DNA of 64,000 nt from Owenweeksia hongkongensis DSM 17368. Its GTDB lineage: Bacteria > Bacteroidota > Bacteroidia > Flavobacteriales > Schleiferiaceae. Location of the stretch: the NCBI RefSeq assembly GCF_000236705.1, contig NC_016599.1, forward strand, positions 3,720,001-3,784,000, written 5' to 3'. A program made the translations under genes and the position numbers. The notes under the pieces are model-generated. The model had not been told where the DNA came from, did not search any database, and worked only from the letters and a program-made list of their open reading frames with translations. Within the stretch, counting starts at the first letter, position 1. The number at the start of each line of letters is the position of its first letter. Of this stretch, positions 1-64,000 are shown piece by piece.

Positions 1-1
1 T

Positions 2-208
2 CTTTTAAAAATCCCGGTTTCTATGATGTCAGGTCTGGCCAAAATTGGAGGAGCTCTAAAATTGCCATTAAATCCGGATCGCTTAAAAAAACTTACCGAA
101 AGTTATGTGGTGTCTAATAACAAGGTAAAGCAAGCCTTAAATATTGGTACAATGCCTGTTTCGGCAAAGGATGGATTGCGAGAAACTATAAAGAGCTTTA
201 ATAAATGA
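2..208 (+). CDS. NAD-dependent epimerase/dehydratase, C-terminal end only
   Basis: Only the last 68 codons are in the window; the frame is open to the left edge, so the gene starts upstream. The visible tail ends with LTESYVVSNNKVKQALNI followed by a PVSAKDGL segment, which resembles the C-terminal end of extended short-chain dehydrogenase/reductase sugar-nucleotide epimerases (WcaG/GalE-like) in Bacteroidota glycan loci. No cofactor or catalytic residue is visible, so the substrate cannot be assigned. The stop codon overlaps the start of the next gene (ATGA), which indicates translational coupling with the WecA-like transferase and places the enzyme in the same glycan operon. Family assignment comes from memory of the tail sequence only. 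Confidence 0.6.
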   Translation, partial: LLKIPVSMMSGLAKIGGALKLPLNPDRLKKLTESYVVSNNKVKQALNIGTMPVSAKDGLRETIKSFNK

Positions 209-1155
209 TTTATACTGTTGTATCTGTACTTTTAGTAGTCGCTATTTTACTCTACTTCCGTATTGCCGATCGCTACAATATTATTGACAAGCCCAACGAG
301 CGTAGCTCACATAGCTCTGTTACCATTCGCGGTGGAGGTATCATTTTTCCCATTGCTATTTTATTGTGGTTTTTGTTTTTCGGATTTCAATATCCCTGGT
401 TCACATTGGGCGTATTACTTATTTCTGTTATTAGTTTTTTAGATGATATTTTAACGCTTTCCACCAAACCACGATTGGCCATTCACCTACTGAGCGTTGC
501 CCTTTTGATGTACGATCTTGGTATTTATAGTTTTCCTGCTTATTGGTGGATTATAGCTTTTGTACTCATCATCGGTTGGATCAATGCCTTCAATTTTATG
601 GATGGGATTAACGGAATAACGGCTTTTTATGCCATATCGGTTTTAATACCCGTTGGGGTATATAACATGATGCAGGAGGTATTGCCACTATCTCTTATTT
701 TGATAAGTGCTATATCCGCTGTGATTTTTGCCTTTTTCAACGCACGTAAAAAAGCAAAAACCTTTGCAGGTGATGTGGGTAGTGTGAGTATGGCATTTAT
801 AATTGCTTTTTTATTAATCACAATTATTCTTGCTACTGGTAGGTGGGAGTTTATATGTTTTGTAGCTGTCTATGGTGTGGATGCCGTGCTTACGATTATA
901 CATCGCTTAAGCAAAAAGGAAAATATATTTAAGCCTCATCGCTCACATCTTTATCAGTACTTGGCAAATGAGATGAAAGTCCCGCATATTGGCGTTGCCG
1001 CTCTTTATGCATTTCTGCAATTGATGATAAGCTTTGTTGTTATTAAGCTAATAGATTCGCAACTACTTCCTCTTGTGGCTTTTAGTATTTTGGTAGTTCT
1101 TAGCGTAATCTACACTTTTGCAAAGTCGCGCATACTGAGGACTATTAAGGCATAA
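205..1155 (+). CDS. Polytopic phosphoglycosyl transferase, WecA/MraY-like (glycosyltransferase family 4)
   Basis: Integral membrane enzyme predicted to move a sugar-1-phosphate from a UDP-sugar to undecaprenyl phosphate. All family landmarks are visible in 316 residues: DKPNERSSH then RGGG (28-45), the Mg-binding Asp pair D80-D81, NAFNFMDGINGI (127-138), FAGDVGS (187-193) and a late HRSHLYQ motif near residue 250, with about ten hydrophobic segments. Length is slightly short of E. coli WecA. It starts inside the stop codon of the epimerase. A monotopic phosphoglycosyl transferase lies only 49 nt downstream, so the locus has two unrelated enzyme types able to start lipid-linked glycans. Activity class is well supported; the sugar specificity is not. 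Confidence 0.88.
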   Translation: MIYTVVSVLLVVAILLYFRIADRYNIIDKPNERSSHSSVTIRGGGIIFPIAILLWFLFFGFQYPWFTLGVLLISVISFLDDILTLSTKPRLAIHLLSVALLMYDLGIYSFPAYWWIIAFVLIIGWINAFNFMDGINGITAFYAISVLIPVGVYNMMQEVLPLSLILISAISAVIFAFFNARKKAKTFAGDVGSVSMAFIIAFLLITIILATGRWEFICFVAVYGVDAVLTIIHRLSKKENIFKPHRSHLYQYLANEMKVPHIGVAALYAFLQLMISFVVIKLIDSQLLPLVAFSILVVLSVIYTFAKSRILRTIKA

Positions 1156-1204
1156 ACAACAGCTTGCTTTTCATTATTAGGAATCGTAGCTCGTTTTACA
1201 GAAA

Positions 1205-1747
1205 ATGTATATGAGTAGATTTTTGGCATTTATTCTTCTTATGATTCTCAGTCTGCTGTTGTTGTTACTTTCAATGGTTCAACTGATAGTATATAGAAAT
1301 GTGTTTTTTAAGCAAAAGCGTAGTGGACTAAATGGCATTAGCTTTATCCTTTATAAGTTCCAAAGTATGGGACAAGGTAATGGCGAGATCTCGCCTTGGG
1401 GTAAATTCTTAAGAAGAACCTCGCTCGATGAGTTACCTCAATTGATAAACATAGTAAAAGGTGATATGAACTTTATCGGACCACGACCTTTGCTACCGGA
1501 GTATCTGGAACTTTATACCGAAGAGCAGTATAAAAGACATAGTGTAAAACCAGGACTCACCGGTTGGGCACAGGTAAATGGACGGAATGCTATTTCGTGG
1601 GAGCGCCAGTTTGAGATGGATTTGTACTATGTTCAGCATCAAAGCATATATTTGGATTTAAAAGTATTGGCAAAGACTTTTTTAAAAGTTTTTACTTCAT
1701 CAAGGTCGGAAGTTGACATTCGCAAACCATTTAACGGGAAGAATTAG
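1205..1747 (+). CDS. Monotopic phosphoglycosyl transferase, PglC/WcaJ-like bacterial sugar transferase
   Basis: Predicted to load a diacetamido-sugar phosphate onto undecaprenyl phosphate. One N-terminal hydrophobic helix (about 5-30) is followed by FFKQKRSG, then SLDELPQL with the catalytic Asp-Glu pair at D75-E76, GPRPLLPEY, and KPGLTGWAQVNGR. At 180 residues it is the minimal PglC size. Three things are odd: the usual KFRTM motif reads KFQSM, the loop between it and the LRRTSLDE segment is shorter than usual, and the membrane helix lacks the Ser-Pro kink that forms the re-entrant hairpin in studied PglC (S23 is followed by Met). ATG codons at 1205 and 1211 are both possible. It is followed by PglD- and PglE-like genes, which fits a bacillosamine-type pathway. 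Confidence 0.85.
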   Translation: MYMSRFLAFILLMILSLLLLLLSMVQLIVYRNVFFKQKRSGLNGISFILYKFQSMGQGNGEISPWGKFLRRTSLDELPQLINIVKGDMNFIGPRPLLPEYLELYTEEQYKRHSVKPGLTGWAQVNGRNAISWERQFEMDLYYVQHQSIYLDLKVLAKTFLKVFTSSRSEVDIRKPFNGKN

Positions 1748-1801
1748 TTGTTGACTAATCCGATTATATTTAGCAACAATTCTAAAGACAGTAATGAATA
1801 A

Positions 1802-2440
1802 ATGGCACAGACAGTTGTAATAATAGGTGCGGGAGGTTTGGGGCGTGAGGTTGCTGCTACCATACAATATTACCTTGCTGACTCCTTTTCGCTACAGGGT
1901 TTTGTGGACGATGGACTCCCTCATGGTGAGTATGTGAATGACCTAAAAGTACTAGGAGGCATTGATTGGTTGATTAATTCTGATGAGGACTTTTATGTGG
2001 TTCTTGCTGTTGCCTCACCAAAGGTCAAAAAGCTAATTCATGAAAGGTTGAAAGAAAAAAGCTTTACCTATCCCAATATAATTCATCCATATGCCCGCTT
2101 ACATTCTCCTGACTTTGTTGAGATGGGCGAAGGGAATATTATATCTGATGGCTGTATTATTACCACAAATGTTTTTATCGGCAATTTCAATTTGATCAAC
2201 CTAAGTTGTACCGTTGGGCATGATGCTACTATCGCAGATTACTGCTCCATCATGCCAAGTGTGAACATCAGTGGAGGAGCAAGGTTACAAAATGAAGTAT
2301 ACGTAGGGACAGGAGCGAAGCTGATAAAAGCCACTACCTTATACACAGGCTGTGTAGTTGGGGCTGGGGCTGTTGTAAATACGGATATACCTTCCTATAA
2401 ATCCTTTGCAGGTGTTCCTGCCAAAGAGTTACAATCTTAA
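1802..2440 (+). CDS. Sugar-nucleotide N-acetyltransferase, PglD/NeuD-like
   Basis: Predicted acetyl-CoA dependent enzyme that acetylates the amino group of a UDP-4-amino-sugar. The N-terminal half is a small Rossmann-like domain (VVIIGAGGLGRE, 5-16); the C-terminal half shows the hexapeptide periodicity of a left-handed beta helix. TVGHDATIAD carries H140, which corresponds to the catalytic His of PglD. Length of 212 residues matches PglD-type proteins. The gene is followed immediately, with no spacer, by the PLP aminotransferase that would make its substrate. The alternative is a NeuD-like sialic-acid O-acetyltransferase, but the neighbours favour PglD. Confidence 0.85.
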   Translation: MAQTVVIIGAGGLGREVAATIQYYLADSFSLQGFVDDGLPHGEYVNDLKVLGGIDWLINSDEDFYVVLAVASPKVKKLIHERLKEKSFTYPNIIHPYARLHSPDFVEMGEGNIISDGCIITTNVFIGNFNLINLSCTVGHDATIADYCSIMPSVNISGGARLQNEVYVGTGAKLIKATTLYTGCVVGAGAVVNTDIPSYKSFAGVPAKELQS

Positions 2441-3589
2441 ATGAATAGAATATACTTGTCTCCCCCGCATCAGTCTGGCGCTGAAGTGGAATTTGTAAAT
2501 AAAGTTTTTGCTTCTAATTGGTTGGCCCCGGTAGGGGATACTCTGGATTCTTTTGAGCTAGATATTAAAAATTATTGTGGGAGTGAAGTTTGTGCTTTGA
2601 ACTCTGGTTCTTCGGCTTTGCATTTGTCTTTGGTAATTCAAAATATTACTCATGACGATTATGTACTGGTGCAAACCCATACTCATATAGCCACCATAAA
2701 TCCTATCATCTACCAAGGCGCAATCCCCATCTTTATCGATTCCGAAGAAGATACATGGAATATGTGCCCACAGGCTTTGGAAGAGGCCGTTAAAAACTGC
2801 CTTGCCGGAAAGTATGGGGAAGCTAAATTGCCCAAGGCTATTATTCCGGTACACCTATATGGGATGCCTGCTAAAATGGATGGTATAATGAAGGTAGCCA
2901 ATACTCATGGTATTCCAGTAATCGAGGATGCTGCAGAGTCATTGGGTTCTACTTACGATGATAAACATACCGGTACTTTTGGAAAAATGGGGATTTACTC
3001 CTTTAATGGAAATAAAATAATTACCACCAGTGGAGGTGGAGCTTTAGTTTCTGAAGATGCTGATCTTATCCAAAAAGCACAATTCTTGGCTACACAGGCA
3101 AGAGACAATGCTCCTCACTACCAACACTCTCAAGTAGGGTATAACTATAGGTTGAGTAATGTGTTGGCAGGTATTGGTCGTGGCCAAATGCAGGTTTTGG
3201 ACGATCGCATTGCAGCACGAAGAGCTAATTTTGAGCGCTACAAAAAGTATTTTGCTGAGGTCAATACCAAAGGATACAGCATTCAGCTACAGCAAGAGCC
3301 TCAAGGTAGCTTTAGCAACCGCTGGTTAAGTTGCATTGTAATTAACCCTGAGGTCAACAAAGGCTTAACCCGAGAGGCGGTACGACTTGCCATGGAGGCC
3401 AAAAACATTGAGTCTCGCCCATTGTGGAAACCCATGCACCTACAGCCAGTATTTGAAAAATATCCATTTGTAAGCACGGGTGTTTCAGAGCGTTTATTTG
3501 ACGTAGGATTGTGCTTGCCGAGCGGTTCCAATCTTACTGATGAAGACTTTGAGCGGATATCCTCTTGCTTGGATAGCATTTTCTCGTAA
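2441..3589 (+). CDS. PLP-dependent sugar aminotransferase, DegT/DnrJ/EryC1/StrS family (PglE-like)
   Basis: Predicted to transfer an amino group from glutamate to a 4-keto-6-deoxy UDP-sugar. Seen motifs: NSGSSALHL (phosphate binding, about 54-62), VIEDAAESLG with D163 that would hold the pyridine nitrogen, and SFNGNKIITT with K192 as the internal-aldimine lysine, followed by a glycine triplet. The 382-residue length is normal. ATG begins on the base after the preceding stop, so translation is probably coupled to the acetyltransferase. The substrate would be made by the PglF-like dehydratase encoded 730 bp further on. It is the last gene before a long gene-free palindromic region. Confidence 0.87.
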   Translation: MNRIYLSPPHQSGAEVEFVNKVFASNWLAPVGDTLDSFELDIKNYCGSEVCALNSGSSALHLSLVIQNITHDDYVLVQTHTHIATINPIIYQGAIPIFIDSEEDTWNMCPQALEEAVKNCLAGKYGEAKLPKAIIPVHLYGMPAKMDGIMKVANTHGIPVIEDAAESLGSTYDDKHTGTFGKMGIYSFNGNKIITTSGGGALVSEDADLIQKAQFLATQARDNAPHYQHSQVGYNYRLSNVLAGIGRGQMQVLDDRIAARRANFERYKKYFAEVNTKGYSIQLQQEPQGSFSNRWLSCIVINPEVNKGLTREAVRLAMEAKNIESRPLWKPMHLQPVFEKYPFVSTGVSERLFDVGLCLPSGSNLTDEDFERISSCLDSIFS

Positions 3590-3844
3590 GCTTTTTTCTG
3601 AGGTCCTAACAGATTTTCCGCAGCAATTTAACAAAACTGAAGCGTGAAATTTTGGCTGTATTGCAACGTAATAATAATCAGGGTGACACTCTTCCTTGGC
3701 ATATAGTTTGGAATTAACCTTATCTCTAAAAATATATGGGGAAGATGAATACTATCGAATTTCGGATAACCCTTCATGTTTTCCAGTTATAGCATTCAAA
3801 GGATAGGCCTTTCGTCTTTTCCGTAAGAAGCCAAATGAAGTGGA

Positions 3845-3906
3845 GCGTAAAAATTTAGGCTGTTTGAGTTCCGCTGCTAGGCGGAATGAGTTTCTAAATT
3901 TTAGCG
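3845..3906. repeat. Nested inverted repeat, REP-like
   Basis: An outer stem (3848-3858 TAAAAATTTAG with 3894-3903 CTAAATTTTA, one bulge) encloses an inner perfect 6-bp stem (3869-3874 TTCCGC with 3881-3886 GCGGAA, loop TGCTAG). The two nested stems could fold as RNA or as a cruciform. The element sits in the gene-free region between the aminotransferase and dehydratase genes. No second copy was found in this window. Confidence 0.6.
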
Positions 3907-3955
3907 GAAGGGAATGTAGGCTTCAAGGAAAATATGAGTAGTCTGGGACTTTTGG

Positions 3956-3985
3956 CTTACTTTTTTGACTCGAGAAAAAAGTAAG
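3956..3985. repeat. Perfect 11-bp inverted repeat with 8-nt loop
   Basis: CTTACTTTTTT (3956-3966) and AAAAAAGTAAG (3975-3985) are exact reverse complements around the loop GACTCGAG. The A/T-rich stem could act as a weak terminator in either direction, but it lies 370 nt after the last stop, so a repeat-family or structural role is as likely. Confidence 0.55.
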
Positions 3986-4025
3986 ATATAAACTCTTATT
4001 CACCTCTTCTTTTATTGTTTAAGTA

Positions 4026-4041
4026 AGAGTTCATGAACTCT
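4026..4041. repeat. 16-bp perfect palindrome
   Basis: AGAGTTCATGAACTCT reads the same on both strands. A dimeric regulator could bind such a site. It lies about 280 nt upstream of the PglF-like gene, which is far for a simple operator. Confidence 0.45.
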
Positions 4042-4244
4042 CTCCATATCTATTAGTGGAGGCTGTTTTCTTTCTTTGTGAACACGAGAAAAAGAAGATA
4101 AGAATCAAAATTGTTTGTTCATTACACCAAAATGAAGATCGCAAATCTCTGAATCTGATATTCGTTATTCCCCAACCACCAACAACTAATGTTCGTTTAC
4201 TCCTTGATAATTAACATTTACTAAGTTATGTACAGAAGTGTGGA

Positions 4245-4252
4245 TATCTTTG
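4245..4252 (+). promoter_or_regulatory. Candidate -7 promoter element for the pglF-like operon
   Basis: TATCTTTG fits the Bacteroidota -7 consensus TAnnTTTG and lies about 67 nt upstream of the ATG at 4319. No clear TTG -33 element is seen at the expected distance; the sequence GTTATG is the nearest candidate. It would give a leader of roughly 60 nt that contains the 14-bp palindrome. Confidence 0.4.
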
Positions 4253-4288
4253 GAGTTCAATTCAATGGATTAGAACTATTTAACTAAT

Positions 4289-4302
4289 TTAGCGGCCGCT
4301 AA
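4289..4302. promoter_or_regulatory. 14-bp palindrome in the leader of the PglF-like gene
   Basis: TTAGCGGCCGCTAA is a perfect palindrome centred on GCGGCCGC, GC-rich in an A/T-rich setting, and ends 16 nt before the start codon. Its place between the putative promoter and the start codon suggests an operator or a hairpin that affects ribosome access. Function is inferred from position only. Confidence 0.4.
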
Positions 4303-4318
4303 CACTCTCTTTTTAGTC

Positions 4319-6253
4319 ATGATAAGAAAGTTCGTACTTAAATATGCTGATCGCTACCTCGCGCGATGGATTATTCTAGCTGGAGACATCTTTTTAGTTT
4401 CTATTACCTATTTCTTTGCCGTTGTTGTTCGTTTCAATTTTGATTTAATTGCCACACAAGAGCATGGAGCTATTACCAAGCTACCTGTAGTTCTTTTCTT
4501 TTATGCCGTAGGTTTTTTGGTTACTCGCAGTTATGTGGGGATCATTCGTCATACCAGCATTCGAGATGCAGCCAATGTTTTAAAAGGGGCCTTATTTGCA
4601 GCATCAAGCTTATTTGTACTTTCATTTGTAGAAAGTAGTTCAGCGGTTAATCGGGGTGTGTTTTTTATCCCGAGTTCGATTCTATTAATTCACTTCTTAT
4701 GTGTTCTGGTTACCCTTATTGGTTTGCGCTTTTTGGTTAAATACTTTTACGAAATACTTTTAAGCTCAAAGCGGAAAATGCAAAGTAGGGTGCTTATTTA
4801 TGGTGCAGGATCCTCGGGTCTTACCACTATGCGTACTCTTTCTCAGGATGCCACTCGCGATTTTGACATTATCGGATTTGTAGATGACAATCAAAACAAG
4901 TTTGGAAAAGCCATAGGTGGAGTGTTTGTATACAGCCCCTCCAAGGTTTTTAGCAAAGCTTTTATAAAAAAGCATCGCCCCGATCAAATTATAATATCCA
5001 TTCAAAAATCACTTACAGCAAAGCGTAAAAAAGAGATAGTAGAGCTTTGCCTTGAATTTGGTTTAGAAGTAAAAATTGTTCCTCCACTAGAAAACTGGAT
5101 ACAAGGAGAGTTGAGTACTAAGCAGATTAAATCTGTTAAAATTGAGGACTTGCTTGAGCGTGATCCTATTATTTTGGATAATGTGAATATATCACGTGAA
5201 ATCAAAGGAAAGGTGGTGTTGGTTACTGGTGCTGCTGGTTCTATTGGAAGCGAAATATCCCGTCAACTACTCCACTATCAACCGCGAAAAATTATTCTTC
5301 TTGATCAGGCCGAATCTGCCTTATATGATTTGGAATCGGAAATTAAAGTGCACCACCCGGAATTATTTAAAGCTACAGAGTTTGTAATTGGTGATGTTTC
5401 TAATCGCAAACGTATGAATCGCGTGTTTGAAGCTTTTGAACCAGACTTAGTTTTTCATGCTGCCGCTTATAAGCACGTGCCCTTGATGGAAAGCAATCCC
5501 TATGAGTCGGTAAATGTGAATGTGTTTGGTACACGCATCATTGCAGATTTGGCAGTAGAATATCGTGTTGAGAAATTTGTGATGGTATCTACCGATAAAG
5601 CCGTAAACCCAACGAATGTGATGGGTGCTACAAAGCGTACGGCTGAAATATATGTGCAAAGTCTGGCGCAAAAGAAGGGGACACAAACACAGTTTATAAC
5701 TACTCGATTTGGAAATGTATTGGGTTCTAATGGTTCTGTAATTCCATTGTTTAAAAGACAAATTGAAAATGGAGGTCCAATTACTCTTACCGATAAGCGG
5801 ATCACCAGATACTTTATGACTATTCCCGAAGCCTGTAACCTTGTATTAGAAGCAGGATCCATGGGGCAAGGAGGTGAGATTTTTGTGTTTGATATGGGAG
5901 AGTCAGTTCGCATTTATGACCTTGCCAAAAAGATGGTGATGCTCAGTGGGCTTGAGTTAGATAAAGATATTGAGATTAAAGAAGTAGGCTTGCGTCCAGG
6001 TGAGAAACTCTACGAAGAGTTATTGGCTATTAAGGAAAATACTAAAGAAACACATCACCCAAAAATCCTCATAGCTGAGACCACCTGCCAAAGTCATAGT
6101 GATATTTTGAAGCAGTTTGAAGATTTGAAGCACAGCCTCTTGCATGAAGACAACCTTAAGGTGGTGGCTGCAATCAAAAAAATTGTACCTGAATTTATTA
6201 GTAATAATTCCATCTTTGCGAGTCTTGATCTCAAGAAAATCGTAAATGACTAG
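4319..6253 (+). CDS. Membrane-bound UDP-GlcNAc 4,6-dehydratase, PglF/CapD/WbpM-like
   Basis: Predicted to convert UDP-GlcNAc to its 4-keto-6-deoxy form, the first step toward bacillosamine-type sugars. The 644-residue protein has four N-terminal membrane helices (about 15-145), a first Rossmann-like domain starting at VLIYGAGSSG (158-167), and a second with the NAD-binding TGAAGSIG motif (303-310). The catalytic segment is VSTDKAVNPTNVMGATKR (423-440), with the Met-xxx-Lys (M435, K439) that replaces Tyr-xxx-Lys in this family. The full-length, membrane-anchored architecture is typical. It overlaps the next gene by 8 nt. With the PglE-, PglD- and PglC-like genes upstream it completes a pathway. 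Confidence 0.92.
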   Translation: MIRKFVLKYADRYLARWIILAGDIFLVSITYFFAVVVRFNFDLIATQEHGAITKLPVVLFFYAVGFLVTRSYVGIIRHTSIRDAANVLKGALFAASSLFVLSFVESSSAVNRGVFFIPSSILLIHFLCVLVTLIGLRFLVKYFYEILLSSKRKMQSRVLIYGAGSSGLTTMRTLSQDATRDFDIIGFVDDNQNKFGKAIGGVFVYSPSKVFSKAFIKKHRPDQIIISIQKSLTAKRKKEIVELCLEFGLEVKIVPPLENWIQGELSTKQIKSVKIEDLLERDPIILDNVNISREIKGKVVLVTGAAGSIGSEISRQLLHYQPRKIILLDQAESALYDLESEIKVHHPELFKATEFVIGDVSNRKRMNRVFEAFEPDLVFHAAAYKHVPLMESNPYESVNVNVFGTRIIADLAVEYRVEKFVMVSTDKAVNPTNVMGATKRTAEIYVQSLAQKKGTQTQFITTRFGNVLGSNGSVIPLFKRQIENGGPITLTDKRITRYFMTIPEACNLVLEAGSMGQGGEIFVFDMGESVRIYDLAKKMVMLSGLELDKDIEIKEVGLRPGEKLYEELLAIKENTKETHHPKILIAETTCQSHSDILKQFEDLKHSLLHEDNLKVVAAIKKIVPEFISNNSIFASLDLKKIVND

Positions 6254-7838
6254 AATTGTTGCCGTCTTTCTACTGCTTGTAAATGGTATTGCCGCGTTTG
6301 GGCAATATCAGTATCAACGTCTCAACCATGTTCAGGATGCCCGCTATAATGGAATCCTTTATGACAAAGATGTAAATCTTCATACCTCTGTTCGTCCTCT
6401 AGATTTGTGGGAATTGGATTCTAACAACTATGTTGGATCTGTTCAGTCTGAAAAGTCGAAAAACTATGGGTGGTTAAGAAGGAAAGCTTTCCACGAACAT
6501 TTAATTAACCTAGAAGGCGATAATTATTGGGTAACCATTGATCCAATAGTGAACTTTCAAGGTGGAGCCTTAAATGATCCTAGCGGTGTGGGCTACGTAA
6601 ATACACGAGGTTTTAATGTAGAAGGTAGACTTGGAGAGAAAGTCACGTTCAGAAGTTCATATTTAGAGAATCAAGCGGTTTTCCCCCAATACATTTCAGA
6701 TTTTGTTGAATATAGAAAGGTAGTTCCCGGCCAAGGGCATGCGCGTGATTTTGGTGACAATGGTTATGATTTTGGTATCCCTTCCGGAGAAGTGACCTTT
6801 ACACCGGATGAAATTTTTTCCTTTACAGTAGGGCAGGGCCGAAACTTTTTTGGTGAAGGTTACCGCTCAATGTTTCTATCTGATGCAGGTTTCAACTATC
6901 CTTTCCTGAGAATAGAAACCACTTTTGGACCTGTAAAATACACCAACCTTTGGGCTCAAATGTATGATGTAAGGCCTGAAGTAAGTCCTGGAAATAACTT
7001 TGCCAAAAAGTATCTTTCTTCTCATTACCTAAGTATAAATATCAACTCCCGCCTCAATGTGAGTTTCTTCGAAGCCATTGTGATGGGAGATACCGCTCAG
7101 GTGGAAGGTATTGATGCTTCATTTTTTAACCCCATTATATTTTATCGCCCGGTGGAATATGCTGTTGGCTCAGGTACAGGAAATGCTTTGCTGGGAGCAG
7201 CATCATCCTATAAATTGTTCGATGGAATTCAGACTTATGGTCAGTTTGTGTTAGATGAATTTAGCCTTAGCGACCTCACTGCTCGTAATGGTTCGTGGGT
7301 AAATAAGTTTGGGTGGCAACTAGGCATCAAAGGATATGATTTCATCATCCCTGGGCTTTTTAGCCGATTGGAGTATAATGCCGCTCGACCTTACACATAT
7401 TCACATAGGGAGGTGCTCACAAATTATGCACATTACGGCCAGCCTTTGGCTCACCCATGGGGAGCTAATTTTCAGGAAGGAATAGTCCAGCTTATTTATA
7501 CTCACAAACGTTGGGAAGCCGAGGTGCGATTTCACTATGGTATAATGGGGCTTGATGGTGCCGGAGAGGACTGGGGAATGGACGTTTATAAAAGTTATAA
7601 TGAACGACAGCAGGATTTGGATAACAAGATTGGACAGGGGCAAACCAGTGCTTATACCTACCTTCGCTTGCGAGGAGCATGGCTTGTTAATCCGGCTTCT
7701 GGACTTAAAGTGGAAGCGGGCATGAATCTAAGGAACCTTAGACAAGATGTTACCACGACTCCATTTTCATCTGGTGAGTTTAGCTACTATTTTGTTGGCC
7801 TCCGTACCGAATTCTTCAATTCATACTACGATTTTTGA
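6246..7838 (+). CDS. Outer-membrane beta-barrel protein, Wzi capsule-assembly / RemB-like
   Basis: A 530-residue protein with a Sec signal peptide (about 1-19, ending AAFGQ), repeated alternating aromatic/polar strands through its length, and a final aromatic residue (YYDF), all typical of an outer-membrane barrel. The pattern and the glycan neighbourhood suggest the Wzi family, which binds capsule at the cell surface; in Flavobacterium a related protein is called RemB, linked to gliding. It overlaps the dehydratase gene by 8 nt and ends two bases before the XrtF start codon, so all four downstream genes are probably in one transcript. Barrel localisation is well supported, the specific family is from memory. 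Confidence 0.65.
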   Translation: MTRIVAVFLLLVNGIAAFGQYQYQRLNHVQDARYNGILYDKDVNLHTSVRPLDLWELDSNNYVGSVQSEKSKNYGWLRRKAFHEHLINLEGDNYWVTIDPIVNFQGGALNDPSGVGYVNTRGFNVEGRLGEKVTFRSSYLENQAVFPQYISDFVEYRKVVPGQGHARDFGDNGYDFGIPSGEVTFTPDEIFSFTVGQGRNFFGEGYRSMFLSDAGFNYPFLRIETTFGPVKYTNLWAQMYDVRPEVSPGNNFAKKYLSSHYLSININSRLNVSFFEAIVMGDTAQVEGIDASFFNPIIFYRPVEYAVGSGTGNALLGAASSYKLFDGIQTYGQFVLDEFSLSDLTARNGSWVNKFGWQLGIKGYDFIIPGLFSRLEYNAARPYTYSHREVLTNYAHYGQPLAHPWGANFQEGIVQLIYTHKRWEAEVRFHYGIMGLDGAGEDWGMDVYKSYNERQQDLDNKIGQGQTSAYTYLRLRGAWLVNPASGLKVEAGMNLRNLRQDVTTTPFSSGEFSYYFVGLRTEFFNSYYDF

Positions 7839-7840
7839 TT

Positions 7841-8425
7841 ATGTGGAAAGAGTTTAAACCCACCATTTTATTCCTTGCCAAGTTCTTTGGGATTTACTTT
7901 TTGTTTTCCATGTTATATGGATTTTACATCAGCAGCTACGATACATCTGATCCTCCACAAACAGACCCCATTACAAAGTACATTGCTGTAAACTGCGGTA
8001 AAACAGCTTCAATTTTAGGATACCAATTTCGGATTATAGAAGATGACCATGTAAATGCCGTGAACAAATCTGAGGTAACTTATGACAGTATTTGGCTGGA
8101 TAACAATTACGCTATTTCCATAGAGGAAGGTTGCAATGGAATTAACATCATGATTTTGTTTGTAGCTTTCGTAGTGGCTTTTGGAGGCAAATGGCTCAAT
8201 ATGCTTCTGTTCATTCCGGCTGGTTTGTTGTTTATTCACATTTCTAATATTGCCCGCCTGATGTTGCTCAGTTTACTCAATGTGGAGTGGGGGGGCGAAG
8301 CCTTCCACTTTTTTCATAAGTATGGTTTTACTGCGGTAATCTACCTTTCGGTGTTTTTGCTGTGGTACCTTTGGGTGGTTAAGTTTTCTGGAAAACAAGG
8401 AATGTCTTTAAAGAAAAAAGCATGA
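7841..8425 (+). CDS. xrtF: Exosortase family protein XrtF
   Basis: Integral membrane cysteine transpeptidase-like protein. The conserved exosortase triad is visible: EEGCNGINI with C98, HISNIARLM with R139, and FHFFHKYGF with H156/H159, each at the edge of a membrane helix. I start at ATG 7841 (194 residues); a TTG at 7835 would overlap the stop of the upstream gene and adds only two residues. Exosortases cut proteins with a C-terminal sorting tag (PEP-CTERM-like) and act with exopolysaccharide loci. The XrtF branch is typical of Flavobacteriia and is paired with the small membrane protein that follows, with a 4-nt overlap. No protein with an obvious PEP-CTERM-like tail is in the window, so the substrate is unknown. 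Confidence 0.85.
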   Translation: MWKEFKPTILFLAKFFGIYFLFSMLYGFYISSYDTSDPPQTDPITKYIAVNCGKTASILGYQFRIIEDDHVNAVNKSEVTYDSIWLDNNYAISIEEGCNGINIMILFVAFVVAFGGKWLNMLLFIPAGLLFIHISNIARLMLLSLLNVEWGGEAFHFFHKYGFTAVIYLSVFLLWYLWVVKFSGKQGMSLKKKA

Positions 8426-8862
8426 CCCTTACCCGTTGGTTTTACATTGCACTTGGAGTGTCGGGGCTTTTTCTGGTTTACCTTTTTCAGGATTATCTGG
8501 ACTTTCACTCCATACTTTTTAAGGCTAAGCTTCCACAGAAACTGGATTATGCAACTTCGTATGCTGATACCGAAACTTTTCCTTTTGTAGTAAATAAAGT
8601 AGGGCGATACCTTTGTAATGACCTATTTTCGATAGCCATTATTTATGGGATTTTTGGTGAAAAGAAATACGCGCGCTTTGCCATGTACGTTATGTTCTTC
8701 GGGCTGCTTGTATTGTTGCCAATTTATCTTTGGCTATACCTGGCCCAGCCGGCAGGTTTTTCATCCATGATATCGCATTTGCATAGAGTGGTGATGAATC
8801 CGGTGCTGATGATGTTGCTCATACCGGCCTTCTTTTTTCAACGAAAAAGTCAAGTGCAGTAG
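8422..8862 (+). CDS. Exosortase F system-associated membrane protein
   Basis: A 146-residue protein with about four hydrophobic segments (roughly 5-22, 62-78, 85-108, 125-140) and no catalytic motif that I recognise. Its start overlaps the xrtF stop (ATGA). Families of this kind are found almost only directly downstream of xrtF in Flavobacteriia, so a shared complex or a role in folding or targeting is likely. The biochemical role is unknown. Family assignment rests on context, length and hydrophobic layout. Confidence 0.75.
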   Translation: MTLTRWFYIALGVSGLFLVYLFQDYLDFHSILFKAKLPQKLDYATSYADTETFPFVVNKVGRYLCNDLFSIAIIYGIFGEKKYARFAMYVMFFGLLVLLPIYLWLYLAQPAGFSSMISHLHRVVMNPVLMMLLIPAFFFQRKSQVQ

Positions 8863-8877
8863 TCATTAATTTTTACC

Positions 8878-8885
8878 TACTTTTG
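8878..8885 (+). promoter_or_regulatory. Candidate -7 element of the MacAB-type operon
   Basis: TACTTTTG matches TAnnTTTG and lies 47 nt before the ATPase start at 8933, just after the end of the exosortase cluster. No good TTG at -33 is visible. It marks a likely transcription break between the glycan locus and the efflux operon. Confidence 0.4.
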
Positions 8886-8932
8886 GTGAACCCAATTTCT
8901 GCTACTCTTGAAATTTCATTCAAAGTATTACT

Positions 8933-9625
8933 ATGATTGAACTTCAGGGGATTAAAAAATCCTACTATACAGGTGGAAAACCGTTGCAGGTTTTAAAAGG
9001 AATAGACCTCCATATAGGAGATGGTGAGCTGGTTTCTATAATGGGCTCTTCAGGTTCCGGTAAATCTACCTTGCTCAATATTCTCGGTATCCTCGATTCT
9101 TATGATGAGGGAGAATATACGCTGGCGGGCACTTCAATGAAAAAGCTTACAGAAACCAAAGCGGCACAGTATCGCAATAAATTTCTAGGCTTTGTATTCC
9201 AGTCGTTCAATCTTATCAGTTTTAAAAATGCCATGGAAAATGTGGCGCTGCCGCTTTATTATCAAGGTATAAACCGAAATAAGCGAAATGCTCTGGCCTT
9301 AGAATATTTAGAAAGTGTTGGGCTAAAAGATTGGGCGCATCACTTACCCAGTGAACTTTCTGGGGGGCAAAAGCAGCGTGTAGCCATAGCCCGTGCACTT
9401 ATCACTCAGCCTAAAGTATTATTGGCCGATGAGCCTACTGGAGCCCTGGATACAACTACTTCTTATGAGGTGTTGGACATTTTTAAAAGAATAAATAAGG
9501 AGCAAGGCATTACGGTGGTAATCGTTACTCATGAGCAGGATATCGCTGATATGACCGATAGAATTATTTTTATGAAAGATGGACTAATAAACAAAACTGA
9601 AAAGGTAGTGGGTAGTGGGTATTGA
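8933..9625 (+). CDS. ABC transporter ATP-binding protein, MacB/LolD type
   Basis: A 230-residue nucleotide-binding subunit that would power the two permeases downstream. Walker [10 protein letters not shown] (38-46), Q-loop Q90, signature LSGGQ (142-146), Walker B VLLADEP (162-168) and a switch histidine in VIVTHEQD are all intact. The closest groups are MacB and LolD ATPases, which work as mechanotransmitters rather than transport-cycle pumps. The last codons and stop lie inside the left arm of a perfect 20-bp inverted repeat, so the C-terminal residues VVGSGY seem to be set by the repeat and not by selection on the protein. The order ATPase, permease, permease, adaptor suggests one operon. 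Confidence 0.9.
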
Positions 9626-9666
9626 GTACAGATTGTTCTTTTTCTTAATACCCACTACCCACTACC
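9604..9666. repeat. Perfect 20-bp inverted repeat that covers the ATPase stop codon
   Basis: The arms are 9604-9623 and 9647-9666, exact reverse complements built from the unit GTAGTGG (GTAGTGGGTAGTGGG...), with a 23-nt loop. Further CCACTAC units run on to about 9695. The left arm encodes the last residues of the ATPase. The hairpin would be very stable in mRNA and lies between the ATPase and permease genes of one operon. It could attenuate or protect the transcript, or be a mobile intergenic repeat. Confidence 0.8.
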
Positions 9667-9701
9667 CACTACTCACTACCAATTACCACTACCCAATACA
9701 G

Positions 9702-10934
9702 ATGTTCGATATAGACAAATGGCAAGAAATATTCACCACCATCCGTAAGAACAAGCTTCGTACTTTTCTTACCGGCTTTAGTGTGGCGTGGGGTATTATG
9801 ATGCTGGTTGTGCTGTTGGCAGCTGGTCAAGGTTTGCAAAATGGCGCCATGTCTGAGTTTTTGAGTGATGCCACAAATAGCCTTTGGGTAAATGGTGGAC
9901 GTACATCAGTGGCGTATAAAGGTTACAATTCCAACCGTCCCATTATTTTGAATAATACCGATTACAACCAAATTGTAAGAAGTAATCAGGATTTGGAGGA
10001 AACCTCAGGGAGTAAAAACTTTTGGGGAGCTGAGATAGTGTGGGGCAAAGAAGCTGCAAATTATGAAGTGCGATGTGTCCACCCCGAGCATCAGCGCCTG
10101 GAGCGAAATAATATGGTTTCCGGCAGATACATCAATCAGCGGGATATAGAGGAATTTAGAAAAGTGGCTACCATCGGTCGTAAGGTTTCCACCGACATTT
10201 TTAAAGGTGTGGATCCAATTGGGAAATACATAAGAGTAAACGGAGTATTGTTTGAAGTAGTAGGTGTGTATAGCGATGACGGAGGTGATGATGAAGAGGA
10301 TAATGTGTACTTGCCAATAAATGTTGGTCAACGAACCTTGAGTACCGATCCTGAAGAGCTAAATAGAATAATAGTAGCCTACAATGAGGATTATGATGTA
10401 GACGATAGCAAAGCGTTGGAAGCTCGTATAGTAAATGACTTGGCCGCACGAAAAGGCTTTGACCCCTCCGATAAAAGTGCCCTAAGGATATGGAATCGTC
10501 AGGAAAATATGCAAGAGGTAATTGGCGTGATTGGTGGAATAAAAATATTTGTTTGGGTAATTGGTATCGGAACCATCATAGCCGGAATAGTGGGTGTGAG
10601 CAACATTATGATGATAGTGGTAAAAGAGCGTACCCGTGAAATAGGAATTAGAAAAGCATTGGGAGCTACACCAAAGTCAATCATTGGATTGATTATTCAA
10701 GAGTCAGTTTTTATTACCACCTTTTCGGGATATGTAGGTTTAGTGTTGGGAGTTTTACTGGTGAGTTCTGTAGGTGGTGGTATTGACCATGACTTTTTCA
10801 AAAATCCGGAAGTAAACTTTAAAATAGCAATGATAACTCTAGGAATACTGGTGGTGGCCGGTGCTTTAGCGGGATTTTTTCCCGCGAGGAGAGCTGCACA
10901 CATTAGGCCTATTGAAGCATTGAGGGAAGAGTAA
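9702..10934 (+). CDS. ABC transporter permease, MacB-like (first of two)
   Basis: A 410-residue permease with one N-terminal membrane helix (about 18-40), a large periplasmic domain (MacB core-like, about 45-270) and three C-terminal helices, ending with FPARRAAHIRPIEALREE, the usual FtsX/MacB tail. I start at ATG 9702 (MFDIDKWQEIF), which aligns with the start of the sister permease (MDRDQWQEILV); an in-frame GTA/ACC-repeat extension to 9615 is repeat-derived and is rejected. It is similar in plan but clearly different in sequence from the next gene, so a heterodimer is likely. The substrate is unknown; no outer-membrane factor gene is adjacent. Confidence 0.87.
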   Translation: MFDIDKWQEIFTTIRKNKLRTFLTGFSVAWGIMMLVVLLAAGQGLQNGAMSEFLSDATNSLWVNGGRTSVAYKGYNSNRPIILNNTDYNQIVRSNQDLEETSGSKNFWGAEIVWGKEAANYEVRCVHPEHQRLERNNMVSGRYINQRDIEEFRKVATIGRKVSTDIFKGVDPIGKYIRVNGVLFEVVGVYSDDGGDDEEDNVYLPINVGQRTLSTDPEELNRIIVAYNEDYDVDDSKALEARIVNDLAARKGFDPSDKSALRIWNRQENMQEVIGVIGGIKIFVWVIGIGTIIAGIVGVSNIMMIVVKERTREIGIRKALGATPKSIIGLIIQESVFITTFSGYVGLVLGVLLVSSVGGGIDHDFFKNPEVNFKIAMITLGILVVAGALAGFFPARRAAHIRPIEALREE

Positions 10935-11028
10935 ACTAAAACTCGAAATACTAAAAACTAAACTCTAAAGAAATTCACAAACCACCAATGAAAAATCCAA
11001 AATCCAAAATCAACAATCGTAAATAGAA
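10935..11028. repeat. Low-complexity intergenic spacer with short direct repeats
   Basis: The spacer between the two permeases contains tandem AAAATCC units (near 10990-11010) and degenerate AAACTnnAAA units before them. It resembles the simple-sequence spacers seen elsewhere in this window (9604-9695, 13446-13516, 48959 and 49680). No promoter motif is clear. Confidence 0.45.
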
Positions 11029-12291
11029 ATGGATCGCGACCAGTGGCAGGAAATATTAGTAGTACTAGGGCGAAATAAACTTCGCACCTTCCTTACAGCC
11101 TTTGGTGTGTTTTGGGGAATATTTATGCTGGTGATAATGATGGGCAGCGGCAAAGGACTTCAAAATGGAGCCAGTGCCGGATTTGGAGGAACAGCTACCA
11201 ACAGTATTTTCATTTGGACACAACTTACGAGTATGCCCTATAAAGGCTTTAAGCGTGGTCGCAATTTTAACTTTAGAAATAGTGATGTGCCGGCTTTGCG
11301 AGCAGCTGTTCCGGATATTGAGGTGTTGGCACCGCGCTGCCAGGCCGGTGGACATAGGGGTTCTGCCAATGTAACACGTGGTGTAAAAACGGGGGCTTTC
11401 AACATTTATGGCGACTATCCTGAGTTTCAACAGGTGCAACCATCCGAAATGGTGCAAGGGCGTTTTCTGAACTATAATGATCTTCGCGATAAGCGAAAAA
11501 TATGTGTGATAGGAATGGAGGTGTACAATTCTTTATATACTTCGGGCGAAGACCCAATAGGCACCTACATAAAAGCACAAGGTATCAATTACAAGGTGGT
11601 GGGTTTATTTAAGAGTAAATCTGATGATCCCAACCGTTCGGAAGAGCAAGAAAAAGCCATTTACATTCCACTTACCACTTTTCAGCAGGCTTACAATTGG
11701 GGCGATATTATTGGTTGGTTTAGCATTACTAGTAAGGATGGAGTTTCAGTAACCGAAGTAGGCGATAAGGTAAAAAGTGTGTTGAAAGAAAGACATAAGG
11801 TAAATCCTGAAGATGACCAGGCGCTGGGTAGCTGGAACATGGAAGAAGCGTATAATCGTATGATGTCACTTCTTACCGGAATCAATCTACTGTCGCTTAT
11901 CGTGGGTACTTTAACGCTTTTGGCAGGGGCCATTGGTGTGAGCAATATTATGCTTGTAATTGTAAAAGAACGAACAAGGGAATTTGGAGTGCGAAGAGCA
12001 TTAGGAGCAACGCCTTCCAGCATTATGATTCAAGTGATTTTGGAGTCTGTGGTGCTTACCACTGCAGCTGGAATTATAGGAATCATCTGCGGGGTTTGGC
12101 TTTTAGAGCTTATCACCATGCTCATGAATAGCTTTTCGGAGCAATCCGGTTTTTTTAGAAATCCAGGTGTAGAATTATCTATCGTACTTACAGCATTATT
12201 TATACTTATTGTGGCAGGTGTGCTGGCCGGAATTATTCCCGCCCGAAAAGCGGTGAGTGTACGTCCGGTAGAGGCTTTGCGATATGAGTAA
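11029..12291 (+). CDS. ABC transporter permease, MacB-like (second of two)
   Basis: A 420-residue permease with the same layout as the preceding gene: N-terminal helix (about 18-40), MacB-like periplasmic domain, and three C-terminal helices that end IIPARKAVSVRPVEALRYE. Sequence near GxxxIGVSNIMLVIVKERTREFGVRRALGATP is the family hallmark. The two permeases share only the general pattern, so they are old paralogs kept together and probably form a heterodimer with one ATPase dimer. The start ATG follows an A-rich leader with no clear Shine-Dalgarno sequence. Confidence 0.87.
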   Translation: MDRDQWQEILVVLGRNKLRTFLTAFGVFWGIFMLVIMMGSGKGLQNGASAGFGGTATNSIFIWTQLTSMPYKGFKRGRNFNFRNSDVPALRAAVPDIEVLAPRCQAGGHRGSANVTRGVKTGAFNIYGDYPEFQQVQPSEMVQGRFLNYNDLRDKRKICVIGMEVYNSLYTSGEDPIGTYIKAQGINYKVVGLFKSKSDDPNRSEEQEKAIYIPLTTFQQAYNWGDIIGWFSITSKDGVSVTEVGDKVKSVLKERHKVNPEDDQALGSWNMEEAYNRMMSLLTGINLLSLIVGTLTLLAGAIGVSNIMLVIVKERTREFGVRRALGATPSSIMIQVILESVVLTTAAGIIGIICGVWLLELITMLMNSFSEQSGFFRNPGVELSIVLTALFILIVAGVLAGIIPARKAVSVRPVEALRYE

Positions 12292-12324
12292 ATTTATTAG
12301 AAACTAAACAAACACAAAGAATAG

Positions 12325-13413
12325 ATGAAGCGCTTTTTTCGAATTTCCCTTCTTGTCATCATTGCAGGAATTTTTATCTACACGCTATTTTATCTTTATC
12401 AAAAGTCACAAAAGCAGCCTCAAGTATTCACTACCGAGACTCCTTTTTATGGCGATATAATCAATAAGTCCGTTGCCACGGGAAGTATTATTCCACGGGA
12501 AGAAGTGGAGCTAAAACCACAGGTGAGCGGCATTATTACCGAAGTATATGTGGAGGCGGGAGACATAGTGACTACCAATCAGCAGATTGCTAAGATCAAG
12601 GTTATTCCGGATATGGTTTCCCTAAATAATGCTGAAAACAGGGTGGAAGTAGCTCAACTTGCGCTGGATAATGCCAAGATTGATTACGACAGAAATAAAG
12701 CCCTTTTTGATAAAAATGTAATCAGCACAAGCGAGTACCAGCGCATTGACCTTAGCTATAGAAATGCCAAGCAGGAGTTGGCTGCGGCCAAAGACAATCT
12801 TTCAATCATTAGAGAGGGAGCAAGTAAAAAAGGTGGTGAAGTAGCTCTGACTATTGTTCGGGCAACCGTGCCGGGCATGGTGCTGGATGTCCCTGTAAAA
12901 GTGGGAAATCAGGTAATTGAGAGCAATACCTTTAATGAAGGAACAAGCATTGCCACACTAGCCGATATGCAGGATTTGATTTTTGAAGGGAAAATTGACG
13001 AATCTGAAGTAGGGAAGATTAAAGAAGGAATGGACATTTTACTTACCGTTGGCGCTATCGAAAACAAGCAGTTTAATGCCGAATTGGAATACATCGCTCC
13101 AAAAGGAGTTGAAGAAAATGGTGCCATCCAGTTTGTAATTAAAGCAAAAGTGAAACTGGATTCAGCCGATTTTATTCGTGCCGGGTATAGCGCTAATGCA
13201 GATATCGTTCTTTCCAGAAAGGATTCGGTTTTATCTGTAAAGGAAAGCTTGGTACAGTTTGATGATGGTAAGCCCTATGTGGAAATTTCTACTGGCGACC
13301 AACAGTTTGAACGTAGAGATGTGGAGCTTGGTCTTTCTGATGGGATAAACGTGGAGGTGCTTAGCGGAGTAGAAGCTGATACCGAAATTAAGGTTTGGAA
13401 TAAAGCAGGGTAG
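12325..13413 (+). CDS. Periplasmic adaptor (membrane fusion) protein, MacA/HlyD-like
   Basis: A 362-residue adaptor that would connect the two permeases to an outer-membrane channel. It has an N-terminal membrane anchor (about 5-24), a lipoyl half-motif (VELKPQVSGIITEVYVEAGD, about 60-80), a coiled-coil hairpin (about 95-150, shorter than in E. coli MacA), the second lipoyl half with ATVPGMVLDVPVKVGNQV, then beta-barrel and membrane-proximal domains. It ends the operon 33 nt after the second permease. No TolC-like gene is present, so an outer-membrane partner would have to be encoded elsewhere. Export of a peptide, lipid or drug cannot be told apart. Confidence 0.87.
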   Translation: MKRFFRISLLVIIAGIFIYTLFYLYQKSQKQPQVFTTETPFYGDIINKSVATGSIIPREEVELKPQVSGIITEVYVEAGDIVTTNQQIAKIKVIPDMVSLNNAENRVEVAQLALDNAKIDYDRNKALFDKNVISTSEYQRIDLSYRNAKQELAAAKDNLSIIREGASKKGGEVALTIVRATVPGMVLDVPVKVGNQVIESNTFNEGTSIATLADMQDLIFEGKIDESEVGKIKEGMDILLTVGAIENKQFNAELEYIAPKGVEENGAIQFVIKAKVKLDSADFIRAGYSANADIVLSRKDSVLSVKESLVQFDDGKPYVEISTGDQQFERRDVELGLSDGINVEVLSGVEADTEIKVWNKAG

Positions 13414-13445
13414 GTTCAGTTTGCAATTTTTAGTTTAAAAGAATC

Positions 13446-13516
13446 AGTTGGCAGTTTGCAAAATAACAAGGGCTAAATTCCGGCAAGATAATTTTGCCAA
13501 CTTCCAACTGCCAACT
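13446..13516. terminator. Nested inverted repeat between convergent operons
   Basis: An 11-bp outer stem (13446-13456 AGTTGGCAGTT with 13506-13516 AACTGCCAACT) and a 7-bp inner stem (13458-13464 GCAAAAT with 13491-13497 ATTTTGC) lie between the stop of the adaptor gene and the stop of the convergent RHH gene. The place suits a bidirectional terminator, but there is no long T-run, so it could also be another copy of a hairpin-forming intergenic repeat. Confidence 0.5.
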
Positions 13517-13517
13517 A

Positions 13518-13667
13518 TCACTTCTTCGCTCTTCCCGCATCCTTTAGTGCTTTATTAATCAGCCATTCCAGCTGACCATTAGTACTGCGAAATTCATCCG
13601 CAGCCCATTTTTCCACGGCTTTCAGCATCTCTTCATCTATCCTCAGTGCAAAAGCTTTCTTAGCCAT
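13518..13667 (-). CDS. 49-residue ribbon-helix-helix protein, Arc-like
   Basis: A small gene below the usual length cut-off. The product begins MAKKAFALRIDEEMLKAVEKW, giving the short beta strand (KAFALRI) followed by two helices of the Arc/MetJ/CopG fold, with the second helix GQLEWLINKALKDA, and a basic tail. Such proteins bind DNA as dimers. The gene overlaps the 3' end of the preceding membrane-protein gene by 8 nt and is third in a minus-strand operon with an SPFH protein. It may autoregulate the operon. A solitary antitoxin is less likely because no toxin-like partner is seen. Confidence 0.8.
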   Translation of the reverse strand: MAKKAFALRIDEEMLKAVEKWAADEFRSTNGQLEWLINKALKDAGRAKK

Positions 13668-14160
13668 ATATTTCTTCGTTTTGCTCCCAGTTATTGTGTA
13701 TAAAACGCTTTACCATTCCGGGGCGGTTGATGCCAAATTTATACGTTCGGCCATCCCGTGTTTTTATTACCAAAGCTTTTTCAGGCCGCATCACATAGGT
13801 GCTTTTTCTTTGTAATGAATGCTGGTGGCCTAAGCCATCGGTCCAGCGATGGTCAGTTATATTCCATTCTTTAATATTGTCTGTAGGTATGGTTCTTTTC
13901 CTGTTAAAGAAGGCCTTGCTTTGGTATACTATTTTATTAGAATCCAGCTGAACCATTGTTTTTATCCTTAAGGAAATAAAGATGGGAAGTGATATGGCAA
14001 GACTGGTTGCAGCGATTGTCCATAAGTCATCTGTGGCAAACTCCTTCATTTGCGACCATCCAATAGCAAATAGAAGCAACGGAGTCAAGCCTAAAACAAC
14101 TATTAAGACTAGAGCTAGTTTGCCGTCTTTAAAACGCTGTATTTCTACCAGGCTTCTCAT
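13660..14160 (-). CDS. Small membrane protein with a PH-like cytoplasmic domain
   Basis: The 166-residue protein has two hydrophobic helices (about 15-36 and 45-65), then a soluble part with beta strands alternating charged and hydrophobic residues, compatible with a bacterial PH-like domain. I see no enzyme motif. It sits between the SPFH gene (2-nt gap) and the RHH gene (8-nt overlap), which suggests a three-gene unit acting at the membrane. The family is not recognised with certainty; 'bPH-like' is inferred from hydrophobic layout. Confidence 0.6.
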   Translation of the reverse strand: MRSLVEIQRFKDGKLALVLIVVLGLTPLLLFAIGWSQMKEFATDDLWTIAATSLAISLPIFISLRIKTMVQLDSNKIVYQSKAFFNRKRTIPTDNIKEWNITDHRWTDGLGHQHSLQRKSTYVMRPEKALVIKTRDGRTYKFGINRPGMVKRFIHNNWEQNEEIYG

Positions 14161-14162
14161 TC

Positions 14163-15014
14163 TTAATTATAAAGTGTTCCGGTGTTTACCACAGGCGTTG
14201 CATTTTTATCTCCACAAAGCACCACCATCAGATTACTTACCATGGCAGCACGTTTTTCAGGATCAAGGTCCACAATATTCTTGGCGCTCAATTCGGCAAG
14301 AGCCATGTCTACCATACCCACGGCACCTTCTACTATTTTTAGTCTGGCTGCTACAATTGCGGTAGCCTGCTGACGCTGAAGCATTGCTCCGGCAATTTCA
14401 GAAGCATAAGCCAAATGATTAATTCGGGCTTCTATCACTTCAATACCAGCCATAGTTAGACGGTCTTGCATTTCGCGCTCCAGCTCATGGTTTATATCTT
14501 CAAGGCCGCTGCGAAGACTTACATCTGCTTCCTCATCGTCAAAAGTGTCATAAGGGTAAGCGCTGGCCAGTTTACGCACCGCAGTTTCGCTTTGTATCAA
14601 TACAAATTCCTCAAAGTCATTTACATCAAAACTTGCTCTGTAAGTATCCTTTACACGCCACACCAGCACCACACTTATCATTATTGGGTTACCCAGTTTG
14701 TCGTTTACCTTAATGGGTTTGCTCTCAAGGTTGGCAGCGCGCAGGCTTATCTTGCTTTTGGTGAAGAATGGATTTACCCAAAAGAAGCCGTTTTTTATAA
14801 CTGTCCCTTTGTAATCTCCAAATAGAACCAATACTAGAGCTTTGTTTGGGCTGACAACGGTAAAACCTACAATGTGCAGTAGCAGTATAGGTATCAACGC
14901 CAGAGCAAAAAGATTTCCCTCGGTAATCATAAAGATTCCGCCTGCAATAAGGAGTAAAGAAATGGCCAGGTGTAAATAACCTGATTGAGCAGATATAATT
15001 TTTTCTTCTTTCAT
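14163..15014 (-). CDS. SPFH/Band 7 (prohibitin-like) membrane protein
   Basis: A 283-residue protein with two N-terminal hydrophobic stretches (about 14-50) followed by a Band 7 domain: VVSPNKALVLVLFGDYKGT, FFWVNPF, then a long helical region with ERDMQDRL-like charges and the segment AGIEVIEARINHLAYASEIA typical of the family. SPFH proteins form large rings or scaffolds at the membrane and often act with proteases or partner proteins. Here the partners are a PH-like membrane protein and an RHH regulator. It is the first gene of a minus-strand operon, divergent from the YceI lipoprotein gene. Confidence 0.85.
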   Translation of the reverse strand: MKEEKIISAQSGYLHLAISLLLIAGGIFMITEGNLFALALIPILLLHIVGFTVVSPNKALVLVLFGDYKGTVIKNGFFWVNPFFTKSKISLRAANLESKPIKVNDKLGNPIMISVVLVWRVKDTYRASFDVNDFEEFVLIQSETAVRKLASAYPYDTFDDEEADVSLRSGLEDINHELEREMQDRLTMAGIEVIEARINHLAYASEIAGAMLQRQQATAIVAARLKIVEGAVGMVDMALAELSAKNIVDLDPEKRAAMVSNLMVVLCGDKNATPVVNTGTLYN

Positions 15015-15071
15015 TGGTTTGGTATTAAAATGATATCACAATAATACAAAATAAATTTTAACTATGAACTA

Positions 15072-15103
15072 TTGCATAGTCAGTGGCGTTTACTATATAT
15101 TTG
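15072..15103 (+). promoter_or_regulatory. Promoter of the YceI lipoprotein gene
   Basis: A TTG (15072-15074) and the -7 element TATATTTG (15096-15103) are separated by 21 nt, close to the Bacteroidota consensus. The start codon at 15148 gives a leader of about 40 nt, A/T-rich with an AATAAAACACAAACC stretch before the ATG. One of the better promoter matches in the window. Confidence 0.6.
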
Positions 15104-15147
15104 CACATTCATTGTTTAAACATTAATAAAACACAAACCAATACAAA

Positions 15148-15819
15148 ATGAAGTACTTAGGTAAATTTTTCGCAGCATCTGCAGTTCTTTTTGCTGTAGC
15201 TTGTAATAACGCTCCTACTGAAACTGTAGAAACCACAGAAGCAGAAGAGGTAGCAACCCCAGAAGTAACCGAAGCAACTTATGCAGTAGTAACTGACGGT
15301 GATGAAGTAAAATGGGAAGGATTCAAAACTTACAGTGATGGAAAGCACACCGGTGCTATTCAAGTTACTGAAGGACAATTGATGACTGAAGGAGGCAATG
15401 TAGTTGGTGGTTCATTCGTAATTGATATGAAATCTATCACTAACGATGATCTTCCTGAAGAAGGTGATTACAATCAAGCAAAATTAATCGGTCATCTAAG
15501 CAGTGCTGACTTTTTTGATGTAGCAAATCACCCAACTGCTACTTTTACTATTACCAAAGTAGAAGCAGCTGCTGAAGGTGAAGCTACTCACAAAGTAAGT
15601 GGCAACCTTAATATGAGAGGAACTGAAAAGAACATTACTTTTCCGGCTACCATCAATGTAGAGGATGAAATGGTAACTCTAACCACTCCAGAGTTTGTAA
15701 TCGATCGTACCAACTGGAACGTAATGTACGGATCAAAAAATCTAGAGAGTGTTGCTAAGGATAACCTTATCGACAACAACATTAAGTTAATGGTTGATCT
15801 TAAGGCTTCTAAGGCTTAA
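15148..15819 (+). CDS. YceI-family lipoprotein
   Basis: A 223-residue protein with a lipoprotein signal (KYLGKFFAASAVLFAVAC, Cys19 followed by NNAPTETVE). An acidic Thr/Glu-rich linker (about 22-45) leads to a YceI lipocalin-like domain: VKWEGFKTYSDGKHTGAIQV, then SFVIDMKSITNDDL, HLSSADFFDVANHPTATF, and LNMRGTEKNITFPATI. YceI barrels bind isoprenoid-like lipids. It has its own promoter and a strong terminator, so it is probably a single-gene unit with high expression. A second YceI protein without lipid anchor is at 44172. Confidence 0.9.
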   Translation: MKYLGKFFAASAVLFAVACNNAPTETVETTEAEEVATPEVTEATYAVVTDGDEVKWEGFKTYSDGKHTGAIQVTEGQLMTEGGNVVGGSFVIDMKSITNDDLPEEGDYNQAKLIGHLSSADFFDVANHPTATFTITKVEAAAEGEATHKVSGNLNMRGTEKNITFPATINVEDEMVTLTTPEFVIDRTNWNVMYGSKNLESVAKDNLIDNNIKLMVDLKASKA

Positions 15820-15846
15820 GAATCAGATGTTTGGTTAAATAGATAG

Positions 15847-15882
15847 AAACTGCCCGCCACTTGGTGGGCAGTTTTTTTTATT
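15847..15882 (+). terminator. Rho-independent terminator after the YceI gene
   Basis: AAACTGCCCGCCA pairs with TGGTGGGCAGTTT (one G-U pair), directly followed by a run of T. Strong intrinsic terminator for the YceI transcript; radC starts only 25 nt later. Confidence 0.85.
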
Positions 15883-15906
15883 TTAGAGTGTACCAAATCG
15901 CTCAAT

Positions 15907-16605
15907 TTGAACTATCAACCATCATCAAAAGGAATAAAAAGCTGGGCTGAGGATGATCGTCCTCGGGAAAAGCTTTTACTCAAAGGCAAGGCAGCACTTT
16001 CTGATGCGGAACTTATTGCCATCTTGCTTGGTAGCGGAAGTAGAGACGAAACCGCAGTAGACCTGGCCAAGCGCATTCTTCAATCTGTAAATGGAAACCT
16101 TAATGAGCTAGGCCGACTTGGCGTTCCAGAACTTACTAAGTTTAAAGGGATAGGCGAGGCTAAGGCTTTAAGTGTGATTACTGCTTTGGAAGTAGGTAAG
16201 CGTAGACGGATGTCCGAAGCTTTAGAGCGAAAGAGAATAACTTCCAGCGCTCAGGCTTTTGAAGTTTTGCAACCATTAATAGGCGACTTGAGTCATGAAG
16301 AATTTTGGGTAGTGTATCTCAGTGCTTCCAATAAAGTATTGGCACATCGCTGTATAAGCAAAGGAGGAATTACGGGTACCATGGCTGATACTCGTATGAT
16401 TTTCAAAGAAGGTTTGCATCTTAACTCCACAGCAATGATTTTGGCACACAATCATCCGTCAGGTAATTTAACCCCCAGTCAAGCGGATAAAAACCTTACA
16501 AGATCACTTATAAAAGCTGGAGACCTGATGGAAATAAAAGTGATGGATCATCTAATAATTACCGAGCACCAGTATTTTAGTTTTGCAGATGAAGGCGAAA
16601 TGTAA
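15907..16605 (+). CDS. radC: RadC-family JAB/MPN protein
   Basis: A 232-residue protein with an N-terminal helix-hairpin-helix-like part (about 1-95, LLGSGSRDETAVDLAKRIL, FKGIGEAKALSVITALEVGKRR) and a C-terminal JAMM domain with HNHPSGNLTPSQAD (from about H181), the zinc-binding motif. The start is TTG at 15907: the family N-terminus (PSSKGIKSWAEDDRPREKL) begins right there and no upstream ATG is available in frame. Despite its name, a role in DNA repair is not well proven; many copies are linked to mobile DNA. A terminator lies just upstream, so the gene needs its own promoter in a 25-nt gap or relies on readthrough. Confidence 0.9.
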   Translation: MNYQPSSKGIKSWAEDDRPREKLLLKGKAALSDAELIAILLGSGSRDETAVDLAKRILQSVNGNLNELGRLGVPELTKFKGIGEAKALSVITALEVGKRRRMSEALERKRITSSAQAFEVLQPLIGDLSHEEFWVVYLSASNKVLAHRCISKGGITGTMADTRMIFKEGLHLNSTAMILAHNHPSGNLTPSQADKNLTRSLIKAGDLMEIKVMDHLIITEHQYFSFADEGEM

Positions 16606-16681
16606 AGGGCATGAGACCTTATGTGGGATGAAAACAAGTTTTAAATTCCTATCTTTTCTGAAACTAAAAATAACCACTTCC

Positions 16682-17326
16682 ATGAACTCTCGTTTTCTTA
16701 TCCTTTCTCTCTGCTCCATATTTCTGTTTTCTTGTAATAAAAAAGAATCATCTTTAGATGAAGAGCAGTTTTGTTATAATTGGAAGCAAAACTCAACTAG
16801 TGACATCCTTTTATCAATAAATGAAGTGGCCCTTGTTGACAGCCTTTTTATCAATAATAATTTAAGCAAAGCGAATCTTCAATTTTTTGATTTAAGCGTT
16901 TCAAGCCAAACAAATACTACTTATATTAAGTGCCATCAGTATGTAAATGGATTGAAGGTGTTTTCAGGGGATCTGGTTTATTTATTCGATTCAAATGGAA
17001 AATTTGAAGAAGTATTCGGTGATGCAATTACAGGGATAAATCTGAGTAATAAGCCTGCAATGAATCCAAATGATTTAGTGAAAACATTCCACGATTCAAT
17101 AAATGCGGATCCACAAATGCAAGGATATAAGAGCCAAATGCTGGCAGAATGTGTGAATCTTGAATTTGGATACTTTGACCAAAATGCTGGAGATGGCAGC
17201 GCCAGTCCAGCTTACATAAAAGCCTGGTGGCTTACCTATGATGATTATAGTGCTGAAATGATAGTAAATGACCAGTCTGGAAAGACATATCGGTATTTCA
17301 ACGGAATTCGAACTTCTACAAAATAA
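16682..17326 (+). CDS. Hypothetical lipoprotein
   Basis: From ATG 16682 the product has a clean lipoprotein signal (NSRFLILSLCSIFLFSC followed by NKKESSLDEEQ). An earlier in-frame start at 16583 would overlap radC and bury the signal peptide, so it is rejected. The mature part, about 195 residues, includes a region with QYVNGLKVFSGDLVYLFDSNGKFEEVFGDAI, which resembles the PepSY/FTP-type propeptide fold found in secreted peptidase inhibitors (inference). The residues KKESSLDEE after Cys may act as a surface-export signal in Bacteroidota. Not recognised as a named family. Confidence 0.7.
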   Translation: MNSRFLILSLCSIFLFSCNKKESSLDEEQFCYNWKQNSTSDILLSINEVALVDSLFINNNLSKANLQFFDLSVSSQTNTTYIKCHQYVNGLKVFSGDLVYLFDSNGKFEEVFGDAITGINLSNKPAMNPNDLVKTFHDSINADPQMQGYKSQMLAECVNLEFGYFDQNAGDGSASPAYIKAWWLTYDDYSAEMIVNDQSGKTYRYFNGIRTSTK

Positions 17327-17382
17327 AAATCAGAGTACTATACATCCTTCAATTTGTCTCATTTTAGCAACGAACGGAATTC

Positions 17383-17390
17383 TATATTTG
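17383..17390 (+). promoter_or_regulatory. -7-like element directly before the deacetylase-like gene
   Basis: TATATTTG fits the -7 consensus but lies only 4 nt before the ATG at 17395. If it is used, the transcript would be leaderless or nearly so. A TTG is present upstream but about 26 nt away, longer than usual, so the match may be chance. Confidence 0.3.
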
Positions 17391-17394
17391 CTGA

Positions 17395-18699
17395 ATGATA
17401 TTAGTATACTCCGAAAAAACTACCGCGCGTTTTCGCTACATCGCCCGTTTGATGCTACAAAACCTTTTGGGTCAGGAGTTGCGTTTTACAAATGACTTAG
17501 AAGAGTACCTTCAAAGTACCCTTCCGAAAATAAATTACTCCAAAAACCCTCTTCAAAGTGGGGTGTATATTCAATCTGCAAACCTTCTTTTTGAAACAGA
17601 TATTTTTCAGCAGGACTTTCAGATTTCGGAGTATGATGGCGAAAAGGTCTTTTTTCTTTCTGGCAAGTTATCGAGCTTGCCTTTTGACCCTTTTGCGGCT
17701 TCCTTTTTTTTGGTAAGTAGGTATGAAGAGTATATTCCTTTTATTGCTGATAACCACAACAGATTTGCCGCAAAGGAGAGCTTTATGTTTAAACAAGGTG
17801 TGCTTCATAGGCCATTGGTAAATCAATATGCCGAGTTTATTGCCAAAAAACTTTTGGAGCAAAATCCAGGCCTGGAAATCAAGAGGAAAAAGTATGAGTT
17901 TGTAAATACTGTGGATATTGACAATGCGTATGCCTTTCAGGGCAAAGGTTTGGTGCGCACAGTAGGGGCTTATGCCAATGACTTGTTTAAGCTTAGGTTT
18001 GCAGAAATTAAAGATCGCACCCGTACTTTTTTAGGCTTATTAAAAGATCCGTATGAAACGTTTGATTATCAACTGAACTTGCAGGAAAAGTATGGTTACC
18101 GCTCTATTTACTTCGCTCTGTTTTCTCGCTTGGGTCAATATGATCGAAGTCTGACGTTGCACAGTAATCGACTTCAGCGATACCTCAAAGGAATCAATGA
18201 TTTTTGTGAAGTAGGTATTCACCCTTCCTATCGTTCCAATTCACATGTTTCCATTATGGAAGAAGAGCTGCACGGTTTAGAGAACGTTTTAAATATAGAT
18301 GTTACCAAAAGTCGTCAGCACTTTTTAAAGTTGTCATTTCCTGAAACCTATCGTCATTTGATAGATCTTGAAATTACAGATGACTACAGTATGGGTTTTG
18401 CTGCTGAGTCTGGTTTTAGAGCTGGTATTTGTACACCCTTTCGCTTTTATGATTTGGAGCTTGAAACCGAGACCCCACTTATAGTTCATCCTTTTGCCTT
18501 TATGGATGGTACTTACATTTATTACAAGCAAATGAGTCCTGATGATGCCTGGAATGAAATTTTGCAATACATAGAGGTTTACAAAAAGTACGGAGGCGAG
18601 TTTACCCCCATTTGGCATAATCGCATTTTTAGCGAGCGCGAGCCAGAGTGGAAAGGGTGGAACCGCATCTTTGAAGAAATGGTAAAGGCGGCTATATGA
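17395..18699 (+). CDS. Polysaccharide deacetylase-like protein with DUF7033-type N-terminus
   Basis: A 434-residue protein without a signal peptide. The C-terminal half follows a NodB-like plan: FVNTVDIDNAYAFQGKG (about 170-186, Asp-rich motif 1), a VGIHPSYRSN segment (about 278-287) that would give a metal-binding His, and ESGFRAGICTPFRFYDL near 340. The N-terminal 150 residues (SRYEEYIPFIADNHNRFAAKES) form the domain that precedes deacetylases of this type in Bacteroidota. Motif 1 differs from the standard TFDDG, so activity needs proof. It overlaps the FemAB-like gene by 4 nt, and a HAD phosphatase follows. Confidence 0.75.
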   Translation: MILVYSEKTTARFRYIARLMLQNLLGQELRFTNDLEEYLQSTLPKINYSKNPLQSGVYIQSANLLFETDIFQQDFQISEYDGEKVFFLSGKLSSLPFDPFAASFFLVSRYEEYIPFIADNHNRFAAKESFMFKQGVLHRPLVNQYAEFIAKKLLEQNPGLEIKRKKYEFVNTVDIDNAYAFQGKGLVRTVGAYANDLFKLRFAEIKDRTRTFLGLLKDPYETFDYQLNLQEKYGYRSIYFALFSRLGQYDRSLTLHSNRLQRYLKGINDFCEVGIHPSYRSNSHVSIMEEELHGLENVLNIDVTKSRQHFLKLSFPETYRHLIDLEITDDYSMGFAAESGFRAGICTPFRFYDLELETETPLIVHPFAFMDGTYIYYKQMSPDDAWNEILQYIEVYKKYGGEFTPIWHNRIFSEREPEWKGWNRIFEEMVKAAI

Positions 18700-19616
18700 T
18701 CAGGTATGTAAAGCATCACTTTATTGATAAAGCCAAATATGACCTTTGCGTAAAGCTGGATAGCTCTGGTTTGGTATATGGATTTTCGTGGTATTTGGAT
18801 ACCGCTTGTGAAACCTGGGATGCACTTGTGCTCAATGATTATGACGCTGTATGGCCATTGCCTGTTAGAAGTAAGTTTGGTATCAAATATTTCTACCGTC
18901 CATTTGGTATTCAGCAATTGGGAATATTTTCCAAAATAGATGTGAGCGATGATTACCGCAATGAGTTTGCAAAGCAAATGATTGCCAATTGCAAGTTTGC
19001 TGATTTATACCTTAACGAAGATCAATTGATAGGAGTTGAAAGCCTTGCAGGCGTTCAGACAAAAATCAACCGGAACTATGTTCTAAATTTAGGAACTTCT
19101 TATCGTGAGATTTACCATGGGTATAACAGCAATACAAGAAGGGCGATAAAAAAAGCAAGTAAGCAAAAACTTGAAATTTTTGAGCATGATGGCCCTGATG
19201 TACTGATAGATATTTTTAAGGACACGCGTGGTGAGCGATTGCAATTGAGTGAAGCTTTTTACGCAAATATGTCAAAGCTTATGTACCAGGCTTTGCATAA
19301 AGGTGTTGGTAAAGTTTGGACCGTATATGGCCCTGGAAACATTGCCTGTGGCGGTGCTTTTTTTATAGAGACCAATACGCGAAGCACTTTGCTTTTTACT
19401 GCTTTGGATGATGTGGGTAAGGAGATGCGTGCCATGTTTCATTTACTTAATGAATACATTATTCTAAATAGCGAAAATCAGTTGTTGTTGGATTTTGAAG
19501 GTAGCAATGATGAAGGAGTAGCACATTTTTACCGAAGTTTTGGAAGTAAGGAAAAACACTACCAGCAATTAAAATATAACGGATTGCCTTTACCTTTGAG
19601 GTGGTTAAAAAAATAG
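18696..19616 (+). CDS. FemAB/GNAT-fold acyltransferase-like protein
   Basis: The 306-residue product shows the double-GNAT pattern: an N-terminal half ending YNSNTRRAIKKASKQKLEI (about 140-158), typical of FemAB-related and CelD-like enzymes, and a C-terminal half with GGAFFIETNTRSTLLFTALDD and LLDFEGSNDEGVAHFYRSFG (about 270-290), a signature of the family. It probably transfers an aminoacyl or acyl group to a cell-envelope molecule. The ATGA overlap with the deacetylase-like gene suggests that the two enzymes act on the same substrate. The donor is unknown. Confidence 0.75.
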   Translation: MIRYVKHHFIDKAKYDLCVKLDSSGLVYGFSWYLDTACETWDALVLNDYDAVWPLPVRSKFGIKYFYRPFGIQQLGIFSKIDVSDDYRNEFAKQMIANCKFADLYLNEDQLIGVESLAGVQTKINRNYVLNLGTSYREIYHGYNSNTRRAIKKASKQKLEIFEHDGPDVLIDIFKDTRGERLQLSEAFYANMSKLMYQALHKGVGKVWTVYGPGNIACGGAFFIETNTRSTLLFTALDDVGKEMRAMFHLLNEYIILNSENQLLLDFEGSNDEGVAHFYRSFGSKEKHYQQLKYNGLPLPLRWLKK

Positions 19617-19621
19617 CATTC

Positions 19622-20320
19622 ATGACCACCAAGTACCATCATCTGTTTTTTGATCTCGATCATACCCTTTGGGATTTTGAGGCAAACTCAAGACTTACTC
19701 TCTTGGATTTGTTTGTCAAGCATAACCTTGAGCAGCAGCTAAAAACAGAGTATGAAGATTTTTATAAATCATACATAAAAGTAAATGATGGAAAGTGGGC
19801 GCTTTACCGTAAGGGTGGAATAACAAAAGAGGAACTACGTTTGGAACGCTTTCGCGATACTTTTTCCACATTTGGTTATGTGGATAATGAGTTTGCGGCA
19901 GTTTTTGAAAGTGAATATCTGAGTATTTGTCCTCACAAAACGCAGTTATTACCGGGAACAGAGGAACTTCTTGAATATTTACAGAATCGCTATGAACTGC
20001 ATGTGATTACTAATGGCTTCTTAGAGACGCAAAAAATAAAAATGAAGAAGAGTGGTTTGGAACTTTTCTTTCAAAGCATGATTTCGTCTGAAGAAATAGG
20101 AGTGAATAAACCAGCTCCACAGATTTTTGAAAAATCATTGAAACGTACTGGTGCTGACTCTAAAACTTCATTGATGATTGGCGATAGCCTTCATGCGGAT
20201 ATTTTGGGAGCCCAGAGTTTTGGAATGGATCAGGTGTTTTATAATCCTTTAAAACTGAAACATAACGAGCGTCCTACTTTTGAGGTTTCTCACCTTTTGG
20301 AGATGAAGAATTTTCTTTGA
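19622..20320 (+). CDS. HAD-family pyrimidine 5'-nucleotidase, YjjG-like
   Basis: From ATG 19622 the protein has 232 residues and begins TTKYHHLFFDLDHTLWDFEAN, the YjjG-type HAD motif 1 with nucleophile D11 and acid/base D13. Motif 2 is VITNG, motif 3 a Lys in EIGVNKPAPQIFE, and motif 4 GDSLHADILGA. YjjG enzymes dephosphorylate non-canonical pyrimidine nucleotides. An in-frame start at 19601 overlaps the upstream gene by 16 nt and lacks family support. The last 47 nt overlap the tail of a convergent minus-strand gene. Confidence 0.85.
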   Translation: MTTKYHHLFFDLDHTLWDFEANSRLTLLDLFVKHNLEQQLKTEYEDFYKSYIKVNDGKWALYRKGGITKEELRLERFRDTFSTFGYVDNEFAAVFESEYLSICPHKTQLLPGTEELLEYLQNRYELHVITNGFLETQKIKMKKSGLELFFQSMISSEEIGVNKPAPQIFEKSLKRTGADSKTSLMIGDSLHADILGAQSFGMDQVFYNPLKLKHNERPTFEVSHLLEMKNFL

Positions 20321-20687
20321 TTTCCCAATAACGGAATACGCGATAATTCCACTGGTTACCAACTCTGTCCCCCGTTAGCTCCATCCTTATTTTGTCACCC
20401 GCTTTTACACCTGGCAATTTTGGATCACCGTTAGTTGGCTTTGTGCCAAATTGAAACGAGCAGAGGATTTCAATTTCATTGATCTCAAAATTAGCCTTTG
20501 CTGTGTCTGCCTTGGTAACTTTTAGCAAAACAATATTATCTGCACCCTCAAATACACTTATTACTTCACCTGTTGCGTTTATTGGTTTTAGCTGTACCAC
20601 TTTTCCCTCGCTTTGTGCAAATGCGGAAACTGAAATTAGGCAAGTCCAAAGAAGTGAAATAAAAAGTTTTGAAGTCACGTGTGTCAT
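20274..20687 (-). CDS. Small secreted protein, unknown function
   Basis: A 137-residue product with a signal peptide (about 1-24, ISVSAFAQ) and a beta-rich mature part (GEVISVFEGADNIVLLKVTKA, GVKAGDKIRMELTGDR) that could be an OB-fold-like barrel. The C-terminus is Lys/Ser/Glu-rich. It is convergent with the YjjG-like gene and their coding ends overlap by 47 nt; the unusual overlap means that the last residues of both proteins are constrained by each other or free to vary. I do not recognise a family. Confidence 0.65.
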   Translation of the reverse strand: MTHVTSKLFISLLWTCLISVSAFAQSEGKVVQLKPINATGEVISVFEGADNIVLLKVTKADTAKANFEINEIEILCSFQFGTKPTNGDPKLPGVKAGDKIRMELTGDRVGNQWNYRVFRYWEIKENSSSPKGEKPQK

Positions 20688-20783
20688 TCTCTGATTTTTG
20701 AACTGCTAATAAAACAAAAGTTAGTCTAAAACTTGTAAGGAAACTAGTAAGAGACGGTTTTAGTTATATTTACAAAGAAGCTG

Positions 20784-21650
20784 ATGAGTCTACTCATGAA
20801 AAACATCCTCTACATAGTGTTGACACTCACAATTTTTGCATGCACAAAGCATGAAATTGAGGAAGTGTCAGGCAACCAGGCACCAGGCGAAATACTAGTA
20901 ACCCAGGCCATGAAGGATGCCTATATCAACCGTCTTTATATTTCCCTTACGGGAAGAAAACCGACCAGCGCAGAGTTTAGCCTAGCACGAAAAGGTCTGG
21001 GTAATTTGGCCGGCACTCCCGCCAGAGGGGTGGTAATTGATCAGATATTTTCTAAAGAAGATTATACTATCCGATTGTATGATATTGCTCGGGGAGATTA
21101 TCTCGAATCTTTAGATACTGCCCTGATTCGCTCAGATTATCAGCAGGTAATTAATGCTTTACAAACGGCTACTGGTCCTGCTCGTGAGTACTATCTGCAT
21201 GCTGAAAGAGTGCTGAAAGCTATGCTTGAGATACCGGCTGGTTTGCTTGATGAAACAATAAATATTACTGAAATGTATCGCAGAGTAGTAGATAACATAT
21301 ACTACGATGATATAAATATGGGAAGCGAAAACTATGTGGTGGCCACTTTTCAAAACTTCTTATTTAGATACCCCACTAACGTGGAGTTAGAAAATGGAAC
21401 AAATATGGTGGATGGAACACCCTCTTCCTTGTTTTTGAAAGCAGGTAACTCCAAGCAGGATTTTATAGATATATTTTTTGATAGTGATGACTATGCCGAA
21501 GGTTTGGTTATAAACCTTTATCGAAAGTATTTATTTAGAGAGCCCACCACTACCGAGATGTTCATCGATACGGATTTGTTTATTGCCAATGGTGACTATC
21601 GTGAATTACAAAAAAAGATTTTGACAAGTGATGAATACTTCTTCAATTAA
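20784..21650 (+). CDS. Lipoprotein with DUF1549-like N-terminus and DUF4214-like repeats
   Basis: A 288-residue lipoprotein (lipobox TLTIFAC followed by TKHEIEE; ATG 20796 is an alternative start). AYINRLYISLTGRKPTSAEF (about 46-65) resembles the start of DUF1549, a domain of large Planctomycete surface proteins. Similar units recur: FQNFLFRYPTNVELENG (about 190-206) and INLYRKYLFREPTTTEMF (about 241-258) followed by ILTSDEYFF. The unit LY..LF.R.PT..E ... S.DEY is also close to DUF4214. It is first in a tightly packed five-gene operon with a Tat-exported DUF1501-like protein and a cytochrome-like lipoprotein. Function unknown. Confidence 0.75.
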   Translation: MSLLMKNILYIVLTLTIFACTKHEIEEVSGNQAPGEILVTQAMKDAYINRLYISLTGRKPTSAEFSLARKGLGNLAGTPARGVVIDQIFSKEDYTIRLYDIARGDYLESLDTALIRSDYQQVINALQTATGPAREYYLHAERVLKAMLEIPAGLLDETINITEMYRRVVDNIYYDDINMGSENYVVATFQNFLFRYPTNVELENGTNMVDGTPSSLFLKAGNSKQDFIDIFFDSDDYAEGLVINLYRKYLFREPTTTEMFIDTDLFIANGDYRELQKKILTSDEYFFN

Positions 21651-22125
21651 AATATTTGCCATAGCGATAACCATTGCGTTTGGGGTTTCCTGCAAAAGGG
21701 AAGTTACAAAGCAATATGCTATTGATGAAGTTGAGTTGTATACCAGCGCCAGCGAGAAGAAAAACTTGAAAACTGACGAACAGTTTATTTCTATTCTTTA
21801 CAGCGATTTATTTGGAACAGCCATCACAAATACAAAGCTTCAAGAGCTAAATCAGGCCTATACCTCAATGGGTGATAAATTTTTGATTATTGATATTCTT
21901 ATAAAAAGCATGCTGGCTGATCCTGCAGCTCAGGTGCCAACAAAGGCAGCTATGGATGCTCAACCGGAAAGCTTTGTAGAAACTGCATATAAAACACTTT
22001 TGGTACGAAACCCAACAAAACAAGAGGAGTGGTTTTTAGTAAATCAGATTGAAAAAAATAAGACTTTGGAGCCGATCGATATTTATTACGCTATACTTAC
22101 TAGCGATGAGTATCGATACTACTAA
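21631..22125 (+). CDS. Second repeat lipoprotein of the DUF1501-like operon
   Basis: From ATG 21631 (164 residues; a GTG one codon earlier is less likely) the product has a lipobox AFGVSC followed by KREVTKQ. It carries two shorter copies of the unit seen in the upstream protein: FISILYSDLFGTAITNTKLQEL (spread over about 50-72) and FVETAYKTLLVRNPTKQEEW ending ILTSDEYRYY at the C-terminus. The end is nearly the same as the upstream protein's end (ILTSDEYFFN), so the two are probably related by duplication. The genes overlap by 20 nt in different frames. Likely a partner in one envelope complex. Confidence 0.75.
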   Translation: MNTSSIKIFAIAITIAFGVSCKREVTKQYAIDEVELYTSASEKKNLKTDEQFISILYSDLFGTAITNTKLQELNQAYTSMGDKFLIIDILIKSMLADPAAQVPTKAAMDAQPESFVETAYKTLLVRNPTKQEEWFLVNQIEKNKTLEPIDIYYAILTSDEYRYY

Positions 22126-22136
22126 TATGTATTAAT

Positions 22137-23435
22137 ATGAAAAGGAGGGAGTTTATTAGAAAAACGGGTATGGCAGCGGGAGCCATGGTTTTGCCATATG
22201 TGCTACCAGGCGGAAGCTTGTTTGCTCCTACTGGTTCTCGAAAGGCAAATCATGTGGTGTTTTGCATGTTTGCCGGTGGTGTACGTAATCTCGAAAGTGT
22301 ACACAAAAATGACGGAAACCTAATGCCTTCTATGCTGAATGGGAATGAAAGTATCAGTAGCGATATAGTTTCCTCAATGAGTGCTTTGCCTTCACCAGCT
22401 GTTAGTTCTCCATTGCAAAATTTTGGAACTCTTTATAAGGAATTTCGCTATGACCAAGGACCAACAGGGCACTTTAATGGTCACACCACCGCTATTACCG
22501 GGCAGTACACCAATAGTAGTTTGAGCTTGCTCGAAAGGCCATCGTATCCCACTGTTTTTGAACTTTATCGTAAGCATAATACGCCTAGTATGTCTGCTTT
22601 AAATTCGTGGTGGATCACACATACCAACAATTTATACCCCATTCTAAATTATAGTAACTACGCGGGCTATGGACCCACTTATGGTGCTAATCAGCTTTCG
22701 CCAAACGATTTATTTAGTAGTAGGACAGTTCCCAATTTGATTAATAAAAATAATTTTTCAGGAAATAATAAGGAGCTACAAGATGATATCAGGAAGTTTA
22801 TGAATAACAACTTTGGTGGCGGTCTTAATGCTTCTGCAGGAATGAAAAATGATACAGAGGATGCTGAAAAAATTGAAAACTGGATAGATAAAGTTCTGCA
22901 GGATATTTCTTCAGGGAGTCTCAATAATCCTTGGAATATACCATCCTATATGAATGGTGATATGTACAATATCTATTTTGCGGAAGAAGTGCTTAAGCAG
23001 TTTCAGCCCGAGCTTTTAGTGGTAAACATGTTTGGTGTAGATACTTGCCATACTGACTTTTCTGGATATTGTAATGCCATGCGAAGGGCAGATTGGGCGG
23101 TAGGACATTTATGGGATACCATTCAAAATACCCCAGGTTTGGCCAATGATACAGTTTTGATAGTTGCGCCAGAAATTGGGAGAAATGGTACACCAAACTC
23201 CATTGTAGATGCTAATGGTCGCCCAGCTTTAGATCACACAAATAGCGATCCTATGTCAAAAGAAATATTTTGTTTAGTAGCTGGTCCTCCATCAGTGGTA
23301 AACCAAGGGAAAGTAATAAGCCAAGAGGCTGGCCGAAGTATTGACATCGTTCCAACAATTGCCAATATTTTGGGCTTTGATAGTGAAATTCCAGGGCTAC
23401 TTCCCGGTAATGTATTACATGACGCTTTTATATGA
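22137..23435 (+). CDS. Tat-exported DUF1501-like protein (alkaline-phosphatase/sulfatase fold)
   Basis: The product starts KRREFIRKTGMAAGAMVLPYV, a twin-arginine signal with the RRxF core, and no cysteine lipobox. The 432-residue protein has VVFCMFAGGVRN near the mature start, NGHTTAITGQYTN, a central NMFGVDTCHTDFSGY segment (about 295-310) and APEIGRNGTPNS...ALDHTN (about 345-370), the layout of DUF1501 proteins, which are related to sulfatases and phosphatases. DUF1501 genes usually stand next to DUF1549/DUF1553 or DUF1800 genes; here the partner is a DUF1549-like lipoprotein. Twelve nucleotides separate it from the gene upstream and its stop overlaps the next start. Confidence 0.8.
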   Translation: MKRREFIRKTGMAAGAMVLPYVLPGGSLFAPTGSRKANHVVFCMFAGGVRNLESVHKNDGNLMPSMLNGNESISSDIVSSMSALPSPAVSSPLQNFGTLYKEFRYDQGPTGHFNGHTTAITGQYTNSSLSLLERPSYPTVFELYRKHNTPSMSALNSWWITHTNNLYPILNYSNYAGYGPTYGANQLSPNDLFSSRTVPNLINKNNFSGNNKELQDDIRKFMNNNFGGGLNASAGMKNDTEDAEKIENWIDKVLQDISSGSLNNPWNIPSYMNGDMYNIYFAEEVLKQFQPELLVVNMFGVDTCHTDFSGYCNAMRRADWAVGHLWDTIQNTPGLANDTVLIVAPEIGRNGTPNSIVDANGRPALDHTNSDPMSKEIFCLVAGPPSVVNQGKVISQEAGRSIDIVPTIANILGFDSEIPGLLPGNVLHDAFI

Positions 23436-24316
23436 TGAAATTCAGAAACATAGTCGGATTAGGCGTTTTGTTGATATTGCTATTTGCTTGTGAGCATAAA
23501 CGAGATGAGAGCGAAAATCCATTTGATGTAAATGAAGAAGTGGATACAAGCAAGGTGAAGCTGAAAGATGCTACCATTGAAGGTTTGCACCAGAATGTGT
23601 TTTCTGTACGGTGTGCCAATCCAACTTGCCATGACGGTAGTTTTGAACCAGACTTTAGAACTGTACAAAGCACTTATTCGTCATTGGTGTATCATCCTGT
23701 TACCAAAAATGATGATCAAGGGAGTTTTACTTACCGAGTAGTTCCCGGCAATGCCGATGAAAGTTGGATAATGCGTAGGGTGACTGTAGAAGATGTATTA
23801 GGTAGAATGCCTCTTTATGCAGAGCCGCTAACTACTCAGGAAATCGAGGCTCTGAAATATTGGATAAATGATGGAGCTAGGGATATGCAGGGTAATTTAC
23901 CTGATTTGCCCAATGTGCAGCCTGCGGTTCACGGTTATCAAATTCAGGATTTACAACAAAACCGTGTGGATACTATTCGTGTAAATGGATGGGGATCTGC
24001 AGTGATTTTACAAGCCAACACGGATTATGATTACTACTTCTACATTACTGATGATAATACGCTGACCGAAAATTTGCAGAACCAAAAAATAGAGTTTAGC
24101 TACGACCGTGATAACTGGACACCCTTTCATCAAATTACTCCTACCAAGCTTTGGACAGATATTACAAAAGCCACATTTAATACATCAGCGTTTCAGGCCA
24201 ACACAACAGTTTATCTTCGCTATTTTGTGGAAGATGATCAGGGTGGAAAAACAGAAACTCCGGAAGACGGAAGTCCATATTGGCTAAAAGATAACTACTC
24301 AATAATTGTGCAATGA
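23432..24316 (+). CDS. Cytochrome-like lipoprotein with CxxxxCH motif
   Basis: A 294-residue lipoprotein (lipobox LLILLFAC followed by EHKRDESEN). The N-terminal domain has RCANPTCHDG (about 65-74), in which two Cys are separated by four residues, then VVPGNADESWIMRR and RMPLYAEPLTTQEIEALKYWINDGAR (about 130-155). This is the layout of planctomycete-type c cytochromes (PSCyt), with a possible Met ligand in RMP, but with CxxxxCH instead of CxxCH. The C-terminal half is beta-rich. Overlaps its neighbours on both sides by 4 nt. Heme attachment is possible but unproven. Confidence 0.75.
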   Translation: MMKFRNIVGLGVLLILLFACEHKRDESENPFDVNEEVDTSKVKLKDATIEGLHQNVFSVRCANPTCHDGSFEPDFRTVQSTYSSLVYHPVTKNDDQGSFTYRVVPGNADESWIMRRVTVEDVLGRMPLYAEPLTTQEIEALKYWINDGARDMQGNLPDLPNVQPAVHGYQIQDLQQNRVDTIRVNGWGSAVILQANTDYDYYFYITDDNTLTENLQNQKIEFSYDRDNWTPFHQITPTKLWTDITKATFNTSAFQANTTVYLRYFVEDDQGGKTETPEDGSPYWLKDNYSIIVQ

Positions 24317-24747
24317 GAGGGCTATTTATAATTATAGTATTCAGCAGTTTATTCTCATGTAGCAAGGACGAGGATCAACTAAGCGAGGTGCCTTCTTTAG
24401 AACTTATTTCTATCGGCCCAAATAGTGTGGTGCAGTTTGAAGATTCTGTAGTTATCCGATTGGCTTACGAAGATGGTGATGGCGACCTGGGTGGTTTTCC
24501 TGCTGATAGCGTAAACTTATTTGTGGTGGATAACCGCAATGGTGTTCCTTTTGAATTTAGGATTCAGGAACTGGTGCCTGGAGGTGCTGAGGTTCCAATC
24601 AAGGGCACCTTGAGTATTACTTTGCAAAACCTATTTCTTACGGGCAATGGTTCTCAGGAAAACGCCACCTTTAATATCTACGCTTACGATCGAGCTGGAA
24701 ATAAAAGCAATGTGGTGAAGACTCCGGGGGTTACCGTGCTCGAGTAA
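24313..24747 (+). CDS. Small lipoprotein, last gene of the DUF1501-like operon
   Basis: A 144-residue lipoprotein: FSSLFSC followed by SKDEDQ, where the KDED after Cys resembles the acidic lipoprotein export signals used for surface display in Bacteroidota. The mature part has an Ig-like beta pattern: VVIRLAYEDGDGDLGGFPADSV and ATFNIYAYDRAGNKS. The EDGDGDLG segment could bind calcium. Four-nt overlap with the cytochrome-like gene ties it to the operon. Probably a surface-exposed accessory protein; function unknown. Confidence 0.75.
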   Translation: MRGLFIIIVFSSLFSCSKDEDQLSEVPSLELISIGPNSVVQFEDSVVIRLAYEDGDGDLGGFPADSVNLFVVDNRNGVPFEFRIQELVPGGAEVPIKGTLSITLQNLFLTGNGSQENATFNIYAYDRAGNKSNVVKTPGVTVLE

Positions 24748-24849
24748 ATTTGCCCACCTAAATTTTTCTCACTACTTTAAAGAACACAATCAATGGGGGA
24801 GTGCGAAGTCTGAAAAGATTGCGCAAGCTTAACTTATACAACTCGCCCA

Positions 24850-26931
24850 ATGATTGCTCAACGTTACCCGGTTTTCCGTGTATTTCTGCTGTTTTGTGCC
24901 GGCATTCTACTTGCCAATTTTGTAGATGTTTCCTTCCACTTTTTTGCTATTCTTACTGGAGTTTCCTTGCTGCTTGCCATTTTCCTTGCTTTCTTTCCTC
25001 CTGTATTTTATTCGTTTCGTTGGCGGTGGATGTTTGGGCTTGTGGTATCCATATTCTTTGTGTCGTTGGGTGTATTTATCACTCACCTTTACGGTGAAAC
25101 AAATTTCAAAAACCACATTTCTGATTTACCGGAAGGTAAAAGGTATTATGAAGTAGAGCTACTGGAAGACCCTTTGGAAAAGGCTCGCTCGTATGGCATG
25201 CAAGTTAAGTTACTGAGTTTTTCAAATGAGAATGAGAAGCTTGTAGAGGGAAGCCTCAAAATGATGCTCTATTTGCAGAAAAGTAGAGAAGCTTCTGCTC
25301 TAAGATATGGTGATAGAATTGTGATTAACACTTCTGTAAATAAACTTCGTGGGCCGCAAAACCCCTTTGAATTTGATTATCGCGATTTCTTAAACCTAAA
25401 AGCAATTTATGCCCAAGCTTATGCGGATAGCACTTCGTATAAATTGGCAAGCACTGGTCATGGTTGGGCAATTCTAAGGTTTGCCAAAAATGTAAGGCGC
25501 CATTTTTTGAAAGCGGTGGACGGCTGGAATTTACCAGAAAGTCAAGCAGCCATAACTAAAGCCTTACTTCTGGGGTACCGATATGATATTGATGATAACA
25601 CATTGAAAGCTTATGCTTCTGCGGGAGCAATGCATGTGCTGGCAGTAAGCGGCTTGCATGTAGGTATTGTTTACACTTTGGCTGGCTATCTTCTTTTTTT
25701 CTTAATGAGAATAAAGCGTGGCGCAATAGTAAAGAGTATTATTCTTATTCTTCTTTTGTGGATGTTTGCGCTAATTACGGGAATGTCGGCTTCGGTGGTT
25801 CGTGCAGCAACTATGTTCACTTTTGTAGCTATAGGAACGAGTCTAAAGCGCTACACTTCAATTTACAATACCATTTTGGGTTCCGCTATTCTATTGCTTA
25901 TCATTCGCCCATCTTATCTTTTTGAGGTTGGCTTTCAGCTTAGTTATGCCGCGGTATTTGGCATAGTTTGGATTCAACCAAAGTTGTCAACCCTGTTTCG
26001 CCCTTCAACCAAGGTTGTAAAATTGTTTTGGGACATTACCACGGTTTCTATTGCTGCTCAGGTGGCTACTTTCCCTTTAGGACTTTATTACTTTCATCAG
26101 TTCCCTACTTTGTTTTTGGTGTCTAACCTTATTGTGATTCCTGTAGTAACGGTGCTCATGTATCTAGGTTTATTGTTGTTAGTGCTAAGCAGTATGGGGG
26201 TTGTGTGGCTTACGCTGATAAAGTTTTATTCAGGTTGGCTTTGGCTCATGAACACGGGAGTGCAGTGGGTAGAAAAACAAGCTGCGTTTTTGATTACTGA
26301 AATTCACGTAAGTCGACTGGAGTTGGTTTTGCTTTACGTTCTCATTTTTAGCGGATTTTTATGGTTGACTAAAGGCGGTTACAAAAGACTGGTGCTCTCT
26401 ATGCTGTGCATAATTTTTATAGGAATTAGCCAGCTGTATGAAAAGCACAATTTACAGCAAGCAGCTACCATGGTAGTTTACTCTGCCAAAGGGCACGCGG
26501 CCATTGGTTTGTATCATCCTTCGCAATCACTCTTTATTGCCGATTCTGCATTTCTTCACGATGATGATGTCTTAACATTTCACGTAAAACACCATTGGTG
26601 GGCTTTGGATGCGAAACCTCAATATTACTGTCTGGAAGAGGTTTGCACTAAATCTAATAGCTGGAATAATAAAGGGCTGTTTTCCTTTTGTGGTAAACTT
26701 ATTTGTATACCAAATGAGGGAGAATTGGTGCTTCCGAAAGCGGATTTCTATGTGATAAATGAAGGTTACCCAAATTGGAAAATAGAAAATCTGATGCTTT
26801 CAAAAATCATTTTGGGCAACAGCCTAAGATATAGTCAACGCAAAAAATGGAAGGAATTTTGTTTGAAAAACAAGCTAGCCTTTCATGACTTGAATAGTGA
26901 AGGTGCGTTTCAGATTGTGCTTAATCCCTAA
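24850..26931 (+). CDS. comEC: ComEC/Rec2-family DNA-uptake channel protein
   Basis: A 693-residue polytopic protein. An N-terminal hydrophobic pair and soluble DUF4131-type domain (about 1-210) are followed by the ComEC core: ITKALLLGYRYDIDD, then GAMHVLAVSGLHVGIVY (about 256-272) and about eight more helices to residue 530. The C-terminal soluble tail (about 535-693) keeps the place of the metallo-beta-lactamase domain but has no HxHxDH motif. ComEC moves single-stranded DNA through the inner membrane; without the nuclease motif, strand degradation would need another protein. The last 11 nt overlap the 3' end of cdaA on the opposite strand. Confidence 0.88.
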   Translation: MIAQRYPVFRVFLLFCAGILLANFVDVSFHFFAILTGVSLLLAIFLAFFPPVFYSFRWRWMFGLVVSIFFVSLGVFITHLYGETNFKNHISDLPEGKRYYEVELLEDPLEKARSYGMQVKLLSFSNENEKLVEGSLKMMLYLQKSREASALRYGDRIVINTSVNKLRGPQNPFEFDYRDFLNLKAIYAQAYADSTSYKLASTGHGWAILRFAKNVRRHFLKAVDGWNLPESQAAITKALLLGYRYDIDDNTLKAYASAGAMHVLAVSGLHVGIVYTLAGYLLFFLMRIKRGAIVKSIILILLLWMFALITGMSASVVRAATMFTFVAIGTSLKRYTSIYNTILGSAILLLIIRPSYLFEVGFQLSYAAVFGIVWIQPKLSTLFRPSTKVVKLFWDITTVSIAAQVATFPLGLYYFHQFPTLFLVSNLIVIPVVTVLMYLGLLLLVLSSMGVVWLTLIKFYSGWLWLMNTGVQWVEKQAAFLITEIHVSRLELVLLYVLIFSGFLWLTKGGYKRLVLSMLCIIFIGISQLYEKHNLQQAATMVVYSAKGHAAIGLYHPSQSLFIADSAFLHDDDVLTFHVKHHWWALDAKPQYYCLEEVCTKSNSWNNKGLFSFCGKLICIPNEGELVLPKADFYVINEGYPNWKIENLMLSKIILGNSLRYSQRKKWKEFCLKNKLAFHDLNSEGAFQIVLNP

Positions 26932-27697
26932 GGTAATCCAGCACATGCTTGGGTAGCTCGGCAGCGGTAACCTTATTGATGAACTCGTCACCGATGGCGA
27001 TAGAAATAGAGCCACTTTCTTCAGAAACTACAATAGCCAGCGCATCTGTTTTTTCAGCAATACCAATGGCAGCGCGGTGACGAAGTCCAAATCTACTCGG
27101 CAAAGAAGTTTTTTCGGTAACAGGCAAAATACAGCCAGCTGCCAGTAATTTTTCACCACTTATAATTACTGCTCCATCGTGTAGAGGAGAGTGCTTGTTG
27201 AATATACTTTCGAGCAACTGTGCACTAGTTTGGCTGTTGATACGCGTACCAGTATCTACGTAACTTCCCAGTCCACTTTTTCGTTCCAATACAATGAGGG
27301 CTCCGGTTTTTGAATCGGCCATGTGGCGGCAGGCTTCGGCAATTTCGCTTATCGCAATGTTTGGTTCATTATCATCACGAAGAATTTTTAGCTGGCGTAA
27401 AAAACGTCTTCTATGAGTGAAGTTTGTTGAGCCCAAAAGAAGAAGAAATTTTCGAATTTCTTGCTGGAAAACAATTACCAAAGCAATCACTCCAACACCG
27501 ATAAACTTTCCAAGTATTTCAGATAAAAGCTCCATCTGGAGAGCTTCTACTAATTTCCAAATAAGGTAGATGGCAGCCACACCAATAAAGATATTGATGG
27601 CCACAGTACCCCTGATAAGACGGTAGAGCTGGTAGAGTAGAAAAGCTACCAACAGGATGTCGATAGCGTCTAAAATGCCGAAGTCAATAAAAGACAT
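26921..27697 (-). CDS. cdaA: Diadenylate cyclase, CdaA type
   Basis: Membrane-bound enzyme that makes the second messenger c-di-AMP from two ATP. From ATG 27697 (258 residues) there are three N-terminal helices (about 8-80) and a DAC domain with LHDGAVII (DGA at 174-176) and FGLRHRAAIG (RHR at 206-208), both intact. A TTG two codons upstream is possible but the ATG shares one base with the folP stop (TAATG), a common coupling arrangement. folP-cdaA is a conserved pair in Bacteroidota. No CdaR or GlmM gene is adjacent, unlike in Firmicutes. Confidence 0.92.
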   Translation of the reverse strand: MSFIDFGILDAIDILLVAFLLYQLYRLIRGTVAINIFIGVAAIYLIWKLVEALQMELLSEILGKFIGVGVIALVIVFQQEIRKFLLLLGSTNFTHRRRFLRQLKILRDDNEPNIAISEIAEACRHMADSKTGALIVLERKSGLGSYVDTGTRINSQTSAQLLESIFNKHSPLHDGAVIISGEKLLAAGCILPVTEKTSLPSRFGLRHRAAIGIAEKTDALAIVVSEESGSISIAIGDEFINKVTAAELPKHVLDYLRD

Positions 27698-28572
27698 TAA
27701 CAAAAATTTTGGGTGAAAGTAAGGATTTTCAAAGCTTCAGCTGCCGCCTTCACATCATGCACTCTTAGAATGTCGGCTCCCTTTTGCAAGGCAATGGTGT
27801 TTACTACGGTAGTTCCGTTTAGCGCGTCTTTGGCAGAAATATCAAGCAGTTTGTTGATCATAGATTTGCGGCTTACGCCTACTAATATTGGGCGCTGAAA
27901 AACTTTGAGCAAATCCAGTTTTGCGAGTAATTCATAATTGTGCTCAAGGTTTTTACCAAAACCAAAACCAGGATCGAGAATAATATCGGCAACTCCGGCA
28001 TCGAGGAAGGTGTTCATTTGTTTTGAGAAAAAGTAGCTCACTTCCTCAAATACATTTTTGTATTGAGGATCTTTTTGCATCGTTTGCGGAGTGCCTTGTA
28101 TGTGCATCAAAATGTATGGGAGTTTAATGTCAGCCACTGCTTTCGGCATATCTGCATCCATCGTTCCGCCACTAATATCATTTATAATATGAACCCCCAT
28201 ATCGGCTCCGGCACGAGCTACTTCGGCTTGATAAGTGTCCAGTGAAAAAATGGTATCCGAAAACTCTTTCTTTAATGTTGGAAGCATGGCTTTAATCCGA
28301 GCTGTTTCTTCTTTCGCGCTAAGCGAACTAGCCCCGGGACGAGTAGAGCTTGGGCCAATGTCGATAATTGAGGCGCCCTCACTCAGCATTTCGCGTACTC
28401 GGTTCACGGCATTTTCGGGCGTGTTGTGCTGTCCGCCATCATGAAAAGAATCGGGGGTAATGTTGAGAATACCCATTATCATCGGGCTATTAATAGAGTA
28501 GGGCTTTCCGCCCAGATTCAGCAAGTGTTTCTTGCAAAAAATGGTATCTTTCGCCTCGTTTTTTATGAGCAT
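27697..28572 (-). CDS. folP: Dihydropteroate synthase
   Basis: Catalyses condensation of p-aminobenzoate with hydroxymethyl-dihydropterin diphosphate in folate synthesis, the step blocked by sulfonamides. The signature MGILNITPDSFHDGG and the second loop GASIIDIGPSSTRPGA are plain, as are DPGFGFGKN and the late VGVSRKSMI and RVHDVKA segments. Start taken at ATG 28572; a GTG at 28578 would add two residues. It is divergent from the DUF1599 gene with a 47-nt gap and is translationally coupled to cdaA. Confidence 0.95.
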   Translation of the reverse strand: MLIKNEAKDTIFCKKHLLNLGGKPYSINSPMIMGILNITPDSFHDGGQHNTPENAVNRVREMLSEGASIIDIGPSSTRPGASSLSAKEETARIKAMLPTLKKEFSDTIFSLDTYQAEVARAGADMGVHIINDISGGTMDADMPKAVADIKLPYILMHIQGTPQTMQKDPQYKNVFEEVSYFFSKQMNTFLDAGVADIILDPGFGFGKNLEHNYELLAKLDLLKVFQRPILVGVSRKSMINKLLDISAKDALNGTTVVNTIALQKGADILRVHDVKAAAEALKILTFTQNFC

Positions 28573-28619
28573 TTTCACAATGTTTATAAACCAAATTTAA
28601 GCAACAGCTAAAGTATTAA

Positions 28620-29168
28620 ATGAACCATACTTCCCAGCAATACGATGAGGTAATAGCTCATTGCCGCGAACTTTTTGTAAACAAGATGAAGGACTACGGT
28701 CCGGCTTGGCGGATTCTTAGATTACCATCACTTACCGATCAGATTTTTATTAAGGCTCAGCGCATTAGAAGCATTGAACAAAAGGGCACGCAACTTGTGG
28801 ATGACGACCTTCGTGGAGAGTTTATCGGAATCCTGAATTACTCCATCATGGCTTTGGTGCAACTGGAGCTGGGAGTGGTAGAAAAACCGGACATTGACAA
28901 GGATAAAGCTGCTCAACTATTTGATAAATATGCTGCTGAAACCAAGGCGCTGATGGAGCGCAAAAATCACGATTATGGTGAGGCTTGGCGCGAAATGCGA
29001 ATCAGTTCGATTACAGATTTGATTTTGCAAAAATTGCTTCGCATAAAGCAGATTGAAGACAATAGTGGGAAGACAATTGTGTCAGAAGGTTTGGACGCCA
29101 ATTATATGGATATGGTAAACTATGCTGCATTCGTATTAATTAAAATGAGCGAAACAGAAACATTATGA
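28620..29168 (+). CDS. DUF1599-family protein
   Basis: A 182-residue soluble protein with two similar halves: YDEVIAHCRELFVNKMKDYGPAWRILRLPSLTDQIFIKAQRI and FDKYAAETKALMERKNHDYGEAWREMRISSITDLILQKLLRI. Each half has the DYGxAWRxxRxxSxTDxIxxKxxRI motif, so this is an internal duplication, a plain helical repeat. DUF1599 proteins are structurally related to nucleotide-binding all-alpha enzymes, but no activity is established. The position, opposite folP and upstream of a DoxX-type gene, is usual in Bacteroidota. Its stop overlaps the next start. Confidence 0.85.
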   Translation: MNHTSQQYDEVIAHCRELFVNKMKDYGPAWRILRLPSLTDQIFIKAQRIRSIEQKGTQLVDDDLRGEFIGILNYSIMALVQLELGVVEKPDIDKDKAAQLFDKYAAETKALMERKNHDYGEAWREMRISSITDLILQKLLRIKQIEDNSGKTIVSEGLDANYMDMVNYAAFVLIKMSETETL

Positions 29169-30310
29169 GATTTATTACACAAGTATCACGAGTGCTGGTT
29201 GGCGCTCTTTTTATTTTTTCAGGTTTTATAAAATTGAATGACCCGGTTGGGTTTTCATTTAAGCTGGACGAGTATTTTGGAGTGGATGTTCTGAACCTCC
29301 CATTTTTGCAACCCTTTGCGCTGGCCATCGCGGTTTTTGTGGTAATACTTGAAGTTTTGCTCGGTGTAGCTTTGCTGATAGGTTTTAAGCGAAAGCTTAC
29401 ATCCTGGTTGCTTTTGCTGATGATTGTGTTTTTTACCTTCCTTACTTTTTATTCAGCGTACTTTAATAAAGTGACTGATTGCGGTTGTTTTGGTGATGCT
29501 ATTCCGCTTACACCTTGGCAATCATTTGGAAAGGATGTGGTGCTGAGTATTCTCATTCTGATCATCTTTTTCAATCAGCAGTACATCAATCCAATACTTA
29601 GAAAAAGCGCAAACATTGCCGTAATGGCTTTCTCGCTGGTGGCGTGTGCCCTTTTCGGGAATCATGTTTTGAATCACTTGCCAGCTATAGATTTTAGAGC
29701 TTATGCAGTGGGCAAAAGTATTTCAGAAGGAATGAAGTCAGCCGAGGAGCTTGGAGTGCAGGCTACCGAATACGGGACTATTTATGTAATGAAAAACACC
29801 AGTACTGGCGAGGAGAAAAAGATTAGCTCCAAAGCTTATGTTGACGAAAAATGGTGGGAAAACAAGGACTGGGAAATGCTGAGCGATAAAACTGAAACTG
29901 TGGTTTTGGTGCATGGATACGAGCCACCCGTTCACGATTTTGTAATGACCTTGGAGGATGAAGATATTACAGATCAGGTGCTGAATATGCCAGCTGTGTT
30001 TTTGGTAATTAGCTACAAAATGGAAATTACAGATGATGAGGCTTACGCCAAAATCAATGAATTTGCTGGGAAAGCTGAAGCAGTTACAATTCCGCTTTAT
30101 GGTGTGAGTGCAAGCTTGCCCGAAGTTGTGGACCAAAAGCGTCATGAGTTGCAAACACCGTTTCCATACGCAGTGATGGATGAAACTACTTTGAAAACTA
30201 TAGTTCGTTCTAATCCAGGAATAGTTTTGCTGAAGCACGGAAGAGTGGCAGCTAAGTGGCATCACAACGATTTGCCTGATTTTGCTGAGGTACAAAAGGA
30301 GTATTTGTAA
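29165..30310 (+). CDS. DoxX/MauE-type membrane protein with thioredoxin-like tail (BT_3928-like)
   Basis: The N-terminal third has four membrane helices of the DoxX/MauE fold with FSGFIKLNDPVGFSFKLDEYF (about 19-39) and TDCGCFGDAIPLTPWQSFGKD (near 100-120), where the CxCFG motif is common in this family and may be redox active. The last 180 residues are soluble, outside or inside the cytoplasmic membrane, with weak thioredoxin-like spacing but no CxxC. Length 381 fits the Bacteroidota-specific family. It overlaps the DUF1599 gene by 4 nt. A role in redox homeostasis is an inference from the fold. Confidence 0.8.
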   Translation: MRFITQVSRVLVGALFIFSGFIKLNDPVGFSFKLDEYFGVDVLNLPFLQPFALAIAVFVVILEVLLGVALLIGFKRKLTSWLLLLMIVFFTFLTFYSAYFNKVTDCGCFGDAIPLTPWQSFGKDVVLSILILIIFFNQQYINPILRKSANIAVMAFSLVACALFGNHVLNHLPAIDFRAYAVGKSISEGMKSAEELGVQATEYGTIYVMKNTSTGEEKKISSKAYVDEKWWENKDWEMLSDKTETVVLVHGYEPPVHDFVMTLEDEDITDQVLNMPAVFLVISYKMEITDDEAYAKINEFAGKAEAVTIPLYGVSASLPEVVDQKRHELQTPFPYAVMDETTLKTIVRSNPGIVLLKHGRVAAKWHHNDLPDFAEVQKEYL

Positions 30311-30313
30311 TAG

Positions 30314-31387
30314 ATGCTGCGCTACGTCTCAAATAAAATAGGGTATAGCATACTGGTGATGCTGGGCGTGGTGACAGCCGTGTTTTTTCTTTTCAATGTG
30401 TTGCCAGGCGATCCTGCCAGGATGATGCTTGACCAACGGGAAGATAGTGAGCAGCTGAACGCAGTGCGCGCCAAGTATGGTTTTGATAAACCTATGTCGG
30501 AGCAATATTTATACTATCTGAACGACATTAGTCCGATTTCTATTCATACTCAAAACGAAAAGGATTACAATAATATTTACCGCTACCGAGGGACTTATGT
30601 TTCCTTGTTTAGCGTAAGCGACAAAACCATTGTTTTGAAATGGCCTTACTTGCGTGAATCCTTTCGGAGCCAAGGGAAAAGTGTAACGGCCATTATAGGC
30701 GAAACTTTACCAAACACCATTGTGCTTGCTTGTGCGTCTATTATTATTGCCATGATAATTGGTGTGTTTTTAGGAGTGGTAGCGGCTTTGGTGCCAAATA
30801 GTTTTTTGGATAAAATGATTACCGTGGTAGGAACCATTGGTATGTCGGTTCCATCGTTTTTCTCGGCTATTCTTTTTGCCTGGATTTTTGGATACATCCT
30901 GGCTGAGTACACAGGTTTGAATATGACCGGAAGCCTGTTTGAGGTTGACGATATGGGCGAAGGCACGCACCTTCAATTGAAGAATCTAATTCTTCCAGCC
31001 ATCACTTTAGGGATTCGTCCCTTGGGGGTAATTATACAGCTTACGAGAGGTAGCTTGTTGGAAGAACTCAGCCAGAACTATATTATTACGGCTCGGGCCA
31101 AAGGTTTGAAAATGCCCACTATTGTGCGAAAGCATGCTTTGCGCAATGCGCTAAACCCTGTAATTACAGCAGCATCGGGTTGGTTTGCCAGTATGTTGGC
31201 AGGGGCGGTTTTTGTGGAGTATATTTTTGGTTGGAACGGACTAGGAAAGCAAATAGTAGAGGCACTCAATCAGCTGGATTTACCGGTAGTAATGGGTGCA
31301 GTACTGGTTATAGGATTTACCTTTGTAATCATTAATATTCTTGTAGATATCATTTATGCGCGCCTCGATCCGAGGGTGCGGGTATAA
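30314..31387 (+). CDS. OppB/DppB-type ABC transporter permease (solo gene)
   Basis: A 357-residue permease with six helices. The N-terminus has VTAVFFLFNVLPGDPARMML (about 19-38), the typical OppB start, and the coupling helix motif is ARAKGLKMPTIVRKHALRNALNP (near 260-282). A periplasmic insertion between helices 1 and 2 (about 55-125) is longer than average. There is no OppC, ATPase or binding-protein gene nearby, so the partner subunits must be elsewhere. It sits 3 nt after the DoxX gene and 17 nt before tpiA, in an operon of unrelated enzymes. Confidence 0.87.
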   Translation: MLRYVSNKIGYSILVMLGVVTAVFFLFNVLPGDPARMMLDQREDSEQLNAVRAKYGFDKPMSEQYLYYLNDISPISIHTQNEKDYNNIYRYRGTYVSLFSVSDKTIVLKWPYLRESFRSQGKSVTAIIGETLPNTIVLACASIIIAMIIGVFLGVVAALVPNSFLDKMITVVGTIGMSVPSFFSAILFAWIFGYILAEYTGLNMTGSLFEVDDMGEGTHLQLKNLILPAITLGIRPLGVIIQLTRGSLLEELSQNYIITARAKGLKMPTIVRKHALRNALNPVITAASGWFASMLAGAVFVEYIFGWNGLGKQIVEALNQLDLPVVMGAVLVIGFTFVIINILVDIIYARLDPRVRV

Positions 31388-31404
31388 ACCAAATAAAATA
31401 AAAC

Positions 31405-32175
31405 ATGGCTCGAAAAATAGTAGCGGGAAACTGGAAAATGAACCTCCTGCCAGACGAAGGATATCAGTTAATCGAAGACCTTTCAAACTTTTGTGAAGGG
31501 AACAAGTTGGATAATGTGGAAGTAGTGGTATCGCCACCGTTTATCCATTTGGCGAAAGCCGCAGAAATGACGGCTCACTCAAAATTGACCATATCTGCAC
31601 AAAACTGCAGCGATCAATTGAGCGGTGCCTACACAGGCGAAGTAAGCGTGGAAATGCTGAAAGCAGCTGGTGTAAACTGGACATTGATTGGCCACTCTGA
31701 GCGTAGAGAATATTATGGCGATACCGATGAGTTTGTAAACGGAAAACTGAAGCGCACCATTGAAGCCGAGATGACCCCTGTACTTTGTGTAGGCGAAGTG
31801 TTGGAAGATAGAAAAGCTGGTAAGCAGGAAGAAGTTGTTGCTTCTCAGCTAAAAGGGGCTTTAGCTGGATTTTCGGCTGATGAGGTAAAAAATATGGTGA
31901 TTGCTTATGAGCCAGTTTGGGCTATAGGGACGGGTGAAACTGCTTCTCCAGAGCAGGCTCAGGAAGTACATGCTTTTATTAGAAAGTATCTTACCCAGAC
32001 TTACTCGGCTGAGGTGGCAAATGCGGTAAGCATCCTGTATGGAGGATCGGTAAAGCCGGAAAATGCCAAAGAGATTTTTGGGCAACCAGATGTAGATGGA
32101 GGCCTTATTGGTGGGGCATCTTTGAAGTATGAGCAATTTGTAAAGTTGATTGAAATAGGACAAGAGGTACTGTAA
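31405..32175 (+). CDS. tpiA: Triosephosphate isomerase
   Basis: Interconverts dihydroxyacetone phosphate and glyceraldehyde 3-phosphate in glycolysis. The 256-residue barrel has all key parts: GNWKMN with K11, IGHSERREYYG with electrophile H97, AYEPVWAIGTG with catalytic base E169 and the start of loop 6, and YGGSVKPENA for phosphate binding. The stop shares a base with the start of prmA. Conserved with DUF1599, DoxX and prmA neighbours in this phylum. Confidence 0.97.
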   Translation: MARKIVAGNWKMNLLPDEGYQLIEDLSNFCEGNKLDNVEVVVSPPFIHLAKAAEMTAHSKLTISAQNCSDQLSGAYTGEVSVEMLKAAGVNWTLIGHSERREYYGDTDEFVNGKLKRTIEAEMTPVLCVGEVLEDRKAGKQEEVVASQLKGALAGFSADEVKNMVIAYEPVWAIGTGETASPEQAQEVHAFIRKYLTQTYSAEVANAVSILYGGSVKPENAKEIFGQPDVDGGLIGGASLKYEQFVKLIEIGQEVL

Positions 32176-33011
32176 TGAAAGAGTATTTAGAAATAGATTT
32201 CACCATCACTCCGGCAGAGGGTGGCCGTGATATATTGTTGGCATTATTGGACAATTTGGGGTATGATTCCTTTGAGGAAACTCCAAAAGGCTTGAAAGCT
32301 TATATCCTTGAAAAAGATTTTAATGCTGAGGAGATTGAATCCTTGTTCATTTTTCATTCTGATGAATATGAAGTGAGCTATGCTACCGATAAGCTGGAAA
32401 ATAAAAATTGGAATGAGGAATGGGAAACTAACTATCAGCCGATTTTTATTGATGATAAAATTCATATCCGCGCGCCTTTTCATGAGGCTCACCCAGAGTA
32501 CCCAATCGAACTTTTGATTACTCCAAAAATGTCATTTGGAACAGGACACCACCAAACCACGCGCTTGGTTTCACGCCTTATGCTTGATATGGATTTGAAA
32601 GGTAAAAAGATACTGGATATGGGCACCGGTACCGGTGTGTTGGCTGTTTTAGCTGAAAAGCGAGGCGCAGGAGAAATTGATGCTATTGACAATTTTGAAT
32701 GGGCTGCTGAGAATACAGAAGAAAATGCCGAAGCAAATAATTGCAAGAACATTACCGCTATTCATGGTGATGCTGAAATGCTGCCCGGACGTAAGTATGA
32801 TATTGTGTTGGCAAACATTAACCGAAACGTGTTGATGGAAGACATGAAAACGTACATTGATACGTTACCAACAGGAGGCTATTTGGTGATAAGTGGATTT
32901 TTTGAAAATGATTTTGAAATGCTTACCGCCAAGGCAACCGAATGTGGCACTACCCTTGTCAATAAAATAAAGGAAGACCGCTGGATGGCGTGTCAATACC
33001 AAAAGCAATAA
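32175..33011 (+). CDS. prmA: Ribosomal protein L11 methyltransferase
   Basis: SAM-dependent enzyme that trimethylates residues of ribosomal protein L11. The 278-residue protein has the N-terminal substrate domain (about 1-100, with LENKNWNEEWETNYQPIFI), then MSFGTGHHQTTRL and the SAM motif LDMGTGTGVLAVLAEKRGA (about 147-165), and the NIN motif in VLANINRNVL (near 214-223). All family motifs are intact. One-base overlap with tpiA; the giant gene follows 3 nt after the stop. Confidence 0.95.
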   Translation: MKEYLEIDFTITPAEGGRDILLALLDNLGYDSFEETPKGLKAYILEKDFNAEEIESLFIFHSDEYEVSYATDKLENKNWNEEWETNYQPIFIDDKIHIRAPFHEAHPEYPIELLITPKMSFGTGHHQTTRLVSRLMLDMDLKGKKILDMGTGTGVLAVLAEKRGAGEIDAIDNFEWAAENTEENAEANNCKNITAIHGDAEMLPGRKYDIVLANINRNVLMEDMKTYIDTLPTGGYLVISGFFENDFEMLTAKATECGTTLVNKIKEDRWMACQYQKQ

Positions 33012-33014
33012 TAT

Positions 33015-36000
33015 ATGATGAAAAAGGCTTTACTCTCTACCCTTTTTTTACTGCTTGGGCTTTCGCTGAATGCTCAAAAGTTCAAAAAATTCACATCCCA
33101 AAAAGAGGCCTATCTCAAAGAACTTGGGGATTACCTTAAAGAAACAGATGTGAATAAGAAGGATGAGTTGGAGCCTTTTTTACTTGAAGTAACCACTGTG
33201 TGGAATAGTGGTGGAATTTCTGACCAAGAAGCCCAAGAGATTTATAAAATAAGTAATCATTTTTTAAAGAAACGTGTAAGCGGTTATCAGGCGTGGAACG
33301 ATTTCTTTAAGGTGATTATTCATATGGAAAGCAATGAGGAAGAGAATATGCTTCTTTCTTGGCTGGCAGACTTAGAAACATTTAGTGACAAAAATCCTGC
33401 ACGATTCACCGAAGATTATCTGCGCACAATGTACCTTACTTTTTATGAGTATACCTTTTTTGACGATGGGCGAGTAAAGTGGCGAGCTGAAGCTGGAGAT
33501 TATGAATATGGTTTTGAAGGTGAGCCTGTTTTTAAATTTGAGGCTGCGGATATTTGGGGGTATTATAAAAATGACAGTACGTTCATAGAAGCCACCGAAG
33601 GACTTTTTTATCCAAAGCGATATGAGTTTGTGGGAGAAGGTGGAAATGTTTATTTCACTCGGGTAAAACTGACTCAAGACACGGCATATGCTGAGCTTCG
33701 CAATTATAAGCTCAACGTAAGAAAAACCGACTTTGAAGCGGATAGCGTAAAGCTTACCACCCTTATATTTTTGAAAGAACCTACCATGGGCAAGTTTGAA
33801 GAAAAGCTTACCAGCCAAAGTGGTGGCGGTGGAACTTTTCCTCGATTTACATCCTACCGCAGTGATATCACAATTCCAGATATCGTTCCAGGAGCTGACT
33901 ATGAGGGAGGTTTCTCAATGATTGGATCCAAGTTTTACGGTGGTGGAACTGGAGGTAATAGAGCGAAATTGAGTTTTAAGTATGAAGGTAAGAAAGTGGT
34001 TTCTGCTGAGGCTGACCGTTTTTTATTACGCTTAGATAAGATTGAATCAGAGGAAGTTAGAGTTACTATTTATATTGAGGAAGACAGCATTTTTCACCCA
34101 AAGGTTACTGCGCGCTACCTTCCCGAAAGAAAGCAATTAAGTATCATTAGAGGAAAAGAAGGGCTTGGTCAGACACCTTTTTCTGATTCTTACCATAACC
34201 TTGATATGACTTTTGAGGTGTTGAGCTGGAAAATGGACGAACCAATGATGTCCATTAGTAACATGAACCTTGGAAGCGAATCTCCTGTGATTTTTGAATC
34301 TAGTCAATATTTCAGAGGTCAACGATTCTCGGCATTGACTGGTTTGGATACCAAGAATCCATTATTTCGATTACAAGAAATGAGTAATGCTTACGGTAAA
34401 CGTGACTTTACCGTTGAGGAGGTTGCATACTTTATGCGGATGGATGAGAGTAATGCACATATTTTTATGATGAACATGTCCATCCGAGGGTTTGTGAAAT
34501 ATGACTTACAGAAACGAGAGGCTTACTTCAACGACAAGATTTACGAATACATACAAGACTTTAAAAAGGAGCGTGATTATGATGTAATCCGCTTTGTTTC
34601 CAATATGTCACAAGGGAGCAATGCACAGCTTAGCTTGCTTAGCCATGAAATGGAAATAAATGGAGTGCAGGCAGTAGCGCTTAGCGATTCTCAAAAAGTG
34701 GGTCTGTTTCCTGTTGATCAAAAAATTGTGGTTCACAAGGATTTGAATTTTGATTTTGACGGGAGAATTACTGCAGGACGATTTACCTATTGGGGAGACT
34801 TATTTAAATTTAATTATGACCAGTTTAGAATCAATATGGAGAACATTGATTCTATGCGTTTTAAGGTAGAAAGTTTTGATGTAAATGCATTAGGACAGCG
34901 TGAGTTGAAGACGGTAAAAACCGTACTGCAAGGGCTTACTGGGGAACTACTGATTGATGACCCACGAAATAAGTCGGGGCAAAAGGAATACACAGAATAC
35001 CCGATATTTAAGAGTGCCAAGGATTCATATGTGTACTATGATAAAAAGGATATTTTCAATAGAGTATACAATCGAGAAGAGTTTTACGTGAGGCTCGATC
35101 CATTTGAGATTGACAGTTTGGATAACATTACCACGCAGGGGCTTCAATTTGCAGGAACTTTTACCAGTGCTGGTATTTTCCCAGATATGGATCAGGTATT
35201 GAAGGTTCAGCCCGACTATTCACTTGGTTTCACCACAGAAACACCTCCTGGTGGTTTGGCCGCTTATGGCGGAAAAGGTACGTTTAGCAATACACTTAGC
35301 TTGAGTAATAAAGGACTCCGTGGTGATGGGCAAATTGATTATCTGAATTCCGTTGCCACCTCTGATGAGTTTTTCTTCTTCCCGGATTCAACGGACGGAA
35401 TTGCCAATAACTATGAAATTACTGCTCAAGTTGCTGGGCCGGAGACACCACATGCCGTTGGTTTAGGCGTAAAACTTCATTGGGAGCCAAAGAATGATGT
35501 TCTGTATACTACAAGTCAGGCTACACCATTTGCTATGTATGATGATGTAGGCATGATCACTACGGGAACTCTGGCACATTCGCCTACCGCTTTGCGTGGA
35601 GATGCCAAGTTGGAGTTTTTAAATGCTGAAACAAAGTCAAAAGATTTCCTTTTCAAGAATAGAAAGTTTTCATCGGATAAGATGGCCTTTAAGGTGCGCG
35701 CAAACCCGGAAAAAGAATGGGGTTTTGGAATGGATGATGCCAATGGAATTGTTGACTTTGATAAAGAGAAAGGGGATTTTTACCTTAACAATCCTGCGGA
35801 CTACTTTAGCTTTCCAGCAAATAAATACATCTGTTACATGGATTACGCCAAGTGGGAAATTCCTGCTAAGGCGATTAATGTGAAAAAGACTGGAAGCCAA
35901 GCTTCGTCAAAAATGATTTCTGTGCATCCGCGTCAGGATTCGCTACAGTTTGTAGCTGGAAATACTCGTTTCTTCTTGGAGAATTCATTGCTTGAATCAT

Positions 36001-37430
36001 TCAAAGTTCCGAATATTGATGTTGCCGATGCAAGCATTTTTCCAGACACTGGTTATGTAGCTATTGAAGAAAACGCGCACATGCGCACTTTGAATAACGC
36101 AGCTATTCAGGCAAACCGCACCACGAAATACCATGATTTTTATGGTGGAATTATAGATATTACTTCACGTAAAAAGTACATCGGTCAGGCGGATTATGAA
36201 TACATAGATCAGGATGGAACACCTTGGCCCATTCGTTTTAATGAAATAAAGGCTGATACTTCGCAAACTACGGTAGGAAGAGCCGTTGTTACTCGCGAGG
36301 AAGGTTTTTACATGAGTCCGTACTTTGCCTATTTTGGTAAGGTGGGATTACGTGCAGATCGCAAAGCTTTGGCATTTGAAGGTTCTACTCATATCGAGTC
36401 AAATTGTGCAGCAGTAGAAACGGATTGGTTTGACTTTAAGAGCATTGTAGATCCCTCAAATATTGTAATTGATTTACCAGAAGTGGATCCTGATGATAAA
36501 ACGAAAACCTTGGCAAGTGGCATTTATCTGGCGCATGATACCATCGGGGGATATGCTGCATTCCTTAGCAAGAAGGTTTCTCCGGCTGATAAGCAAATGT
36601 TCTTTGCCAATGGTAAACTTTACTTTGATGAAGCTATTAGTAGTTATGTGATTACAACAGCTGAACGCCTGGAAAATGCCGATGCAAAGGGAAATTATCT
36701 AGCCTTTAATAGTACAAATTGCACTATGTATGGTGAAGGTGTAATGAGTCTGGGTGACGGAAAATCGCAGTTGAAAATAAACAGTTGGGGTACCATAGAT
36801 TACAATCTTGAAAATGATGTGATGGAGATGGACCTGGTATTGGGTCTGGACTTTTTCTTTAGTGATGATATATTAAAGCTAATGGCTACCACTATCAATA
36901 AGGAGACTTTGCTTGAGGGAGTTGATTTATCTAGACCTGCATTTAAAGCTGCTGTTAATACGGAGCTTAAGGAAAAAGAGAAGCGTAAGTTCAATAGTGA
37001 TATTTCCAGTTTTGGTGCACCAAGCAAAATGCCCGAAGAATTAGAAAACACATTGTTTTTCGCTGAACTTCATATGAAATGGACTCCAGAGGCTGTTTCC
37101 TTTTTATCGGATGGAAAAATTGGTATTGGAACTCTTGGTGAATATGGAGTAAATAAAAAGCTGGAGGGTTATGTTGAAATCCAGCGCAAGCGAAGAGGTG
37201 ATGAAGTGTACCTTTATTTGGCACCCGACCGCAGTACTGATTATTACTTTGAATACAAGAGAAACATGATGAGTGTGTACTCAAATGATGATGCTGTAAT
37301 GGATGTTATTAAAAACTTAGATCTAGACAAGAGACGAAATGAAGAAAAGGGAAAACCACCATTTACTTACACTATTGGTACCAAAGGAAAGATGAGTCGT
37401 TTTCTTAATAGATTCGAAAAGTTTGAGTAA
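33015..37430 (+). CDS. 1471-residue secreted protein, unknown function
   Basis: The largest gene of the window. A signal peptide (about 1-21, LLLGLSLNAQ) is followed by a helical stretch (about 25-130) and then a very long region of alternating charged and hydrophobic strands rich in Asp, Lys, Phe and Tyr. Sub-segments such as VNIDxxDSxRFKV and 'xLEGFLxxNxxAxxK' style strands look like beta-jellyroll or beta-taco repeats, but I found no exact repeats. There is no T9SS C-terminal domain, no lipobox and no terminal membrane helix, so it may be periplasmic or attached to a partner. It lies 3 nt after prmA, probably in the same operon. It is not recognised as a named family. Confidence 0.75.
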   Translation: MMKKALLSTLFLLLGLSLNAQKFKKFTSQKEAYLKELGDYLKETDVNKKDELEPFLLEVTTVWNSGGISDQEAQEIYKISNHFLKKRVSGYQAWNDFFKVIIHMESNEEENMLLSWLADLETFSDKNPARFTEDYLRTMYLTFYEYTFFDDGRVKWRAEAGDYEYGFEGEPVFKFEAADIWGYYKNDSTFIEATEGLFYPKRYEFVGEGGNVYFTRVKLTQDTAYAELRNYKLNVRKTDFEADSVKLTTLIFLKEPTMGKFEEKLTSQSGGGGTFPRFTSYRSDITIPDIVPGADYEGGFSMIGSKFYGGGTGGNRAKLSFKYEGKKVVSAEADRFLLRLDKIESEEVRVTIYIEEDSIFHPKVTARYLPERKQLSIIRGKEGLGQTPFSDSYHNLDMTFEVLSWKMDEPMMSISNMNLGSESPVIFESSQYFRGQRFSALTGLDTKNPLFRLQEMSNAYGKRDFTVEEVAYFMRMDESNAHIFMMNMSIRGFVKYDLQKREAYFNDKIYEYIQDFKKERDYDVIRFVSNMSQGSNAQLSLLSHEMEINGVQAVALSDSQKVGLFPVDQKIVVHKDLNFDFDGRITAGRFTYWGDLFKFNYDQFRINMENIDSMRFKVESFDVNALGQRELKTVKTVLQGLTGELLIDDPRNKSGQKEYTEYPIFKSAKDSYVYYDKKDIFNRVYNREEFYVRLDPFEIDSLDNITTQGLQFAGTFTSAGIFPDMDQVLKVQPDYSLGFTTETPPGGLAAYGGKGTFSNTLSLSNKGLRGDGQIDYLNSVATSDEFFFFPDSTDGIANNYEITAQVAGPETPHAVGLGVKLHWEPKNDVLYTTSQATPFAMYDDVGMITTGTLAHSPTALRGDAKLEFLNAETKSKDFLFKNRKFSSDKMAFKVRANPEKEWGFGMDDANGIVDFDKEKGDFYLNNPADYFSFPANKYICYMDYAKWEIPAKAINVKKTGSQASSKMISVHPRQDSLQFVAGNTRFFLENSLLESFKVPNIDVADASIFPDTGYVAIEENAHMRTLNNAAIQANRTTKYHDFYGGIIDITSRKKYIGQADYEYIDQDGTPWPIRFNEIKADTSQTTVGRAVVTREEGFYMSPYFAYFGKVGLRADRKALAFEGSTHIESNCAAVETDWFDFKSIVDPSNIVIDLPEVDPDDKTKTLASGIYLAHDTIGGYAAFLSKKVSPADKQMFFANGKLYFDEAISSYVITTAERLENADAKGNYLAFNSTNCTMYGEGVMSLGDGKSQLKINSWGTIDYNLENDVMEMDLVLGLDFFFSDDILKLMATTINKETLLEGVDLSRPAFKAAVNTELKEKEKRKFNSDISSFGAPSKMPEELENTLFFAELHMKWTPEAVSFLSDGKIGIGTLGEYGVNKKLEGYVEIQRKRRGDEVYLYLAPDRSTDYYFEYKRNMMSVYSNDDAVMDVIKNLDLDKRRNEEKGKPPFTYTIGTKGKMSRFLNRFEKFE

Positions 37431-37591
37431 ATTAATAAACCTTTTGTAGAAGAAGAGGTTGTTAAACCAATATGATGAATAGGCTTGAGAACTAGTGTTT
37501 TTTGTGGTAAGAAGTTCATCAAAAGTTGTGTAATGGGCGCCATGCAGGTTGGCTAAGTTTTGAGGAAAGCAGAATACCACTGTTCTAAGCT

Positions 37592-37621
37592 TTGTAGAGT
37601 AACAAGAGGGTCATAATTTTG
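37592..37621 (+). promoter_or_regulatory. Promoter of the JmjC-like gene
   Basis: TTG at 37592-37594 (within CTTTG) and -7 element TAATTTTG at 37614-37621 are separated by 19 nt, the best match to the Bacteroidota promoter in the window. The ATG at 37686 gives a leader of about 60 nt with AGGAA just before the start. It separates this gene from the preceding operon; the rest of the 255-nt gap holds only a weak hairpin near 37437-37459. Confidence 0.6.
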
Positions 37622-37685
37622 GCCTAAAATATCAACCATTAATCAAAAGCAAGATTTAGGGTTGTTGCAAACCAAACAATAGGAA

Positions 37686-38549
37686 ATGAAACTACAACCA
37701 ATCGAAAAACGCGAAGGTCTGACTAGCGAAGAGTTTCGAGATGAGTATTTGTTGCCTCGCAAACCAGTTATTTTTAAAGACCTTATTAAGGACTGGCCAG
37801 CTACTGATAAGTGGACTTTTGACTGGTTTCGGAAGAATTATGGTCATTTGGAAGTGCCTCTTTTTGGTAATGATTTCCACGATGCTGGTAAGCACTATAT
37901 GGCTTCCAAGCGGAAAATGAAATTTGGAGATTACCTTTCTCTTATCGAGAATGAGCCTACAGAGCTAAGAATGTTTCTTTACAATATTTTTGACCATGCC
38001 CCAGAGTTGGTTAATGACTTCAGTATGCCAGACATTATAAGCGGCTGGAACAAGCGTTATTATTATATGTTTTTTGGAGGTCAAGGCAGTTCTGTAAACC
38101 TGCATTATGATATTGACTGTTCACATGTTTTTCTCTCACAGTTTCAAACCAAAAAAAAGGTATACCTATTTGCACCAAATCAGGGAGAGCTTTTGTACCA
38201 CCAGCCCTTTACGGTAAAAAGTCAGATGGATGTAAATAATCCTGATTATGAAAAGTACCCGGCACTCAAATATGTGGAAGGACTTACAGGAACATTGGAG
38301 CATGGGGAAACGCTATTCATGCCAAGTCAGTATTGGCACCATATGGAGTATGTAGAAGGGGGATTTGGCCTCGCTTTACGTGCCTATACAGATTGGACGA
38401 TGCTGGCAGGAGCAGCCAAAAATTTAGCAACTCACTTTGTAATCGATAAGGGGTTGAATAAAATAATGGGTGAAAGGTGGAGCCATTGGAAGAAGGAGAA
38501 GGCTCGAGAAAATGCTCAGCATGCGATGCAGAAAATGGAATTAGCCTAA
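37686..38549 (+). CDS. JmjC/cupin-like Fe(II)/2-oxoglutarate oxygenase
   Basis: A 287-residue soluble protein. It has RKPVIFKDLIKDWPA (about 25-39), typical of the N-terminus of JmjC-type hydroxylases, SSVNLHYDIDCSHVF with the HxD pair H140 and D142, KKKVYLFAP, and GETLFMPSQYWHHME with the distal metal His (H218 or H219). The 2-His-1-carboxylate facial triad is thus complete. Relatives hydroxylate proteins, ribosomal proteins or small molecules; the target here is unknown. Monocistronic, with a good promoter, and convergent with the TfoX-like gene 7 nt away. Confidence 0.82.
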   Translation: MKLQPIEKREGLTSEEFRDEYLLPRKPVIFKDLIKDWPATDKWTFDWFRKNYGHLEVPLFGNDFHDAGKHYMASKRKMKFGDYLSLIENEPTELRMFLYNIFDHAPELVNDFSMPDIISGWNKRYYYMFFGGQGSSVNLHYDIDCSHVFLSQFQTKKKVYLFAPNQGELLYHQPFTVKSQMDVNNPDYEKYPALKYVEGLTGTLEHGETLFMPSQYWHHMEYVEGGFGLALRAYTDWTMLAGAAKNLATHFVIDKGLNKIMGERWSHWKKEKARENAQHAMQKMELA

Positions 38550-38556
38550 GCACTAA

Positions 38557-38901
38557 TTACTTTTTCTTCTTGCTCGATTTTGCTTTGGGATTAAAATCCA
38601 GGCAGAGCTGTATCCAATATTCAAAATCGGTTTCCAAATCCACACCTTCTGGCTTTACTGTGGCAAAGCTCTTCATTCGTTTGCCAGTAAAATCCATTGG
38701 GTGAGCTTCTTTACGCTTCAAAGCTTCGGGTACAATTTCAGGGTCGATACGAGCCATTAGCTCGTTTTTCATAACACCAAGGCACATCTTATCATCTACC
38801 ATAAAGCACAGCCCACCCATCATTTTCTTTTCTTCAAATGGTGTTTTGTGGCGGGTCAGGCTTTGCCTTATCCTTTCGGCTAAATGTTCATCGTAGGCCA
38901 T
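38557..38901 (-). CDS. TfoX N-terminal-domain protein
   Basis: From ATG 38901 the product has 114 residues (MAYDEHLAERIRQSL); an in-frame start at 38979 would add 26 residues without family support. The single TfoX-N domain shows KKMMGGLCFMVDDKMCLGV and ends in a Lys/Ser-rich tail. TfoX/Sxy proteins regulate competence in gamma-proteobacteria, but stand-alone N-domain proteins in Bacteroidota have no proven role. Not linked to comEC here. Confidence 0.8.
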   Translation of the reverse strand: MAYDEHLAERIRQSLTRHKTPFEEKKMMGGLCFMVDDKMCLGVMKNELMARIDPEIVPEALKRKEAHPMDFTGKRMKSFATVKPEGVDLETDFEYWIQLCLDFNPKAKSSKKKK

Positions 38902-38957
38902 AGGTGGTTCGATTTGTTTAAATGTGAATTTACAAAAGCTAAGTTTACCTGGATAAA

Positions 38958-38995
38958 CAAAAAACTCCCCAATCACCATTTGGCGATTGGGGAGT
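38958..38995 (-). terminator. Rho-independent terminator of the persulfide dioxygenase operon
   Basis: On the minus strand ACTCCCCAATC pairs with GATTGGGGAGT (11 bp, positions 38985-38995 and 38964-38974), then comes a T-run TTTTTTGTTT. It follows the stop of the dioxygenase gene by about 26 nt and precedes the TfoX-like gene. Confidence 0.8.
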
Positions 38996-39020
38996 CTATT
39001 AATTCTAAATTAAAAAATGT

Positions 39021-40433
39021 TTAGTCCTTTAAAGTAGTGGGGCAAACATAGTCCGTAACAGGGATGCCGGTTTTTTTAATAGCACCATATCCACCTTCTA
39101 CATTTATCAGGTTGTGAATACCTCTTGATTTTAAGATAGAACCGGCAATTACGGATCGGTACCCACCAGCGCAATGGACATGAAAGGTTTTATCTTTTGG
39201 GAAATCCGCCATGTGATCATTTATAAAGTCTAAAGGAAGGTGAAGTGCATTTTCCACATGCTCAGAAGTATATTCTCCATCCTTACGCACATCAACCACT
39301 ATTGCATTGTCCTTCATAGCTTTTTCCAAGTCTTCAGCACTTTCTGAAGCCATGGTGTCGATTTCTTTTCCAGCAGTTTTCCAACTTTCTAATCCGCCCT
39401 TTAGGTAACCTAAAACATTGTCAAAGCCAACTCGGGCTAATCTTGTTATAGCTTCTTCTTCACGTCCTTCAGGAGCTATGAGCAAGATAGGCTGCTCCAC
39501 ATCGGCAATAAGGGCGCCTACCCAAGGGGCAAAACCTCCATCTAATCCTATGAAAATGGAATTGGGAATAAATGCCTGAACGAAATCTTTTTGATGGCGA
39601 ACGTCTAAGATAATAGCTCCGGTTTCATTGGCCGCAGCTTCAAAAGCATCAGGCGTGAGTTGCTGCAACCCACGCTTAAGTACATCGTCAATGCTGGTGT
39701 AGCCTTCTTTGTTCATCTTTACATTAAGTGGAAAATAGGAAGGAGGAGGTAAAAGTCCGTCTGTCACTTCTTCTACAAATTCAGCTTCCGTCATATCTGC
39801 ACGAAGGGCGTAGTTCATTTTCTTTTGGTTGCCCAAAGTGTCTACGGTTTCCTTCATCATATTTTTACCACAGGCAGAACCTGCACCATGAGCAGGGTAT
39901 ACGGTAATCTCATCTGCCAGAGGCATGATTTTATCGCGAAGGCTGTGATATAAAGTTGCCGCCAATTGTTCTTGAGTAAGATGAGCCGCTTTTTGGGCCA
40001 AATCAGGACGGCCCACATCACCTAAAAATAAAGTGTCACCGGTAAAAATGGCTTCGTCTTTTCCATTCTCATCTTTTAGAAGGTAAGTGGCACTTTCCAT
40101 AGTGTGACCTGGAGTGTGAAGCACTTTAATAGTTATATCGCCAAGTTTGAGTTCTTCACCATCGGTAGCAATATGAGCCTCGAAGTTTGGCTCAGCAGTA
40201 GGTCCATAAACTATAGTGGCTCCGGTTTTTTCTGCCAAAGTAATATGCCCACTTACAAAGTCTGCATGAAAGTGGGTTTCGAGAATGTACTTGATTTTAG
40301 CGCCATCTTTTTCGGCTCTTTCAATATAAGGTTGCACTTCACGTAGTGGGTCAATGATAGCAACTTCGCCATTACTTTCAATATAATAAGCGCCTTGCGC
40401 CAGGCATCCGGTGTATATCTGTTCAATTTTCAT
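39021..40433 (-). CDS. Persulfide dioxygenase-like metallo-beta-lactamase protein with two rhodanese domains
   Basis: A 470-residue fusion. The N-terminal beta-lactamase-fold domain (about 1-240) has THFHADFVSGH (H54, H56, D58, H63), a later TPGHTMES His and TGDTLFLGDVGRPDL with the ETHE1-type Asp and Arg, fitting a glutathione or persulfide-oxidising Fe enzyme. Two rhodanese domains follow. The first (about 260-350) has APEGREEE in place of the active Cys loop, so it is probably inactive; the second has CAGGYR with C421. Such fusions oxidise sulfane sulfur to sulfite and thiosulfate. Downstream in the same operon direction follow terminator and, upstream, a TauE/SafE exporter and Crp-family regulator. 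Confidence 0.87.
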   Translation of the reverse strand: MKIEQIYTGCLAQGAYYIESNGEVAIIDPLREVQPYIERAEKDGAKIKYILETHFHADFVSGHITLAEKTGATIVYGPTAEPNFEAHIATDGEELKLGDITIKVLHTPGHTMESATYLLKDENGKDEAIFTGDTLFLGDVGRPDLAQKAAHLTQEQLAATLYHSLRDKIMPLADEITVYPAHGAGSACGKNMMKETVDTLGNQKKMNYALRADMTEAEFVEEVTDGLLPPPSYFPLNVKMNKEGYTSIDDVLKRGLQQLTPDAFEAAANETGAIILDVRHQKDFVQAFIPNSIFIGLDGGFAPWVGALIADVEQPILLIAPEGREEEAITRLARVGFDNVLGYLKGGLESWKTAGKEIDTMASESAEDLEKAMKDNAIVVDVRKDGEYTSEHVENALHLPLDFINDHMADFPKDKTFHVHCAGGYRSVIAGSILKSRGIHNLINVEGGYGAIKKTGIPVTDYVCPTTLKD

Positions 40434-40512
40434 AATAGTAAATTTTGATAGTTCAAATTTCGGGAATGTAATTCACCCAAAAAGTGACATTTGTTACCCT
40501 TATAGAATATTT

Positions 40513-41304
40513 TTATAGAAGGGTTTCTTTAACAATGATAAAGATGCCCATAACCAATACAAAATAGCCAAAGCCTTTCTTGAGCTTAGCGGGGTTTACA
40601 AAATGAGTGGCATAATTGCCAAGCAGCATTCCGATGATGGCAAAAGCAGTGAAGGTCAAAATAAAACTCCATTGAATGTTTTGGCCAGAGCCAATATCTC
40701 CCATAAACCCTATCAAGCTATTTATAGCAATAATCACCAGTGAAGTACCAATTGCTTTTTTGATAGGTAATCCTACCAAAATCACCAAAGCTGGAACAAT
40801 GAGAAATCCTCCTCCAGCACCAACCAAGCCTGTAACTATGCCCAATATTGCTGCTTGTACTATTAATACGGGAATATTTCTGGATCTTAATGGCTGATCC
40901 TCGCTATTATGGTTTCCTCTAATCATACTATATGATGCCATCAACATTACTGCAGCAAAAAATATCATTATTGCTATATCTTTAGTGAGAGGAAAATCGC
41001 CAACAGAGAAGACGACAGCAGGTATTGCGGGAACCAAGTAATATCGGGTTAGGAATACGGATATAAGAGATGGAGTGGCAAAAGTGAATACTGTTTTCCA
41101 GTCTACCAAACCTCGAACATGCTTACGCCATCCGCCAATAAAAGCTGAAGTGCCTACCACAAAAAGAGAGTAAGCTGTTGCCAAAATGGGATCTATGGCC
41201 AATACGTAAACTAAAATAGGAACTGTAAGAATAGAGCCGCCTCCACCAAGTAGGCCAAGGGTAAAACCCATTATAATGGCGAGACAAAAACCAAGTATTT
41301 CCAT
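40513..41304 (-). CDS. TauE/SafE-family sulfite/organosulfonate exporter
   Basis: A 263-residue membrane protein with about eight helices in two similar halves: LGFCLAIIMGFTLGLLGGGGSILTVP and the second copy GIVTGLVGAGGGFLIVPALVILVGLP, the TauE/SafE signature. In Bacteroidota this protein often stands next to persulfide dioxygenases and may export sulfite or take part in sulfur balance. It lies 79 nt upstream of the dioxygenase gene, both on the minus strand. The transported ion is inferred from the neighbours. Confidence 0.85.
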   Translation of the reverse strand: MEILGFCLAIIMGFTLGLLGGGGSILTVPILVYVLAIDPILATAYSLFVVGTSAFIGGWRKHVRGLVDWKTVFTFATPSLISVFLTRYYLVPAIPAVVFSVGDFPLTKDIAIMIFFAAVMLMASYSMIRGNHNSEDQPLRSRNIPVLIVQAAILGIVTGLVGAGGGFLIVPALVILVGLPIKKAIGTSLVIIAINSLIGFMGDIGSGQNIQWSFILTFTAFAIIGMLLGNYATHFVNPAKLKKGFGYFVLVMGIFIIVKETLL

Positions 41305-41368
41305 GTGCGCAAAGGTGCTTATTTACCAGGATGTAATTGGTAACTCAGGTTACTTATTGCAAAATGGA

Positions 41369-42007
41369 CTAAGCAAATTCCTTAACCGAAACCCAGTTTC
41401 TATCCTGAGTTATCTTTCCCTCGTTTTCCAGCTTTTTCATTAATCGGCTAATCACCACGCGTGAGGAATTGAGGTCAGCAGCAATTTGATGATGAGTGAT
41501 TTTTAATTCAAAAGAACTGTTAATCAAAGCTTTGTCTTTTAAATATTTATAAAGCCGTCCTTCGAGGTTAGTAAATGCAAGATTGTCTATCGATTCCAGC
41601 ATTTCATTCAAACGATTATTATAACTGTCAAAAACAAACCTTCTCCAAGTGGGATATTTTACAATCCATTCTTCCATTTTATGGACTGGAATAAAAACCA
41701 CTTTAGTGAGATCTTCAGCCGTCACCCTAATTTTACTCTTAGAACTTTTAAGACAACATTGCATGGTCATGGCGCATGTGTCGCCCATTTCCAGGTAGTA
41801 AAGTAATAGCTCATTACCGTTTTCATTTTCGGTCATTACTTTAAGTGAACCTGATATAATTAAAGGAAAATGAGTGATGTCTTGCCCGATATCCATGAGT
41901 TCATCATCGCTTTCAAATTCTTTAAAATCACCTAATTGTAGAATTTCTTCTATTAAGGGTGCTTCAAATAAGAGTTCAAAATGCTGTTTTACCAGAACGT
42001 CCATCAT
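41369..42007 (-). CDS. Crp/Fnr-family transcription regulator
   Basis: A 212-residue regulator: N-terminal cyclic-nucleotide-binding-like domain (about 20-140) and C-terminal winged helix with ITHHQIAADLNSSRVVISRLMKKLENEGKI (about 168-198). There is a Cys cluster (TCAMTMQCCLKSS, about 92-104) that may sense sulfur or redox signals, although this is only inferred. It is divergent from the NMT1-like gene and upstream of the exporter and dioxygenase genes on the same strand, so it probably controls this sulfur unit. ATG codons at 42007 and 42004 both fit. Confidence 0.85.
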   Translation of the reverse strand: MMDVLVKQHFELLFEAPLIEEILQLGDFKEFESDDELMDIGQDITHFPLIISGSLKVMTENENGNELLLYYLEMGDTCAMTMQCCLKSSKSKIRVTAEDLTKVVFIPVHKMEEWIVKYPTWRRFVFDSYNNRLNEMLESIDNLAFTNLEGRLYKYLKDKALINSSFELKITHHQIAADLNSSRVVISRLMKKLENEGKITQDRNWVSVKEFA

Positions 42008-42090
42008 AATTAAAAAATTGAGAAGCGAATTTAGCCTATTCCAAATTGATAAATATTGCGTTCGGACTGATTATTACTGCAATTTTTTGC

Positions 42091-42120
42091 TTGTTAAATG
42101 AATGAGCAGTAGTACTTTTG
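42091..42120 (+). promoter_or_regulatory. Promoter of the NMT1-like gene
   Basis: TTG at 42091-42093 and -7 element TACTTTTG at 42113-42120 are 19 nt apart. It overlaps an upstream in-frame ATG at 42118, which supports ATG 42175 as the true start and gives a leader of about 50 nt. It lies in the intergenic region divergent from the Crp/Fnr gene, where a shared operator is possible. Confidence 0.6.
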
Positions 42121-42174
42121 TTATGCAGTTGGAACTGTTTTTGTAAGATTAATAGTTCAGCAAAATTTAAGCAA

Positions 42175-43053
42175 ATGAAAACTATACGATGTGCTGGTGT
42201 TCCTGAGCATTTTAACTTTCCTTGGCAACTAGCCTTGAGAAGTGGTGATTTTGAAAGTGCAGGGATAAATCTTAATTGGCAAAATGCAGGTGGTGGTACA
42301 GGAGCCATGGCCAAAGATTTGCAGGAAGGAAAAGTGGATCTTGCCGTGATGCTTACCGAGGGTGCTATTACTGAAATAGTAGGAGGTAATCCTTCAAGAA
42401 TAGTCTCAACTTATGTGCAGTCTCCTCTCAATTGGGGGGTGCATACTTCGGCAAAAGCCAGTATTTCTAATGTGTCTGATGCAGTGAATAAGCCTTTTGC
42501 TATAAGTAGGTATAATTCAGGGTCACACCTAATGGCCTATGTGTATGGAAAAAATAAAGGCTTTGATTTAGGGCATAATGATTTTAACCTAGTCCAAAAT
42601 CTGGATGGAGCTAGGCACTCGTTAAAGGAAAACCCTGAGCAGCTTTTTCTTTGGGAAAAATATACCACAAAGCCTTTGGTGGATTGTGGTGAGTTCAAAA
42701 TAATTGATCACTGTCCTACACCATGGCCAAGTTTTGTTATAGTTGTTCGTAAAGAATTTTTGTTGGAAAACGAACAGCTTATTGATGCCGTCTTGGGTAT
42801 AGTAAAAAAGCATACAGAAATCTTAACCGCAAATCCAGAAGCGGCAAGCTTAATTGCGAATGAATATCATTTGGAAGAGGGAGATGCCAAGGCTTGGTAT
42901 GAAACTGTAAGCTGGGAGCTGAGTAATGATGTAGATGAGAACATGTTAGTAGGCGTGTCAGAAGTGTTGAGTGATTTGGATATTTTGGTGAGACCTTTGC
43001 ACAATGTTGAGGTGCGAAATAGATTGCTACACTCAATGGGCGTAGGGGTTTAG
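42175..43053 (+). CDS. NMT1/SBP-like substrate-binding protein without signal peptide
   Basis: A 292-residue protein starting KTIRCAGVPEHFNFPWQLALRSGDF, with DLQEGKVDLAVMLTEGAITEI and the two-domain binding-protein pattern of the NMT1/TauA group (periplasmic binding protein II). It has no signal peptide and no lipobox: the strand that starts the fold is at the N-terminus. No ABC permease or ATPase gene is adjacent. A cytoplasmic role, for example as a sensor or an enzyme, or a lost export signal, are options. Divergent from the Crp/Fnr regulator of the sulfur unit, so a sulfonate or thiol-like ligand is a reasonable guess. Confidence 0.72.
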   Translation: MKTIRCAGVPEHFNFPWQLALRSGDFESAGINLNWQNAGGGTGAMAKDLQEGKVDLAVMLTEGAITEIVGGNPSRIVSTYVQSPLNWGVHTSAKASISNVSDAVNKPFAISRYNSGSHLMAYVYGKNKGFDLGHNDFNLVQNLDGARHSLKENPEQLFLWEKYTTKPLVDCGEFKIIDHCPTPWPSFVIVVRKEFLLENEQLIDAVLGIVKKHTEILTANPEAASLIANEYHLEEGDAKAWYETVSWELSNDVDENMLVGVSEVLSDLDILVRPLHNVEVRNRLLHSMGVGV

Positions 43054-43108
43054 TAGAAGGATGTGTAATCCCGTATTAAGGAGTGGATAAACATGAAACG
43101 TTTTGTTT

Positions 43109-44047
43109 CTACCAAAGTGTTCTCAAAATCCACTGCATTAAATAAGGTTCATCTACAATGGTCCATGAGTGAGGTTTTCTGTTTCCTTGCCTATCAAATC
43201 CTTTTTCACTTGTTGTGATAAGCTCAACTTTGGAATTACCTTGTTGAGCCAAAGTATTGGCAAAGGCTGCAAGATCATAAGAATTGATATCATAATAAGA
43301 CGCACCCCTTTCTTCAATCCACCAGTTGATGTCTGGTTCGTGAAAAATAATGATAGGGGTATTTTTAAATAAGACCGCATTTCCGCCTTTTGGTAGAGTG
43401 TGCGAAAACACTGAGTTATCTCGATAGGGCTTAGGGTTGTGACTCGCAGTAACTCCAAACTTCTCTGGAAATGCCTTGTTCATCATTAGTGCTTCTTCAA
43501 GCATTCCATCGCTAAAGTTATCAATGTGCTTGGCCGCAGAAAGGCAAAATCGTTCTAAATCCAATGGTGAATCCACTAAGAAAATACCTTTAGGTTGATT
43601 GCCATATTTAGACTTTCCAGAAAGGCAGTACTGTGCATAGCGCAAAGCCCTGGTACCACTGGAGGATATTCCTCCTAAAATTAAGTTCTCTTTTGGAATT
43701 TTATGTTTCTCCATTACCTCTTTAATGATATCATCCAGAAGTGTTGGCCCTTTATCATCATAATATAGTTCAGGGAAATAGTTGGAAGTGACGGTATATA
43801 TGGTCATCATACCTTCATCCGCAGCTAACTGCATTAGCCGGAAAGGTGACTTACGTGTGGTATTCGGAAGTGAGCTAAAGTCACGAACTATTAATCCCTT
43901 AATAGAATCTGTGTCAGGAATGACTTTAAGGTAACAATTGTAGCTACTGTCCTGCGGGTTGCGAAACACATATTCAAACTGGACTTGGGCATTTGTGCTA
44001 AATGCGGTGAATAGGGGTAGGAGTAAGAAAATACGATTTATAAACAT
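43109..44047 (-). CDS. Secreted alpha/beta-hydrolase-like protein
   Basis: A 312-residue product with a Sec signal peptide (about 1-20, AFSTNAQ). The segment ENLILGGISSSGTRALRYAQY (about 120-140) has the nucleophile-elbow shape GxSxSG, followed by GIFLVDSPLDLERF, and a late His in PHSWTIVDEPYLMQWIL near residue 300. The Asp of the triad is not assigned. A feruloyl-esterase or PHB-depolymerase-like hydrolase is possible, but the family is not certain. It is convergent with the NMT1-like gene and divergent from the second YceI gene. Confidence 0.65.
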   Translation of the reverse strand: MFINRIFLLLPLFTAFSTNAQVQFEYVFRNPQDSSYNCYLKVIPDTDSIKGLIVRDFSSLPNTTRKSPFRLMQLAADEGMMTIYTVTSNYFPELYYDDKGPTLLDDIIKEVMEKHKIPKENLILGGISSSGTRALRYAQYCLSGKSKYGNQPKGIFLVDSPLDLERFCLSAAKHIDNFSDGMLEEALMMNKAFPEKFGVTASHNPKPYRDNSVFSHTLPKGGNAVLFKNTPIIIFHEPDINWWIEERGASYYDINSYDLAAFANTLAQQGNSKVELITTSEKGFDRQGNRKPHSWTIVDEPYLMQWILRTLW

Positions 44048-44171
44048 AAAGCATGAAGTAGGTTGAACGATATATTGGCAGAGTGGTTATTTTAATATCA
44101 AAAGAATAAACTTATAAAAGTGCTTTGATAGGTAAATGCCTAATATTGAAGTTTACAAAATAATTAACATT

Positions 44172-44693
44172 ATGAAGGCTCTGTTTCTTTCTATACTCAT
44201 TACAATTTCATTTTTGGCAATAGGCCAAAAAATTGAAACATCATCTTCCAAAATAACCTTCGAGATTTCAAATTTTGGGATAAACACTGTAGAAGGGGAA
44301 ATCACTGGAATGACGGGGACGGTAGATTTGAAAAAAGGTGAAATTGATGTTTGCGTAAAGCCAGCAACCGTTTCTACTGGAATAGAGAAAAGAGATGATC
44401 ACCTCAAAACAGCCGATTTTTTTAATGCGGATAAGTACCCTGAAATTTGTTTTGTGTCGAGCAAGTTGGAAAATACGGATAAAGGATATTTAGCTACGGG
44501 TAGGTTGACTTTACATGGACAAACTAAAACTGTAAAGATTCCTTTAGCGGTAAGTGCCTCAGGTTCACAAACCATTTTAAAAGGAGAATTTGATGTAAAT
44601 CGTTTTGATTACGGACTTGGTGCAGAAGCCTATGACGGCACTTTTCAGGTGGGGAAAATTGCCAAGGTGAAAATTACCTGTGTGGTGAAGTAA
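44172..44693 (+). CDS. YceI-family periplasmic protein
   Basis: From ATG 44172 the protein has 173 residues, with a signal peptide (about 1-18, ISFLAIGQ) but no lipobox Cys. An upstream in-frame ATG at 44136 would add 12 residues before the signal and is rejected. The YceI domain shows GEITGMTGTVDLKKGEI, HLKTADFFNADKYPEICFVS and GRLTLHGQTKTVKIPLAV. It is a shorter, differently anchored relative of the YceI lipoprotein at 15148. A good terminator follows. Confidence 0.88.
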   Translation: MKALFLSILITISFLAIGQKIETSSSKITFEISNFGINTVEGEITGMTGTVDLKKGEIDVCVKPATVSTGIEKRDDHLKTADFFNADKYPEICFVSSKLENTDKGYLATGRLTLHGQTKTVKIPLAVSASGSQTILKGEFDVNRFDYGLGAEAYDGTFQVGKIAKVKITCVVK

Positions 44694-44713
44694 GAAATGC
44701 TTTTATGAAAGAG

Positions 44714-44747
44714 TCCCCACTGAGACAGTTCTCAGCGGGGATTTTTG
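44714..44747 (+). terminator. Rho-independent terminator after the second YceI gene
   Basis: TCCCC-A-CTGAGA pairs with TCTCAG-C-GGGGA around the loop CAGT (one A-C mismatch), followed by TTTTTG. It could serve in both directions, as the next gene converges from the minus strand with its stop at 44751. Confidence 0.8.
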
Positions 44748-44750
44748 ATT

Positions 44751-45707
44751 TTATAAGTTTTGTAAAAGTATAGCTAGCTGGGCAGCTGTGACTTTTTGGA
44801 AAGAAAGTACCTCTACATGATTATTGACAATTGTAGCATTTTGAATGGAATAATAAAGGTCGGTGCCATCGTGGTTTAATCCTACAAAGGTTACACCCAA
44901 TCCAACTGGCATCTTGTAGCCTCCGGTAATCCAAAATGAACCATTTTGAAATGAAGTTCTGGTTATAGAATTAATTGAAGGAATGTAAGCGTAAACCTGC
45001 GTATTTTGCTGGTCATATCCAGCTGGAACCTGAATCTCAACTTCTGTAAGTGGACGAGGATCATTGAAAAAATAATCACAGTTTATCCAGTTAAATAAGT
45101 CAGTGATATTAAAGCAATAGTTTGTTTGGCACGGGTTTATGGAATCCTGACATTGATATACAACACTATTTGTCTCGGGTACCCAATCGAAATCATCACC
45201 ATCTTGGCCATTACCTACAAATAGATCCATTTCACTGTCGTAATTACAAGAGGGAACCGAAATGTCTAATGATTTTCCAGGCGCTAATTGAAGGTCAGCA
45301 CCTCCTTGTGTTGCGTTAATGTACATCTCACCACCACTGACTAGGGTTCGCCCACCGGATGAGGTCATCTTTCCGGTAAAAATCATATCTGCTGGTGAAA
45401 ATATCTCTTGCAGTTCGAAGGTGAAATTGCCACTAACCGGATTACCATTGGCATCTACAAAAGCATTGTAAGGAATGGTGATAGATGTTCCTTCTGCACC
45501 TCTAACAGTATTGTAGGAAGCAGCATTAAGTTGAAAGGTTTGTTTGATGGGAGCATTATTAGCTAGGAAGCCTTCAATCTGAGCAATAGAATTGCTGGAG
45601 TTGGAAAGAGTCACTTTATTATTCATATCCTTTTCGCAGCTGCTTATTAGCGCCAAAAGTGGAAGAATGAACAGTAGAGGAAACCAGGATTTTTTAATTG
45701 TTTTCAT
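44751..45707 (-). CDS. Lipoprotein, unknown function
   Basis: From ATG 45707 (318 residues) the signal KKSWFPLLFILPLLALISSC is a clear lipobox followed by EKDMNNK; an ATG nine codons upstream is in frame but less likely. A domain with GTSITIPYNAFVDANGNPVSGNFTFEL (about 75-101) followed by SPADMI and a GGEMYINATQGG segment resembles the beta-sandwich seen in several Bacteroidota surface lipoproteins. There are paired Cys in the middle (CQDSINPCQTNYCF, near 190-205) that may form disulfides. No homolog of known function is recognised. Confidence 0.7.
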   Translation of the reverse strand: MKTIKKSWFPLLFILPLLALISSCEKDMNNKVTLSNSSNSIAQIEGFLANNAPIKQTFQLNAASYNTVRGAEGTSITIPYNAFVDANGNPVSGNFTFELQEIFSPADMIFTGKMTSSGGRTLVSGGEMYINATQGGADLQLAPGKSLDISVPSCNYDSEMDLFVGNGQDGDDFDWVPETNSVVYQCQDSINPCQTNYCFNITDLFNWINCDYFFNDPRPLTEVEIQVPAGYDQQNTQVYAYIPSINSITRTSFQNGSFWITGGYKMPVGLGVTFVGLNHDGTDLYYSIQNATIVNNHVEVLSFQKVTAAQLAILLQNL

Positions 45708-45979
45708 AGTAATCATTTTTATGTTGGAGGTCAAAGTTGGGGATCTCTACCACTAAAAACAGTAGTTATTTAGCTGTGGCGAATTACTAATTATTCACTT
45801 TTCATTTCACCGTAAAATCAGTCAGACAAAGGAGAGTAATGGACTAAGAGAGTGGGTAAATGTCGGTGTTACAAAAAATGATGGCTAATAATAGATAAGG
45901 AACTACTAAGGCTCAGTTAGAGATTCAAGGAATCAAACGAGAGTAAGCGGATAGAAACTAGAAATAAAGAAGGGGATAT

Positions 45980-47077
45980 CTACTTTATCACAATTTTATT
46001 GGTGTCAGTCTTTCCATCAGCGTCAAGCGTAATGAGCATGTAGGTACCACTATCCAACCCTGACACATCAATTTCTTGTTTCTCGGACTTCAATAAAAGA
46101 ATGCCACTTTCATTATAAATTTCAGACAGAGTAATGTTGGTGTTCTTTAGGTTTAATATCCCTGATACGGGGTTTGGGTAAAGTAAGTTTTCCTTTTCAG
46201 TGAAACTAGACATACTCATATCATCACTTAGATTTAGAAGAAATAGTGCAGTACTTTTTCCTTGTGACTCCTCAGCAGAAACAAAATATTGGTCATTGTT
46301 TATAAAGCAAATTCCTTCCGTTTGCCCAGAGTGCGAAGAAGAAAAAGGAAGTTGATGTTTTTGAAGAGTAGCATTGGCAAAAGACCCATTGCTAAGTCCT
46401 GTGACTTTTACTGCAAAAGGTGACAAAAGAAAATTGTAACCAAGCAAAGTAAAGTTCTGAGTGTGTGGGTTGAAAGTAGCTCCTGTGATAAAACCTTTTA
46501 CATCTAGGCTATCTTTTTTGTGAATAGAGTAGGTGCCAGGTTGGTTGTATAAGCTGTACACATTTGTCCAGCTGTTTTTCCAATTTTTAGTAAAAATGTA
46601 CAGCGAGTCGCTAATCGAAACAAGAGCTTCAGCATCAAAGTTGGTGGCCATGTTGGCAGATGTAAAGTTGCTTTGGTTGCTGTAGCTAAAATTAATTGTG
46701 TCGGCTAAAATACTATCGTTGGATGCGTTTAAGTAATCAGAAATTAATACTCGGTATATTTTCAAATCGGTACGATTACCAAGGTTGTTTCCAAAGTCTC
46801 CAATATAAATGTAAGATGGGTCAATAGCTATGTCTTCCCAGTCTACGTTAGTCGCATTGTATACAATTACCTTTCGCAAAACCTGGCCGTTAGTCGTGTC
46901 AATTTCATAAAGGGCTGGCTCACCTCCGGAGTCATTATGGGTAATGAGCCTATGGTTTAGCAAAATCAAACCTGAAGTTTCATTTACAGCATTGTCCAAA
47001 TTAGTAACCCATGAGGTAGTTTGGCTATTTGCCAAAAGGCTACACAGCAGTAATAATGGAGTGAATAGATTTTTCAT
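45980..47077 (-). CDS. T9SS type A cargo protein
   Basis: From ATG 47077 (365 residues; ATG 47083 also possible) there is a Sec signal (LLCSLLANSQ) and a C-terminal sorting domain that starts NLLYPNPVSGILNLKN (near 292-307), with the LYPNP motif, typical for type IX secretion substrates. The middle part has repeated beta-propeller-like strands (IDTTNGQVLRKVIVYN, WEDIAIDPSYIYIGDFGNN). Probably a secreted or surface-attached propeller protein. No enzyme motif seen. Its own promoter is not clear. Confidence 0.85.
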   Translation of the reverse strand: MKNLFTPLLLLCSLLANSQTTSWVTNLDNAVNETSGLILLNHRLITHNDSGGEPALYEIDTTNGQVLRKVIVYNATNVDWEDIAIDPSYIYIGDFGNNLGNRTDLKIYRVLISDYLNASNDSILADTINFSYSNQSNFTSANMATNFDAEALVSISDSLYIFTKNWKNSWTNVYSLYNQPGTYSIHKKDSLDVKGFITGATFNPHTQNFTLLGYNFLLSPFAVKVTGLSNGSFANATLQKHQLPFSSSHSGQTEGICFINNDQYFVSAEESQGKSTALFLLNLSDDMSMSSFTEKENLLYPNPVSGILNLKNTNITLSEIYNESGILLLKSEKQEIDVSGLDSGTYMLITLDADGKTDTNKIVIK

Positions 47078-47186
47078 AGACATTATAAATAGTCATCATT
47101 TTTAGGGGATGATAAATATAAAGTCTTTGCCGGAGCACCATGTTAAATCTCAGAAAATACTCAGTGAACTTTCTCGGAATCGGGTT

Positions 47187-47456
47187 TTAAGTACTAATGG
47201 TTTTATAATCTTTTTTCATAAGAAATACAGGCATAGCAATTACATTTAACATGATCATTAAAGCAGCCCACAGCATTCGGTCTCCTTGCATATTAAAAAT
47301 GGAAATAATGCAAATAGCCCAAGGAAAAAAGAGGAAAGTAGCGCCCATAGTGATAAGTGTAAGGCCGGTAGTGAGACCACCGAATAAACCAAGAAGTAAC
47401 ATACCAAGACCCAGTACATAAAATGACCAGCAAACCTGTTTTGTAGAAGCTTTCAT
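47187..47456 (-). CDS. Small membrane protein
   Basis: From ATG 47456 (89 residues) the product has three hydrophobic segments (about 10-30, 34-56, 62-80) with glycine-rich turns (LGLGMLLLGLFGGL). An upstream start at 47507 adds 17 polar residues and is less likely. No family recognised. It is not clearly linked to its neighbours; the gap to the T9SS gene is 109 nt. Confidence 0.6.
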   Translation of the reverse strand: MKASTKQVCWSFYVLGLGMLLLGLFGGLTTGLTLITMGATFLFFPWAICIISIFNMQGDRMLWAALMIMLNVIAMPVFLMKKDYKTIST

Positions 47457-47832
47457 AGATAGAGTTTTGTTTTCGTTTTCAGGTTGAAGATATGTTTTAT
47501 GAACCAAAAAGTAGACTTGTTTTAGCCTTAGAGATTAAACCTTAACATAGCCTTAATAGTGGTAAATGAGTTAGTTGAAAGTGGTGTTGAAATTGAAACT
47601 AAGGAACTTTCAGAAGACGAGGGGAGTATGAGAGTATAGGGTTGGATTGATTAGAAATTAGAGTTTATTCGACCTTTTTTAGCCAATTAGTTTTAGATAA
47701 AATGATGAGATATGTTTTGAGTTTTCCTTTCACTAAGGAGAATTGCGCCTTACTTCATGTTAATTCAGAATTTCTCTAGGATGCTTTTCACCAAAAATCG
47801 CATTACCTTTGCGGCCTTAAAAAATCAAGCGC
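47457..47832. other. 376-bp intergenic region upstream of ychF
   Basis: No convincing coding sequence. It contains the divergent upstream regions of the small membrane-protein gene and ychF. The only recognised signal is a -7 element just before ychF at 47805-47812. Confidence 0.6.
47805..47812 (+). promoter_or_regulatory. Candidate -7 element of ychF
   Basis: TACCTTTG fits TAnnTTTG and lies 20 nt before the ATG at 47833; a transcript would have a leader of only about 15 nt. No clear TTG -33 box is visible at the usual spacing. Confidence 0.45.
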
Positions 47833-48924
47833 ATGAAGTGTGGTATTGTAGGATTGCCAAACGTGGGTAAATCCACCCTTTTCAACTGTTTATCAAACGC
47901 CAAAGCACAATCGGCTAACTTTCCGTTTTGTACTATTGAGCCTAATGTAGGGATGGTTACCGTACCAGATAGCCGCCTTAATAAACTGGAAGAATTGGTA
48001 AACCCGGAACGAGTGATGCCCGCTACTGTAGAGATTGTGGACATTGCAGGTTTGGTAAAAGGAGCCAGTAAAGGTGAAGGTCTCGGAAACAAGTTTCTTG
48101 GAAACATCCGCGAATGCAACGCCATTATTCACGTGTTGCGTTGTTTTGAAAACGACAACATAACCCATGTGGATGGTTCTATTAATCCACTTCGCGATAA
48201 GGAAACTATAGACTTTGAGCTTCAGCTAAAAGATTTGGAAACTCTGGAAAAAAGAGTGGACAAGCATCGCAAAGCTGCCCGTACCGGAAATAAATCGGAG
48301 CAAGTAATTGTTGATCTTTTGGATAGGTTGAAAAACCACCTTGAGCAAGGTAAAAGCGTACGCAGTTTTGAGCGTAATGAGGACGAGGCTGAACTAATCA
48401 AGGAAAGCCAATTTCTTACCGATAAGCCAATTCTTTATCTGTGTAATGTAGATGAGGCAGCTGCTAAAGATGGTAATGAATGGGTGGAGAAAGTGAAGGA
48501 AATGGCAGCTGAAGAAGGTGCCGAAGTAATTTACCTTGCCGCAGCAACTGAAGCTGATATTTCAGAATTGGAAAGCTACGAAGAGCGCACTATGTTTTTG
48601 GAAGACCTTGGTTTGGAGGAAGCTGGTGTAAATAAAGTTATTCGCGCTGCTTATGATCTTTTAGATCTTCAAACTTACTTTACCGCTGGTGTGAAAGAGG
48701 TAAGAGCCTGGACGATAAAAAAAGGATTCACTGCACCACAAGCAGCTGGTGTTATTCATACTGATTTTGAAAAAGGTTTTATCCGTGCTGAGGTGATTGC
48801 GTATGAAGATTATGCCAACTTTGGTTCTGAATCAAAAGCCCGCGATGCAGGAAAGCTTTCTGTAGAAGGAAAAGAATATGTGGTTCAAGATGGAGATGTG
48901 ATGCATTTCCGTTTTAACGTTTAG
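47833..48924 (+). CDS. ychF: Redox-regulated ATPase YchF (Obg-like)
   Basis: A 363-residue P-loop protein. G1 motif GLPNVGKST (6-14), switch motif in EIVDIAGLVKGASKGEGLGNKFL (about 68-90), and the NVDE motif (YLCNVDEAA, near 204-212) in place of NKxD, which fits the ATP preference of this family. The C-terminal TGS-like domain ends GDVMHFRFNV. YchF binds ribosomes and is conserved widely. Start ATG gives MKCGIVGLPNVGK, the family N-terminus. Confidence 0.95.
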   Translation: MKCGIVGLPNVGKSTLFNCLSNAKAQSANFPFCTIEPNVGMVTVPDSRLNKLEELVNPERVMPATVEIVDIAGLVKGASKGEGLGNKFLGNIRECNAIIHVLRCFENDNITHVDGSINPLRDKETIDFELQLKDLETLEKRVDKHRKAARTGNKSEQVIVDLLDRLKNHLEQGKSVRSFERNEDEAELIKESQFLTDKPILYLCNVDEAAAKDGNEWVEKVKEMAAEEGAEVIYLAAATEADISELESYEERTMFLEDLGLEEAGVNKVIRAAYDLLDLQTYFTAGVKEVRAWTIKKGFTAPQAAGVIHTDFEKGFIRAEVIAYEDYANFGSESKARDAGKLSVEGKEYVVQDGDVMHFRFNV

Positions 48925-48958
48925 GGGGGGAAGGGGAAAAAGTTGGAATTGGTTATAT

Positions 48959-48971
48959 GTTAAAAGTTATA
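48959..48971. repeat. Left arm of a 13-bp inverted repeat flanking a small gene
   Basis: GTTAAAAGTTATA is the exact reverse complement of 49680-49692. The two arms bracket the small secreted-protein gene at 49042-49629 with a span of about 730 bp. The neighbourhoods are simple sequence (repeats of TTAAAC/TTATA). Confidence 0.55.
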
Positions 48972-49041
48972 AGGTTAAACGATATCTGAGCTAGCTTTTG
49001 GCATTAGTGATTTGGAGTCAACTCTTTTTAGTCAAGTAAAA

Positions 49042-49629
49042 ATGGGGCGAAATGTTGCCATATTATTCATTGCTTTTTGTTTGTTGTCAGGGAGCTTTAG
49101 CCAAGGAGGCTTACCAGCTGTGTTAAAACCCTATTTATGGGGACTGCCTATAGACCAAAACTTTGATGAAATTCTTAAAGCAGCGGATTCATTAGAGAGC
49201 CAGCCGACTAATTTAGCTTATGCCGAAAGACATTTTTCGGGTTATTTGTCCTACAATTCCAGCTTTGATCATCCAGCAGATAAATATCAATTGGAAATTT
49301 CGAAGGATGAATATTGGCTTACTAGAAAAATTGATAGCAATGTTTTTGAAAGTTATCTTTATTCGGATAGCGTGATTTTTGTAAATCTCTACGCCAATTA
49401 TTTAAAAAAGGATAGTGTAAAGGCAACCGAACAATTCTGGATACTCCATAAATCGGTAGCAAAGCTGTTTTCTAAAATTGACTCCATATATCTGCTTCCA
49501 GAAGGGGAAAGTGGCTACGCTTACTACGAGCAAGAAGGAGATACTGTTCCAACTTTTGTGCTTACAGAGAATAAATATGGAGCCTTTTATAATAACCTTA
49601 CACTGGAATACAAGAGGATGAATAAGTAA
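49042..49629 (+). CDS. Small secreted protein, unknown function
   Basis: From ATG 49042 the product has 195 residues with a signal peptide (about 1-21, LLSGSFSQ). A TTG ten codons earlier is in frame but has no support. The mature part has YLSYNSSFDHPADKYQLEISKDEYWLTRK and VFESYLYSDSVIFVNLYANY with mixed alpha/beta character; no motif is recognised. It is bracketed by an inverted repeat (48959-48971 and 49680-49692) in otherwise simple-sequence spacers. Confidence 0.65.
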   Translation: MGRNVAILFIAFCLLSGSFSQGGLPAVLKPYLWGLPIDQNFDEILKAADSLESQPTNLAYAERHFSGYLSYNSSFDHPADKYQLEISKDEYWLTRKIDSNVFESYLYSDSVIFVNLYANYLKKDSVKATEQFWILHKSVAKLFSKIDSIYLLPEGESGYAYYEQEGDTVPTFVLTENKYGAFYNNLTLEYKRMNK

Positions 49630-49679
49630 TGATATTTAGGAGAGCGAAAGTTTGAAGTTGTTTGAAATGACCTTCAACG

Positions 49680-49692
49680 TATAACTTTTAAC
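49680..49692. repeat. Right arm of a 13-bp inverted repeat flanking a small gene
   Basis: TATAACTTTTAAC, followed by CTTTAACTTTTTTTAC. It pairs exactly with 48959-48971. It lies 51 nt after the stop of the small secreted-protein gene and 125 nt before parE. Confidence 0.55.
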
Positions 49693-49816
49693 CTTTAACT
49701 TTTTTTACTTTCCCCATCCGTTCAAAACCTGTTTATAAGTGCTAGCCCTTATGTTTCAAGGGTTTTGGCATATTTTCTATTTTTAGCCGTTACTTTTTTT
49801 GTAGTAAGACTCTATT

Positions 49817-51679
49817 ATGGCGCAAGCAGATTATACAGAAGACAATATTCGGTCACTCGATTGGAAGGAACATATCAGGCTAAGGCCGGGTATGTACATC
49901 GGAAAGTTGGGTGACGGAAGTTCGCATGATGATGGTATTTACATTCTACTAAAAGAGGTGCTGGACAACTCTGTGGATGAGTTTGTGATGGGCGCTGGTA
50001 AAACCATAGAGATTTCTATAAAAGATGGTCAAGTTGTAGTTCGTGATTACGGTCGTGGAATTCCTCTGGGTAAGATGATTGATGTGGTTTCTAAAATCAA
50101 TACCGGAGCGAAGTATGATAGCAAAGCTTTTAAAAAGTCAGTAGGACTCAACGGGGTTGGAGCCAAGGCTGTAAATGCCCTTTCTGATTATTTTACCGTG
50201 CAAGCCGTTAGAGATGGCAAAACAAAAATTGCCCGATTTGAAAAAGGACAGCTTGTAGAGGATGAAGATATTAAGGAGAGTTCGCTACGCAAGGGAACCA
50301 AAATTACTTTTAAGCCTGATAATTCGGTTTTTAAAAATTACCGCTTTGTAAATCAGTACATCGAAAAGATGTTGTGGAACTATGCCTATTTGAATCCGGG
50401 CTTGACCATTATGTTTAACGGTGAAAAGTTTTACTCTGAAAACGGGCTGAAGGACTTATTGGCCGATAATTTGGATGGCCCTACTCTTCACGATATTATT
50501 CACCTTAAGGATGATGATATTGAAATTGCTTTAACACATAGTGATAAAAGTCAAAGCGAACAGTATTATTCATTTGTAAACGGTCAACATACCACGCAAG
50601 GAGGAACACATCAAACGGCCTTTAGAGAGGCTTTAGTGAAAACCTTCCGTGATTTTTACAATAAGAATTTTGACCCCTCAGATATCCGCCAGAGTGTGGT
50701 GGCTGCTATAAGTGTGAAGGTAATAGAGCCTGTGTTTGAATCTCAAACAAAAACTAAGCTGGGCTCTAGCGATATGGGACCAGATGGGCCTACTGTCCGC
50801 ACTTTTATCAATGACTTTATGAAAAATAAGCTCGACAACTTTCTTCATAGAAATGAAGAGATTGCTGAGGTTATTTATAAAAAAATACTCCGTGCCGAAA
50901 AGGAGCGCAAGGAGCTTAGTGGAATTAAAAAACTGGCACGTGATCGTGCTAAAAAAGCCAGTCTTCACAATAGAAAATTAAGAGACTGCCGCGCTCATTA
51001 CAATGATTTAAAACATGAACGCAGGCTCGAAACAACTTTGTTTATTACCGAGGGTGACTCGGCTTCAGGATCAATCACCAAATCACGAGATGTAAATACT
51101 CAGGCCGTTTTTAGTCTTAAAGGAAAACCGCTCAACTGCTACAACCTTACCAAAAAGGTGGTGTACGAAAACGAGGAGTTTAATCTCCTTCAGGCTGCTT
51201 TAAATATTGAGGACGGACTTGAGGATTTGCGTTACAACAATGTGGTGATTGCTACCGATGCCGATGTGGATGGTATGCACATTCGTCTTTTGCTGATTAC
51301 TTTCTTCCTTCAGTTTTTCCCGGAGTTGGTAAAAGAAGGACACTTGTATATTTTACAAACTCCACTTTTTAGAGTTCGAAATAAAAAAGAAACGCACTAC
51401 TGCTACAGCGAAGATGAGCGTAGAGAAGCTATGGCTAAATGTGGTGCCAAAGCCGAAATTACCCGATTCAAAGGATTGGGTGAAATTTCACCAGATGAGT
51501 TTAAGCACTTTATTGGTGAAGATATTAGGCTTGACCCAGTGATGCTTGGGAAGGATGCAACTATTGCCCAGCTTCTTGAGTTTTACATGGGGAAAAACAC
51601 ACCGGACAGGCAGAAGTTTATCATCAACAATCTGCGCATTGAAAAAGATTTAATTGACGAAGAAGAGGCAGCAGAGTAA
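49817..51679 (+). CDS. parE: DNA topoisomerase IV subunit B
   Basis: A 620-residue type IIA subunit. The GHKL ATPase motif EVLDNSVDE (about 47-55), [22 protein letters not shown], then the transducer, and the TOPRIM region with EGDSASGS (about 411-418) and DADVDGMHI (near 480) are all present. Its length and pairing with a parC-type subunit 468 nt downstream favour topoisomerase IV over gyrase B. The following gene starts on the base after the stop. Confidence 0.9.
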
Positions 51680-52147
51680 ATGAGACTAAATTCTACTTCT
51701 TGGAGCAAGGTTTTAAAGTTTGTATACCTGATGTGTATCATGGCTTTTGTTTTTGATGTTTTAATGGTAAACATCGATGGGTCATGGGGGAGTTTTATTA
51801 AGCTTAGTCCCTTTGCTTTACTTGTCATACTCTTTCTAATTTACAGAGGAAAGCCTCAGTTTATTTATGATAGCGATGGCGAGGTATTAAATTTTACTGC
51901 TAGCGAACCGAATCTGAAATTTTTAGGGAAATACTTTGTTACCCATACAGAATTTCCAAAAAGAAAATTGGCATCCTATAAAATTAGATCCTATCCTTTT
52001 AGACGGAAACTAACCGTGTATATTAATAGCAAGGATGGCAGTCCGAAAAAGCAAAAGATTAGCATCAGCTATTTGAGACGCAGAGAAGTTCGGGATTTAA
52101 AAAGGTCATTGGACAGAGTATTGGTTACAAATCGCCAAAATCAATAA
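51680..52147 (+). CDS. Small membrane protein between parE and parC
   Basis: A 155-residue product with two hydrophobic helices (about 12-33 and 40-58) and a soluble C-terminal part with alternating basic and aromatic strands (KRKLASYKIRSYPFRRKLTVYI), reminiscent of a PH-like or lipid-binding fold. It starts with no gap after parE and its stop shares one base with the start of parC (TAATG), so it must be translated in step with both topoisomerase subunits. No family is recognised. Very similar in plan to the membrane protein at 13660, but sequences differ. Confidence 0.7.
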   Translation: MRLNSTSWSKVLKFVYLMCIMAFVFDVLMVNIDGSWGSFIKLSPFALLVILFLIYRGKPQFIYDSDGEVLNFTASEPNLKFLGKYFVTHTEFPKRKLASYKIRSYPFRRKLTVYINSKDGSPKKQKISISYLRRREVRDLKRSLDRVLVTNRQNQ

Positions 52148-54741
52148 TGGAAGAAGAAAACAACGCTTTAGAACCAGAAAATCAAGACAACGACAAAGTT
52201 ACGGTAACCCATGTGTCGGGGATGTACGAGGATTATTTCCTTGATTATGCGTCCTATGTAATTCTTGAGCGCGCGGTACCAGCCCTTGATGATGGATTGA
52301 AACCTGTGCAGCGCAGAATTATGCACGCCATGCGTGAAATGGAAGATGGACGCTATCATAAGGTGGCAAACGTAATTGGTCAAACCATGCGTTTTCACCC
52401 ACATGGTGATGCTTCTATTGGCGATGCTTTGGTGGCTCTGGGCCAAAAGGATTTGATGATTGACACCCAGGGAAACTGGGGTAATATCTTGACCGGTGAC
52501 CGTGCGGCTGCACCTAGATATATTGAGTCACGCCTTACCAAGTTTGCACTTGAAGTAGGTTTTAGCCCAAAGGTAACCGAGTGGCAAGCTAGCTATGATG
52601 GGCGAGCTAAGGAGCCTGTTCACCTTCCGGTAAAATTTCCACTGCTACTTGCGCAAGGAGTGGAGGGTATAGCAGTAGGTTTATCTACGCGCTTGCTTCC
52701 ACATAATTTTAATGAACTTATAGATGCCTCGATAAAAATTTTGCGAGGCCGTAGTTTTACTTTGTTACCAGATTTTCCCACTGGTGGAATTGCTGATTTT
52801 TCACAGTACAATGAAGGGGTGAGAGGAAGTCGCGTTCGGGTACGAGCGAAGATTTCGATGGAAGACAAGAAAACTCTTGTGATTACTCAGGTGCCTTTTG
52901 GAACCACCACTACCAGCCTTATTGACTCTGTGATAAAGGCGAATGACAAGGGGAAAATCAAAATCAAAAAGATTGAGGATAATACCGCTGAGAATGTGGA
53001 GATCCTTGTTCATTTGGTGCCTGGGGTTTCTCCCGACAAAATGATTGATGCGCTGTATGCCTTTACAGATTGTGAGGTTTCTATCGCCCCACTTTCCTGT
53101 GTGATATATGATGATAAGCCTTTGTTTGTTGGGGTTAAAGAAATCCTTAAACGTTCCACAGACCGCACATTAGATTTGCTAAGACAAGAGTTGGAAATTC
53201 AACTTAGAGAACTTGAAGAGCAATGGCATTTCGCTTCGCTAGAGCGCATCTTTATTGAAGAAAAAATATACCGGGATATTGAAGAAGCGGAAACCTGGGA
53301 AGAGGTAATTGGTAATATCCGTGAAGGGTTGACACCACACATTAAGCATCTTATCCGTGAAGTTACCGATGATGATATTACCCGTCTTACGGAGATTCGA
53401 ATAAAGCGTATTTCTAAGTTTGATAAGGATAAGGCTGATCAGCACATTCTAGATCTTGAAGGTAGAATTGAAGCTGTAAAGCATAATCTGGCCAACTTGG
53501 TAGACTTTGCGGTAGAGTACTTCAAAAACATTAAAAAGAAGTATGGTGAAGGGCGTGAGCGCAAGACGGAAATCAAGCTGTTTGAAGATATTGATGCCAC
53601 AAAGGTGGCAATCGCTAACACCAAGCTTTACGTAAATAGGGAGGAAGGGTTTATCGGTACAAGCTTGAAAAAGGATGAGTTTGTAACCGATTGCTCCGAT
53701 ATAGATGACATTATTGTTTTTCTTAAAAATGGAAAAATGATGGTGACCAAAGTGGATCAGAAAACCTATATAGGGAAAAATATAATTCATGTAGCTGTTT
53801 GGAAAAAAGGCGACAAGCGCACAGTTTACAATATGATCTATCGAGATGGGGCTAAAGGTGCTTCTTACATGAAGCGCTTTAATGTAACCAGTATCACTCG
53901 TGATAAGGAGTACGATTTGTCCCAAGGAAAACCGGCTACAGAAGTGCTTTATTTTACGGCAAATCCCAATGGAGAAGCCGAACAGGTAACCGTGTTTTTG
54001 CGAAATCTGCAAGGTTTACGCAAGCTGAAGATCGAAATCGACTTTGCTGAATTGGCTATTAAGGGGAGGGTTTCAAAAGGAAATCGGGTAACCAAATATC
54101 CAGTAAAGAAAATTGAGCTAAGTGAAGAAGGAGTAAGCACTTTAGCGGCACGTAAAATTTGGTTTGATGATAGCGTACAACGTCTAAATGCTGACGAAAG
54201 AGGAGAGCTTTTGGGAAGCTTCAAGGGGCAAGACCAAATTTTGGAAGTCACCCAAACGGGGCACTATCGTCTTTTGGGTTTTGACCTTAGCACGCATTTT
54301 GAAGAGGATATGATTATCATCGAGAAGTTTAACCCTAAGAAACCCCTGACGGCTATTTATTTTGATGGTGAGAAAGAACGATTTTATGTGAAGCGCTTTA
54401 TTCCGGAGGCATCAGCCAAGAAGGAGCTTTTTATCAGCGAAAGCGATGGATCGTATTTAGAAGCAGTTTTTTCAGATTGGTACCCACGAGTTGAGCTCGT
54501 GTTTAAGAAGATAAAAGGGAAGCAAAAGGAGAATGAGGAAATTGTGTTGAGCGACTTTATTTCTGTAAAAGGAATGAAAGCTCAAGGCAACCAATTAACT
54601 AGGGATGAAGTCAAAGATATACTTAGATTAGAACCCTTACCTTTGGTGCAGGAAGCTGAAAAAGAGGAAGAAGCGGGTGAAGATTCGTCAGAAGATCAAG
54701 AGAGTTCCATAGATAACTCTGGACAGCCAACATTATTTTAG
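52147..54741 (+). CDS. parC: DNA topoisomerase IV subunit A
   Basis: An 864-residue breakage-reunion subunit. It has an acidic N-terminal tail, LKPVQRRIMHAM (about 51-62), HPHGDASIGDALV (84-96) and the active-site Tyr in AAAPRYIES (Y125). The rest holds the tower and coiled-coil arm (about 330-480) and a C-terminal beta-pinwheel-like region. An acidic, Glu/Ser-rich tail ends the protein (GQPTLF). Gyrase-type GyrA-box motif (QRRGGKG) is absent, fitting ParC. Coupled to the small membrane-protein gene by a 1-base overlap. Confidence 0.9.
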   Translation: MEEENNALEPENQDNDKVTVTHVSGMYEDYFLDYASYVILERAVPALDDGLKPVQRRIMHAMREMEDGRYHKVANVIGQTMRFHPHGDASIGDALVALGQKDLMIDTQGNWGNILTGDRAAAPRYIESRLTKFALEVGFSPKVTEWQASYDGRAKEPVHLPVKFPLLLAQGVEGIAVGLSTRLLPHNFNELIDASIKILRGRSFTLLPDFPTGGIADFSQYNEGVRGSRVRVRAKISMEDKKTLVITQVPFGTTTTSLIDSVIKANDKGKIKIKKIEDNTAENVEILVHLVPGVSPDKMIDALYAFTDCEVSIAPLSCVIYDDKPLFVGVKEILKRSTDRTLDLLRQELEIQLRELEEQWHFASLERIFIEEKIYRDIEEAETWEEVIGNIREGLTPHIKHLIREVTDDDITRLTEIRIKRISKFDKDKADQHILDLEGRIEAVKHNLANLVDFAVEYFKNIKKKYGEGRERKTEIKLFEDIDATKVAIANTKLYVNREEGFIGTSLKKDEFVTDCSDIDDIIVFLKNGKMMVTKVDQKTYIGKNIIHVAVWKKGDKRTVYNMIYRDGAKGASYMKRFNVTSITRDKEYDLSQGKPATEVLYFTANPNGEAEQVTVFLRNLQGLRKLKIEIDFAELAIKGRVSKGNRVTKYPVKKIELSEEGVSTLAARKIWFDDSVQRLNADERGELLGSFKGQDQILEVTQTGHYRLLGFDLSTHFEEDMIIIEKFNPKKPLTAIYFDGEKERFYVKRFIPEASAKKELFISESDGSYLEAVFSDWYPRVELVFKKIKGKQKENEEIVLSDFISVKGMKAQGNQLTRDEVKDILRLEPLPLVQEAEKEEEAGEDSSEDQESSIDNSGQPTLF

Positions 54742-54764
54742 TAAAGCGAAAACATATAAATGTC

Positions 54765-56381
54765 ATGAAAAAACTTTTCTCCTTATGGATAGCACTTCTT
54801 TGTGCTTTCAGTGTTTCAGCCCAGGATAGCCTTGGTGTTGAAAAGCTCTCCAATTTTAAGTTTTTTGATGGCATAAATGATATATGGGGTTATGCTGATA
54901 CCAGTGGTAATGAATACGCCTTGGTTGGAATAAATTCAGGGTTTGCAATTGTAGATGTTACAGTGCCTACCAATCCGGTTCAAAAGCATTTTATATCTGG
55001 TGCAAATACTACCTGGAGGGACATTAAAACCTGGAGTCACTATGCCTATGTAGTACATGATGGCGTAGGGCCAAGTAACTCTGATGGAGTAATGATTGTG
55101 GACTTAAACACAATAGACTCTGCAACAATTAGCTTTACTCAGTTTTTTCCTTCCGTGACTATTGGCGGAACTAAGTTTGACTATTCTGATGCTCATAATC
55201 TGTATATAGATGAAAATGGGGTGCTATACCTTTTTGGTTCTAATATTGGGGTGGGAGGAGCCTGTATGTTTGATCTGGATACCGATCCTGAAAACCCAGC
55301 TCTCTTGGGAGTGTACGATGGGAATTATTATCATGATGGAGTTGCACGCGGTGATACACTCTGGGGTGCTGCTATCAATGCCGGTATTTTTGAAGCTGTG
55401 AATGTTAGCAACAAATCCAATCCTGTGGTAATGGGCTCTCATGCTACGCCCAATAATTTTACGCACAACATTTGGTTTTCGGATGACAATAAAACGGTGT
55501 TTACCACTGATGAGCGTAAGGGGGCTTATGTGACAGCGTATGATGTAAGCGATATGAATAATATCACGGAAACTGACCGTATCAGAACAACTATTTTTGA
55601 CCCAAATCAAGTAATTCCACATAATACACACGTACTCGGTGACTTTTTGGTGACTTCATATTATACTTCTGGTCTTCAAATTGTGGATGCTTCCAATCCT
55701 GATATTTTGGTGGAAACTGCCTACTATGATACTTCACCATTGACTGGTGATGGATACAACGGAGCTTGGGGAGCGTATCCATTTTTACCAAGTGGTAATA
55801 TTTTGGTGAGTGATAGGCAGGAGGGGCTTTTTGTGCTCAGTACAGATTACCCTAGAGCTTGTTTCTTCACCGCTTTTGTAAAAGATACGGCTACAGGAAA
55901 TCCGATTATCAATGCCAGTATTACTATGGTTGGGTCTACGTTGAGTGGAAGCACCAATATATTTGGAAACTTTAGAGATGGGCAGCGAGATACAGGAGAT
56001 TATGTAGTGGTAGTGCAAAAAAGTGGATACTATCCCGACACCCTTTTGGTAAAAATGCGTGAGGGTAAAATTGTGAATCGCACGGTTAATCTTATTCCTT
56101 TTGGATTTTCCATTGATGAAGATGATGTTTTTTCTGATGGTTTTAGGATGTATCCCAATCCAAATAAGGGCTCCGTTTTTATTGAGTTAGACCATGTTGA
56201 AGATCCGATAGTAGAGGTGAAAGTAAATGATGTAAGTGGAAAAACGGTATTACTCAAAACAGTAAATGCTGGAAATGGAAAATTACAAATGGAACATAGC
56301 TTGCCATATGGTGTATACACTATTTCTATTTCAAATGGTAGGCTGGAATACGCTCCTCAAAAATTGTCGGTGATTCGGTAG
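54765..56381 (+). CDS. Choice-of-anchor B / LVIVD-repeat protein with T9SS sorting domain
   Basis: A 538-residue secreted protein with a signal peptide (about 1-19, CAFSVSAQ), a series of LVIVD-type propeller repeats (GFAIVDVTVPTNPVQKHFI, GVMIVDLNTID, LQIVDASNPDILVETAYYD), the segment TDERKGAYVTAYDVSD and HDGVARGDTLWGAAIN, then a carboxypeptidase regulatory-like Ig domain (about 390-440) and the C-terminal sorting domain FRMYPNPNKGSVFIEL (about 462-477). The plan agrees with 'choice-of-anchor B' family proteins, cell-surface or secreted proteins of unknown role. It starts 24 nt after parC and ends 3 nt before a convergent gene. Confidence 0.87.
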   Translation: MKKLFSLWIALLCAFSVSAQDSLGVEKLSNFKFFDGINDIWGYADTSGNEYALVGINSGFAIVDVTVPTNPVQKHFISGANTTWRDIKTWSHYAYVVHDGVGPSNSDGVMIVDLNTIDSATISFTQFFPSVTIGGTKFDYSDAHNLYIDENGVLYLFGSNIGVGGACMFDLDTDPENPALLGVYDGNYYHDGVARGDTLWGAAINAGIFEAVNVSNKSNPVVMGSHATPNNFTHNIWFSDDNKTVFTTDERKGAYVTAYDVSDMNNITETDRIRTTIFDPNQVIPHNTHVLGDFLVTSYYTSGLQIVDASNPDILVETAYYDTSPLTGDGYNGAWGAYPFLPSGNILVSDRQEGLFVLSTDYPRACFFTAFVKDTATGNPIINASITMVGSTLSGSTNIFGNFRDGQRDTGDYVVVVQKSGYYPDTLLVKMREGKIVNRTVNLIPFGFSIDEDDVFSDGFRMYPNPNKGSVFIELDHVEDPIVEVKVNDVSGKTVLLKTVNAGNGKLQMEHSLPYGVYTISISNGRLEYAPQKLSVIR

Positions 56382-56384
56382 TAT

Positions 56385-57557
56385 TCAGTTTTCTTCACCG
56401 TGGGGGGTGTGGATAAACCGCTCATTCGCACCTTTTATCTTAAATAAAGCTAAGCTTAACAGCCAAAAAGCATAGGGAATACTCATGACTGCTTTTAGCG
56501 TGGTAATAGAGTAAAATTTAAGAGGTATAGAGAGTAAAAAAAAAGCAAATGTGCCTAATAGGTTTGTTAGCATCAGTCGATTCAAAATTGGGTTCTGAGA
56601 AAACAGAAATACCAAGGAAGAAGATATCAGTACAAGAGCTAAAAGTATTAATTTAGGAGGAATTGCCCATTGGATAACTTTGTTAAATAGGTCGAAATTT
56701 CCCTTTGTTAGTAGTTCCTTAACAGCTATTCTTGAGGCTTTTGTTAAATAATTCGATTGTGAAGAGAGCCACCTTCTACGTTGATTATAGAATGCTTCTG
56801 CTTTTTGAACTTTCTCATCATATACAATCGCGTTTGGAAGATATTCTATTTTATTCTGGTCTTTAAGGATGCGCACTTCGAGTTCTTTATCAAAGCCACC
56901 AATAGCATGCACATCCTTCATGATTTTCTTAAAATAAGCATAATCAAACGCCATACCTGAGCCTGCAAGAGCTGAGGAGAATCCAAAAAATCGCGGCCCT
57001 TTTTTAAATACATTATGCCCAATTTCTTCGCTTATTGCGTCTAAAACTGCAAAATTCGTATTGAGATTTTTAGCAACTCTGCGGCCTTGAACGGCAATAA
57101 AACCACTATTAAATGCCTGATTTATTTTATTTATGAAGTTCGTTTCCATAATATTATCCGCATCTAATACCAGCGCAATGTCATAATCATCTCCTATTTC
57201 TGACATAGCCCGGTTAAGAGCTTTTGTCTTTGTACTTTTTTCAAATGACACTTCCACGACCGTTATTGGTAGTTTTTTCAACGCTTTGAGAGTAGTGGCC
57301 TGAAAAGAGTCGGCTATGATAATTACTTCATAAAGAGCTGAGTCGTAGTTTTGATTTAATGTACTTTTTGCAACATCATAAATTACTGAATCTTCTTTAT
57401 ACCCTGGAATAAGAATTGCGTATTTAAACTGATTACTCTTTTTTTTTGAAGGCTTACGCTTTGAAAAAATTGAGCCGAATGAAAAAATGAAATAATAGGC
57501 TACAGAAAATGAGAGGTATGTTAAAGCGAAGTATATAATTAGAGTTAGGAAGGGCAT
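56385..57557 (-). CDS. Membrane glycosyltransferase family 2 (processive type)
   Basis: A 390-residue protein with an N-terminal helix (about 5-30), GT2 domain with YAILIPGYKEDSVIYD, IADS (first Asp), VLDADN (about 132-137, DxD), a later AGSGMAFDYAYF, EVRILKD and the QRRRWLSSQ motif (about 270-278) typical of processive synthases, then three to four C-terminal helices. It could make a surface polysaccharide. It lies tail to tail with the choice-of-anchor B gene (3 nt) and divergent from the next GT2 gene by 126 nt. The sugar donor is unknown. Confidence 0.87.
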   Translation of the reverse strand: MPFLTLIIYFALTYLSFSVAYYFIFSFGSIFSKRKPSKKKSNQFKYAILIPGYKEDSVIYDVAKSTLNQNYDSALYEVIIIADSFQATTLKALKKLPITVVEVSFEKSTKTKALNRAMSEIGDDYDIALVLDADNIMETNFINKINQAFNSGFIAVQGRRVAKNLNTNFAVLDAISEEIGHNVFKKGPRFFGFSSALAGSGMAFDYAYFKKIMKDVHAIGGFDKELEVRILKDQNKIEYLPNAIVYDEKVQKAEAFYNQRRRWLSSQSNYLTKASRIAVKELLTKGNFDLFNKVIQWAIPPKLILLALVLISSSLVFLFSQNPILNRLMLTNLLGTFAFFLLSIPLKFYSITTLKAVMSIPYAFWLLSLALFKIKGANERFIHTPHGEEN

Positions 57558-57683
57558 TCGTGCAAATTTGGGATTAATGGCGCTAAAATAGGATAATTTA
57601 TAGTTTCGAAATTTTTATTGGAGCTTCTTTTTCTATTTTAGCCAGTAGCTAATAATATTATTTTAGCAAGCACTTAGCTAAGT

Positions 57684-58583
57684 ATGGAACACTCTACACG
57701 TTTGCCACTCGTCTCTATTGTGACTATAAATTACAATAGTAAGAAGGAGACTTTGGAATTAATAAAATCTTTAGAGGGCACTACTTTTGAAAACTGGGAA
57801 CTTATAGTGGTGGATAATGCCTCTGAAGAGAGTCCCTTAAAGGATATAAAAAAACTTAACCCAAGTGTAACGGTAATAGAAAGTGGGCAGAATCTGGGGT
57901 TTGCTGGCGGTAATAACCTTGCCCTTAGGCATTGCAAAGGAGAGTATATTTTTTTTGTAAATAATGATACTGAACTTGATTCCAACTGTCTGTCCACTTT
58001 GGTGAAGACTGCTCAACACCTAACCGAGGTTGCTGTTATTAGCCCAAAATTTCAATACTATCATAGTGACGGTCTTCTTGAGTATGCAGGCTGTACCAAC
58101 ATCAACCGCTTTACGGCCAGAAATAGAGCTATTGGACATCTTGAAAAGAGCGAAAAATACTCAGGGCTTCTGGAAACACATTATGCTCATGGAGGTGGAA
58201 TGTTGGTACCCAAGAGGATCATTGAAGAAGTAGGGCCAATGGAGGCTGATTTTTTTCTATACTACGAAGAGATGGATTGGTGCGAAAGAATCAGAAGGGC
58301 AGGCTATAAAGTTTACTGTCAAAGGGATGCTCTAATTTATCATAAAGAATCTGCTTCGGTAGGAAAAATGAGCCCGCTTAAAACCTACTATATGAATAGA
58401 AACCGGATACTGTTTATGAAGCGAAACTATCCTTTTCCTAAAATAATACCTTTCTTTTTCTTTTACAGTTTTGTATCGTTTCCAAAAAATTTTTTGGGAT
58501 ACATGATCAAGGGGAAGCAAAAACACCTTAGAGCACTTTACAGAGGAGTGTTTTCTCATCTAAACTCTAAATTAACCTACTAA
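57684..58583 (+). CDS. Glycosyltransferase family 2, rhamnosyltransferase-like (WbbL type)
   Basis: A 299-residue soluble or peripheral enzyme: VSIVTINYNSKKETLELIKSL, VVDNASEESP, SGQNLGFAGGNNLAL, FVNNDTEL (about 92-99, DxD-like NDT), YAHGGGMLVPKRII and DFFLYYEEMDWCERIRRAG, all characteristic of dTDP-rhamnosyl-type GT2 proteins. The C-terminal hydrophobic stretch (about 245-270) may bind the membrane. It opens the asparagine-synthase-like / FkbM gene set. Donor sugar not determined. Confidence 0.87.
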   Translation: MEHSTRLPLVSIVTINYNSKKETLELIKSLEGTTFENWELIVVDNASEESPLKDIKKLNPSVTVIESGQNLGFAGGNNLALRHCKGEYIFFVNNDTELDSNCLSTLVKTAQHLTEVAVISPKFQYYHSDGLLEYAGCTNINRFTARNRAIGHLEKSEKYSGLLETHYAHGGGMLVPKRIIEEVGPMEADFFLYYEEMDWCERIRRAGYKVYCQRDALIYHKESASVGKMSPLKTYYMNRNRILFMKRNYPFPKIIPFFFFYSFVSFPKNFLGYMIKGKQKHLRALYRGVFSHLNSKLTY

Positions 58584-58593
58584 TTTTATTATT

Positions 58594-60489
58594 ATGTGTG
58601 GCATAGCTGGATTTTGTGACTTCACCAAGTCATTAGATAAAAGTGTTTTATCAAAAATGACTGACGAAATAAAACATAGGGGACCTGATTCTTCAGGAAA
58701 CGAGCTGTACGAATTGAGGAATGCTAATGTGGGATTTGGCCACCGAAGATTATCTATTCTCGATCTCTCTGAGGCCGGTAATCAACCCATGCATAAGGGT
58801 AGCCTTTCGATTATTTTCAACGGAGAGATTTATAATTTCCAAACGATTAAATCCGAACTTGAATTAAAAGGACATACTTTCAAGTCTAACTCAGACACGG
58901 AGGTAGTTTTGGCCGCTTATGTAGAGTATGGTATGGGTGCCCTAGAGAAATTCATTGGGATGTTCTCGTTTGCCATATTTGACCGTGATAAGAGCAAGGT
59001 TTTCCTAGTTCGCGATAGAGTAGGTGTAAAACCTCTCTTTGTGTTTCAAAATGAAAAGGCGATAATCTTTGGCTCTGAATTAAAGTCTTTTCATAAGAAT
59101 GCACTTTTCGAAAAAAAACTAGACACGGACAGTCTTGCGTTGTACCTTAAATACAACTACGTGCCAGCTCCGCATTGTATTTTTAAAAATACTAAGAAAC
59201 TTCAGCCAGGGCATTATATCGAAATTAACCTAGATAATAGGGAGATAAATGAAGTAAAATACTGGGATGTAATTGATGATGCTTATAACCAGCCGAAACT
59301 AGATGTAAGCTATAAAGATGCGGTAAATGAAACGGAGAAGATTCTGGATTCAGCTTTTAATTACCGGATGGTTGCCGATGTGCCAGTTGGTGTATTTTTG
59401 AGTGGTGGCTATGATAGTACAGCCGTGGCTGCTTTAGTACAAAAAAATAGAAAAGAAAAGGTAAAAACATTTACAATTGGCTTTAAAGAAGCTCAATACA
59501 ATGAAGCCGAGGAGGCCAAAAAAATAGCAAGGCACTTAGGCACAGATCATACTGAGCTCTATTGTACTCCCAATGAAGCTCGAGATATTTTAAGTAGCAT
59601 TCCGGATATTTATGATGAGCCATTTGCAGATAATTCTGTGGTGCCCACCATTTTAGTATGCAAATTGGCGAGTGAGTCAGTAAAAGTGGTTTTGAGTGGG
59701 GACGGAGGGGATGAAATATTTGCCGGTTATGGTAAATTTAAACAAGCAATTAATTTTACCAATAATATTCCTAATTGGCTTCAATCTACCTTAGCAGGGG
59801 GTATGTCGCTAATAAACCCTGAGAAGATACCCTACCTTTCTGGCAAGTATAACTTTCCTTCTAGATATGAGAAGATGATTAATATATGGAAGTCTCATAG
59901 CCCATACGTGGCCATGAAAAATATCAGTAGTTTCATTACTGACGCTGAAGTTGGAAGGCTGCTAAACATTGAGTGGAAAGAAAAATTCACTTATTTTGAT
60001 ATTGCCCCACTCCTTAATGATTCAAACGATGACCTGAACAAGCTTTTGGCGATTGATTACAGGACTTTTTTGATGGATAATAACCTGGTAAAGGTGGATA
60101 GGGCATCTATGTCTGTGAGTATTGAAGGGAGGGAACCATTTTTAGATCAAAGAATTATTGAATACGTTGGAAGGCTACCTTCGGAGTATAAAATAAGAGA
60201 AGGACGAACCAAAGCTTTGCTAAAAGACGTGGTGCATAGGTATGTGCCCAAGGAGATGATGGACAGGCCAAAGATGCCGTTTATCGCACCACTCACCATT
60301 TGGTTTAGGAAAGAAATGAAGGATTTACTAATTGACCACCTTAGTGAAGAAAGCTTGGTGAGGCATGGTCTTTTTAATATTCAAGAGGTAATCAAACTTA
60401 GGGATAGTTATCTAAGCGGAAAGCCAGTAAGCCACCAAAAAGTGTGGAACATTCTCTTGTTTCAAATATGGTATGATAGATATTTTTAA
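58594..60489 (+). CDS. Asparagine synthase-like amidotransferase (AsnB family)
   Basis: A 631-residue enzyme of two domains. The N-terminal glutaminase has the catalytic Cys at residue 2 (MCGIAGF), then RGPDSSGN and GHRRLSILDLS; the C-terminal ATP-pyrophosphatase domain has LSGGYDSTA (about 268-276) and SGDGGDEIFAGY. In glycan loci AsnB-like proteins amidate sugars or modified uronic acids rather than make free asparagine, but this cannot be decided from sequence. Start is 10 nt after the GT2 gene. An AsnB-FkbM pair follows here in the same direction. Confidence 0.87.
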   Translation: MCGIAGFCDFTKSLDKSVLSKMTDEIKHRGPDSSGNELYELRNANVGFGHRRLSILDLSEAGNQPMHKGSLSIIFNGEIYNFQTIKSELELKGHTFKSNSDTEVVLAAYVEYGMGALEKFIGMFSFAIFDRDKSKVFLVRDRVGVKPLFVFQNEKAIIFGSELKSFHKNALFEKKLDTDSLALYLKYNYVPAPHCIFKNTKKLQPGHYIEINLDNREINEVKYWDVIDDAYNQPKLDVSYKDAVNETEKILDSAFNYRMVADVPVGVFLSGGYDSTAVAALVQKNRKEKVKTFTIGFKEAQYNEAEEAKKIARHLGTDHTELYCTPNEARDILSSIPDIYDEPFADNSVVPTILVCKLASESVKVVLSGDGGDEIFAGYGKFKQAINFTNNIPNWLQSTLAGGMSLINPEKIPYLSGKYNFPSRYEKMINIWKSHSPYVAMKNISSFITDAEVGRLLNIEWKEKFTYFDIAPLLNDSNDDLNKLLAIDYRTFLMDNNLVKVDRASMSVSIEGREPFLDQRIIEYVGRLPSEYKIREGRTKALLKDVVHRYVPKEMMDRPKMPFIAPLTIWFRKEMKDLLIDHLSEESLVRHGLFNIQEVIKLRDSYLSGKPVSHQKVWNILLFQIWYDRYF

Positions 60490-60534
60490 ATTATAATTTT
60501 GCTAGATAAGCTTAAACATTAAAATGGAAATTTA

Positions 60535-61365
60535 ATGAATGCTCTTTTGATTTTTGATATTGGAATGCATAAAGGAGAGGATACGGCTTTTTATCTCTCA
60601 AAAGGCTATCAAGTAGTAGCTGTGGATGCGGATCCAAATTTGATTAACGCTGCTAAAGAAAAATTTCAACCGGCACATGAAGAGGGGAGGCTTCGACTGG
60701 AAAATCTCGCTATTTCTGAAAATGCAGGAGAGGTTGATTTTTATCTAAGTGCTAAAAGCATTTGGAACTCTTTGAATAGTAAGATAGCCGATCGATTGGA
60801 TTCTTCGAAAGAAGTTATTAAGGTAAAAACTAATACGCTGAAAAGCCTTTTTGAAAAATATGGGGTGCCGGATTATTGTAAGATAGATATAGAAGGGTAT
60901 GATATTGTAGCGCTTAGAAGTTTGGATAAAGACAATCTACCTAAGTATATTTCAGTGGAAAGCGAATGCTTGGGAGAGTCAGATGAGCTTTTGGAGAATG
61001 AGGTTCTGGCAACATTAAATCAAATGCACGCTTTAGGTTATAAAAAGTTTAAACTAGTTGACCAGCAGACATTGAAACCATTAACATTAGGAAAAGAATT
61101 TTATAACGGAAAGAAAGAAATTCATATAGTAGAAAGGTTAAGACATAAGTTTAAATTCACTTATAGGCATAGGCTAGGAGCTAAACATGATTACAACTTT
61201 CCTTATGGTGCAACTGGGCCGTTTGGTGAAGATATTGATGGTAAATGGTATAATTTTGATGATGCCCAAAAGTTGATGCTAACGCACAGGAAACAATTTT
61301 TCGAAACAAACGTAAATGGTTATAGCTTTAGTTTTTGGTGCGACTGGCACGCCAAAATAGATTGA
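60535..61365 (+). CDS. FkbM-family SAM methyltransferase
   Basis: A 276-residue enzyme with ALLIFDIGMHKGEDTAFYLSKG (SAM motif, about 3-24), VVAVDADPNLINAAKEKF, and the FkbM signature YCKIDIEGYDIVALRSL (about 117-133). A late TYRHRLGAKHDYNFPYGATGPFGEDIDGKWY segment is uncommon and may bind a sugar. Probably O-methylates a glycan. It lies 45 nt after the AsnB-like gene. The next gene is on the opposite strand. Confidence 0.85.
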   Translation: MNALLIFDIGMHKGEDTAFYLSKGYQVVAVDADPNLINAAKEKFQPAHEEGRLRLENLAISENAGEVDFYLSAKSIWNSLNSKIADRLDSSKEVIKVKTNTLKSLFEKYGVPDYCKIDIEGYDIVALRSLDKDNLPKYISVESECLGESDELLENEVLATLNQMHALGYKKFKLVDQQTLKPLTLGKEFYNGKKEIHIVERLRHKFKFTYRHRLGAKHDYNFPYGATGPFGEDIDGKWYNFDDAQKLMLTHRKQFFETNVNGYSFSFWCDWHAKID

Positions 61366-61421
61366 GGTTCTATTGTAAAAGTTAATCCTTTGTAGTCACC
61401 CTATCCATGTGTCAAGGCACT

Positions 61422-61441
61422 CCCCCCCCCAAAAAAAAAAA
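61422..61441. repeat. C9-A11 homopolymer tract
   Basis: Nine C followed by eleven A lie in the 250-nt gap between the FkbM-like gene and the convergent glycosyltransferase gene. Tracts like this are prone to slippage in replication and in sequencing. It is outside any coding region, so it is not a frame-switch. The rest of the gap (61366-61615) shows no feature. Confidence 0.7.
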
Positions 61442-61615
61442 GAAAGCTAATGCAAGATTTATGGCGAGCTTCTGCTGTAACAATGGATGTCTAAACTTTT
61501 TTAGTGTGGTATCTGGAGGTGGTGGAAATCGGTTTAAAGTGGTGAAGTGAGCTTTTCCAATTCTAGCACATTAAGATGTGAGACGACTGGTATATCTGCT
61601 AGGAGGGTCATTCAA

Positions 61616-62839
61616 TTAGTTGTTTTTTCCTTTAAGGTTAATAGTTTTTTGAATTGCAGAGAGCAAATTATCTATACTGTTATCCCATGTATGTTCATTC
61701 GCAAAGTTTATCCTTGCTTCTCTTTTTGAGCGGGAGTTTTCGGAAAGAGCCTTATCTATTAATATTTCATACTCAGAAGCATTAGTGGCTAAATAGCAAT
61801 GCTCTGCAAATACACTCATAGCCTTTGTTGCGGTAGCTATAACGGGTTTCCCCATAGCTAAATATTCATCCACCTTTCTGGGGTAGTTGCCAATGGTCAT
61901 ATCGTTTATTAGCTGCGGATTTATTGAGACATCGAAAAAATTGAGGTAGGTACTTAGTTCTTCAGGTTTTTTACTCCCCAAAAAGTATACATTTTCCATT
62001 TGATGCAAGCGACTTCCTGTAAAGCTCGAATCTTCAGGGCCTACTAAAACGAAACTCCAGTCTTTTTTAGATTCTGCAAGATTTTCGAGCAATGTAATAT
62101 CTAACCGCATAGAAGTTAAAAATCCAATATACCCAATAATAGGATTTGCTATTCCCTCCATATCTTGAGGTTTCGAATAACTTTTATTGGGGTCAAAAAG
62201 AGATAGATCACAGCCTTGACCTATGTAATAGCTCTTAGGATTGTATTGCCTACAATAGTCTCTTAAGAAAGTTGAGTTGGCTACACTTAGGTCACTTTTT
62301 TCAATTAACTTAGGTTCAATACGAGTTCCATGTTTTTTAAAGTAATCTGTTGAAATAAGATTGTCTCTTGAATAATAAATACTCAATAATGGTTTCAAAA
62401 GCTCTTTCATATAGTAGCTTCTAAACATATCGTTATCATTAAAAAGAAAGAACTCTTGGAAGTTTAATTTTTTAAGAATAGGCTTAACCTCGGCTGCAAT
62501 TTTACGATTGTTTCTTAAATTAAAATAGTCAAATAAACGGCCTGGAGGGAGCGTGTTGATGGATAGTATAATACTGCTTGGGGTGAAGACGTATAAATTT
62601 TCCTCAACTTCAACAAGACTGTCAGTTTTTCCTTTTCTCACATTTTTTCTGAATTCAATATGATCCTGACTGTCGCTTGAGTTTTTAACTACGGTATTCC
62701 AGTCCAACGGAATGTTGATGTATAGAACTTTCGTTCGCTTGGCCAATTCGACAGCTATATTTTTGCAATTGCTACCAATGGTAGTATCCCACGGTTGTAG
62801 GCCGACAATAAGGAAAGGAGTGTGTGGTGATGTATTCAA
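61616..62839 (-). CDS. Glycosyltransferase, GT4/GT-B-like
   Basis: A 407-residue enzyme starting with TTG (no ATG in frame at the family N-terminus NTSPHTPFLIVGLQPWDT). The N-terminal Rossmann half has VLYINIPLDWNTVV; the C-terminal half has NPIIGYIGFLTSMRLDITLLENL and a late NYPRKVDEYLAMGKPVIATATKAM, the GT4-type EX7E-like region (the first Glu is replaced in part by RKVDEYLAMGKPV). Probably adds a sugar to the surface glycan. It is convergent with the FkbM-like gene and separated by 250 nt. Donor unknown. Confidence 0.8.
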   Translation of the reverse strand: MNTSPHTPFLIVGLQPWDTTIGSNCKNIAVELAKRTKVLYINIPLDWNTVVKNSSDSQDHIEFRKNVRKGKTDSLVEVEENLYVFTPSSIILSINTLPPGRLFDYFNLRNNRKIAAEVKPILKKLNFQEFFLFNDNDMFRSYYMKELLKPLLSIYYSRDNLISTDYFKKHGTRIEPKLIEKSDLSVANSTFLRDYCRQYNPKSYYIGQGCDLSLFDPNKSYSKPQDMEGIANPIIGYIGFLTSMRLDITLLENLAESKKDWSFVLVGPEDSSFTGSRLHQMENVYFLGSKKPEELSTYLNFFDVSINPQLINDMTIGNYPRKVDEYLAMGKPVIATATKAMSVFAEHCYLATNASEYEILIDKALSENSRSKREARINFANEHTWDNSIDNLLSAIQKTINLKGKNN

Positions 62840-63075
62840 AGTGTATAGGAATTTATAAAATTTGGTGTCTTATTAATCTGAAACATACATTTTGTAATAA
62901 TAAGTATTAAAACAAAAAGAGAGGTAAGAAACTACTTGCTTTGTAATTTTTATTGGTCGATAAAGGATTAAATTTGCAATTGATTTAATTATTGATCCGG
63001 AATTTATTCTCCACTACTACTGTTTGGGGGTGTAGTTCCTCATTTGTTAGGAAAGCTTTTTGTGTCCTGTCCTGA
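62840..63075. other. Intergenic region upstream of the transposase remnant
   Basis: No gene seen. A -7-like element TAAATTTG is at 62969-62976 without a clear partner. The IS left end probably lies here, near the GTTACAGAAATTTGTAAC hairpin (63082-63099) or upstream of it, but no matching right end is available in the window. Confidence 0.45.
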
Positions 63076-64000
63076 AATAGCGTTACAGAAATTTGTAACC
63101 TTCCGAAAGGCAATGGCTACGTAAAGTGTACACACAAGGATTACAGCTTAAATTATAAGCTACATGTGGTTCAAGAAATAGAGCGGGGTGAGTTAAGTCA
63201 GCATGAAGCAGTTCGAAAATATGGCATTCAGGCTCGCAGTACTGTACTGAGTTGGTTAAGAAAGTAGCGTGACTTTGATTGGGAGAATCAAACTCTAACA
63301 CAAATGGCCAAAACTCCAGAGCAAAAACTGATGGAACTAGAGCAAAAAGTTCGGCTATTGGAAAAGCAGAAAAAGCAACTGAAACATCAAATAGAACGAG
63401 CCGGCAAAAAGGCGATTATCTTTGATGTGATGATAGATATAGTCGAGAAAGAGTATAATATTCCTATCCGAAAAAAACTCCTTACCCGAACAGTCAAACA
63501 ATACAAAGAGCACTACCAAGAAAGCATAACGGCTGCCTATAGATTGTTTGGGTATAGCCGTCAGGTATTTTATCGCGCCATTAAAGCCGAAAAGACCAAA
63601 CAGCAATGTGCGCGAAAAGTAGTATCACTAGTCCAGGAAAAGCGCATGACCAAGCCACGGCTTGGCACGCGAAAACTTTACCACTTGCTGCAGCCAGAGC
63701 TGCAAGCACTGGACGTTGGCCGCGATAAATTGTTCCTCATTCTAAAAGCAAATCACATGTTAATACAACCCAAGAAATCTTACCATATTACCACCAACTC
63801 ATATCATAGGTTCCGCAAACATAAAAACTTGATTGCAGACCTACCCATCAACCGGCCAGAGCAACTTTGGATGGCTGATATAACCTACGTAGGCACCCGA
63901 GAAAACCCCATGTCCATGGGCCTTGTAACGATGCTTTCTCTAAGAAAATAATGGGATACAATGTATCAAACAGTTTGAGTACAGATGGTGCATTATCAGC
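63076..64000 (+). pseudogene. Decayed IS3-family transposase (orfA-orfB), runs off the window
   Basis: The frame reads YSLNYKLHVVQEIERGELSQ and KYGIQARSTVLSWLRK, an IS3 orfA helix-turn-helix, then a TAG stop at 63265-63267 where relatives continue KYGDFDWEN, and reads on as RDFDWENQTLTQMAKTPEQKL. No start codon precedes the first part. The same frame passes through the leucine-zipper-like region into orfB (GYSRQVFYRAIK, LWMADITYVGTREN) and then shifts: after LVT the expected DAYSKKIMGYN is only recovered one base later (LVT|DAFSKKIMGYNVSNSLSTDGALS), so there is a -1 deletion near 63929. orfA and orfB are here in one frame. At least two lesions plus a missing start codon show the element is dead. 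The catalytic DDE core is partly outside the window. Confidence 0.85.

Follow-up and report, generated by a model that had tools for sequence, protein, structure and literature searches.

A conserved five-gene lipoprotein operon of Bacteroidia, possibly a divided counterpart of DUF1501/PSCyt gene pairs

Results and Discussion

Five adjacent genes (A–E) of Owenweeksia hongkongensis were analysed in a stretch of 64,000 nucleotides, here called the window. We lean towards the reading that the five genes form one module, a lipid-anchored, split counterpart of DUF1501 + PSCyt1-PSCyt2(DUF1549)-PSD1(DUF1553) at the outer membrane, in which A and B would scaffold C beside D and E would place the complex. 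The residue exchanges in C (to His and Gly), the CX4CH heme motif of D and the two clades of the module are new here. No article on the five-gene set was found in the literature searched. In the available text of two reports, functionally uncharacterised DUF1501 and PSCyt/PSD proteins are plentiful in certain Verrucomicrobia and Planctomycetes (PMC5615132, PMC4452313).

Organization of the Operon

All five open reading frames were found on the plus strand between positions 20796 and 24747. Gene A (20796–21650) overlapped gene B (21631–22125) by 20 nt, and a gap of 11 nt separated B from gene C (22137–23435). Gene C overlapped gene D (23432–24316) by 4 nt, as did D gene E (24313–24747). The start of A was more likely the ATG at 20796 (MKNILY...) than the alternative at 20784. 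The promoter and terminator scan remained at background: promoter-like sites numbered 13 where 12.7 were expected, and terminator-like sites 5 where 3.9 were expected.

A pattern search showed that a hydrophobic stretch ending in Cys, as in a lipobox, fitted the window's A, B, D and E. The N-terminus of C was MKRREF, and its match to TAT_signal_seq was below threshold (14.3 vs. 16.7 bits). The genome of the window contained matches to TatC and to a cytochrome c assembly family. A compact operon of four putative lipoproteins and one putative Tat substrate, as proposed in the first-pass annotation, was confirmed: neighbouring genes overlap or are spaced by 11 nt, the products of A, B, D and E resemble lipoproteins, and that of C is Tat-like.

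Conservation and Distribution

The five genes were found on one strand and in identical order in 66 of 69 loci bearing C. The exceptions were L006, with A off the contig, L132, with E off the contig, and L010, where C and D were found alone. As five pairs consisted of identical or nearly identical DNA, the 69 loci stood for 64 distinct ones. The distant relatives L047 and L048, which had no A, B, D or E, were excluded. In the class sample, C was present in 93 of 395 Bacteroidia genomes. In a phylum sample, which was drawn differently, C was found in 31 of 395 genomes at E 1e-10 and at full length in 2 of 395. Since the two samples disagree strongly, the true frequency of C is uncertain.

Among 196 genomes of the order, 24 had full-length C, and A and D were present in all 24. 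A occurred in two further genomes and D in one further genome (G099), where A and D were on two different contigs. Of the 24 genomes with two C rows, 22 were examined, and all 22 had two copies of D. The conserved order and the equal copy numbers ruled out chance neighbours. The gene order was not unique to this genome, and its expected recurrence in distant genera was borne out. Flanking genes for iPGM, an M20 peptidase and a DUF255-like protein (F18, F7 and F13; identified by eye) recurred in some lineages only; these families were not counted as parts of the module.

Linker-Like Lipoproteins A and B

Gene A encodes an all-helical lipoprotein and gene B a related lipoprotein with DUF4214 similarity. 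The whole B protein matched DUF4214 (PF13946) in two stretches with 25.3 bits, above the cut-off of 23.2; its best single stretch in the six-frame search reached 16.0, below the cut-off. The match of the window's A was weak (15.9 bits, below the cut-off), while 22 of 26 A members matched DUF4214 at E up to 1. PBS_linker was matched by 8 of the 26 (best 2.5e-7). Foldseek found no match of A in the PDB at E ≤ 0.001 (best 0.27). In a second look at the fold of A, the 38 highest rows were phycobilisome entries without exception, with Z falling from 9.5 to 6.4 and to 5.7 in the row that followed, and the best, VIA, had a Z of 9.5 and an rmsd of 2.5 over 118 residues, a range (Z below about 13) in which helical matches may reflect a common arrangement.

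The window's A had no match to DUF1549 and did not reach the curated cut-offs of PSCyt2 and PSD1. Its N-terminal PSCyt2 (DUF1549) signal was weak, and the PSD1 (DUF1553) signal was a family-level one: at E up to 1, PSD1 appeared for 8 of 26 A members (best 2.9e-4) and PSCyt2 for 2 of 26 (best 0.0046). The hhalign comparison of A with PSCyt2-PSD1 gave 2.9e-4, against 0.025 or worse for 14 flanking-gene families; values near 1e-4 are unsafe here, since A scored 9.6e-5 with D, a doubtful control, over 27 columns without evident kinship. The CXXCH heme motif of PSCyt2 was absent from the window's A, whose sole Cys is the lipid Cys.

The DUF4214 signals of A and B and the weak DUF1549 signal of A speak against lipoproteins unrelated to these families. 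The label 'DUF1549-like' given to them earlier suits no more than the N-terminal portion of A, and CXXCH is missing from A. The DUF4214 relation, also raised earlier, stands for B as a whole protein and is only weakly scored by the window's A. DUF4214/phycobilisome-linker-like is the better description of both A and B. A relation to DUF1800 was rejected: at E up to 1, 12 families were listed for the A members and 22 for the B members, and DUF1800 was not among them.

Gene C, an Altered Member of the Phosphatase Superfamily

Gene C encodes a protein with a Tat-type signal that is related to DUF1501 and is predicted to have the alkaline-phosphatase-superfamily fold. Its model gave 277 Foldseek matches at E ≤ 0.001, and PafA was matched with a Z of 20.0 and an rmsd of 4.1 over 301 residues. 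The model was weak (pLDDT 63; below 50 for residues 104–114, including H112). The PDB alone was searched, where missing folds prove nothing.

The C family conserves G47, H112, D302, H305, E346, D366 and H367. The nucleophile Thr/Ser was replaced by His (H112) in 28 of 28 C proteins and was Thr/Ser in 15 of 15 relatives. The 15 were what was left of 28 distant relatives (L051–L078) after 12 without a frame longer than 250 aa and the misread L054 were dropped. The Thr/Ser/Cys nucleophile of the catalytic alkaline phosphatase superfamily was absent from all 28 C proteins, and because of this replacement the view that C is an ordinary phosphatase or sulfatase was rejected. The metal Asp was replaced by Gly47 in 28 of 28. 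Asp346 of the alkaline phosphatase relatives was Glu in C (E346 in 27 of 28), and D302, H305, D366 and H367 were retained in all 28. C resembles the superfamily (PafA, sulfatases, NPP) in fold and in the D302/H305 and H367 positions and differs in the His112, Gly47 and Glu346 exchanges.

The window's C, alone or within its genome, did not match PF07394 (DUF1501; cut-off 27 bits). The relation held at family level, where 5 of 28 C members gave a match to PF07394 within an E of 1, the best at 2.2e-4, and hhalign aligned C with DUF1501 end-to-end at E 1.6e-5 over 371 columns. As controls, 13 flanking-gene families scored 0.064 or worse, and an iPGM-like family (by eye; a superfamily member) scored 4e-4. 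The conserved site (Gly for the metal Asp, D..H, E-x-G-R and D-H) was present in 28 of 28 C (E346 in 27) and 17 of 17 DUF1501 proteins. Gly47 and Glu346 are common to C and DUF1501, unlike in the 15 Asp/Thr-type relatives, and so is the constant D366-H367. The spacing H-x8-(T/S/N)G was found in 17 of 17 DUF1501 and 27 of 28 C proteins (in L045, the remaining one, the H goes with QG), but MAFFT and hhalign placed the DUF1501 His outside the H112 column. A His at the nucleophile position may well be common to DUF1501 too. From the His-for-Thr/Ser exchange, a concrete hypothesis can be drawn for the chemistry of DUF1501-type proteins.

Gene D, a Putative Monoheme Cytochrome

The lipoprotein encoded by gene D contains a monoheme cytochrome c domain, followed by a region resembling a beta/Ig-type domain (by eye). 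The window's D contains C61-x4-C66-H67 and M126-P127. CX4CHDG was found in 67 of 69 D proteins, CXXCH in 0 of 69 and Met-Pro in 68 of 69. The window's D scored 14.2 bits against PSCyt1 (PF07635), under the cut-off of 22, and PSCyt1 was weakly matched by 2 of 28 D members. By its motifs, D appears to be a PSCyt1-like monoheme cytochrome, in agreement with the PSCyt-like lipoprotein proposed earlier. A multiheme electron conduit was ruled out by the one heme motif per D.

The module might be mainly a redox unit, in which D feeds electrons into an oxidative reaction or takes them from it and C binds the substrate. This alternative is consistent with the nearly invariant heme and Met ligand motifs of D, with the matching copy numbers of C and D, and with the role in carbohydrate metabolism proposed for PSCyt proteins in the accessible part of a published study (PMC5615132). 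We consider it unlikely, since D has a single heme motif, no recurrent oxidase or multiheme partner was noticed beside the operon, and the predicted fold of C is that of hydrolases and transferases.

Two Clades of the Module

The module comprised two clades, a five-gene clade including the window and a six-gene clade. The tree had 70 rows, 65 of them different, and its 'no sixth gene' label for the window was assigned manually. In the six-gene clade, a CUB/CHU_C-type protein, which is type IX-secreted, followed E on the same strand at a distance of 0–279 nt in 23 of 24 members. No CUB/CHU_C gene was found beside the module in 24 five-gene loci with enough downstream DNA, nor beside that of the window. 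The six-gene type links the module to a defined secreted protein.

This linkage, the linker-like fold of A and the replacement of both the nucleophile Thr/Ser and the metal Asp in 28 of 28 C proteins would also suit a C that is a non-catalytic pseudo-enzyme with a binding or structural role, in a module displaying or anchoring surface proteins such as the CUB/CHU_C protein. This explanation has a modest chance of being right; a pure scaffold would not need the retained D302, H305, E346 (27 of 28), D366 and H367, and no such cargo gene was seen beside the module in the loci examined from the clade of the window.

Comparison with Known Systems

DUF1501 proteins often pair with large DUF1549/DUF1553/PSCyt proteins in Planctomycetes, or with DUF1800 proteins elsewhere. 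Within Bacteroidota, a DUF1501 gene lay directly 3′ of a PSCyt2-PSD1 gene in 17 of 19 loci, so that the undivided form is available for comparison in the same phylum. The module resembles the DUF1501 + PSCyt1-PSCyt2-PSD1 pairs of Planctomycetes and Verrucomicrobia in its AP-superfamily-type protein with an RR signal, its PSCyt-type cytochrome, and R-x-P-T-x-x-E-like helical motifs in the neighbours. It differs in being split into separate lipoproteins, with two small lipoproteins (B and E) added. Each PSCyt2-PSD1 protein in the alignment (14 of the 19 loci) contained two CXXCH, one of them in the first 200 residues, and CX4CH in 0 of 14, whereas the module has one CX4CH and the window's A has no PSCyt2/PSD1 match.

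The earlier idea of a large multidomain protein broken into lipoproteins is partly supported, by the DUF1501-related C, the PSCyt-like D and the weak signal of A; the window's A had no DUF1549 match. The likeness could instead be convergent, the lipoproteins and the AP-superfamily protein having been assembled independently. The window's own proteins did not reach the curated Pfam cut-offs for DUF1501, PSCyt1, PSCyt2 and PSD1, DUF4214 in B being the one profile link above cut-off, and the heme motif is unlike, with the PSCyt2 heme missing from A. Convergence nevertheless seems improbable to us, as three component types recur together and C and DUF1501 have Gly47, Glu346 (against the 15 Asp/Thr-type relatives) and constant D366-H367 in common.

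In the published text available, DUF1501-DUF1800 pairs occur with bacterial chitin synthases (PMC5122149). As far as that text goes, such pairs are like the module in that a conserved protein without assigned function accompanies a DUF1501 Tat protein; they differ in the DUF1800 partner, for which A and B gave no row at E up to 1. DUF4214 and phycobilisome linkers (PF13946, PF00427) resemble A and B by profile and A by fold in the second look; A and B differ in looking lipid-anchored. Phycobiliproteins are not known from these bacteria.

Proposed Complex and Surface Export of E

In the split-counterpart reading, A and B, with a putative helical fold of the phycobilisome linker/DUF4214 type, would most likely be membrane-anchored scaffolds that hold C adjoining D. 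C would be a pre-folded, Tat-exported metallo-hydrolase-like protein with His in place of the nucleophile Thr/Ser. We infer a complex, with metal in C and heme in D, that would bind a polymer or ester of the envelope or the extracellular space and modify it catalytically, with D exchanging single electrons. In the module, comparable parts are distributed over five small proteins, each with a gene of its own and amenable to separate expression, deletion and pull-down.

A broader conjecture, rather unlikely as a whole, is that C, together with DUF1501, represents a branch of the alkaline phosphatase superfamily whose chemistry is distinct, with His in the place of the nucleophile and with a monoheme cytochrome coupled to it on a scaffold of the phycobilisome-linker type. 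The module would then be a surface machine, so far undescribed and widespread in Bacteroidia, and would occur as two paralogous types, one of them devoted to a type IX-secreted CUB protein.

Gene E encodes a small lipoprotein, Ig-like and DGDGD-containing by eye, and the window's E did not match DUF1549, DUF1501, DUF4214 or PSCyt in the profile search. Its lipoprotein export signal, C-S-K-D-E-D, would place the complex at the outer membrane, on the outer face or close to it. The lipoprotein export signal (LES) is given as C-X-K-(D/E)2, differing between Bacteroidetes, in the part of the source available (PMC5080379). An exact C-X-K-(D/E)2 was found in 0 of 24 A, 5 of 20 B and 3 of 27 D proteins, and in none of the window's A, B and D. 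After the lipid Cys of E, it was present in 17 of 27 proteins, including that of the window.

Organization and family assignment of the operon

Five open reading frames were located on the plus strand of the window, which covers positions 3,720,001–3,784,000 of a 4,000,057-base genome in a single contig. These were gene A (20796–21650, with another possible start at 20784), gene B (21631–22125), gene C (22137–23435), gene D (23432–24316), and gene E (24313–24747). The spacings A–B, B–C, C–D, and D–E were −20, +11, −4, and −4 nt, in line with the adjoining or overlapping genes of the first-pass annotation. Its four lipoproteins and one Tat substrate were also recovered: A, B, D, and E each match a lipobox pattern, and C starts with MKRREF and has a Tat-type signal, with a sub-threshold match to TAT_signal_seq. 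In the genome, TatC was matched once and Cytochrom_C_asm twice, the second Cytochrom_C_asm stretch being interrupted by a stop. Just upstream of the operon, and pointing away from it, lies a small ORF (20274–20687, minus strand) that apparently carries a signal peptide.

The proposed family assignments stood in part. B matched DUF4214 of Pfam with 25.3 bits summed over two stretches (cut-off 23.2); in the six-frame search, its top single stretch scored 16.0, below the cut-off. Pfam gave only sub-threshold hints for A (DUF4214), C (Phosphodiest), and D (PSCyt1), and the NCBIfam match of D to the diheme cytochrome model TIGR03806 was weak (24.6 bits; cut-off 313). DUF1501 had no match anywhere in the genome.

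Conservation and distribution of the module

One scan of genome contigs gave ten loci. The 69 loci with C represented 64 distinct DNA sequences. By tblastn, all five genes were present in 66 of the 69, and in 66/66 they shared a strand and kept the same order. Two of the three exceptions were cut by contig ends. In the third, L010, a search of 17.9 kb recovered C and D but none of the other three genes. In an order-level search of 196 genomes, 35 had any match and 24 had full-length C. A and D were present in all 24; beyond these, A was found in two genomes and D in one. C occurred in 93 of 395 genomes and 56 of 197 genera of a class-level sample, and the gene order recurred in distant genera. 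Full-length C was found in just 2 of 395 genomes of a phylum-level sample; its frequency thus depends on how the sample is drawn. The distribution is patchy, since G178, a 98% complete genome of the same genus, had no C.

Gene C

The predicted model of C was built from 10 sequences (pLDDT 63, pTM 0.75). It matched the alkaline phosphatase superfamily, with 277 Foldseek matches at E ≤ 0.001. The match to PafA had Z 20.0 and rmsd 4.1 over 301 residues, followed by sulfatases at Z about 18–19. At E up to 1, the C family matched Phosphodiest in 13, Sulfatase in 11, and DUF1501 in 5 of 28 members. The C profile aligned co-linearly from end to end with 17 Bacteroidota DUF1501 proteins at E 1.6e-5; as controls, 13 flanking-gene families gave 0.064 or worse, and a family read by eye as iPGM, which belongs to the superfamily, gave 4e-4.

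Site residues were compared with those of 15 relatives of the Asp/Thr type found in the same phylum. Gly replaced Asp at position 47 (28/28 C proteins), His replaced Thr/Ser at position 112 (28/28), and Glu replaced Asp at position 346 (27/28), each in 0/15 relatives. D302, H305, and H367 were common to both groups; D366 was constant in C and variable among the relatives. DUF1501 resembled C, with Gly at 47, D302, H305, Glu at 346, D366, and H367 in 17/17. A DUF1501 His stood at the same spacing before T/S/N-G in 17/17; no automatic alignment placed it in the H112 column, so its correspondence to His112 of C is suggested by the motif. The model has low confidence over residues 104–114 and does not settle the position of H112. 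Over the wider set of C reads, G-H-(F/Y)-x-(G/A)...(T/Q)G was found in 68/69 and RR-x-F in 65/69.

Genes A, B, D, and E

The model of A (9 sequences, pLDDT 87.5) was confident and nearly all helical. Foldseek alone gave no match at E ≤ 0.001, the top matches being phycobilisome proteins at 0.27 and above. In a second look, VIA rows 1–38 were phycobilisome entries (Z 9.5 to 6.4; next row 5.7), in a range where helical matches (Z below about 13) may reflect a common arrangement. Family members of A matched DUF4214 (22/26, best 8.5e-9), PBS_linker (8/26, 2.5e-7), PSD1 (8/26, 2.9e-4), and PSCyt2 (2/26, 0.0046), and a PDB search with the A profile reached a phycobilisome protein (9.1e-5). These sequence profiles agree with the phycobilisome rows of the fold search. 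A and B were related at 1.5e-7 and 1.3e-5. A and B are better described as DUF4214- or phycobilisome-linker-like, and the DUF1549 label of the first-pass annotation suits at most the N-terminal part of A. The N-terminal repeat of A aligned with the DUF1549 motif at E 2.9e-4, which is only suggestive because A against D gave 9.6e-5 in a control run. Against the C-terminal R-x-P-x-x-E segment of PSD1, this repeat and B both scored weakly (0.01 and 0.0055). CXXCH was absent from A of the window, whereas it was present in 14/14 PSCyt2–PSD1 proteins.

The heme motif of D was CX4CHDG in 67/69 and CXXCH in 0/69, with Met-Pro 40–75 residues past the motif in 68/69. The exact surface-export signal C-X-K-(D/E)2, described in a passage of PMC5080379 that also notes differing consensus signals in other Bacteroidetes, was found in E in 17/27, including E of the window (C-S-K-D-E-D), and in B in 5/20, D in 3/27, and A in 0/24.

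Comparison with known systems and proposed mechanism

At PSCyt2–PSD1 loci of Bacteroidota, the next same-strand gene had the DUF1501 motifs EFGR and GRDH in 17/19. Passages of PMC5615132 place PSCyt/PSD proteins of Verrucomicrobia beside families of unknown function, call their own role wholly unknown, and predict PSCyt/PSD proteins to be periplasmic or cytoplasmic. Passages of PMC4452313 and PMC5122149 mention DUF1501 clusters and DUF1501–DUF1800 pairs with no assigned function. The module fits best as a split, lipid-anchored form of the PSCyt/PSD–DUF1501 kind and not as a member of PSCyt1, PSCyt2, or PSD1, since it falls short of their cut-offs and lacks their heme motifs.

Gene order, co-occurrence, the two module types, the motifs, and the predicted fold of C were observed. 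The five proteins may form a complex at the outer membrane, in which A and B would be the scaffold, C would hold a substrate-binding, probably catalytic metal site, D would be a one-electron partner, and E would be the surface anchor. We lean slightly towards this explanation as a whole; conservation as one functional module is held with much higher confidence.

Five-gene and six-gene types

A CUB-containing protein was encoded directly after E, on the same strand and 0–279 nt away, in 23 loci (L037–L046, L099, L138–L147, L149, and L150). It was absent from the window and from 25 loci with sufficient downstream DNA; 21 loci could not be judged. The sixth protein was mostly 1,145–1,360 aa. Two full-length proteins had CUB, PKD-type, and terminal CHU_C type IX secretion domains, to which one of the two added MAM; CUB was also found in a third protein truncated by its contig.

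On a C tree made by a quick method (70 rows, 65 different), the six-gene loci formed one clade of 24 rows (SH-aLRT 100) with L148 as the sole exception. In L148, no sixth gene was detected, and the C read departs from the usual G-H-(F/Y) pattern. The sixth-gene label changed twice, against a shuffled mean of 16.6, and 0/500 shuffles were as low. The five genomes examined at both loci (G011, G053, G553, G603, and G729) had one copy of each type. D was searched for in 22 of the 24 genomes that have two C rows, and each of the 22 had two D copies. The six-gene form is a paralogous form of the module.

In L045, the six-gene copy of G053, A (13138–12215) is separated from B (9758–9279) by two additional genes of 456 and 350 aa. 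In-frame stops in C and A of G026 (L046) and in D of G603 (L151) suggest decaying copies or sequencing errors.
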